A stretch of DNA of 33,530 nt from an uncultured Oscillospiraceae bacterium (lineage in GTDB: Bacteria > Bacillota > Clostridia > Oscillospirales > Oscillospiraceae). The stretch's first letter is position 1. Every line of letters begins with the position of its first letter. The notes below the pieces were generated by a model, which worked only from the letters and a program-made list of their open reading frames with translations, did not search any database and was not told where the DNA came from. A program made the translations under genes and the position numbers. The stretch is taken from NCBI GenBank assembly GCA_947626905.1, contig CANQUE010000022.1:1-33530 (forward strand), written 5' to 3'. Of the stretch, positions 1 to 33,530 are shown in pieces.

Positions 1-743
1 GTGTTGCGGGTGTAGGTCTCATAGGTGCGGATGCCCCGCTCGCAGAGGATCACGTTCTCGTTGCCGCCGGCCATGATATACTCCGCGCTCATCAGAAGCT
101 CCTTCAGGGTGTTGGCCAGGCCCCGCTTCAGCAGGATGGTCTTGTTGGTCCGGCCCAGGCCCTTGAGGAGCTCGAAGTTCTGCATGTTCCGGGCGCCGAC
201 CTGGATCACGTCCACGTCCGCGAAAATGTCCAGATCCCGCAGGTCCATGATCTCCGACACGATGGGCAGCCCGGTGACCTTCTTCGCCTCGCTGAGAAGC
301 TCCAGACCGGTGGCGTGCAGGCCCTGGAAGTCATAGGGGCTGGTCCGGGGCTTGAACGCGCCGCCCCGGAGCAGCTTCGCCCCGCTGGCCTTCACGGACT
401 GGGCGATGCCGATGATCTGATCGTGGTTCTCCACGGAGCAGGGCCCGGCGATGACGGCGAAATGGCCGCCGCCGACGCTCACGCCCCCGGCGTTGACCAC
501 CGTGTCCTCCGGGTGGAACTTCCGGTTGCATTTTTTGAACGGCTCGCTGACCCGCTTCACGGACTGGACGATCTCCAGACTGGCCAGAAGCTCCATGTCG
601 ATGTGGCTGGTGTCCCCCACCAGACCCAGGATGGTGTACTCGCTGCCCTGGGAAACGTGGACCTGGACGCCCTGGGTTTCCAGCCAGTGGATGAGATGGT
701 CCCGCTGCTCGTCGGTGGTGCTGGGTTTCAATACGGTGATCAT
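1..743 (-). CDS. aroF: 3-deoxy-7-phosphoheptulonate (DAHP) synthase, type I-beta, 3' end cut by window
   Basis: Catalyses condensation of phosphoenolpyruvate with erythrose-4-phosphate, the first step of the shikimate pathway to Phe, Tyr and Trp, in the cytosol. I translated it from the ATG at 743 reading leftwards. About 70 N-terminal residues (MITVLKPSTT...) form the ferredoxin-like regulatory domain of the Thermotoga/Bacillus type. The barrel follows, with GPCSVE near residue 99 and LRGGAFKPRTSPY near residue 125, the PEP/phosphate-binding signatures. About 247 codons are present; the family is usually about 335-340 residues, so the C-terminus lies outside the window. A good ribosome-binding site (AAAGGAG) ends about 10 nt before the ATG. 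In this family the N-terminal domain mediates feedback by Tyr/Phe, which fits the Phe/Tyr leader peptide and attenuator just upstream. The six-frame listing has no long ORF in this frame because the gene runs off the edge. Confidence 0.95.
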   Translation of the reverse strand, partial: MITVLKPSTTDEQRDHLIHWLETQGVQVHVSQGSEYTILGLVGDTSHIDMELLASLEIVQSVKRVSEPFKKCNRKFHPEDTVVNAGGVSVGGGHFAVIAGPCSVENHDQIIGIAQSVKASGAKLLRGGAFKPRTSPYDFQGLHATGLELLSEAKKVTGLPIVSEIMDLRDLDIFADVDVIQVGARNMQNFELLKGLGRTNKTILLKRGLANTLKELLMSAEYIMAGGNENVILCERGIRTYETYTRN

Positions 744-766
744 TGGTTCGACTCTCCTTTGCAAAA

Positions 767-795
767 AGGCTGTGCGGCAATGTGCCGCACAGCCT
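767..795 (-). terminator. Attenuator terminator hairpin upstream of aroF
   Basis: A perfect 13-bp stem (AGGCTGTGCGGCA / TGCCGCACAGCCT) with a 3-nt loop is followed on the minus strand by a run of five T (767-763). It sits between the Phe/Tyr leader peptide and the aroF ribosome-binding site, only about 20 nt before the aroF start. Uncontrolled, it would end transcription before the gene, so it must be regulated. Confidence 0.9.
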
Positions 796-839
796 GGTGG
801 TTTTCCTGTTCCAACGGTTTTTCGCAGCACGTATCGCTA

Positions 840-893
840 TTACTCCGTAAAGAAGTAATAGTAATAATAGCCGGCAAAAAAGACGCGCTGCAT
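840..893 (-). CDS. Phe/Tyr-rich leader peptide of the aroF attenuator (17 aa)
   Basis: A 17-codon ORF on the minus strand encodes MQRVFFAGYYYYYFFTE, with five Tyr and four Phe. A plausible ribosome-binding site (AGGGAG) lies upstream of its ATG. It follows a consensus promoter and precedes a terminator hairpin and the DAHP synthase gene. Codons are TTT TTT, then TAT TAT TAC TAT TAC TTC TTT. This is the layout of enteric pheA/trp-type leaders: ribosome stalling on scarce Phe-tRNA or Tyr-tRNA would alter folding of the downstream RNA. Segment GCAGCGCG (codons 1-3, 884-891) can pair with CGTGCTGC (824-831) just after the stop codon. The latter can instead pair with GCGGCAC (782-788) in the 5' arm of the terminator. 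No similarity search was possible; the call rests on composition, position and pairing logic. Confidence 0.85.
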   Translation of the reverse strand: MQRVFFAGYYYYYFFTE

Positions 894-938
894 ATGAGGT
901 ACGCTCCCTGAAAAGAGGTTTTCCGCTGGGATGGTGGC

Positions 939-967
939 ATTATATAACCAAAAGCGGAGCTTGTCAA
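939..967 (-). promoter_or_regulatory. Consensus sigma-A promoter for the aroF leader
   Basis: On the minus strand TTGACA (967-962), a 17-bp spacer and TATAAT (944-939) match the consensus at all twelve positions. Predicted start is about 932, some 40 nt before the leader peptide ATG. Such a strong promoter fits control by attenuation rather than by initiation. Confidence 0.88.
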
Positions 968-981
968 CGTTTCAAGCGAAA

Positions 982-1022
982 AAGAAGAAAAACAAGCCGG
1001 CGCGTTTTTTCCGCGCCGGCTT
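982..1022 (-). terminator. Terminator after the FemABX gene
   Basis: An 11-bp stem (AAGCCGGCGCG / CGCGCCGGCTT) with a loop of about 7 nt, followed on the minus strand by G and five T then more T-rich sequence. It lies 35 nt past the stop codon of the FemABX gene and just before the aroF -35 box. Confidence 0.88.
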
Positions 1023-1056
1023 GCCGCAGGGGATGGAGGAGGACAGGCAAAACGTG

Positions 1057-2196
1057 TCAGGCGCTGGCAGGGGCGTCCGCATCTCCCCCCGGCACGTGCC
1101 AGGGCAGAGGCCGGGGCTGGGTCAGAGGCGGTTCCGCGCCGGACTCCTTCCGCCGGCGCCGCCAGGTGGTATACCGGTCCCGGGCGGCCATATAGGCCCG
1201 CTCCGCCGTCCGGTACAGCCGGTATGTCATGGGCTTGTAAGGCATGGTCACCTCTCCGATGAACTCGGTGAGGACGCCGCCGAAGCGGCTTTTGAACAGA
1301 TACAGCCCGTTGCTCACGTCGGCCCGCTCCAGCACGCCCCGCATATCGTATATCGCGCAGCCCCGGGCGGCGGCGGTGCGGATGATCTCCCATTGGAGCA
1401 GGTAGTTGGGCATCAGATCCCGGTGGTCGTTGCCGCTGGCCCCGAAGACGTACCAGGTCTTGTTGCCGTAGTATACCGGGATGGCCCCGGCGATGGGGCG
1501 GCCCTCGTAGCAGGCCAGCAGCAGCTCCATGTGCTCCGGGCCCAGCGCGTCCCACATCCGCCGCAGATACTCCAGCGGCCGCGCCAGAAAACCGTCCCGG
1601 CGGGCGGTTTCGACCAGGAGCGCGTGGAACACCGCCAGATCCTCCCGGCCGCCCCGGCGGATCTCCACGCCCCGGCGCTGGGCCAGGCGGATGTTGTAGC
1701 GCAGCTTCCGGCCAAAACCGGCCATGAGCTCCTCCTCGCTCCGGTCGCGGATGTCCAGGCGGAACACGTGCCGGGGCTGGACCATGTCCCCGGCCCCGCT
1801 GCCCGCGCGGATCTGCCAGCCCAGGCATTTCATGATGCGCCGGAAGGCGCCGTCGTCGGAGGAAACGTCCGGCTCCATCCGAAGGGCCATGGCGTTATAC
1901 TTCCAGGCCAGCAGCTGCGCCCCCTCGGTCAGCTGGCGCAGGCTCACGGCGTCGTCCGGCCGGCAGATGGGGCCCCGGGGGCAGTACATCAGATTTCCGA
2001 ACAGCGGCATCCGCCGGATCAGCACGCTCATCCCGCCGGTGATGGTCCCGTCGGGGGCCTCCGCCAGGATGATCTCGTTTTTCCAGTTGGACTTTACCTG
2101 GGCCCACTCCACGGACTGCTGGAAATTGCAGCGCTCGTGGCGGGACAGAAATTCCGTATAGAGGCGCTTGGAAGCGTCGTCGTTGGCAAACCGCAT
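1057..2196 (-). CDS. FemABX-family peptidyltransferase (lipid II bridge amino-acid transferase)
   Basis: Members use aminoacyl-tRNA to add Gly, Ala or Ser to the stem-peptide lysine of lipid II, building the peptidoglycan cross-bridge at the cytoplasmic face of the membrane. At 379 residues it is near the usual 350-420. The hallmark stretch GGMSVLIRRMPLFGNLMYCP lies near residues 54-73. The tandem GNAT-like folds are suggested by the KLRYNIRLAQRRGVEI region (a FemAB signature) and YDMRGVLERADVSNGLYLFKSRFGG near the end. The C-terminal 40 residues are basic and proline-rich. The start is supported by GGAGG about 9 nt upstream. It appears to be a single-gene unit with its own terminator. The amino acid transferred cannot be read from sequence; a FemX/MurM-like role is an inference. 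Confidence 0.85.
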   Translation of the reverse strand: MRFANDDASKRLYTEFLSRHERCNFQQSVEWAQVKSNWKNEIILAEAPDGTITGGMSVLIRRMPLFGNLMYCPRGPICRPDDAVSLRQLTEGAQLLAWKYNAMALRMEPDVSSDDGAFRRIMKCLGWQIRAGSGAGDMVQPRHVFRLDIRDRSEEELMAGFGRKLRYNIRLAQRRGVEIRRGGREDLAVFHALLVETARRDGFLARPLEYLRRMWDALGPEHMELLLACYEGRPIAGAIPVYYGNKTWYVFGASGNDHRDLMPNYLLQWEIIRTAAARGCAIYDMRGVLERADVSNGLYLFKSRFGGVLTEFIGEVTMPYKPMTYRLYRTAERAYMAARDRYTTWRRRRKESGAEPPLTQPRPLPWHVPGGDADAPASA

Positions 2197-2383
2197 CTTC
2201 TTGTCCTCCGTTTCATGGTGTGGAAGGGGCCTTGCTCCTTGTGGCGTATCATACGCCCCGGCTGCATCAAAGCGGCATCGGATCTTTTAAGAATTGTTTA
2301 ATTTGTTGTTTTTTGTAACTAATTAGAGGATACCGGGAGAATATGAACAAATCGTGAACGTCAATTTAGGCTTTTCTTAAAAG

Positions 2384-2409
2384 AAAAAGCGCCCCCGGAA
2401 AGGGGGCGC
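2384..2409 (-). terminator. Terminator after the TSUP exporter gene
   Basis: An 8-bp GC stem (GCGCCCCC / GGGGGCGC) with a 5-nt loop is followed on the minus strand by TTTTTCTTTT. It sits 26 nt past the exporter stop codon. The stretch from here to the FemABX start (2197-2383) is AT-rich with no gene. I see no convincing promoter there, only a TTGACG with a short 15-bp spacing to TATTCT. Confidence 0.88.
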
Positions 2410-2434
2410 AAAAAGAGGCGGGATGGGGGAGCTT

Positions 2435-3199
2435 TCAGCCGGTGATCATCTCATAGACCACACGGATGAAGAACACGCACAGCACCACGGTGATCAGGGG
2501 CTTGACGATCCGGGAGCCCTTAGCGGTGAAGCAGCGCACGCCCAGGGAACACCCGGCGATGCCGAACAGGCCGGCGGTGAAGCCCAGCAGGATGTTGCCC
2601 TGGCCGTTGAGGAGATAGGTGACCAGGGCGGCGATGTTGGCGCACAGGTTGATGACCTTGGTGGTCCCGGCGGCGTCGTTGAGGCTCAGCCGGGCCACGC
2701 CGGTGAGCAGCAGCAGCATGAACGTGCCGGAGCCGGGCCCGTAAAAGCCGTCGTAGGCGCCCAGGGCCAGGGCGATGGCCGCGCAGGCCGCCATGGTGCG
2801 CCCGGGGGACAGGGGCTCCCGGCTCTCGCCGCCGATGGTCTTGGTCCGCATCACATACACCGCCGTCAGCGGCAGGATCACCAGCAGCAGCATCTTGAAG
2901 ATCCGGTCGGACAGGTGCAGGGCGATGTTGGCGCCGATGGCGGAGCCCACCAGGGAGCACGCCGCGCACACCAGGCTCAGCTTGGGCTTGATATAGCCCC
3001 GCTTCCAGAACTTCCAGGTGGTGACGGAGGAGCCCATAAAGGAGCTGAGCTTGTTGGTGCCGATGCTCATGTGCACCGGCAGTCCGGCGATCAGATAGGC
3101 CGGCAGGGTGATGAGTCCGCCGCCGCCGGCGATGGCATCCACAAAGCCGCCCAGGAAGATCAGCGGGCAGACGATGGCGTATTGCATCCAGACAGACAT
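2435..3199 (-). CDS. TSUP (TauE/SafE) family membrane exporter
   Basis: A hydrophobic 254-residue protein with about eight membrane segments. The two family-typical glycine-rich half-repeats are visible: GGFVDAIAGGGGLI at residues 17-30 and GAYDGFYGPGSGTF at 147-160. Members export small sulfur or organic anions (sulfite, sulfoacetate, sulfolactate) across the inner membrane; the substrate here is unknown. The start has AGGAGT about 9 nt upstream. It is transcribed divergently from the gamma-carbonic-anhydrase-like gene, whose promoter lies in the 98-bp gap. No sulfur gene is adjacent to hint at a substrate. Confidence 0.88.
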   Translation of the reverse strand: MSVWMQYAIVCPLIFLGGFVDAIAGGGGLITLPAYLIAGLPVHMSIGTNKLSSFMGSSVTTWKFWKRGYIKPKLSLVCAACSLVGSAIGANIALHLSDRIFKMLLLVILPLTAVYVMRTKTIGGESREPLSPGRTMAACAAIALALGAYDGFYGPGSGTFMLLLLTGVARLSLNDAAGTTKVINLCANIAALVTYLLNGQGNILLGFTAGLFGIAGCSLGVRCFTAKGSRIVKPLITVVLCVFFIRVVYEMITG

Positions 3200-3217
3200 G
3201 GCAACTCCTGTCCGCGG

Positions 3218-3246
3218 TTGACAGCAACCGGGTTTTTCATTATAAT
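3218..3246 (+). promoter_or_regulatory. Consensus promoter for the gamma-CA / rmlA unit
   Basis: TTGACA (3218-3223), a 17-bp spacer and TATAAT (3241-3246) form a full consensus on the plus strand. The -10 lies in ATTATAAT, which also presents TATAAT to the minus strand (3244-3239). The same site could therefore serve the divergent exporter gene, though no good minus-strand -35 is present. Confidence 0.85.
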
Positions 3247-3297
3247 TTCCTCATAAAATATACTTGCCCGCAGCGCAAAATGCAAGGAGAATATTCC

Positions 3298-3807
3298 ATG
3301 ATCGTTACATACAAGGGAAAGACCCCCTCCGTGGACCCCACCGCCTTCGTGGCGCCCAACGCAACCCTGATCGGGGATGTGACTGTGGGGCCGGACGCCT
3401 CGGTCTGGTTCGGGGCGGTGCTCCGGGGGGACAACGGGCCCATCACGGTGGGCCGGGGCAGCAACATCCAGGACAACGCCACCCTCCACAGCGAGCCGGG
3501 CCGCGGTTTGGTCATCGGGGAGAACGTGACGGTGGGCCACAACGCCGTGGTCCACTGCGGAAAGGTGGGCGACGGCGCGCTCATCGGCATGGGCGCGGTG
3601 CTGCTGGACGAGGCGTCGGTGGGAGAGTATGCCATCGTAGGGGCCGGGGCCCTGGTGACCCAGCGGTTCGAGGCGCCCGCCTGCTCGCTGGTGGTGGGCG
3701 TGCCGGGAAAGGTGATCCGGACCGGCCGGGAGGAACAGAAGCAGTCCAATCTGGCCAACGCCGCGGGCTATGTGGCCCGGAAAAACGCCTATATGGCGGG
3801 GGAGTGA
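3298..3807 (+). CDS. Gamma-carbonic-anhydrase-like hexapeptide-repeat protein
   Basis: A left-handed beta-helix protein of the gamma-CA / YrdA / PaaY family, 169 residues. Hexapeptide repeats run through residues 10-135. The zinc ligands of the family appear in QDNATLH and GHNAVVH. Members hydrate CO2 or have unknown roles; activity cannot be inferred from sequence alone. I start at 3298: AAGGAG lies 8-9 nt upstream, whereas the in-frame ATG at 3280 overlaps that ribosome-binding site. It is the first gene after a consensus promoter, with rmlA following 3 nt later, so the two are very likely co-transcribed. A functional link between them is not obvious. Confidence 0.88.
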   Translation: MIVTYKGKTPSVDPTAFVAPNATLIGDVTVGPDASVWFGAVLRGDNGPITVGRGSNIQDNATLHSEPGRGLVIGENVTVGHNAVVHCGKVGDGALIGMGAVLLDEASVGEYAIVGAGALVTQRFEAPACSLVVGVPGKVIRTGREEQKQSNLANAAGYVARKNAYMAGE

Positions 3808-3810
3808 GCC

Positions 3811-4680
3811 ATGAAAGGTATCATCCTGGCCGGGGGCATGGGTACCCGGCTGTATCCCATGACCAAGGTCACCAGCAAGCAGCTTCTGCCCATTTACGAC
3901 AAGCCCATGGTGTACTATCCCATGAGCGTGCTGATGCTGGCGGGCATCCGGGAGGTGCTGGTCATTTCCACGCCCACGGATCTGCCCCGCTATGAGGAGC
4001 TGCTGGGGGACGGCAGCCGGCTGGGCATGGTCCTGCGCTATAAGGCCCAGGAGCGGCCCCGGGGCCTGGCGGAGGCGTTCGTCCTGGGGGAGGATTTCAT
4101 CGGCGGCGACAGCGTGTGCCTGATCCTGGGGGACAACGTGTTTTACGGCCAGGCCCTCAGCAGCTATCTGGCCCGGGGGGCGGCCCTCACCGAGGGGGCC
4201 ATGGTCTTTGGCTACCCGGTGAAGGACCCCAGCCAGTTCGGGGTGGTGGAGTTTGACAAGACCGGCCGGGTGGTATCCCTGGAGGAGAAGCCCGCCAGGC
4301 CCAAGAGCCGGTATGCCGTGCCGGGTCTGTATTTTTACGACAATGAGGTGGTGTCCATCGCCAAGGGCGTGACGCCCTCCGACCGGGGGGAGGTGGAGAT
4401 CACCTCGGTGAACAACGCCTATCTGGCCAAGGGAAAGCTGAAGGTGATCCAGGTGGGCCGGGGCATGGCGTGGCTGGACACCGGCTCCCCGGAGGGGCTG
4501 CTGAGCGCCGCCCAATTCGTCCAGACGGTCCAGGAGCGGCAGGGCTTTTACATCGCCTGCCTGGAGGAGATCGCCTGGCGGCAGGGGTGGATCGACACCC
4601 GGCGTCTGTTGGAGCTGGGCCACGCCCTGCGCATGACCGACTACGGCCAGTATCTGATCAGCCTGCCCCAGGAGCTTTGA
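3811..4680 (+). CDS. rmlA: Glucose-1-phosphate thymidylyltransferase
   Basis: Makes dTDP-glucose from dTTP and glucose-1-phosphate, the entry to dTDP-rhamnose for cell-surface glycans. 289 residues, the family's usual length. The nucleotide-binding motif GGMGTRLYP is at residues 8-16, followed by [13 protein letters not shown], and [10 protein letters not shown] and EEKPARPKS further in. rmlB, rmlC and rmlD are not in the window, so the rest of the pathway must be elsewhere. Its start is 3 nt after the preceding stop, with the ribosome-binding site (GGGGGAG) inside that gene's end. A terminator follows. Confidence 0.96.
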
Positions 4681-4698
4681 GGAACAAATACGACCCAA

Positions 4699-4730
4699 AA
4701 CGCCCCTGCGCCGCGGGGGCGTTATTTTAT
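4699..4730 (+). terminator. Terminator after rmlA
   Basis: Stem AACGCCCC / GGGGCGTT (8 bp, about 9-nt GC-rich loop) followed by ATTTTATT, 18 nt past the rmlA stop. Confidence 0.85.
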
Positions 4731-4779
4731 TCGGGCGAGCGGTCGGACAGATCGGGGTCCTGTGAAAGGAATATGCCAA

Positions 4780-5172
4780 ATGGAGAAAATATGGAGAGAG
4801 ATGTATCAGGCCGCGAAAGCGGTCCAAAACGACAGGAAAATATCGGACTATGTGGAAGCGGGAGGGGTGGCGGCAGCGATCCTGTCCTCCTCGGGGAGGA
4901 TCTATACGGGCGTTTGCATAGACACCTGCTCTACGTTGGGGATATGCGCGGAGAGAAATGCGATCTTTCACATGATAACGAATGGAGAGCAGGAAATCAA
5001 AAAGGTGCTTGCGATCATGGAGGACGGAAAAACAGGCGCTCCATGCGGCGCTTGCCGTGAACTGATGGTCCAGCTCATGCCGGACAGCTATCAGAAGATC
5101 GAAGTGATGATGGATCTTGAAACAGAGCAGATCGTTCCCTTGGGTGAGCTCACCCCCAAGTGGTGGATATAG
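4780..5172 (+). CDS. Cytidine-deaminase-superfamily protein (blasticidin-S-deaminase-like)
   Basis: A 130-residue zinc deaminase. The catalytic zinc site is visible as CAE at residues 56-58 and PCGAC at 88-92. Apart from that motif, its overall pattern (GRIYTG, CAERNA, PCGACREL) reminds me more of small blasticidin-S-deaminase-like proteins than of the housekeeping Cdd at 24278. The substrate is therefore uncertain. The ATG at 4780 is preferred over the GTG at 4762 because AAAGGA (4765-4770) lies 9 nt before it. The surrounding sequence is visibly less GC-rich, with AT-rich codons such as ATA and AAA. No promoter is obvious. The next gene is the broken acetyltransferase. Confidence 0.8.
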   Translation: MEKIWREMYQAAKAVQNDRKISDYVEAGGVAAAILSSSGRIYTGVCIDTCSTLGICAERNAIFHMITNGEQEIKKVLAIMEDGKTGAPCGACRELMVQLMPDSYQKIEVMMDLETEQIVPLGELTPKWWI

Positions 5173-5214
5173 ATCGATCCCCCTCTGTCGGAAGATCGGA
5201 TCTGGAGGACCTAT

Positions 5215-5666
5215 ATGAATGGATTGCGATATCTCGATCTGAGAGATGCGCCCGAGCTGAAAAGCTCGGCGGCTGAATGGTTCCACAGCAAGTGGGGCGT
5301 GCCGGTGGAGGCGTATCTTGCATGCATGGATGCGTATCTCCACCGCCAAACGGAGCTTGCTGGTATCTATGCCTCCATGGCGACAGGATCATCGGCGGAT
5401 TGGGGGTCATCGAAAACGATTTCCATGACAGAAAGGATCTTGCCCCCAACATATGCGCCGTCTATACAGAAAAAGGATTTCGCGGCCAGGGCGTGGCGGG
5501 AAACTTATTGAAGCTCGCCGTAGAGGATATGAGGGCAAAAGGGATCACGCCCGTTTATCTCGTTACAGACCACATTGGTTTTTATGAGCGGTATGGATGG
5601 GAGTTTTTGTGCATGGTGCAGGGGGACGGAGAGCCGGATCAAACAAGGATGTACATCCACAGATAG
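5215..5666 (+). pseudogene. GNAT acetyltransferase with a single frameshift
   Basis: Two overlapping frames make one GNAT protein. The first runs from the ATG at 5215 (MNGLRYLDLRD...) and is sensible up to HRQTE near 5361. The second continues in the -1 frame from about 5365 (WYLCLHGDRIIGGLGVIENDF) to 5666. Acetyl-CoA-binding motif A reads EKGFRGQGVAGNLL, and the end FYERYGWEFLCMVQGDGEPD is typical of a Clostridia GNAT group I recall. One missing base near 5360-5366 would explain the break. A ribosome-binding site (GGAGG) precedes the start. It could be a true pseudogene, a sequencing error or, least likely, programmed frameshifting: I see no slippery run. The acetyl acceptor is unknown. It lies in the same less GC-rich patch as the deaminase. 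Confidence 0.82.
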
Positions 5667-5680
5667 TTCCCCATATCATG

Positions 5681-5709
5681 AACGCCCCGCGTTGAGCGGG
5701 GCGTTTTTT
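5681..5709 (+). terminator. Terminator after the GNAT gene
   Basis: Perfect 10-bp stem AACGCCCCGC / GCGGGGCGTT, 5-nt loop, six T ending at 5709. Only the plus-strand side has a T run, so it serves the GNAT transcript and not the convergent antiporter. Confidence 0.92.
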
Positions 5710-5721
5710 CTGTGGTTTTCT

Positions 5722-7074
5722 TTACCGGTGGCCGGCATGGGCATGCTGCCGGACGGGGCGGCAGCCGGCGGCGCTCAGGCCCCGGCGGGGCCGGTCGGAT
5801 GTGCCCGCCGCGGCCAGCTTCCGCTCCCGGCGGCGGGTGATCTCCTCGCTCTTGGGCTGGATGTCCCCGGCGGCCTGGAGAGCCAGCTTGGTCAGCATGG
5901 GCCCCACCAGCTCATAGACCAGCACCGCGAACAGGGTGATGTTGCGGATGAGGGCGCCGTCGGCCCCCAGCTGCATGGCGGTGGTGCACATGCCCAGGGC
6001 CACGCCGGCCTGGGGCAGCAGCGTCACGCCCAGATATTTCTGGATCTCCGGCGAGCAGTGGGTGAGCCGGGCGGAGAACCGGGCCCCCAGATACTTGCCC
6101 GCGGACCGGGCCAGGATATATACCAGCCCCACCATGACGATGGCCCCGGAGGCGAACACCCCCAAATCCAGCTCCGCGCCGCACAGCACGAAAAACAGCG
6201 CCAGCACCGGCGAGGACCATTTGTCCGCCAGGTTCATCAGGTCGTGGCTCAGCGGGCAGCAGTTGCAGAACACCGTGCCCAGCATCATGCACACCAGCAG
6301 CGAGGAAAAGCCCACCGTCACAGGCCCGATCCGGAACTCCGCCATGGACAGGGCCACCGTGAGGAACACGAAGGCGATGGTCATGTTCAGCCGGTTGGTG
6401 TTGGAGTTGAAAAGCCGCTCCAGCTCGGTGAGCAGCCAGCCCAGCACCGCGCCCAGCGCCAGAGAGGCGACGATCTCCACCAGCGGATTGACCAGGATGG
6501 ACACCAGGTCCGCGGTGCCGGTGACCAGGGTCTTGGCCAGGCCGAAAGAGATGGCGAACACCACCAGGCCCACCGCGTCGTCCAGGGCCACCACCGGCAG
6601 CAGCAGGCTGGTCAGGGGGCCCTTGGCCTTGTATTGGCGCACCACCATCAGCGTGGCCGCCGGGGCGGTGGCCGTGGCGATGGCGCCCAGGGTGAGCACC
6701 TGGGCGGTGGAGAGGATATCCGGCCGCAGCAGGTGGAACAGATACAGCGCCCCGTCCACAAGGACGGTGGCGGTCAGGGCCTGGAGCACGCCCACCACGA
6801 AGGTCTGCCGCCCGATGGCCCGCAGATCCTTCAGCCGGAACTCGCTGCCGATGGAGAAGGCGATGAAACCCAGGGCGATCTCCGAGGCCAGATCCAGACC
6901 CTCCGCCGTGCCGGTGGTGGTGAAGCCGAAGCCCAGCGCGCCCAGGCCGAAGGGCCCGATCAGCACCCCGGAAACCAGATAGGCGGTCACCGTGGGCAGC
7001 TTTGCCAGATTGGACACGCGGGTCATCAGCAGGCCCGCCAGGATGGCGAAGGATACGAGAAGAAGGGTTTCCAT
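5722..7074 (-). CDS. Cation:proton antiporter (CPA2 / Kef-like)
   Basis: An integral membrane protein of 450 residues with 11-13 predicted hydrophobic segments, starting METLLLVSFAILAGLLM. Family features include SGVLIGPFGLG near the N-terminus, GFIAFSIGSEFRL (the discontinuous helix region) and LGAIATATAPAATL. LLPVVALDDAVGLVVF carries the paired acidic residues expected in the ion site. Likely exchanges Na+ or K+ for H+; no TrkA-N/RCK domain follows, so it is not a complete Kef K+ efflux gene. The last 40 residues are basic and soluble. I prefer the ATG at 7074 to the one at 7122: the hydrophobic start follows directly and AGG lies about 9 nt upstream, although this ribosome-binding site is weak. 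Confidence 0.85.
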   Translation of the reverse strand: METLLLVSFAILAGLLMTRVSNLAKLPTVTAYLVSGVLIGPFGLGALGFGFTTTGTAEGLDLASEIALGFIAFSIGSEFRLKDLRAIGRQTFVVGVLQALTATVLVDGALYLFHLLRPDILSTAQVLTLGAIATATAPAATLMVVRQYKAKGPLTSLLLPVVALDDAVGLVVFAISFGLAKTLVTGTADLVSILVNPLVEIVASLALGAVLGWLLTELERLFNSNTNRLNMTIAFVFLTVALSMAEFRIGPVTVGFSSLLVCMMLGTVFCNCCPLSHDLMNLADKWSSPVLALFFVLCGAELDLGVFASGAIVMVGLVYILARSAGKYLGARFSARLTHCSPEIQKYLGVTLLPQAGVALGMCTTAMQLGADGALIRNITLFAVLVYELVGPMLTKLALQAAGDIQPKSEEITRRRERKLAAAGTSDRPRRGLSAAGCRPVRQHAHAGHR

Positions 7075-7128
7075 TTTATTACCTGATTTCGCTTGAAGAT
7101 TGTTGCCCTCCCTTCGGGGCAAGGCGTT

Positions 7129-7157
7129 AGTTTAGCACTGCCCGAAATGAAATACAA
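7129..7157 (-). promoter_or_regulatory. Possible promoter for the antiporter gene
   Basis: Minus strand TTGTAT (7157-7152), 17-bp spacer, TAAACT (7134-7129). Both boxes deviate from consensus, but position and spacing fit a start roughly 50 nt before the antiporter ATG. Confidence 0.4.
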
Positions 7158-7212
7158 GGGCAATCCTTCACAATTTTACGTGCTGCCCAGGCGGTTTGTG
7201 CGCACTTTTGCC

Positions 7213-7246
7213 GAAAAGAAACGCGCCTCCCGAAAGGGGAGGCGCG
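7213..7246 (-). terminator. Terminator after the cell-wall-binding protein
   Basis: Stem CGCGCCTCCC / GGGAGGCGCG (10 bp, 5-nt loop) followed on the minus strand by TTTCTTTT, 32 nt beyond the stop codon. Confidence 0.88.
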
Positions 7247-7278
7247 GAGGTGGAAAAATCGGTGGGCGTCGCTTTCTG

Positions 7279-8442
7279 TCAGGACCGCAGCACGCCGAAG
7301 GAGCCGTCGTGGGCCTGGCTGAAATAGTATTCCTGGCCGTCGATGGTCTGCCAGCCGGAGAGCATGATCCCGGTCTCGGGGTCGCAGTAATAGGTCAGGC
7401 CGCCGTCCTGGACCCAGCCGGTGCGCAGCGCCCCGAAATGGCCGTCGTGCAGGGGGTGGAAATAATACCAGTCATCGCCGATCTGCCGCCAGCCGGACAC
7501 CACCGCGCCAAAGGTGCCGTCCCGCCGGTCGTTGAGGAAGAACAGCTCGTTGCCGAACTGCTGCCAGCCGGAGACCTGCCGGCCGTCCGGCCCCTGGTAA
7601 TACTGCCGGCCGCCGTCATAGACCCAGCCGGAAATGAGCATGGCGCCGGTGGCGGGGGCGAAATAATAATATGTATCCTCCAGCCAGACCCAGCCGGTGC
7701 GCATCACGCCGCCGGAGCCGTCGGTCTTTTCGCTGAAGTAATAGGTCTGCCCGTCCACGGAGAACAGGCCCTTCACCATGGCCCCGTCGGCCTCGGGATC
7801 GCAGTAGTATACGCTCCCGCCGTCCTGGACCCACCCGGTGAGGCGGACGTCGTTTTTATAGTAATACCACTGGTCGTCCTCATATTTCCAGCCATTGCGG
7901 GTGGTGACGACTCTGTCGGGGTAGTATGTATAGCAGTTGTGGGCGTTCTGTACTTCCTCGGCGGACATCGTCCGGCCCCAGTTGACCGAGTCGGACCAGT
8001 TGCCCTCCGCCAGGACGATATAATCGCTGTGGACCTCCAGCACGATCACTGAGTGGCCGCTTATCCCGCCGTAGGACAGCACGTCGCCCACATGCAGGTC
8101 CTCGATGGTGATGGGGGGCTTTTTCGCCCGGGGACCGCTTATGCCGGGAAAGGCGGCCTCCTGCAGCATGATGGCAAAGCCAAAACAGCCATATTCGGCA
8201 TAGCCGTTCTTGTCGATATAGTAAGAGCTGCTGTCCCACGGGGACCACTGGGGATAGACTTCCTGCATGGCGATCAGGCGCTCATAGACCTCCTGCTCCG
8301 AGGGGAGCGCCGCGGCGGTCCGGGGCGCGTCATTTGCAGCGGTCTGTACCGGGAGAGCGTCCGGCTCCGCCGCCGCCAGCGCGGGCGACGCCAGGGCCAG
8401 GAGCATGATCGCTGCCAGGAGAGAACTGATCGTACGCTTCAT
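7279..8442 (-). CDS. Secreted amidase/CHAP-like protein with cell-wall-binding repeats
   Basis: A 387-residue exported protein. Residues 1-23 are a signal peptide ending ALA. Residues about 45-165 look like a papain-fold (CHAP or NlpC/P60-like) domain. A candidate nucleophile Cys lies in YGCFGFA, a His in SGHSVIVLEV, and an Asn in AEGNWSD. Residues 180-387 hold about eight to nine choline-binding-type repeats of about 20 residues, each with GW and paired aromatics (TGWVQDGG, YYFSEKTDG, SGWVYDGG, SGWRQIGDDWYYF). Such repeats anchor proteins to wall polymers. It is probably a peptidoglycan hydrolase or an adhesin-like wall protein; the catalytic assignment is an inference. GAAGGAG about 11 nt upstream supports the start. 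Confidence 0.8.
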   Translation of the reverse strand: MKRTISSLLAAIMLLALASPALAAAEPDALPVQTAANDAPRTAAALPSEQEVYERLIAMQEVYPQWSPWDSSSYYIDKNGYAEYGCFGFAIMLQEAAFPGISGPRAKKPPITIEDLHVGDVLSYGGISGHSVIVLEVHSDYIVLAEGNWSDSVNWGRTMSAEEVQNAHNCYTYYPDRVVTTRNGWKYEDDQWYYYKNDVRLTGWVQDGGSVYYCDPEADGAMVKGLFSVDGQTYYFSEKTDGSGGVMRTGWVWLEDTYYYFAPATGAMLISGWVYDGGRQYYQGPDGRQVSGWQQFGNELFFLNDRRDGTFGAVVSGWRQIGDDWYYFHPLHDGHFGALRTGWVQDGGLTYYCDPETGIMLSGWQTIDGQEYYFSQAHDGSFGVLRS

Positions 8443-8477
8443 CCTTCGGATCTCCTTCTGTAAACAGTTGTAACCAG

Positions 8478-8506
8478 ATTATACCCTATCTTTTGCAGAA
8501 AGGCAA
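8478..8506 (-). promoter_or_regulatory. Promoter for the cell-wall-binding protein
   Basis: Minus strand TTGCCT (8506-8501), 17-bp spacer, TATAAT (8483-8478). The -35 is part of a small inverted repeat, GGCAAG-CCC-CTTGCC (8502-8516), which could be an operator, though this is speculative. Confidence 0.7.
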
Positions 8507-8571
8507 GCCCCTTGCCGAAAGGAAACGATTTGGCAAGATATTACAAATTTTATACAATTTTCACGCTATCC

Positions 8572-8600
8572 TTGACAGGGGGCGGGGATGCTGTTAGAAT
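8572..8600 (+). promoter_or_regulatory. Strong promoter of the RNA/pot transcript
   Basis: TTGACA (8572-8577), 17-bp spacer, TAGAAT (8595-8600) on the plus strand. Predicted transcription start is near 8607, about 380 nt before the potA start codon. Confidence 0.85.
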
Positions 8601-8604
8601 GTGT

Positions 8605-8952
8605 GCCGTCTTAATTGGAAAGGGTCTTTCCAAAGCAGGATGCGACCGCCGTTCCCCGGGAACGGCCAAGGCCATACGGACAGCCGGGTCGAATGCCGAA
8701 CCCCGCGAAAGCGGCGGCAACTTCTGTTGCCTTATTGATTGAGCTGGGCGCCAGCGCTCGGGGCTCAAGTTTTATAAGTTGGTTACTTTATAACCGGTGC
8801 CGGGCGGCACGCAGACTTGTAAAATGGTCAGTAAGAGTAAGAGCAAGGCATTTTGCTTTCAGAAACTCTCAAACCCATTGGGACGGCCCGCCGTTTTTGA
8901 CGGCGCGGGGTGAATGGTCCGCAAGCGGAACGTGCCAGGCATGTTCCGCTTG
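8605..8952 (+). ncRNA. Unidentified structured RNA or long leader upstream of potA
   Basis: About 350 nt lie between the promoter and a strong terminator, with no credible protein. The ends can close: GCCGTC (8605-8610) pairs with GACGGC (8881-8886). Inside are many clear hairpins. They include TTGGAAAG/CTTTCCAA (8615-8633), GCCGTTCC/GGAACGGC (8648-8666) and a GAAA tetraloop CCGC-GAAA-GCGG (8703-8714). Others are GGCAAC/GTTGCC (8716-8731), TTGAGC/GCTCAA (8739-8768) and GTGCC/GGCAC near 8797-8809. CGCCGT/ACGGCG sits near 8890. It lacks the conserved signatures of RNase P, tmRNA, SRP, T-box, cobalamin and ydaO RNAs as I know them. Either a free small RNA ending at the terminator or a regulatory leader of potA-potB-potCD. 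Confidence 0.65.
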
Positions 8953-8958
8953 TTTTTT
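8922..8958 (+). terminator. Intrinsic terminator between the structured RNA and potA
   Basis: Stem of about 14 bp (CAAGCGGAAC plus GTGC / GCAT plus GTTCCGCTTG, one G-U) with a CAG loop and six T (8953-8958). It ends only 27 nt before the potA ATG. Either the RNA is separate and potA needs read-through, or this is a regulated attenuator. Confidence 0.92.
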
Positions 8959-8985
8959 ATTATTTCAGACATAGAGGGAGCGGCC

Positions 8986-10104
8986 ATGGATAAGATCATC
9001 GAGCTGAAAAACATCACCAAATCCTTTGACGGAGAGGTGGTGTTGGACAACATCAGTCTGGACATCTATGACAACGAGTTCATCACCCTGCTGGGCCCCT
9101 CCGGCTGCGGCAAGACCACCACGCTGCGGCTCATCGGCGGGTTTGAAACGCCGGACAGCGGCGACGTGCTGTTCATGGGCGAGCGCATCAACGACGTGCC
9201 GCCCCACAAGCGCAACGTGAACACCGTGTTCCAGCGGTACGCCCTGTTCCCCCATCTGAACGTGTTTGAAAACGTGGCCTTCCCCCTGCGGGAGCGGAAG
9301 GTGCCCCGGGAGGAGATCCAGCAGCGGGTGGAGGAGATGCTGGCCATGGTGGCGCTGAAGGGCTTTGAACACCGGTCCGTAACCAGCCTGTCCGGCGGCC
9401 AGCAGCAGCGGGTGGCCATCGCCCGGGCCCTGGTGGGAAAGCCCCGGGTGCTGCTTTTGGACGAGCCGCTGGCGGCCCTGGACCTGAAGCTCAGGAAGGA
9501 TATGCAGCAGGAGCTGAAGAACATCCAGAAGGCCACGGGCATCACCTTCGTTTTCGTCACCCACGACCAGGAGGAGGCCCTGAGCATGTCCGACACCATC
9601 GTGGTCATGAGCGAGGGGCGTATCCAGCAGATCGGCACCAGCCAGGATGTGTATAACGAGCCGAAGAACGCCTTCGTGGCGGACTTCATCGGCGAGAGCA
9701 ATATCGTGGACGGGGTGATGCTGGCGGACCGGTCCGTCTCCTTCTCCGGCCATACCTTCCCGTGCGTGGACGGGGGCTTCGGGCCCAACGAGCCGGTGGA
9801 CGTGGTGGTCCGGCCGGAGGACGTGGACATCGTGCCGGAGGAAAAAGGGATGCTCCGGGGCGTGGTGACCTCCGTCACCTTTATGGGCGTGCACTATGAA
9901 GTGATCGTGGACATCGGCGGGTTCAAATGGATGATCCAGACCACCGACTTTGTGGACGTGGATGAGCATATCGGCCTGGTCATCGAGCCGGACGCCATCC
10001 ACATCATGAAAAAGAGCGAGTACTCCGGCCTGTACGGGGATTACGCCTCCTTCTCCAATGAGTTCGACGAGCTCAGCGACGCGGAAAGCGAGGGGGAGGA
10101 ATGA
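8986..10104 (+). CDS. potA: Spermidine/putrescine ABC transporter ATP-binding protein
   Basis: The ATPase of a polyamine importer, on the cytoplasmic side of the membrane. 372 residues, family-typical. Walker [10 protein letters not shown] is at residues 37-45, signature LSGGQQQR at 135-142, and Walker [12 protein letters not shown] from about 156. The H-loop THDQEEA is near 192 and a C-terminal TOBE domain lies at about 275-350. The ATG at 8986 is chosen because GAGGGAG lies about 8 nt upstream; the longer frame from 8914 would translate through the terminator. Its stop overlaps the potB start (ATGA at 10101-10104), implying translational coupling. Expression probably depends on passing the terminator at 8922-8958. 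Confidence 0.95.
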
Positions 10105-10970
10105 CGGCAAAGAAAAAACGCTCCTCTCTGGTCACCGGCCTGGCCGGGGGGCCTTATGAGGTGTGGGCGGTGCTGTTCATCCTGGTGCCGCTGGGCTTCG
10201 TGGCCTATTACGCCTTTACGGACAACGATTTCCGCTTTACCACCGCCAATATCGTCCGCTTTTTCACCGACACTTCCACCGGCGGGGACGGCAGCGCGGT
10301 ACGGACCTATCTTGTGATCAGCTGGCGGAGCATAAAGCTGGCGGTGATCTCCACGGTGGTCTGCCTGGTGCTGGGCTATCCGCTGGCCTATATCATCTCC
10401 CGGGCCTCCGCCAAGGCCCAGAAGACCATGATGACCCTCATCATGATCCCCATGTGGATGAACTTCCTCATCCGCACCTACGCCTGGATGACCATATTGC
10501 AGGACACGGGCATCCTCAACAACCTCCTGGCCGGGCTGGGCCTGGGCCGGGTGCACATCATCGGCACCGAGACCGCCGTCATCATCGGCATGGTGTATGA
10601 CTATCTGCCCTATATGATCCTGCCGCTGTACTCCATCATGGCGAAGATGGACCACCGGCTCATCGAGGCGGCCCGGGATCTGGGCTGCGCCCCGGCGGGG
10701 GTGCTGCGGCGGGTGATCCTGCCGCTGAGCATGCCCGGGGTGGTCAACGGCGTGACCATGGTGCTCATCCCCTCCATCAGCACGTTTTATATCTCCCAGA
10801 AGCTGGGCGACGGCATGTTCTTCCTGCTGGGCGACGCCATCGAGGGGCAGTATGTGGCCAACAACCTCCACTTTGCCGCGGCCATCGCCTTTATCCTGAT
10901 GGTGGCGCTGCTGGCGGCCATGGCGGTGATGCGCTACTTCACCGAAAAGCACACCTACGGAGGGCTGTGA
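10101..10970 (+). CDS. potB: Spermidine/putrescine ABC transporter permease
   Basis: First permease subunit of the polyamine importer, 289 residues with six membrane segments. The EAA loop that contacts the ATPase is visible from about residue 189 ([25 protein letters not shown] region). The start overlaps the potA stop by four bases. A slightly long loop (residues 40-65) follows the first membrane segment. The next gene begins 1 nt after the stop. Family identity is clear; polyamine rather than another cation as substrate follows from the whole operon. Confidence 0.94.
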
Positions 10971-10971
10971 G

Positions 10972-12951
10972 ATGAAAAGAGCATCCAAGATCTTTACCGC
11001 CCTGATGTTTGTGTTCCTGTTCGCGCCGCTGGTGATCCTGCTGATCTTCTCCTTCAACGAGGCCAGGAGCCTATCCGTGTTCTCCGGGTTCTCCCTGAAG
11101 TGGTACCAGGAGCTTTTCCGGGACACGGAGACCCTCAAGGCCGTGCGCAACACCCTGGTGCTGGCGGTCTGCGCCGCGGGGGCGTCCACCGTTATGGGCA
11201 CCGCCGCCGCCGTGGGCATCTACCGGATGCGCAGCCGCTATCTGCGCTCGGCGCTGGACATGGTGACCAACATCCCCATGATCAACCCGGACATCATCAC
11301 CGGCATCTCCATGATGCTCATGTTCGTGTTCGCCAGCCGGCTGATGGGCCTGGCCAACAGCCTGAGCTTCCTGACCCTTCTCATCGCCCACATCACCTTC
11401 TGCCTGCCCTATGTCATACTGCAGGTGCTGCCCCGGCTGCGGCAGATGGACAAGGCGCTGCCGGAGGCGGCCATGGACCTGGGGTGCACCCCCTGGGGCG
11501 CCTTCTGGAAGGTGGAGCTGCCGGAGATCATGCCCGCCATCGTCACCGGCATGATCATGGCCTTCACCCTGAGCCTGGACGATTTCGTCATCAGCTACTT
11601 CACCACCGGCACCGGCTTCCAGACCCTGCCCATCCGCATCTATAACATGACGAAAAAGACGGTCACCCCGGACATGTACGCCCTGGCGACCATCATCTTC
11701 TTCGTGATCCTGGCGCTGCTGCTGCTGTCCAATCTGACCGACAGCGAGGACAGCCAGCGCCTGCGCGCCGCCCGCCGCGCCAAGCGGGCCGCGGCGGGCA
11801 GGCCGCCCATGGACCCGAAAAAGCGGCGCATCCTCTATGGCTGCGGCGGCGGCCTGGCCCTGGTGGCGCTGGCGGCGGCGGTGGTGTTCACCGTCACGGA
11901 AACGGACAACAAGCCCCAGGTTCTGAACGTATACAACTGGGGCGAGTACATCTCCGACGGCTCCGAGGGCTCCATGGACGTGATCAAGGAGTTCGCCGCC
12001 TGGTACGAGCAGGAGTATGGCCGGCCGGTGCAGGTCAACTACGAGACCTTTGCCAGCAACGAGGACATGTACGCCAAGCTGTCCAAAAACGCCATCAGCT
12101 ACGACGTGATCATCCCCTCCGATTACATGATCGCCCGAATGATCCAGGAGGATATGCTCCTGCCGCTGGACTTTGACAACATCCCCAACTATCAGTACAT
12201 CGACGAGGACTTCCGGGGGCTGTACTATGACCCGGATAACCTCTATTCCGTCCCCTACGCCTATGGCATCGTGGGGATCATCTACAACGCCAACGTGGTG
12301 GACGAGGCGGACGCCGGCGACTGGGACCTGATGTGGAACGAAAAATACGCCGGCCAGGTGCTCCAGTTCAACAACTCCCGGGACGCCTTCGGCACGGCCA
12401 TGTACCGGGCGGGCATCGATGTGAACACCACCGACCGGAGCCAGTGGGACCTGGCGCTGCAGTCCCTTTTGGAGCAGCGCCAGAGCGGGGTGGTGCGCAG
12501 CTACGTCATGGATGAGGTTTACAACATGATGGAGTCCGGCGAGGGCGCCATTGCCGCCTACTACGCCGGCGACTACTTCACCATGCTGGACGCCCAGGCG
12601 GACACCGTGGATCTGCGGTTCTATTACCCGGAGCGGACCAACTTCTATATCGACGCCATGTGCATCCCCTCCTGCTGCCAGAACAAGGAGGTGGCGGAGA
12701 TCTTCATCAACTATATGCTCTCCAAGCAGCCCGCCATCGCCAACGCCGAGTATACCTGGTATGCCTCCCCCAACCGGCTGGTATACGAGGACCCGGACTA
12801 TGTGGACGAGATGGGGGAGGAGGCTATGGCCATCCTCTATCCCGACTGGGGCGATTTTTCCGAGAAGTACAACGCCTATGCCTACCGGAACCTGGACAAC
12901 GACCTGCTGGATTACATCAACTCCCTGTGGGAGACGCTGAAGATCAACTGA
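10972..12951 (+). CDS. potCD: PotC-PotD fusion: polyamine permease joined to substrate-binding protein
   Basis: One 659-residue frame holds two subunits that are usually separate. Residues 1 to about 262 are the PotC permease, with six membrane segments and EAA motif PEAAMDLGCTPWGAFWKVELPEI. A basic linker (RLRAARRAKRAAAGRPPMDPKKRR) then leads to an extra membrane helix at about 288-307. From about residue 316 the periplasmic-binding-type domain PotD begins (VLNVYNWGEYI), continuing with SYDVIIPSDYMIARM, LYSVPYAYGIVGIIYNA and the C-terminal lobe. The binding protein is therefore tethered to the permease on the outer membrane face instead of being a free lipoprotein. The frame shows no break, and the fused length is what PotC plus PotD would give. 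GGAGGGCTGTGAG before the ATG serves as ribosome-binding site. This is the last gene of the operon. Confidence 0.95.
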   Translation: MKRASKIFTALMFVFLFAPLVILLIFSFNEARSLSVFSGFSLKWYQELFRDTETLKAVRNTLVLAVCAAGASTVMGTAAAVGIYRMRSRYLRSALDMVTNIPMINPDIITGISMMLMFVFASRLMGLANSLSFLTLLIAHITFCLPYVILQVLPRLRQMDKALPEAAMDLGCTPWGAFWKVELPEIMPAIVTGMIMAFTLSLDDFVISYFTTGTGFQTLPIRIYNMTKKTVTPDMYALATIIFFVILALLLLSNLTDSEDSQRLRAARRAKRAAAGRPPMDPKKRRILYGCGGGLALVALAAAVVFTVTETDNKPQVLNVYNWGEYISDGSEGSMDVIKEFAAWYEQEYGRPVQVNYETFASNEDMYAKLSKNAISYDVIIPSDYMIARMIQEDMLLPLDFDNIPNYQYIDEDFRGLYYDPDNLYSVPYAYGIVGIIYNANVVDEADAGDWDLMWNEKYAGQVLQFNNSRDAFGTAMYRAGIDVNTTDRSQWDLALQSLLEQRQSGVVRSYVMDEVYNMMESGEGAIAAYYAGDYFTMLDAQADTVDLRFYYPERTNFYIDAMCIPSCCQNKEVAEIFINYMLSKQPAIANAEYTWYASPNRLVYEDPDYVDEMGEEAMAILYPDWGDFSEKYNAYAYRNLDNDLLDYINSLWETLKIN

Positions 12952-12960
12952 CATATACGG

Positions 12961-12998
12961 CGATACCGCCCCGGACCCATCGGTCCGGGGCGGTATCG
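12961..12998. terminator. Convergent hairpin between potCD and the nucleotidase gene
   Basis: A perfect 17-bp stem (arms 12961-12977 and 12982-12998) with a 4-nt loop, placed between two convergent stop codons. Neither side has a real T run, so efficient intrinsic termination is not certain. It may act as a bidirectional terminator with help, or protect the 3' ends. Confidence 0.6.
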
Positions 12999-13015
12999 TA
13001 TGCTGAACGGTTCGT

Positions 13016-14746
13016 TTATTCTATGGTGATGCGCCCGTCGCCGTTCACATCGCTGTAGCCGGTCACGTTGGGCAGACCGTCGCCGTCGGTGTCCTCAAAG
13101 GAATTTATGTAGTTGGCCAGGACCATGTATTCCTCCATCACGTAGTCCAGGATGTTGACGGCGCCCTGGAGCATGGAATAGCCCTCGCCCAGATCCCGCA
13201 GGAGGTAGTTGGTGCCGGCCACGTTGTATGTGGCCTCCGGATCGAGGGGCTCATATTTCCCGGTCTCATGGCTGAGGACCATCACGTCCTTGACGCGCCG
13301 GGAGTGGATCACCCGGAGAAACTCGTTGTTCTCGCCGGTCTCCACGGAGGAGTCCACGGAGGTGTCCACGGTGAATTTCAGGCCGGAGACCTGCAGGAAG
13401 CCGCCGTTTTCCTTGTCGGTGCCCACCAGCCGGACGCTGTGCTCCAGCATGTCCAGGATCTGCTGGCCGGTGACCTGCACCAGGCAGGCCACGTTGCCGA
13501 AGGGCAGCATGTTCTTGCACGTCAGATAGCTGATCTCCCCGGTGACGGCCCCGCTGCGGATGCCGCCGCCGTTGGTGATGGCCACGTCGGCGGGATAGCC
13601 CTCCACGATGTTGGTCTCATTGAACAGGTAATACAGCGCGTCCGCCACGAAATCGCCGGTGTTGGTCTCCTGGCAGCGGACGAGGCGGTTGCCCTGCTTG
13701 TCGTAGTTGTCCAGCACGTCCTCGGTGGTGCCGATGACCTCTCCCAGATCCTCCTCGACCTGGGCGATCCAGCTGGCGTTGAGCGCACGGACGTCCTCCT
13801 CCATATCCAGCTTTTCGCCCGCGCACATCAGATCGAACATGGCGGCCTTCACGTCCGCCATGGACATGAGCGTGGTCTCGATGGCGCCGTCGGGGGCGAT
13901 GGTCATTCGGCCCAGGTTCTGGAAATAGGACCCGGCCTGGGTGAGGATGACGGTGTTGCCGCCGGCGTCGGTGACCTCCTCCATGGGGATCTCCTCGTGG
14001 GAGTGTCCGTCGATGAAGGCGTCCAGACCGGTGGTATGGGCGATGACCTCCCGGCTGGTCCAGGGCGAGGCGGCTGGGTCCACCCCCAGGTGGCCCAGGG
14101 CGATGACGGTGTCCGCCTCGGTGGAGGCGTCGTTGATGGCCTGCTGCACGGACTCGTACAGCGCCGCCCCGTCCTCGTCGCCGGCGATGCCGTAGATGAA
14201 GTTGCCGTCGTCGTCCTGGAAATAGGCGGGCGTGGATTTGTAGAAGGACTCGGGGGTGGTGATGCCGATGAAGGCGATCTTCCGGCCGCCGACCTCAAAG
14301 ACCTTGTAGGGGTCCAGCACATTGTCCTCCCGGGAGCCGTCCTTCTCATGGTAGAAGTTGCAGCTGACATAGGGGAAATCGGCCCACTCCACCGCGTCCA
14401 GCGCGCCGCCAATGCCATAGTCGAACTCGTGGTTGCCCAGGGTGGCCAGGTCATAGCCTACGGCGTTCATCAGATCGATGACCGTCCGGCCCTTGTCCAT
14501 GGCGCCGAAAACGGTGCCCTGGATCTGGTCGCCGGCGTCCACCAGCAGCACGTTGTCGAAGGTGTCCCGGTACATGGCGGTCAGGGCGAAGTTCAGCTCC
14601 TGATCGATGTGGGTATGTATGTCGTTGGTGTACAGCACCGTGACGGGCTCGTATGCCGACGCCTGGGCATCCGCCCCGGCAAAGGCGGGCGCGCCCAAAG
14701 ACAGGATGAGCGCCAGCGCAAGGAGCAGGGAGAACAGCTTTTTCAT
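13016..14746 (-). CDS. Secreted 5'-nucleotidase / 2',3'-cyclic phosphodiesterase family protein
   Basis: An exported metallophosphoesterase of 576 residues that removes phosphate from extracellular nucleotides, probably for salvage. A signal peptide covers about residues 1-23 (ends AFA). The metal-binding motifs NDIHTH (41-46) and GNHEFDY (104-110) are followed by GHLGVD and DGHSHEE. The C-terminal nucleotide-binding domain shows TNGGGIRSG. At the end, DTDGDGLPN and DVNGDGRITIE are two EF-hand/dockerin-like calcium loops. The start at 14746 is chosen because a signal peptide begins there and AGGAGGGG lies 8-9 nt upstream. The longer open frame that reaches 15505 only runs antisense through the pseudouridine synthase. 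The gene has its own promoter. Confidence 0.9.
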   Translation of the reverse strand: MKKLFSLLLALALILSLGAPAFAGADAQASAYEPVTVLYTNDIHTHIDQELNFALTAMYRDTFDNVLLVDAGDQIQGTVFGAMDKGRTVIDLMNAVGYDLATLGNHEFDYGIGGALDAVEWADFPYVSCNFYHEKDGSREDNVLDPYKVFEVGGRKIAFIGITTPESFYKSTPAYFQDDDGNFIYGIAGDEDGAALYESVQQAINDASTEADTVIALGHLGVDPAASPWTSREVIAHTTGLDAFIDGHSHEEIPMEEVTDAGGNTVILTQAGSYFQNLGRMTIAPDGAIETTLMSMADVKAAMFDLMCAGEKLDMEEDVRALNASWIAQVEEDLGEVIGTTEDVLDNYDKQGNRLVRCQETNTGDFVADALYYLFNETNIVEGYPADVAITNGGGIRSGAVTGEISYLTCKNMLPFGNVACLVQVTGQQILDMLEHSVRLVGTDKENGGFLQVSGLKFTVDTSVDSSVETGENNEFLRVIHSRRVKDVMVLSHETGKYEPLDPEATYNVAGTNYLLRDLGEGYSMLQGAVNILDYVMEEYMVLANYINSFEDTDGDGLPNVTGYSDVNGDGRITIE

Positions 14747-14811
14747 CGAAGACCCCTCCTGAAAGACAGCCTGCCAGACGGCAGGACGTATGGGTAAAGA
14801 TGTATAAATAG

Positions 14812-14839
14812 AGTATATCACAGTCGGACGACTTGTCAA
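14812..14839 (-). promoter_or_regulatory. Promoter for the 5'-nucleotidase gene
   Basis: Minus strand TTGACA (14839-14834), 16-bp spacer, TATACT (14817-14812). The leader then carries a small CCTGCC/GGCAGG hairpin near 14770 before the ribosome-binding site. The -35 overlaps the last codon and stop region of the upstream pseudouridine synthase. Confidence 0.78.
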
Positions 14840-15816
14840 ATGTTGTTGCAACCGGTCAGACCGGGAAAATATTTTTCCACGAAGGGCACGTCGGGGACGG
14901 TGAAGGCCCGGCCCCGGAGGTAGTCCAGCTCCCCGGCGGGGGTGGGGAAGTCGAAGCGGACATACCAGCTCCACAGCAGCTGGCGGTTCTCTCCGTACCG
15001 GCGGTTCACCCGCTCCCGGCCATATTTTCCGTCCCCCAGAAGGGGCCATCCGGCGTGGGCCATCTGGACCCGGATCTGATGGGTGCGGCCGGTGTGCAGC
15101 CGGCAGGAGACCAGGCTCAGTCCCTCCCGCCGGGCCAGCACGCGCCAATCCGTGGCGGCGAAGCTGGCGCCCGGTTCCGGCCGGGGCTTCACATAGACCT
15201 GGTTTTTCACCGCGTCCTTGAACAGCCACCCCTCCAGCCGTCCGGCGTCGGGGGTCGGGGAGCCGACGCACACGCACAGATACTCCTTCGTCACCTCCCG
15301 GGCGCGGATCTTCTCGTCCATCACCCGCAGGGCCCCGGCGGTCTTGGCGGCGATGACGATACCCCCGGTGCCCCGGTCGATCCGGTTGCACAGCGCCGGG
15401 GCGAAGGCGTTCTCCGCCGCCGGGTCCCACTGGCCGGCCTGATAGGCCCGGGCCTGCAGGCGGGCCACCAGGGTGTCCTCCTGCCAGTCCCCGGAGGCGT
15501 GGCACAGCATCCCCGGCCGCTTGTTCACCAGCAGGATGCTGTCGTCTTCATAGATCACGTCCAGCTCCGGCCGGACCCTCGTGAGCCAGCCGGGGGCGGC
15601 GGCCTTTTTGCCGAAAAAGTCCTCCGGGATATACAGCCGCACCTGGTCCCCCTCCGTCAGGCGCAGATCGGGCCGGGCCCAGTGGCCGTTGACCTTCACG
15701 TCCTTGCGGCGGAAGTGCTTTTGCAGCAGGGAGGAGGGGATGGACGGGGCCACCTTGGCCGCGAAGCGGTCCAGGCGCTGGCCGGCGTCGTTTTTCGTGA
15801 CGGTAAACTCTCGCAT
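14836..15816 (-). CDS. RluA-family pseudouridine synthase
   Basis: Isomerises specific uridines in RNA, most likely 23S rRNA. 326 residues. An S4-like RNA-binding domain occupies about residues 1-65 (SSLLQKHFRRKDVKVNG). The catalytic motif NRIDRGTGG is at about residues 143-151 with Asp146 as the nucleophile, and the RTHQIRVQMAHAGWPLLGD signature follows. RluC/RluD-type specificity cannot be decided. I choose the ATG at 15816 over the GTG at 15822 because the GTG directly abuts the -10 box. No ribosome-binding site is visible, and the predicted transcription start coincides with the ATG, so the mRNA is probably leaderless. Confidence 0.9.
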   Translation of the reverse strand: MREFTVTKNDAGQRLDRFAAKVAPSIPSSLLQKHFRRKDVKVNGHWARPDLRLTEGDQVRLYIPEDFFGKKAAAPGWLTRVRPELDVIYEDDSILLVNKRPGMLCHASGDWQEDTLVARLQARAYQAGQWDPAAENAFAPALCNRIDRGTGGIVIAAKTAGALRVMDEKIRAREVTKEYLCVCVGSPTPDAGRLEGWLFKDAVKNQVYVKPRPEPGASFAATDWRVLARREGLSLVSCRLHTGRTHQIRVQMAHAGWPLLGDGKYGRERVNRRYGENRQLLWSWYVRFDFPTPAGELDYLRGRAFTVPDVPFVEKYFPGLTGCNNI

Positions 15817-15822
15817 GACCAC

Positions 15823-15851
15823 ATCATAACATGAAAATTAAGGATTGACAA
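15823..15851 (-). promoter_or_regulatory. Promoter of the pseudouridine synthase (leaderless start)
   Basis: Minus strand TTGTCA (15851-15846), 17-bp spacer, TATGAT (15828-15823). Six bases separate the -10 from the ATG at 15816, which is the usual distance to +1. The -35 shares six bases with that of the divergent plus-strand promoter. Confidence 0.75.
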
Positions 15852-15873
15852 CAAAGCATTTTTTATTTATAAT
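15845..15873 (+). promoter_or_regulatory. Consensus promoter of yceD-rpmF
   Basis: TTGACA (15845-15850), 17-bp spacer, TATAAT (15868-15873), a full consensus. Its -35 overlaps the divergent -35, so polymerases at the two promoters should exclude each other. Confidence 0.88.
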
Positions 15874-15901
15874 ACTTTGGCGACTGTATGAGGTTTGTCC
15901 T

Positions 15902-16408
15902 ATGCTCTTAGATCTGCACGAAATCATCGAGATGCCGGGACGCAGCGTCCCGTTCCAGTGCGAACTGGACCGGGAACGGCTCAGCTTCCCCTCGCTGGAG
16001 GCCTTCAACGGGCCGGTGACGGCCCGGGGCACGGTGAAAAACACCGCCGGGGTACTGGAGCTGACCGCGGATGTGGAGGCGGATATGACCGTCCGGTGCT
16101 GCCGCTGCGGAAAGCCTGTGCGGCGGCGGTCGACACCCCGGTACGCCGCCACGCTCCAGGCCGACGCCGAGGACGGGGACAGCGACGATGTGTTCCCCCT
16201 GGAGGGGGACATGGCGGACGTGTCCGATGTGCTGGAGACCTGCTTCATCCTGAACACGGACCAGCGGTTTTTGTGCCGGGATGACTGCAAAGGGCTTTGT
16301 CCCACCTGTGGGAAGGACCTGAACGACGGACCCTGCGGCTGCGGGAAAGAAATCGATCCGAGAATGGCGGCCCTCGGGCAGCTTTTGGATGATATACAGG
16401 AGGTGTGA
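15902..16408 (+). CDS. yceD: DUF177 / YceD family protein
   Basis: A 168-residue protein of the YceD (DUF177) family, almost always encoded just before rpmF and implicated in 23S rRNA maturation in several bacteria. The family pattern is visible: an N-terminal beta-rich part, the central CCRCGKP cysteines, and the C-terminal CRDDCKGLCPTCGKDLN...CGC cluster, which may bind zinc. The ATG at 15902 is preferred to an upstream TTG frame because that frame would begin inside the promoter; TGAGG lies about 9 nt before the ATG. rpmF follows 3 nt after the stop. Confidence 0.9.
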   Translation: MLLDLHEIIEMPGRSVPFQCELDRERLSFPSLEAFNGPVTARGTVKNTAGVLELTADVEADMTVRCCRCGKPVRRRSTPRYAATLQADAEDGDSDDVFPLEGDMADVSDVLETCFILNTDQRFLCRDDCKGLCPTCGKDLNDGPCGCGKEIDPRMAALGQLLDDIQEV

Positions 16409-16411
16409 ACA

Positions 16412-16600
16412 ATGGCGGTCCCTAAAAGAAAACAGTCCCACGCCAGAAAGAGCAAGCGCCGTTCCAGCGTTTGGAAGCTGCGTCTGCCCAAGCTGGTTGC
16501 CTGCCCCAACTGCGGCGAGTACCATATGCCTCATCGCGTCTGCCCGGCCTGCGGCCAGTATGACGGGCGCACTGTGGTCACTGTGGGCGAGGAGAAGTGA
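16412..16600 (+). CDS. rpmF: 50S ribosomal protein L32 (zinc-ribbon form)
   Basis: A 62-residue protein, MAVPKRKQSHARKSKRR at the start, with Cys pairs CPNCG and CPACG that form a zinc ribbon (the C+ form). AGGAGG ends 7-8 nt before the ATG. It is the second gene of the yceD-rpmF unit and is followed by a strong terminator. Confidence 0.97.
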   Translation: MAVPKRKQSHARKSKRRSSVWKLRLPKLVACPNCGEYHMPHRVCPACGQYDGRTVVTVGEEK

Positions 16601-16614
16601 TTTTTCTGCAAGAT

Positions 16615-16641
16615 AAGGGGGGCGGACAGCCCCCCTTTTTT
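16615..16641 (+). terminator. Terminator after rpmF
   Basis: Stem AAGGGGGGC / GCCCCCCTT with a 5-nt loop, and a run of six T (16636-16641). Confidence 0.93.
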
Positions 16642-16707
16642 GCTCTGTAAAAAAGCGGCGCACACAAACTGGCGCCATCGGATCTTATGGGAAAGGGGGC
16701 GAAGGAT

Positions 16708-18033
16708 ATGGCCAGGCCTTTAGTGGCCATCGTGGGCCGGCCCAACGTGGGAAAGAGCCTGCTGTTCAACCGGCTGGCGGGCAAGCGGCTGAGCATCGTG
16801 GAGGATACGCCCGGCGTGACCCGGGACAGGCTGTATGCCCCCTGCGAGTGGATGGGGCGGAAGTTCGACATCGTGGATACCGGCGGCATCGAGCCCAACA
16901 CCGACGACGAGATCCTGCTGTTCATGCGGGAGCAGGCCATGCTGGCCATCGACAGCGCCGATGTGATCGTGATGGTCGCGGAGATCGGCACCGGCATCAC
17001 CGCCGCGGACCAGGAGGTGGCCGGGATGCTCCTGCGCAGCGGCAAGCCGGTGGTGCTGGCGGTGAACAAGATGGACGCCATCGGCCCCAACGACCCGGGC
17101 ATCTATGAGTTTTACAACCTGGGCCTGGGAGACCCCATCGCCCTGTCCGCCGTCCATGGCCACGGCACCGGCGACCTGCTGGACGCGTGCGTGGCCCATT
17201 TCCCGCCGCCGGAGGAAGAGGAGGAGGACGACGGCCGCATCCGGGTGGCGGTGATCGGCAAGCCCAATGTGGGCAAGAGCTCCCTCATCAACCAGATCAC
17301 CGGCGAAAAGCGGGTGATTGTGGCGGACATGCCCGGCACCACCCGGGACGCGGTGGATACCCCCGTGGACAACCAGTCCGGGAGCTATCTGTTCATCGAC
17401 ACCGCCGGCATCCGCCGCAAGAGCCGGGTCAACGACCGGGTAGAGCGGTTTTCCGTGCTCCGGGCCCAGCTGGCGGTGGAGCGCAGCGACGTATGCCTCA
17501 TCATGCTGGACGCCCGGGAGGGCGTCACCGAGCAGGACACCAAGATCGCGGGCCTGGCCCACGAGGCGGGCAAGGCCAGCATCATCGTGGTGAACAAGTG
17601 GGACCTGGTGGAAAAACAGACCAACACCATGGACGAGATGCGCAAGCAGATCAAACGGGACCTGTCGTTTATGGATTATGCCCCGGTGGTATTTATCTCC
17701 TGCTTGACGGGACAGCGAACTGGGCGTATATTTGATATGATAAACGCTGTCAACGAACAGGCGTCCCTGCGTATCTCCACCGGAAAGCTCAATAACCTGC
17801 TGGCCGACGCACAGGCCCGGCAGCAGCCCCCCACCGACAAGGGCCGGCGGCTGAAGGTGTTTTATATGACCCAGACCGGCGTGAAGCCGCCCCATTTCGT
17901 GATCTTCTGCAACAGTCGGGAGCTGTTTCACTTCTCCTATCAGAGATACATCGAAAACCGCATCCGGGCGACCTTCGGACTGGAAGGGACCCCCGTCAAG
18001 CTGACGATCCGTCAGAAAGGAGAAAACGAATGA
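16708..18033 (+). CDS. der: Ribosome-biogenesis GTPase Der (EngA)
   Basis: An essential GTPase that assists 50S subunit assembly. 441 residues, the normal size. Two GTPase domains in tandem are visible: GRPNVGKS near residue 9 with DTGG, NKMD, and GKPNVGKS near 186 with DTAGIRRK, NKWD. A C-terminal KH-like domain follows. I start at 16708 (MARPLVAIVG), because GGGGG lies about 8 nt before it. The in-frame ATG at 16687 lacks a ribosome-binding site and would add seven non-family residues. plsY overlaps by four bases. No promoter is obvious between the rpmF terminator and this gene, where 66 bp remain. Confidence 0.96.
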   Translation: MARPLVAIVGRPNVGKSLLFNRLAGKRLSIVEDTPGVTRDRLYAPCEWMGRKFDIVDTGGIEPNTDDEILLFMREQAMLAIDSADVIVMVAEIGTGITAADQEVAGMLLRSGKPVVLAVNKMDAIGPNDPGIYEFYNLGLGDPIALSAVHGHGTGDLLDACVAHFPPPEEEEEDDGRIRVAVIGKPNVGKSSLINQITGEKRVIVADMPGTTRDAVDTPVDNQSGSYLFIDTAGIRRKSRVNDRVERFSVLRAQLAVERSDVCLIMLDAREGVTEQDTKIAGLAHEAGKASIIVVNKWDLVEKQTNTMDEMRKQIKRDLSFMDYAPVVFISCLTGQRTGRIFDMINAVNEQASLRISTGKLNNLLADAQARQQPPTDKGRRLKVFYMTQTGVKPPHFVIFCNSRELFHFSYQRYIENRIRATFGLEGTPVKLTIRQKGENE

Positions 18034-18698
18034 TACCTCTACTGCTCATCCTCATCGCCGTGCTGAGTTACGGGCTGGGCGCGCTCAACAGCGCTGTGCT
18101 CCTCAGCCGCTTCGTCTTCCACAAGGATCTGACGAAACAGGGCAGCGGCCGGCCCACGTACGCCAATTTCGTCCGGGTGAACGGCAGCAACTGGGGCTAT
18201 GCCTGCATCGCCGTGGATGTGCTCAAGGGGGTCATCGCCGTACTGGCGGGCGGCCTTTTGATGCTGATCGTGGGAGAGAATTACGTGGTCGTGGGCAGGC
18301 TGTTCGCCGGCTTCTGCCTGGTGCTGGGCAATATCTACCCCATCCATCACCAGCTCCGGGGCAACAAAGGCGTGGTGGCCTGCATGACCGCCATGTGGCT
18401 GGCGGACTGGCGGGTGGGCCTGGTGGCCACGGCCGTGTTCGTCATCGTGGTGGCCTTCTCCCAGTACGTATCCCTGGCGGGCATGGCCGCGCCGGTGCTG
18501 GGGGCCGTCACCGCGTGGCTGTGCGTGCCCAAGGAGGAGATGAAGGGCCTGGCCGGTACCCTGGTGCTGCTGATGGCGGTCAGCATCATCTGGCGCCACC
18601 GGGGGAACATCGTCCGCATCCTCAACAAGCGGGAACCCCGGGTGAAGTGGGGCAGCAGGCCCCAGGCCGAGCGGCGGGTCAGGGACAACCGCTTCTGA
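18030..18698 (+). CDS. plsY: Glycerol-3-phosphate acyltransferase PlsY, divergent
   Basis: A membrane enzyme moving an acyl group from acyl-phosphate to glycerol-3-phosphate, starting phospholipid synthesis. 222 residues with about five to six membrane segments. Three PlsY motifs are recognisable but altered: QGSGRPTYANFVRVNG where the family usually has GSGNPGATN; GNIYPIHHQLRGNKGVVA where FKGGKGVAT is common; and a fairly normal RHRGNIVRIL. It might be a variant lineage or a paralog with changed function. ATG overlaps the der stop (ATGA), and GAAAGGAG precedes it. A hydrophilic C-terminal tail of about 25 residues is basic. Confidence 0.82.
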   Translation: MIPLLLILIAVLSYGLGALNSAVLLSRFVFHKDLTKQGSGRPTYANFVRVNGSNWGYACIAVDVLKGVIAVLAGGLLMLIVGENYVVVGRLFAGFCLVLGNIYPIHHQLRGNKGVVACMTAMWLADWRVGLVATAVFVIVVAFSQYVSLAGMAAPVLGAVTAWLCVPKEEMKGLAGTLVLLMAVSIIWRHRGNIVRILNKREPRVKWGSRPQAERRVRDNRF

Positions 18699-18718
18699 CG
18701 CCCTGAATGCATATGGCG

Positions 18719-18742
18719 GCGCTCCGGCAAAAGCCGGAGCGC
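18719..18742 (+). terminator. Hairpin after plsY, weak terminator
   Basis: A 10-bp perfect stem GCGCTCCGGC / GCCGGAGCGC with an AAAA loop starts 21 nt after the plsY stop. Only two T follow, so termination may be incomplete. Confidence 0.5.
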
Positions 18743-18786
18743 TTGGCTGTCAAAGGCGTTTTTCCACTTTTCATCCGGAACGGTTC

Positions 18787-18880
18787 ATGCTATAATGGCT
18801 GTGTACAGCCATTATATTTCATTTGAGGCGGTTTTGCTCCCGGCAGAGCCGGGACCGCAAAACATGCCACATTGTAGCAT
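18787..18880 (+). repeat. Structured intergenic repeat, copy 1
   Basis: A unit of about 94 bp with terminal inverted repeats ATGCTATAATG (18787-18797) and CATTGTAGCAT (18870-18880). Inside is an 11-bp palindrome TATAATGGCTG/CAGCCATTATA (18791-18816). A nested hairpin follows, with GTTTTGC/GCAAAAC outside and CCCGGC/GCCGGG inside (about 18830-18863). The left end carries an extended -10 (TGCTATAAT) and the palindrome shows TATAAT on both strands. No protein is credible here. Confidence 0.78.
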
Positions 18881-18896
18881 CCCGCCGGGGACGGAT

Positions 18897-18988
18897 ATGC
18901 TACAATGACCGCAGGGCGGTCATTATATATGATCCGAGGCGGTTTTGCTCCCGGCAAAAGCCGGGACCGCAAAACACGCCCCATTATA
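18897..18988 (+). repeat. Structured intergenic repeat, copy 2
   Basis: A second unit 16 bp after the first, with left end ATGCTACAATG (18897-18907) and a decayed right end starting CATTATA (18982-18988). The palindrome arms here are AATGACCGC/GCGGTCATT: different bases from copy 1, but still perfectly paired. The nested GTTTTGC...GCAAAAC hairpin is nearly identical between copies (loop AAAA instead of AGA). The remaining 64 bp up to secA contain its ribosome-binding site and no other feature I can name. Confidence 0.78.
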
Positions 18989-19052
18989 ACCGCGGCCGCA
19001 GAGCGGGAAGCGGGACTCGCGCCCGAAGGGGCGCAAAAGAAAGGCGCAGCAA

Positions 19053-21833
19053 ATGATTCTTGACAAGATCTTCGGCAGCCACTCCAGCCGGGAAGTGAAA
19101 AAGCTCCAGCCCTTGGCGGACAAGATCGAGGCGCTGGAGGAGGAATACAAAGCCCTGAGCGACGAGCAGCTGCGGGCCAAGACCGACCAGTTCAAGGCCC
19201 GCCTGGCGGCGGGGGAAACCACCGACGATATCCTTCCCGAGGCCTTTGCCACGGTCCGGGAGGCGGCGGACCGGGTGCTGGGCATGCGGCCGTTCCGGGT
19301 ACAGCTCATCGGCGGCATCGTGCTCCACCAGGGGCGGATCGCCGAGATGAAGACCGGCGAGGGCAAGACGCTGGTGGCCGTGCTGCCCAGCTATCTGAAC
19401 GCCCTGGAGGGCAAGGGCGTGCATGTGGTCACGGTAAACGACTACCTGGCCCGGCGCGACAGCGAGTGGATGGGAAAGGTCCACCGCTTCCTCGGCCTGG
19501 AGGTGGGCCTGATCGTCCACGGGCTGACCCGCGCCGAGCGGCAGAAGGCGTACAACGCCGACATCACCTACGGCACCAACAACGAGCTGGGCTTTGACTA
19601 CCTGCGGGACAACATGGCCCTCTATAAACGGGACATGGTCCAGCGGGGGCACAACTTTGCCATCGTGGACGAGGTGGACTCCATCCTTATCGACGAGGCC
19701 CGCACGCCGCTGATCATCTCCGGCCAGGGGGATGAGAGCACGGATCTGTACCGCCAGGTGGACGATTTTGTCCGCCGGCTGCGCAAGGGCGTGGTGGCCT
19801 CCGTGGAGGAGAAGGAGGAGATCGAGTCCGCCGACGAGAACGCCGATTACCTGGTGGACGAGAAGGCCCGCACCGCCACCCTGACCGCCAGCGGCATCGC
19901 CAAAGCGGAGCAGTATTTCGGCGTGGAGAACCTGTCCGATCTGGAGAACACCACCCTGAGCCACCACATCAACCAGGCCATCAAGGCCCACGGCGTGATG
20001 AAACGGGACATCGACTATGTGGTGAAGGACAACGAGGTCATCATCGTGGACGAGTTCACCGGCCGGCTCATGCTGGGCCGCCGGTATTCCGAGGGCCTGC
20101 ACCAGGCCATCGAGGCCAAGGAGAACGTGGAGGTCCAGCGGGAGAACAAGACCCTGGCCACCATCACCTTCCAGAATTACTTCCGCCTGTACGGCAAGCT
20201 GTCCGGCATGACCGGCACGGCCCTCACCGAGGAGGAGGAGTTCCAGTCCATCTATAACCTGGACATCATCGAGGTGCCCACCAACAAGCCCGTCATCCGC
20301 ATCGACAGCCCGGACGCGGTGTACAAAAACGAGGCGGGCAAGAACCGGGCCATCATCCGGCAGATCATCGAGTGCCACGAAAAGGGCCAGCCGGTGCTGG
20401 TGGGCACGGTGAGCATCGAGAAGAGCGAGTATCTGTCCGGCCTTTTGAAAAAGCAGGGCGTGCCCCACAACGTGCTCAACGCCAAGCACCATGAGAAGGA
20501 AGCGGAGATCGTGGCCCAGGCGGGCAAGCTGGGGGCGGTGACCATCGCCACCAACATGGCCGGCCGCGGCACGGATATCATGCTGGGCGGCAACGCGGAG
20601 TATCTGGCCCGGCAGGATCTGAAGAAGGCGGGCTATGAGGAGGACGTGATCGCCGAGGCCACCGGCTACGCCGAGACCGAGGACCCCACCATCCTGGAGG
20701 CCCGGAAGCTGTTCGCCGAGCGGCAGGCGGAGCACAGGAAGGTCACCTCCGCCGAGGCAGAGCAGGTGCGGGCCGCGGGAGGCCTGTTCATTCTGGGCAC
20801 CGAGCGGCACGACGCCCGGCGCATCGACAACCAGCTGCGGGGCCGTTCCGGCCGCCAGGGCGACCCGGGCCAGAGCCGGTTTTTCATCGCCATGACCGAC
20901 GACGTGATGCGGCTGTTCGGCTCCCAGCGGGTCATGGGCATGATGGAGGCCCTGGGCCTGGACGAGGACACCCCCATCGACAACAAGATGCTCTCCAACG
21001 CCATCGAGCAGGCCCAGAAGACCGTGGAGAGCCGGAACTTCCAGGCCCGGAAGAACACCCTGGAGTACGACGACGTGATGAACGTGCAGCGCAACATCAT
21101 CTACGAACAGCGCCGGAAGGTGTTGGACGGAGAGGATCTGCGGGGCTATGTGGGCAATATGATCACCGATGTGATCCGGGGCGACGTCGCGTCCGCCTTT
21201 GGCGCGGTGGGATACCCGGAGAGCGCCGGACAGCTGGAGGAGGCCCTGGAGCCCTTTTACCAGATGTTCCTCACCAGAGGCCAGATCACCGTGCCCGAGA
21301 GCGGACTGTCCAGCCTGACGGTGGACGACCTGTCCGGCAAGCTGCGGGGCATCGCCGAGCAGGTATATGCCCGCCGGGAGGCGGAGTTCGGTTCCCTGCC
21401 CGACGGCACCCCCGTGATGCGGGAGCTGGAGCGGGTGATCATGCTCCGGGTGGTGGACGAGTACTGGATGGAGCACATCGACGCCATGGACGACCTGCGC
21501 CAGGGCATCGGCCTGCGGGCATACGGCAATGTGAAGCCGGTGGACGCCTATAAGCAGGAGGGCTTCGAGATGTTCGAGGCCATGATCGAGGGCATCAAAA
21601 ACGAGGTGGTCCGGCGCATCTTTACCGTCCGGGTCCGCAAGGAACAGACCATCGAGCGCCGGGCGGCCGCCAAGGCCAACGTGAACAACGTGGGCGGGGA
21701 CGGCACCGTCAAGCGCCAGCCCATCAAGAAGGTGAAAAAGCCCGGCCGGAACGATCCCTGCCCCTGCGGCAAGTGGAAGGCCGACGGCAGCCGGCCGCTG
21801 AAGTACAAAGAGTGCTGCGGCCGCAATCAGTGA
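19053..21833 (+). CDS. secA: Preprotein translocase ATPase SecA
   Basis: Motor of the Sec pathway, driving unfolded proteins through SecYEG. 926 residues, full length. Walker A appears in MKTGEGKT, the DEAD-like box in [17 protein letters not shown], and the C-terminal helicase half in [14 protein letters not shown] and [10 protein letters not shown]. The tail ends with a zinc-binding SEC-C motif (CPCG...CC), here with a longer insert between the Cys pairs than the usual CxCxSGK form. AAAGG lies about 9 nt before the ATG. Transcription may come from the extended -10 sites within the upstream repeats or by read-through from plsY. pgeF starts 3 nt after the stop. Confidence 0.98.
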
Positions 21834-21836
21834 CGG

Positions 21837-22616
21837 ATGGACAGCACAGGGATCATCCGATCGAAGATCCTCACCTGCCGGCACGGGTTCTCCACCCGGC
21901 TGGGGGGCGTGAGCGAGGGGATATTCGCCAGCCTGAACCTCAGCGGCACCCGGGGGGACGACATGGAAAACGTCCGGGAGAACTGGCGCCGGTTCGGCGC
22001 CGCCGCCGGGATCGGCACGGAGCGCACCGTCCACGGCCGGCAGGTCCACGGCGTCAGCGTGCGCGTCGCCCGGCGGGGAGATGAGCACGCCATCGACGAG
22101 CCCGCGGCGTGGGGCGGGGCGGACGGGTACGTGACGGACGAGCCGGATCTGCCGCTGGTGGTCTTCACCGCCGACTGCACGCCTCTGTTGATGCAGGACC
22201 CGGACGCCGGCGTCGTGGCCGCCGTCCACTGCGGCTGGCGCAGCACGGCGGCGGATATCGAAAAAGAGGCGGTCCGCGCCATGGAACGCCTGGGGGCCAG
22301 GGCGGAGAACATCCGCGCGGCCATCGGCCCCGGCATCCGCCGGTGCTGCTTTCAGACCGGGCCGGAGGTGGTCCGGGCCATGAGCGGGCTGCTGGGCGGG
22401 CAGGACCGGGACCTCTGGGGACCGGACGGGCGCGCGCCGGGAAAATATCTTGTGGATCTGCCCGGCGTGGTGAAGCGCCGGCTGGAGCAGCTGGGACTGC
22501 GGGAAGAGAACATCGACGAGCTGGGGATCTGCACCATGTGCCGGCAGGACCTGTTTTGGTCCCACCGGGCCATGGGCGCGGCCCGGGGCTCCCAGGCCAA
22601 TATCATTGCGTTATGA
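21837..22616 (+). CDS. pgeF: Peptidoglycan editing factor / YfiH-like laccase-domain protein
   Basis: A cytosolic protein of the PgeF (YfiH, DUF152) family. Members act as purine nucleoside phosphorylases/adenosine deaminases in some bacteria and keep wrong residues out of peptidoglycan in E. coli. 259 residues. The zinc-site motifs are visible: TVHGRQVHG, TADCTPLLM and AAVHCGWRST. The ribosome-binding site is weak (only GACGG before the ATG), so it probably relies on translation of secA just upstream. Its stop overlaps the ATG of the next lipoprotein gene. Confidence 0.92.
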   Translation: MDSTGIIRSKILTCRHGFSTRLGGVSEGIFASLNLSGTRGDDMENVRENWRRFGAAAGIGTERTVHGRQVHGVSVRVARRGDEHAIDEPAAWGGADGYVTDEPDLPLVVFTADCTPLLMQDPDAGVVAAVHCGWRSTAADIEKEAVRAMERLGARAENIRAAIGPGIRRCCFQTGPEVVRAMSGLLGGQDRDLWGPDGRAPGKYLVDLPGVVKRRLEQLGLREENIDELGICTMCRQDLFWSHRAMGAARGSQANIIAL

Positions 22617-24217
22617 GAAAAACCGGAGTAAAAATCCTATCCGCCGTTCTGGCGGCGGCCATGTGTCTGAGCGGCTGCGCCGCCCAGGAGCAGCCCGCCC
22701 CGGAGGCCGGCGGCGAGTCCGCGCCTACCCCCACCCCCCTGGTGGTGGAGGGCAGCAGCACCGGCCAGGCGCTGGCGGACACCTATAAGGCGGACCATAT
22801 CTTCTCCCTCAACACGGTGGAGGGGGACTCTTTCAACCCCTATACCGCCACCAGCTCGTGGAATACCCTGGTGGCTATGCTGGCCTTCGAGCCCCTGGTG
22901 AAGACAGAGGGGGACTTCGAGGCCCAGCCCAACCTGATCACCTCCTGGGAGACCACCGACGGACTGAGCTGGGTGTTCCATGTGGACACGTCCCGGAAGT
23001 TCCACGACGGAGGCTCCATGAGCCCGTCGGACGCGGTCTATACCCTGGAGGTGGCCCGCAACCCGTATCAGGGCCGGTATGCCCGGCGGTTTTCCCACGT
23101 GACCGGGGCGTACGCCCAGGACGATAGCTCCTTTGTGGTCACCCTGGACCGGTGCAACTGGCGGTTTTACGAGCTGCTCAACATCCCCTGCGTGGAGCTG
23201 GGGACGGGGTACAACAACGTCCCTTACGGCACGGGACCGTACAAATTCAACAGCGATCTCACCGCCCTGGAGCTGGACACCAACTATCCCGGCGCCAGGA
23301 ACATACCGCTGAAAAAGATCTATCTGAAATGCTACGCGGAGCCGGAGACCATCCTGCAGGCCTTCGAGGACTCTCTGCTGGACCTGGTGATCAACAACCC
23401 CACCGATATGTCCAGTCTGGGCTATTCCAGCTCCAACCTGAAAAAATATGTGAATACCTCCAACCTCCACTTTCTGGGCTATAACGCATACAGTCCCATA
23501 TTCGCCCAGCCCGCCTGCCGGGCGCTGATGACCTACGTCATCGACCGGGACACCATCATCTCCACCTCTCTGCAGGGAGCGGGCGAGGCCGCCACCCTGC
23601 CCATCCATCCCGCCAGCAGCCTCTACCCGGCGGCCATCGCCCGGGATCTGGGGTATTCCCAGGAAAAGCTGGAGGCCGCCCTGGGCGCGGCGGGGGCCAT
23701 GGACGCGGATTATGACGGGGTGCTGGAGCTGAGCGGCGTGCGGGCGGAGCTGGTATTCCTCGTCTGCTCCGACAGTACCGCCAAGGTGGCCGCCGCCCGC
23801 CAGATCGCCAACAAGCTGCGGGAGGTGGGGTTCGCCGTCACCATGAAGGAGATGGATTACGAGAGCTATGTCAAGGCGCTCCAGGACCGGGAGTATGACC
23901 TGTATTACGGAGAGGTGCGCCTGTGCAACGACTGGGATCTGTCCTGCCTGCTGGAAGAGGGAGGAGATCTGAACTATGGCGATATCCGGGACCCCAACCT
24001 GACGGGCTGCGTCCAGGCGTTCCTGTCCAGCGACAGCGCCAATCTCCAGGGCAACACCCAGGCGCTGTGCCAATACCTGGCCCAGACGGCGCCGATCACC
24101 GCGATCTGCTTTGAGCGCACCGAGGTGCTGTACCACCGGGGCGTGCTGTCCACCATCAATCCCACCCAGGAGAATATTTTTAACGATATCCAGGAGTGGG
24201 ACGTGGACCTGAGCTGA
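22613..24217 (+). CDS. Lipoprotein substrate-binding protein of a peptide-type ABC transporter (SBP family 5)
   Basis: A 534-residue extracellular binding protein of the OppA/DppA class. It starts MRKTGVKILSAVLAAAMC with lipobox LSGC at about residues 19-22, so it is anchored by a lipid on Cys. A Pro/Thr/Gly-rich linker follows. Family landmarks include TADTYKADHIFSLNTVEGDSF-like N-lobe entry, SWETTDGLSWVFHV and KFHDGGSMSPSDAVYTLE, the typical SBP5 signature. No permease or ATPase genes are nearby, so it is an orphan binding protein that must share a transporter or act as a sensor. The ATG overlaps the pgeF stop (ATGA); no separate ribosome-binding site is seen. The ligand is unknown. Confidence 0.88.
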   Translation: MRKTGVKILSAVLAAAMCLSGCAAQEQPAPEAGGESAPTPTPLVVEGSSTGQALADTYKADHIFSLNTVEGDSFNPYTATSSWNTLVAMLAFEPLVKTEGDFEAQPNLITSWETTDGLSWVFHVDTSRKFHDGGSMSPSDAVYTLEVARNPYQGRYARRFSHVTGAYAQDDSSFVVTLDRCNWRFYELLNIPCVELGTGYNNVPYGTGPYKFNSDLTALELDTNYPGARNIPLKKIYLKCYAEPETILQAFEDSLLDLVINNPTDMSSLGYSSSNLKKYVNTSNLHFLGYNAYSPIFAQPACRALMTYVIDRDTIISTSLQGAGEAATLPIHPASSLYPAAIARDLGYSQEKLEAALGAAGAMDADYDGVLELSGVRAELVFLVCSDSTAKVAAARQIANKLREVGFAVTMKEMDYESYVKALQDREYDLYYGEVRLCNDWDLSCLLEEGGDLNYGDIRDPNLTGCVQAFLSSDSANLQGNTQALCQYLAQTAPITAICFERTEVLYHRGVLSTINPTQENIFNDIQEWDVDLS

Positions 24218-24277
24218 GGTACATATTATAAAAATAGACCGCCAAGAGCGGAATACGATACAGGAGGGGTAAAGCAT

Positions 24278-24664
24278 ATGACGGACCGGGCTCTTCTCAA
24301 TAAGGCGCGGGAGGCGGCCGATAACGCCTACGTGCCCTATTCCCATTTCCCGGTGGGCGCGGCGCTGGAGTGCGCCGACGGGACGGTGTACACCGGGTGC
24401 AACGTGGAAAACGCCGCCCTGGGTTCCACCATCTGCGCCGAGCGGACCGCCATCGTCAAGGCGGTGAGCGAGGGGCGGCGCAGGTTCGTACGTCTGGCCA
24501 TCTACGGGGAAGGGGAGAACTACTGTTTCCCCTGCGGCGCGTGCCGCCAGATGCTGGCGGAGTTCGTGGGAAGCGGGGATATGGAGATCCTGTGCACCCG
24601 CTCCGGCGGCCGGTATGTGAGCTATAAATTCAGCGACCTGATGCCCCACTGCTTCCAGCTGTGA
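24278..24664 (+). CDS. cdd: Cytidine deaminase
   Basis: Deaminates cytidine and deoxycytidine to uridine forms in pyrimidine salvage. 128 residues, the tetrameric zinc type. CNVENAALGSTICAERTA carries the catalytic CAE, and PCGACRQ holds the other two zinc Cys. AGGAGGGG lies about 9 nt upstream of the ATG. The 60-bp gap to the lipoprotein gene contains an AT-rich stretch but no clear promoter or terminator. A strong terminator follows at 24716. Confidence 0.96.
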   Translation: MTDRALLNKAREAADNAYVPYSHFPVGAALECADGTVYTGCNVENAALGSTICAERTAIVKAVSEGRRRFVRLAIYGEGENYCFPCGACRQMLAEFVGSGDMEILCTRSGGRYVSYKFSDLMPHCFQL

Positions 24665-24715
24665 AAAAATAGGGCCAAATGGCCGGTTTTTTCAAAAATA
24701 TTTTCATATTTCGGA

Positions 24716-24745
24716 AAATCCCCCTTGACGCGAAGGGGGATTTTT
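24716..24745 (+). terminator. Terminator after cdd, interleaved with the S10 promoter
   Basis: An 11-bp perfect stem AAATCCCCCTT / AAGGGGGATTT with a 6-nt loop, ending in a run of T up to 24745. A weaker GGCC/GGCC hairpin followed by T precedes it at 24672-24692. Confidence 0.9.
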
Positions 24746-24753
24746 GCTATATT
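24725..24753 (+). promoter_or_regulatory. Promoter of the S10 ribosomal operon
   Basis: TTGACG (24725-24730), 17-bp spacer, TATATT (24748-24753). Its -35 lies in the loop and left arm of the cdd terminator, and the terminator's right arm forms the spacer. Predicted start is near 24760. Confidence 0.78.
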
Positions 24754-24759
24754 ATCAAG

Positions 24760-25002
24760 GCGCGCTGCCCCGGCGGGAGCGGTGCGCCATGCGATGAACC
24801 GGGAGATTGCGCCGACGGGCGGGAACTTCCGGGGAGCAGTCCGGGGGCCGAAAGCACCGGCAGCCGAGGCAAAAGATCAAGGCGAAAGCCGAGATCGGAC
24901 GCCGGCGGCACGGGCGGCAGCAGGCCCTGGAATCGGACGGAACGGTCTTTTGTACCGCGTATATCGCCTGTAGAAAACACCGGCTGGGCCGGGTTGTTTT
25001 TT
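24760..25002 (+). promoter_or_regulatory. Structured leader of the S10 operon with internal terminator
   Basis: About 240 nt without a credible protein. Visible structure: GGCGC...GCGCC closing an inner GC hairpin (24759-24788); CCGGC...GCCGG (24857-24905) around GATC-AA-GGC-GAAA-GCC-GA-GATC (24875-24896, a GNRA loop with a symmetric internal loop). At the 3' end is AAC(A)CCGGC / GCCGGGTT followed by six T (24977-25002), a terminator. A further CGCACGG/CCGTGCG stem (25019-25055) lies before the rpsJ ribosome-binding site. The arrangement suggests attenuation, perhaps autogenous by a ribosomal protein, but I recognise no known motif. Confidence 0.6.
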
Positions 25003-25093
25003 GGAGCAGGGCCTGATACGCACGGAACAGTGTACAAAATTCCGCGCCCCGTGCGGGAAAACGTAAAACTCGTACAAAAAACGGAGGAAAACA

Positions 25094-25405
25094 ATGGCAG
25101 CGAAGAAAATGATCCGCATCCGGCTGAAGGCCTATGACCATCAGCTCATCGACAAGGCGGCCGAGACCATCGTGGAGACCGCCAAGCGCACCGAGGCCCG
25201 GGTTTCCGGCCCCATCCCTCTGCCCACCCGCAAAGAGGTGGTCACCATCCTGCGCGCCGTCCACAAAGATAAGGACAGCCGGGAGCAGTTTGAGCGCCGC
25301 ACCCACAAGCGGCTGATCGACATCATGAATCCCACCCAGAAGACAGTGGAGGCCCTGATGAGCCTGGAGCTGCCCGCCGGCGTGGAGATCGAGATCAAGC
25401 TCTGA
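25094..25405 (+). CDS. rpsJ: 30S ribosomal protein S10
   Basis: 103 residues, starting [16 protein letters not shown], with the conserved [11 protein letters not shown] loop and the [10 protein letters not shown] segment. It sits in the 30S head and in other bacteria also serves antitermination with NusB. ACGGAGGAAAACA places the ribosome-binding site 6-7 nt before the ATG. First gene of the operon, behind a long structured leader. The 97-bp gap to rplC is longer than most here and contains the hairpin GTCCGC-AAAA-GCGGAC (about 25426-25441). Confidence 0.98.
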
Positions 25406-25502
25406 TACCTTTATTTTCAACCCGCGGTCCGCAAAAGCGGACGGGTCATGTTGCGCGGCCGCCGTTACCGGCCGTCCAACCAATAACCGAAGGAGGAAAG
25501 CA

Positions 25503-26225
25503 ATGAATAAAGCCATCATTGGCAAGAAGGTCGGGATGACCCAGATCTTCGACGAGACGGGCAAGGTCGTTCCCGTCACGGTCATCGAGGCCGGCCCCTG
25601 CGTGGTCGCCCAGAAGAAGACCGTGGAGAAGGAAGGCTATGACGCCGTCCAGCTGGGCTTTGAGGACATCGCCCAGAAGAAGCTCACCAAGCCCGAGAAG
25701 GGCCACCTGGAAAAGGCCGGCGTGGAGCCGAAGAAGCACCTGCATGAGTTCAAGCTGGACAACGCCGCCGAGATGAACGTGGGCGACGTGCTGAAGGCCG
25801 ACGTGTTCGCCGAGGGCGACCACGTGGACGTCACCGGCGTCAGCAAGGGCAAGGGCTATGCCGGCGTCATCAAGCGCTGGGGCGCCCAGCGCACCCCCAC
25901 CAGCCACGGCGGCGGCCCGGTCCACCGGCACGCCGGTTCCATGGGCTCCTCCACCGATCCCTCCCGGATCTTCAAGGGAAAGATCGGCGCCGGACACATG
26001 GGCGTGGAGCAGGTCACCGTCCAGAACCTGGACGTGGTGAAAGTGGACCCTGAGATGAACATGATCGTGCTGCGCGGCGCCGTTCCCGGCCCCAAGGGCG
26101 GCATCGTCTACATCAAGTCCACCGTCAAGAAGATCGCGGAGAAGCATGCGGCGGCCGCCGTCAGCGTCAACCCCCAGAAGCAGTCCGGCCGCAACCCGCA
26201 GAAGGCCTCTGCGCGCAGCCATTGA
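25503..26225 (+). CDS. rplC: 50S ribosomal protein L3
   Basis: 240 residues, slightly longer than the usual 205-210 because of a C-terminal tail rich in Ala, Gln and basic residues (AEKHAAAAVSVNPQKQSGRNPQK). The core shows IGKKVGMTQIFDETG and the tip loop around HGGGPVHRHAGSMGSSTDPSRIFKG that reaches toward the peptidyl-transferase centre. AGGAGG lies about 8 nt upstream. Confidence 0.97.
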   Translation: MNKAIIGKKVGMTQIFDETGKVVPVTVIEAGPCVVAQKKTVEKEGYDAVQLGFEDIAQKKLTKPEKGHLEKAGVEPKKHLHEFKLDNAAEMNVGDVLKADVFAEGDHVDVTGVSKGKGYAGVIKRWGAQRTPTSHGGGPVHRHAGSMGSSTDPSRIFKGKIGAGHMGVEQVTVQNLDVVKVDPEMNMIVLRGAVPGPKGGIVYIKSTVKKIAEKHAAAAVSVNPQKQSGRNPQKASARSH

Positions 26226-26243
26226 TAGAAAGGAGAGATCGAA

Positions 26244-26867
26244 ATGCCCAAAGCGAAATTGGTCAATATGGCCGGCCAGCAGATCGGCGAGTACGAGCTC
26301 TCCGAGGCCGTTTTCGGCATCGAGCCGAATGCGTCCGTGCTGCATGACAGCGTAGTCAACTATCTGGCGAACCAGCGGCAGGGCACCCAGAGCGCTCTGA
26401 CCAAGGGCGAGGTGTCCTACACCACCAAGAAGCCCTGGCGGCAGAAGGGCACCGGCCGTGCCCGCGCCGGTTACGCCGGCGCCCCCGAGTGGCGTCACGG
26501 CGGCGTGGCCTTCGCTCCCAAGCCCCGGGATTACAGCTACACCCTCACCAAGAAGACCAAGCGTCTCGCCCTGCGCAGCGCCCTGTCCAGCAAGGCCGCC
26601 GATGAGGCCGTCGTGGTGGTGGACGGGCTGCACATGGACGAGATCAAGACCAAGACCTTCAAGTCCTTCCTGGACAAGGCCGGCATCACCGGCAAGGCCC
26701 TGGTCATCACGGAGAATGTGGATGAGAACGTGCTGAAGTCCGCCCGGAACATCGCCGGCGTGAACGTCACCACCGCCACCATCCTCTCCCCCTACACGGT
26801 CCTCTGCGGCGGCACCCTCGTGGTGGACAAGGCAGCGGTCCAGAAAATCGAGGAGGTGTTCGCCTGA
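26244..26867 (+). CDS. rplD: 50S ribosomal protein L4
   Basis: 207 residues. The long extended loop that lines the exit tunnel is visible as KKPWRQKGTGRARAGYAGAPEWRHGGVAFAPKPRDYSY. In E. coli L4 represses the S10 operon; whether it acts on the leader at 24760 here is open. AAGGAGAG precedes the start. The stop overlaps the start of rplW by one base. Confidence 0.97.
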   Translation: MPKAKLVNMAGQQIGEYELSEAVFGIEPNASVLHDSVVNYLANQRQGTQSALTKGEVSYTTKKPWRQKGTGRARAGYAGAPEWRHGGVAFAPKPRDYSYTLTKKTKRLALRSALSSKAADEAVVVVDGLHMDEIKTKTFKSFLDKAGITGKALVITENVDENVLKSARNIAGVNVTTATILSPYTVLCGGTLVVDKAAVQKIEEVFA

Positions 26868-27163
26868 TGAAATCCGCTTATGATGTCATCATCAGCCCGG
26901 TCATCACCGAGCAGTCCATGGAAGACCTGGACATCAAGAAGTACGCCTTCAAGGTGGCCAAGGACGCCAACAAGATCGAGATCAAGAAGGCCATCGAGGA
27001 GATCTTCGGCGTGACCGTCATCAAGGTCACCACCACCCACATGCGCGGCAAGACCCGCCGCCAGGGCCGGTTCCCCGAGGGCACCAGCGCCAGCTGGAAA
27101 AAGGCGGTCGTGAAGCTCTCCGCCGACTCGAAGAACATTGAGATCTTCGAAGGCATGGCGTAA
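26867..27163 (+). CDS. rplW: 50S ribosomal protein L23
   Basis: 98 residues, [16 protein letters not shown] at the start and the conserved [10 protein letters not shown] loop. It lies at the exit of the ribosomal tunnel where SRP and trigger factor dock. Its ATG shares one base with the rplD stop (TGATGA), and GAGGAGG inside the rplD end is the ribosome-binding site. Confidence 0.97.
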
Positions 27164-27177
27164 GGGAGGAAGAAGAA

Positions 27178-28014
27178 ATGGCTATCAAGACTTACAAACC
27201 CGTAACGCCGTCCCGCCGTCATATGACGGTGTCCGGCTTCGAGGGCGTTGAGAAGCACGTCCGTCCCGAACGGACCCTTACCGAGACCGTGAAAAAGCAC
27301 GCCGGCCGCAACAGCTATGGCCGGATCACCGTTCGCCATCACGGCGGCGGCAACAAGCAGAAGTACCGCGTCATCGACTTCAAGCGCGCCCGGGAGGGCG
27401 AGGCCGCCCAGGTCCTGCGCCTGGAGTACGACCCCAACCGCTCCGCGTTCATCGCCCTGATCCAGTACGCCGACGGCGAGAAGGCCTATATCCTGGCGCC
27501 GGCCGGCCTGAAGGCAGGCGATACCGTGGAAGCCGGTCCCGCCGCCGACATCAAGCCGGGCAACTGCCTGCCCCTGGCCAACATCCCCGTGGGTACCGTG
27601 ATCCACAACGTGGAGATGTACCCCGGCAAGGGCGCGCAGCTCGTCCGCTCCGCCGGCAACGCCGCCCAGCTGATGGCCAAAGAAGGGAATATGGCCACCA
27701 TCCGTATGCCCTCCGGCGAGATGCGCAAGATCCGCCTGGAGTGCCGGGCGACCGTGGGCCAGGTGGGCAACACCGACCACGCCAACGTGGCCATCGGCAA
27801 GGCCGGACGCAAGCGCCACATGGGCTGGCGGCCCACGGTCCGCGGCTCCGTCATGAACCCGGTGGACCACCCCCACGGCGGCGGCGAGGGCAAGGCGCCC
27901 ATCGGCCGTCCCGGTCCTGTGACCCCTTGGGGCAAGCCCACTCTCGGCTATAAGACGCGCAAGAAGAAGAACGCCTCCGATAAGTTCATCGTCAAGCGCC
28001 GCAACGCCAAATAA
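27178..28014 (+). CDS. rplB: 50S ribosomal protein L2
   Basis: 278 residues, normal length. Landmarks are [38 protein letters not shown] in segments, and [15 protein letters not shown], which carries the conserved His near the peptidyl-transferase centre. GGGAGGAAGAAG lies just before the ATG. Confidence 0.98.
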
Positions 28015-28026
28015 GGAGGGAAGAAC

Positions 28027-28296
28027 ATGTCAAGAAGCATCAAGAAAGGCCCGTTCGCCGCGCCCGAGCTGCTGAAGAGGGTCGACGAGCTGAACAAGAC
28101 TGGCGAAAAGAAGGTCCTGAAGACCTGGAGCCGCGCTTCCACCATCTTCCCCTCCTTCGTCGGTCACACCATCGCCGTCCACGACGGCCGCCGTCATGTC
28201 CCCGTGTACGTCACGGAGGATATGGTGGGCCACAAGCTGGGCGAGTTTGCTCCCACGCGGACCTTCCGGGGCCACGCTGGCAGCAAGACCAAGTAA
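28027..28296 (+). CDS. rpsS: 30S ribosomal protein S19
   Basis: 89 residues, starting [16 protein letters not shown], with [20 protein letters not shown] and the [14 protein letters not shown] end. It binds the 30S head with S13. The ribosome-binding site is AAGGAGGG, 12 nt after the rplB stop. Confidence 0.98.
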
Positions 28297-28308
28297 GGGG
28301 GAGCAGAC

Positions 28309-28644
28309 ATGGAAGCAACTGCGAAAGCGAAGTATATCCGCATTTCTCCCCGCAAAGTGCAGATCGTGTGTGAGCTGATCAAAGGCAAGCCCACCAAGTA
28401 TGCGGAGGCGATCTTGAAGGCGACCCCCAAGTCCGCCAGCGAGCCGCTTTTGAAACTGCTCAAGAGCGCCTGCGCCAACGCGGAGAACAACTATGAGATG
28501 GACCCGGACAACCTGGTGATCACCGAGTGTGTCGCCTGCGCCGGCCCCATCCTCAAGCGGGGCCAGCCCCGTGCTCACGGCCGTATGTACCGCATCAACA
28601 AGCGCACCAGCCACATCACGCTGACCGTGGCTGAGAAGGAATAA
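28309..28644 (+). CDS. rplV: 50S ribosomal protein L22
   Basis: 111 residues. [19 protein letters not shown] near the N-terminus and the tunnel hairpin around [20 protein letters not shown]. This loop is where macrolide-resistance changes occur in other bacteria; it looks unmodified. Ribosome-binding site GGGGGAG. Confidence 0.97.
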
Positions 28645-28661
28645 GGGAGGAGGCAGGATAA

Positions 28662-29576
28662 ATGGGACAGAAAGTTCATCCCCACGGCATGCGCGTGGGC
28701 GTCATCAAGGATTGGGATTCCCGCTGGTATGCCCGCGCCGATAAGGTGGGCGACCTGATCGTCGAGGATTACAAGATCCGCAACTACCTGAAAAAGGCCC
28801 TTTACTCCGCCGGCGTCCCCACCATCGAGATCGAGCGCGACAGCGCCAAGGTCCGCATCTTCATCCACTGCTCCCGCCCCGGCGTCGTGATCGGCAAGGG
28901 CGGCGCGGAGATCGAGCGGCTGCGCCAGGAAGTGGAGAAGCTGATCGGCAAGCCGGTGGCCCTGTCCATCGTGGAAGTGCGCACCCCCGACACCAACGCC
29001 CAGCTGGTGGCCGAGAACATCGCCGCCCAGCTGGAGAAGCGCATCGGCTTCCGCCGGGCCATGAAGAACGCCATCGGCCGGGCCATGCGTATGGGCGCCA
29101 AGGGCATCAAGGTCATGTGTGCCGGCCGTCTGGGCGGCGCCGAGATCGCCCGCTCCGAGAGCTATCATGAGGGCACCATCCCCCTGCAGACCATCCGTGC
29201 CGACATCGACTACGGCTTCGCCGAGGCGGCCACCACTTACGGCCGCGTGGGCGTGAAGGTCTGGATCTACAAGGGCGAGGTCCTCACCACCACGCTGCGC
29301 ACCAGTCCCCGGGTCATGGACATGAACCGCCGGGACGACCGGCGCCGCGACCGCCGGAACGACCGGGGCCGTGACCGCCGGAACGACCGCCAGGGCGGCG
29401 GCTACAACCGGGATAACCGCCAGGGCGGCTATAACCGGGACAACCGCCAGGGCGGCGGCTACAACCGGGACAACCGTCAGGGCGGCTACAGCCGCGACAA
29501 CAGCCGTCCGGGCGCTCCCCGCCCCGCGGCTCCCCGTCCGGCTGCCCCTGCTCCCAAGGAAGGAGGCAACGCATAA
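28662..29576 (+). CDS. rpsC: 30S ribosomal protein S3 with long disordered C-terminal extension
   Basis: 304 residues, about 85 more than the usual 215-220. Residues 1 to about 222 are a normal S3: [20 protein letters not shown], the KH domain with [13 protein letters not shown], and the S3 C-terminal domain ending VWIYKGEVL. Residues 223-304 (29328-29573) are low-complexity: first Arg/Asp-rich ([16 protein letters not shown]), then four repeats of the type YNRDNRQGG(G), then a Pro/Ala tail. The repeat units are 27-30 nt and nearly identical at DNA level. The extension resembles RGG-type RNA-binding tails. S3 lines the mRNA entry channel, so the tail would project there. The stop overlaps the rplP start. 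Confidence 0.97.
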
Positions 29577-30025
29577 TGCTGATGCCGAAACGTGTGAAAT
29601 ACCGCCGCGTCCAGCGCGGCCGTATGCGGGGCAAGGCCTCCCGCGGCAATTTCGTCGCCTACGGCGATTACGGCATGGTCGCTACCGAGCCCTGCTGGAT
29701 CACCGCCAACCAGATCGAGGCCGCCCGTGTGGCCATCAACCGTTACCTGAAGCGCGGCGGACAGGTCTGGATCAAGATCTTCCCCGACAAGCCTGTTACG
29801 AAGAAGCCGGCTGAGACCCGTATGGGTTCCGGCAAGGGCGCTCCGGAGTTCTGGGTCGCCGTGGTCAAGCCTGGCCGCGTGCTGTTCGAGATCGCCGGTG
29901 TGGACGAGGCCACGGCCCGCGAGGCCATCCGCCTTGCCAGCCACAAGCTGCCCTGCAAGACCAAATTCATCGCCCGCGAGGGTGTCGCGGCCGAGGAGAC
30001 TGGAGGCGAAGCAGATGAAGGCTGA
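29576..30025 (+). CDS. rplP: 50S ribosomal protein L16
   Basis: 149 residues. [20 protein letters not shown] start, conserved [32 protein letters not shown] in segments. Contacts the A-site tRNA elbow region. Its ATG shares a base with the rpsC stop, with AAGGAGG inside the rpsC end as ribosome-binding site. The end overlaps rpmC by 11 nt. Confidence 0.97.
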
Positions 30026-30206
30026 AGAGATACGCTCCCTGTCTGTGACCGAGCTGGAGGGTAAGCTCGCTGAGCTCAAGAAGGACCTTTTCATGCTCCG
30101 CATGCAGCACGCCACCAATCATCTTGACAACCCCCTGAAGATCCCCGCTGTCCGCCGGGATATCGCCCGGGTCAAGACCGTGATCCGTGAGAAGAAGGAG
30201 GCTTGA
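30015..30206 (+). CDS. rpmC: 50S ribosomal protein L29
   Basis: 63 residues, [31 protein letters not shown] in segments, a two-helix hairpin protein near the tunnel exit. The true start is the ATG at 30015 within the end of rplP, preceded by TGGAGG; longer open frames upstream are only antiframes of rplP. Confidence 0.96.
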
Positions 30207-30208
30207 AG

Positions 30209-30472
30209 ATGAGCGAAGTGAGAACGAGCACCAGAAAGACCCGCGTGGGCAAGGTCGTGTCCGACAAGATGGACAAGACCGTGGTCGTCATCGTGGAGGA
30301 CCGGGTCGCCCACAAGCAGTATAACAAGATCATCGGACGTACCTACCGCCTGAAGGCCCACGACGAGAACAACGAGTGCGGCGTCGGCGACCGCGTCCGG
30401 GTGATGGAGACCCGCCCCCTCAGCCGCGACAAGCGCTGGCGCGTGGTGGAGATCATCGAAAAAGCGAAGTAA
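30209..30472 (+). CDS. rpsQ: 30S ribosomal protein S17
   Basis: 87 residues, with the conserved [18 protein letters not shown] and the [24 protein letters not shown] end. I choose the ATG at 30209 rather than the TTG at 30203: AAGGAGG lies 7 nt before the ATG. The gene begins 2 nt after the rpmC stop. Confidence 0.97.
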
Positions 30473-30484
30473 GGAGGCGTCGAA

Positions 30485-30853
30485 ATGATACAGGCTGAAT
30501 CCTATCTCAAGGTAGCCGACAACACCGGCGCCAAGGAGATCAAGACCATCCGCGTTCTGGGCGGTTCCCGCCGGAAGTACGGCAACATCGGCGATGTGAT
30601 CGTCGCTTCCGTGCGCAAGGCGGCCCCCGGCGGCAGCGTGAAGAAAGGCGACGTGGTCAAGGCCGTTATCGTGCGCACCGCCAGCGGCGTGCGCCGGGCC
30701 GACGGGACCTATGTCCGTTTCGACGAGAATGCCGCCGTGCTGATCCGCGAGGATGGCAACCCCACCGGGACCCGTATTTTTGGACCGGTCGCCCGTGAGC
30801 TGCGGGATAAGGATTATATGAAGATCCTCTCCCTGGCCCCGGAAGTGATTTAA
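30485..30853 (+). CDS. rplN: 50S ribosomal protein L14
   Basis: 122 residues, exactly the family length. [19 protein letters not shown] at the start, and the conserved [25 protein letters not shown] end in segments. AAGGAGG precedes the ATG. First gene of what is the spc operon in E. coli, but here no promoter or terminator separates it from the S10 genes. Confidence 0.98.
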
Positions 30854-30866
30854 GGAGGCGGTCGGA

Positions 30867-31172
30867 ATGGAGATCCGTAGAGACGATACCGTTATCGTCC
30901 TGTCCGGCAAGGACAAGGGCAAGAAGGGCAAGGTCCTTAAGGCTGACCCCAAGGGCGGCAAGGTGATCGTGGCCGGCGTCAACGTGGCCAGCCGTCACCG
31001 CAAGCCCCGCAATCAGCAGGAAGAGGGCGGCATCATCAAGATGGAGACCCCCATCTATGCCTGCAAGGTACAGGTCGTCTGCCCCAAGTGCGGCAAGTCC
31101 ACCCGCGTGGGCCATGCCGACAAGAATGGCAAGAGCGTCCGTGTCTGCCGCAAGTGCGGCGCGGAGCTGTAA
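30867..31172 (+). CDS. rplX: 50S ribosomal protein L24 (zinc-ribbon form)
   Basis: 101 residues. The KOW motif is visible in [17 protein letters not shown]. Unlike Bacillus L24, the C-terminal part carries four Cys as CPKCG and CRKCG, a probable zinc ribbon. AAGGAGG precedes the ATG. Confidence 0.97.
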
Positions 31173-31185
31173 GGAGGAGGAAGCA

Positions 31186-31725
31186 ATGGCCAGACTGAAA
31201 GAAATGTATGTCAATGAGGTCGCTCCCGCCCTCATGCAGAAGTTCCAGTACAAATCCTCCATGCAGATCCCCCGCCTGGACAAGATCGTGGTGAGCGTGG
31301 GCTGCGGCGACTGCAAGGACAACGCCAAGGCGCTGGACAACGTCATCAAGGAGATCACCGCTCTCACCGGCCAGAAGGCCGTGGCCACCACCGCCCGCAA
31401 GTCCATCGCCAACTTCAAGCTGCGCGAGGGCATGAAGGTGGGCGTGAAGGTCACCCTCCGCCAGGAGCGGATGTGGGAGTTTTTGGACCGGCTGTTCAAC
31501 GTGGCGCTGCCCCGGGTCCGCGACTTCCGCGGCATCAGCCCGGACGCCTTCGACGGCCGCGGCAACTACTCCCTCGGTCTGAAGGAGCAGATCATCTTCC
31601 CGGAGATCGATTACGATAAGATCGAAAAGCTCCGCGGCATGAACATCGCCATCTGCACCACCGCCAAGACCGACGAAGAGGCCCGGGAGTTCCTGAAGCT
31701 CATGGGCGCGCCGTTTGCAGGCTAA
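31186..31725 (+). CDS. rplE: 50S ribosomal protein L5
   Basis: 179 residues, [20 protein letters not shown] start, the conserved [24 protein letters not shown] in segments, and [19 protein letters not shown]. Binds 5S rRNA. The ATG at 31186 follows AAGGAGGAGG; the longer frame from 31057 is only an antiframe of rplX. Confidence 0.97.
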
Positions 31726-31739
31726 GGAGGAGAAACGTA

Positions 31740-31925
31740 ATGGCTAAACTTTCTATGAAGCTCAAGCAGCAGGCTCCGGCGAAGTTTTCCACCCGGAAGT
31801 ATAACCGCTGCAAGATCTGCGGCCGTCCCCACGCCTATCTGCGGAATTACGGCATCTGCCGTATCTGCTTCCGCAATCTGGCTTATAAGGGCCAGATCCC
31901 CGGTGTGCGCAAGGCTTCCTGGTAA
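31740..31925 (+). CDS. rpsZ: 30S ribosomal protein S14, type Z
   Basis: 61 residues, the short zinc-binding S14 with CKICG and CRICF Cys pairs, ending GVRKASW. AAGGAGG lies 8 nt before the ATG. After its stop comes a 199-nt structured spacer, unusual at this place in the operon. Confidence 0.97.
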
Positions 31926-32124
31926 AGCCGAACGGGACGAATCCATGTCCCCAGGGCCGGAAAATCCGGCCCTGGGAACAGACGTGTTTTCAGGTATTGA
32001 GCCCCGAGGGGTCGGGGCTTGGTATACAACACCGTGAAAGGCCGAGCTTCAATCGCGTATTGACCCGGAACCTCACGGCATCCACCGCCATAGGGCGGTA
32101 ACTCTGAATGAAGGAGGAACATCC
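31926..32124 (+). promoter_or_regulatory. Long structured spacer between rpsZ and rpsH
   Basis: About 199 nt without a gene, where operon neighbours are mostly 9-18 nt apart. Four structures are visible. A perfect 12-bp hairpin CCCAGGGCCGGA/TCCGGCCCTGGG (31950-31976). AGCCCCGA/TCGGGGCT (32000-32019), extended by GTAT/ATAC. An element closed by CCGTGA/TCACGG (32032-32078) around TCAAT-CGCGT-ATTGA. A short ACCGCC/GGCGGT hairpin (32084-32099) just before the rpsH ribosome-binding site. No T run, and no promoter I trust. Possibly a regulatory or processing site. Confidence 0.6.
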
Positions 32125-32523
32125 ATGCAGATCACTGACCCCATCGCAGATATGCTGACCCGCATCCGCAACGCCGGAACGGCCAAGCATGAGACCGTGG
32201 ACGTGCCCGCGTCCAAAATGAAGAAGGCCATCGCCGATATACTCCTCAACGAGGGCTATATCAAGAGCTATCAGCTCGTGGACGACGGCACCCAGGGCGT
32301 CATCCGCATCACCCTCAAGTACCTCCCCGGCAAGGAGAAGGCCATCACCGGCCTGCGCCGCGTGTCCAAGCCCGGCCTCCGGGTCTACGCCGGGGCCGAC
32401 GAGCTGCCCCGCGTGCTGCGCGGTCTGGGCATCGCCATCATCTCCACCTCCAAGGGCATCATGACCGACAAGGAAGCCCGCAAGCTCCATGTCGGCGGCG
32501 AAGTCCTGGCGTTCGTGTGGTAA
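32125..32523 (+). CDS. rpsH: 30S ribosomal protein S8
   Basis: 132 residues, [17 protein letters not shown] start, ending [31 protein letters not shown] in segments. In E. coli S8 represses the spc operon by binding mRNA near rplE, so the structured spacer just before this gene is a natural candidate for an S8 target here. AAGGAGG precedes the ATG. Confidence 0.98.
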
Positions 32524-32536
32524 GGAGGTAGCTGGA

Positions 32537-33079
32537 ATGTCTAGAATCGGCAGAGCGCCTGTCGCCATCCCCGCTGGCGTCACCGTCACGGTGGGCGAAG
32601 GCAACGAGATCACCGTCAAGGGCCCCAAGGGCACCCTTACCCAGACCATTTCCCCCGCGATGACCGTCGAGGTTGACGGCGCCGTGCTGCACGTCAAGCG
32701 CCCCGACGACGAGGCCATGAGCCGCTCCGTGCACGGCCTGACCCGCACCCTGATCCACAACATGGTGGTGGGTGTGACCGAGGGCTTCTCCAAGACTCTG
32801 GAGATCAACGGCGTGGGCTACCGTGCCGCCAAGGAGGGCAAGAATCTGGTGATGAACCTGGGCTACAGCCATCAGGTCATCGTCCCCGACACCGAGGACA
32901 TCACCACCGAGGTCCCCAACCCCAACCAGGTCATCGTCAAGGGTATCGACAAACAGAAGGTCGGCCAGTTTGCGGCCGATGTCCGCGGCAAGCGTCCGCC
33001 TGAGCCCTACAAGGGCAAGGGCATCAAGTACGCCGACGAGGTCATCATCCGCAAGGAAGGCAAGACCGGCGCGAAATAA
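32537..33079 (+). CDS. rplF: 50S ribosomal protein L6
   Basis: 180 residues, [17 protein letters not shown] start, two similar domains and the conserved [25 protein letters not shown] stretch in segments. The ATG at 32537 follows AAGGAGG; the open frame extending to 32489 is the tail of rpsH read in another frame. Confidence 0.98.
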
Positions 33080-33094
33080 GGGAGGTGTGCTTAA

Positions 33095-33454
33095 ATGGTT
33101 TCAAGACCCGATACGAAGGCAAAGCGTGACAGACGTCACTCTCGTCTGCGCTTCAAGATCAAAGGCACGCCTGAGCGTCCCCGTCTTTGCGTCTTCCGCA
33201 GCGAAAAACACATTTACGCCCAGGTCATCGACGACGTGGCCGGCAAGACCCTGGCGGCCGCTGCCAGCAACGAGAAGGACTTCGAGGGCGTGGGCTCCAA
33301 CCAGGAGGCCGCCAAAAAGGTGGGCAAGATGGTTGCCGAGCGTGCCGTCAAGGCCGGCGTGGAGACCGTGGTCTTCGACCGCGGAGGCTATGTCTATCAT
33401 GGCCGCGTGCAGGCCCTGGCTGAGGGCGCCCGCGAGGGCGGCCTGAAATTCTAA
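33095..33454 (+). CDS. rplR: 50S ribosomal protein L18
   Basis: 119 residues, [24 protein letters not shown] in segments, [20 protein letters not shown] and [24 protein letters not shown]. Binds 5S rRNA with L5. GGGAGG precedes the ATG. Confidence 0.98.
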
Positions 33455-33470
33455 GGGAGGAGGAAACGAA

Positions 33471-33530
33471 ATGGCTTATCAGAACGATCGGCGGCCCCGC
33501 CGCAGAGAGGAGCAGGAAGCTCCCGAATTC
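33471..33530 (+). CDS. rpsE: 30S ribosomal protein S5, N-terminal fragment (cut by window end)
   Basis: Only 20 codons are present, MAYQNDRRPRRREEQEAPEF, in frame after GGGAGGAGG. Identity as S5 follows from position after rplR in the conserved operon order; the residues seen are a charged N-terminal extension typical of S5 in related Clostridia as I recall them, not the diagnostic core. Its NDRRPRRR composition resembles the S3 tail in the same operon. Confidence 0.85.
   Translation, partial: MAYQNDRRPRRREEQEAPEF

Follow-up and report, generated by a model that had tools for sequence, protein, structure and literature searches.

An aromatic-codon leader ahead of aroF in Oscillospiraceae is very probably a Phe/Tyr leader-peptide attenuator

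The window, a 33,530-nt stretch of DNA from an uncultured, gut-type Oscillospiraceae bacterium that was analyzed as a whole, begins with a DAHP synthase gene, aroF (positions 1 to 743, minus strand), that is cut by the contig end and is preceded by a short reading frame rich in Phe and Tyr codons. This arrangement raises the question of whether translation of the leader decides if the gene is transcribed. Control by leader translation is best known from enteric bacteria, where the trp and pheA leaders follow a logic of alternative segment pairings (1:2, 2:3, and 3:4) with the control codons in segment 1. The original prediction proposed a complete attenuator of this type for aroF, and all of the features that it named were found to be present, on the minus strand. 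From sequence and its comparison across relatives, we conclude that the aroF leader is real and conserved and that it is very probably a working Phe/Tyr leader-peptide attenuator.

The gene itself matched the family model NF006421 with 338.2 bits (cut-off 335), in agreement with the predicted DAHP synthase. Upstream on the minus strand, the order is a FemX/FemAB-like gene (145 bits against a family-model cut-off of 500), a terminator-like hairpin (1025-991), and then the leader promoter (939 to 967), whose hexamers TTGACA (967-962) and TATAAT (944-939), separated by a 17-nt spacer, match at 12 of 12 positions and thus have the full consensus that was claimed for them. It was the sole site in a scan of window positions 1 to 3000 at a threshold of 9/12, where shuffled sequences average 0.7 sites, and it would place the transcription start near 932. 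A ribosome-binding site, GGGAG (904 to 908), lies 10 nt upstream of a 17-codon reading frame ending in TAA (893-840), MQRVFFAGYYYYYFFTE, a Phe/Tyr-rich mini-ORF that is kept in relatives. As anticipated, this frame contains nine aromatic codons; the control codons are Phe at 5-6, Tyr at 9-13, and Phe at 14-15.

Downstream and overlapping with this frame, the RNA can adopt several pairings. An inner hairpin (837 to 861), formed by CTATTACTTC (861-852) and GGAGTAATAG (846-837) and indicated by folding and covariation, spans Tyr/Phe codons and the leader stop codon. Codons 4-8 (870 to 883) form the outer part of segment 1, whose partner in the centroid fold and the swap test is segment 2 (core GTGCTGC, 824 to 830) with its 3' flank, GAAAAA, extending to 818. 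The antiterminator partner of segment 2 is segment 3 (core GCGGCAC, 782 to 788), which is located within the 5' arm of an intrinsic terminator (segments 3 and 4; 763 to 795). This terminator, between the leader frame and aroF, has the predicted 13-pair stem (795-767) and a run of five T (767-763) that ends 20 nt ahead of the aroF ATG at 743, and the aroF ribosome-binding site, AAAGGAGAG (752 to 760), is not inside its stem. The 193-nt leader folded with a z score of -4.67 and its 3' part (105 nt) with a z score of -6.16, and in each case 0 of 200 shuffles were as good.

The controlled unit is probably larger than the single gene. The first 75 bases of another contig of the same genome (C60) translate identically to aroF residues 223-247, and hence the window contig and C60 probably adjoin. 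C60 continues with genes whose best matches, some of them below cut-off, are prephenate dehydrogenase (tyrA), aroB, aroA, aroC, a fused aroE-aroK, and aroQ. One contig of a near relative (G027) carries aroF, tyrA, aroB, aroA, a chorismate mutase-like ORF, aroE-aroK, and aroQ, where gene matching covered all of the listed genes except aroC. While aroF does stand behind the attenuator as originally proposed, gene order suggests that what follows it is probably a whole shikimate operon, tyrA included, rather than aroF alone. The Tyr codons of the leader would suit an operon of which tyrA is a part.

The leader is widely conserved ahead of aroF, which was detected in 33 of the 35 genomes of the genus and in 160 of the 200 genomes of a family sample. 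For 30 genus copies (window included) and the best-ranked 87 family copies, we read the sequence upstream; the family set was made up of 27 fetched loci plus the 60 ranked next, with more distant aroF copies lying outside it. Upon defining a mini-ORF by at least five Phe, Tyr, or Trp within nine codons, we found one upstream of aroF in 30/30 genus and 81/87 family regions (111/117 in total), compared with 7/117 antisense regions and 49/1170 shuffles in the identical scan. A lack of such conservation had been named in advance as an observation that would refute the attenuator, and the conservation was found. The six family regions lacking such a mini-ORF include two (L043 and L050) where the leader is absent and aroF is preceded by other coding sequence; both are outside the 55 loci (30 genus and 25 family) of the duplex and 1:2 tests described below. 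A covariance model built from 30 leaders matched 50 of 60 regions outside its training set at E <= 0.001 in the sense direction and 2 of 60 in antisense. Two genus members (G001 and G007; loci L026 and L030) retain the leader together with a weak terminator (-12.0 and -13.1 kcal/mol), possibly through decay or altered control.

Across species, the hairpins are maintained by changes on both sides of their stems. We compared 30 diverse leaders (7 of the 30 genus leaders and 23 of the 25 family leaders, with L035 and L037 omitted) and found that 88.7% of the cells of inner hairpin and terminator were paired and that 15 of 22 pairs were altered on both sides, as had been expected of covarying stems. 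Shuffle controls gave 9.2 ± 1.4 such pairs, with 0/500 reaching 15, and pairing dropped to 34 to 54% (maximum 53.8%) when the partners were slid. Pairs altered on both sides made up 11 of 12 in the terminator helix and 4 of 10 in the inner hairpin, which alone had 91.7% of its cells paired. One inner-hairpin pair alternates between A-U (14 sequences) and U-A (8), as Tyr (TAT) and Phe (TTT) codons replace each other there and the downstream partner in the alignment changes with them. RNAalifold applied to 30 leaders predicted the inner hairpin and the terminator and did not predict the 1:2 outer helix, and hence the support for the latter comes from duplex tests.

In these tests, the segments of each locus paired better with their own partners than with those of other loci. 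For the antiterminator (2:3) duplex, the own mean was -15.14 compared with -12.17 (SD 0.50) for swapped partners in the 25 family loci and -14.87 compared with -13.42 (SD 0.25) in all 55 loci (0/20,000 in both cases), whereas the effect was weak within the 30 genus loci (p = 0.037), all of these being permutation tests that ignore kinship and are inflated by relatedness. In an alignment of 27 genus leaders (the 30 minus L026, L032, and L012, whose leader is identical to that of L009), 6 of the 7 positions of the segment 2 core were invariant, and none of the eight antiterminator pairs was altered on both sides (four invariant and four one-sided), as follows from sequences that are almost invariant. 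For the 1:2 outer helix, the own mean was -16.24 compared with -12.84 (SD 0.36) over the 55 loci, with 0/20,000 there as well as within the genus alone and the family alone (again uncorrected for relatedness), and the helix of codons 4-8 with GTGCTGC and its 3' flank reached -9.2 kcal/mol or better in 30/30 genus loci. The original prediction had placed segment 1 elsewhere, pairing GCAGCGCG (891-884) with CGTGCTGC (831-824). The positions and complementarity of these segments and of GCGGCAC (788-782) were correct, with one G-U in each pairing, and in the window this 1:2 helix is even stronger than that of codons 4-8 (-13.8 compared with -10.1 kcal/mol). Scored as at least seven contiguous pairs between nucleotides 3-13 of the ORF and segment 2, it was present in 1 of 55 loci, and we reject it as the conserved form, although it is possible in the window genome. 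Accordingly, the proposed 1:2/2:3/3:4 logic held, with covariation or swap support for each pairing, but not its particular 1:2 helix. Segment 2 lies past the leader stop codon in the 30 genus loci and in 8 of the 25 family loci; the remaining family loci read it in frame 0 (4 loci), frame 1 (5), or frame 2 (8), which argues that it is conserved as RNA and not as peptide.

The terminator of the window (-25.5) is far stronger than its antiterminator (-13.7), so that the switch must be kinetic. Using a folding model, we obtained an antiterminator probability of 0.01 for the leader at the decision point without a ribosome, which rose to 1.0 once a ribosome with an 11-nt footprint had its A site at any codon from 3 to 17, while the full transcript without a ribosome formed the terminator (0.97). 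With the ribosome at the stop codon, the antiterminator probability was 1.0, 0.71, 0.07, and 0 at footprints of 9, 11, 13, and 15 nt, i.e., the expected low value appeared only for footprints of at least 13 nt. The geometry thus allows a classical switch, with a stop-codon result that hinges on the assumed footprint; folding with and without a ribosome had been suggested as a check, and its outcome was as expected on codons 3-17 but footprint dependent at the stop. A relative (L056) behaved as expected, with antiterminator probabilities of 0.00 without a ribosome and about 0.9 on most codons up to 15. Two others (L006 and L033) fit less well than the window, their values without a ribosome (0.52 and 0.77) being unexplained by the simple model.

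These observations can be cast into the following model. RNA polymerase would initiate near 932, and a trailing ribosome would read the 17-codon leader. When charged Tyr- or Phe-tRNA is scarce, the ribosome would stall at codons 5-15 and break the 1:2 hairpin, upon which GTGCTGC of segment 2 could pair with GCGGCAC of segment 3, no terminator would form, and aroF and the downstream genes would be transcribed. With ample Phe and Tyr, the ribosome would reach the stop codon and either mask segment 2 or depart so that 1:2 re-forms; in both cases, the terminator would form and transcription would end.

The window genome contains a second match to the covariance model (contig C53; E = 1.2e-8, 49.2 bits), located before pheA, a gene that scored 213.3 bits with the prephenate dehydratase model NF008865 (cut-off 219) and 182.6 bits with the bifunctional model NF007910 (cut-off 577). 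The pheA leader, MRFGFTAEFSFFTFARQK, has Phe codons and zero Tyr codons, and in the folding model most of its stalls yielded antiterminator probabilities of just about 0.5 to 0.7. In the genus, 30 pheA loci were fetched, and of the 28 copies with the full 260 nt upstream, 19 have a leader and 9 do not; six of these nine were read, and pheA is immediately preceded by a promoter in four of them and has a gene upstream in two. Tyr and Phe codons numbered 134 and 126 in the 30 aroF leaders but 4 and 116 in their 19 pheA counterparts (Fisher p = 1.5e-23, without correction for relatedness, which inflates this test as well). The trpE gene, found in 15 of the 35 genus genomes and not found in the window genome assembly (about 91% complete), is a different case: A T-box-like leader (RF00230 match) precedes it in 3/3 sister-species loci at a permissive threshold (67 to 87 bits; E from 3.7e-13 to 3.7e-18), and 0/6 genus trpE loci scored at the curated Rfam threshold of 93 bits. 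With T-box-like leaders in the three permissively scanned loci, a Trp leader at genus trpE was rejected for the loci read.

We consider ribosome-mediated transcription attenuation the best explanation of the aroF leader, with a probability of roughly 0.9. It accounts for a short ORF with a ribosome-binding site and a run of product-matching codons, for the intrinsic terminator, and for the conserved, mutually exclusive 1:2, 2:3, and 3:4 pairings. A peptide that arrests the ribosome by its own sequence, perhaps together with free Phe or Tyr and not through uncharged tRNA, would be encoded by this very stretch, and the leaders do repeatedly show an FFAG/FFAA-like motif in their N-terminal part. 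Arrest peptides usually retain fixed residues, however, whereas the residues of the codon run swap among Tyr, Phe, Ser, Thr, Arg, and His with the aromatic content kept, and the FFAA-like stretches are explained by the RNA helix that they make; we regard such arrest as very improbable.

Slightly less credible still is a constitutive terminator that sets a basal level without any sensing. The 3:4 hairpin is indeed the most stable element of the leader, but such a terminator would leave unexplained why the 1:2 and 2:3 pairings track each other across species, why the codons fit the products, and why a second attenuator stands at pheA. We give the least credence to a T-box or unfamiliar riboswitch that binds tRNA or a ligand, with the mini-ORF being incidental, even though T-boxes are a common Firmicute solution and T-box-like leaders precede trpE in sister species. 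A search of the aroF leader with Rfam 15 gave no family at threshold; RF00230 was not matched at E up to 10, and the sole amino acid operon leader to appear within that limit was Leu_leader, with 11.9 bits against a threshold of 50 (E = 6.3). Moreover, a mini-ORF occurs in 111 of the 117 regions, and RNAalifold yields no structure beyond the inner hairpin and the terminator. A T-box would resemble the attenuator in controlling transcription by sensing tRNA charging, but it binds tRNA directly and has no leader ORF.

Counting the window genome in each case, the covariance model matched 85 of 295 order genomes (E <= 0.01), 43 of 341 class genomes (E <= 0.001), and 6 of 348 genomes of a phylum sample, in searches whose strict filters miss weak members and whose weaker matches include false ones. 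Two aroF-tyrA leaders of the phylum sample lie outside the class (L286 and L287). The best order loci together with the pheA site of the window genome (n = 30) stood before 28 aroF, 1 pheA, and 1 TrpB-like gene, and the best class loci (n = 29) before 25 aroF, 1 pheA-like gene, and 1 tyrA-aroB, with nothing downstream in 2. A further 83 order and class matches (own pheA site and repeats excluded) included 40 that were fetched, of which 21 preceded aroF, 4 TrpB-like genes, 2 pheA, and 1 each paaK, leuA, ilvB, and tyrS. Nine of the 40 had nothing relevant downstream and were taken as false, as were the matches L236, L237, L288, and L289. A pattern scan of named genomes returned at least 119 stretches, and the 80 titles among the matches listed were mostly uncultured Oscillospiraceae, Clostridia, Clostridiales/Eubacteriales, and Faecousia, together with a few Bacillota or Ruminococcus, in keeping with the Firmicute host that had been proposed from the letters alone.

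The model built on aroF leaders also recognizes leaders at pheA (49.2 bits) and at a TrpB-like gene (56.4 bits). We tentatively entertain, at somewhat less than even odds, that much of the synthesis of aromatic amino acids in Clostridia and a few relatives is controlled by a single RNA attenuator family that shares an ancestor and has no Rfam 15 match at threshold. Its members would be the aroF operons and tyrA-aroB (Phe and Tyr), pheA and paaK (Phe), and TrpB-like genes (Trp/Tyr/Phe), with the codon cassette swapped, the RNA frame kept, and a T-box alongside at trpE. The alternative is convergence under the same constraints.

The original prediction called such an attenuator noteworthy in a Firmicute, which is fair, but there are precedents. 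An AroR leader of the Corynebacterium glutamicum aroF operon was reportedly described by Neshat et al. in 2014. There, ribosome stalling on the AroR leader peptide raises transcription, and AroR carries Phe-Tyr-Phe, with Tyr supply reported to be without effect and Phe alone acting (PMC11802643, PMC4046766). The window leader likewise encodes a predicted Phe/Tyr leader peptide ahead of a DAHP synthase gene, but it belongs to Clostridia and not Actinobacteria and has nine aromatic codons, five of them consecutive Tyr. An Acholeplasma candidate, uORFC-13-1, is a predicted uORF that lies beside a terminator upstream of aroF and has one or more Phe codons, with 24 examples from Acholeplasma and environmental sequence (PMC8632094); it shares the Phe-codon uORF and the terminator. 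The aroF leader follows the 1:2/2:3/3:4 logic of the enteric trp and pheA leaders, its control codons likewise lying in segment 1, but differs in phylum and gene, and no Rfam enteric leader was found at threshold; these enteric leaders, trpL and pheL, are named in PMC11802643. Within Bacillota, His leader-peptide attenuators are reported in bacilli (PMC2965389) and at his operons of Peptostreptococcaceae, Erysipelotrichales, and the Bacillus cereus group (PMC9413887), and a Leu leader-peptide attenuator at Staphylococcus aureus ilv-leu is backed by mutant and expression evidence (PMC5794164). These have the same proposed mechanism in the same wider phylum but concern different amino acids and genes. 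For the tyrA clusters of several Firmicutes, putative attenuators are mentioned whose type is not stated (PMC1173090). In the literature covered, mainly open-access papers, we recognized no description of leader-peptide attenuation for clostridial aroF or pheA. The mechanism, and even aroF as its target, are thus already known, while the host group, the breadth, and the multi-gene pattern appear new. Predicted leaders call for caution: In Streptomyces (Actinobacteria), codon mutations in the ilvB leader were without effect (PMC1262725).

If this reading holds, then anaerobes of the Oscillospiraceae type would let translation of a leader decide on a shikimate operon, with T-boxes guarding trp within one and the same genus. 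What each operon senses could then be read directly from the codons of its leader, and such a survey could extend to the genomes of species that have not been cultured. The relative response of a DAHP synthase leader to Tyr and Phe would also become testable, Phe alone having been reported to act in Corynebacterium.

Several other leaders came to light along the way. Leu/Ile/Val-rich leader ORFs with terminators precede leuA in two different classes (L362, G041:C7, and L292, G933:C10), leuA being identified by a family model in L362 and by the likeness of the gene start to that of L362 in L292. Their leader peptides end alike (GYLSCLQTD and GYLRCLQTD), and they are probable branched-chain attenuators. 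Within the genus, none of 13 ilvB loci had a convincing branched-chain leader (L398 and L404 being uninformative), and elsewhere a leader MSANFAAIIINIVIISLVVVLSIIGNGVFCAVKKADCC with a terminator-like hairpin was observed before ilvB (L373, G481:C50). A Phe-rich leader precedes a homolog of the phenylacetate-CoA ligase PaaK (L388, G609:C158; 560.1 bits, cut-off 646.3), possibly in connection with aromatic synthesis from arylacetates. Leaders combining Trp with Tyr/Phe codons stand before a TrpB-like PLP enzyme at five loci (L091, L364, L367, L377, and L384). A weak model match hundreds of bases ahead of tyrS (L370, G379:C16) contains a small YY-containing ORF and no clear leader. In the window itself, positions 8643 to 8699 of the plus strand match SpF59_sRNA (ldcC RNA), an Rfam family whose name comes from Streptococcus, with 67.7 bits (threshold 37.2).
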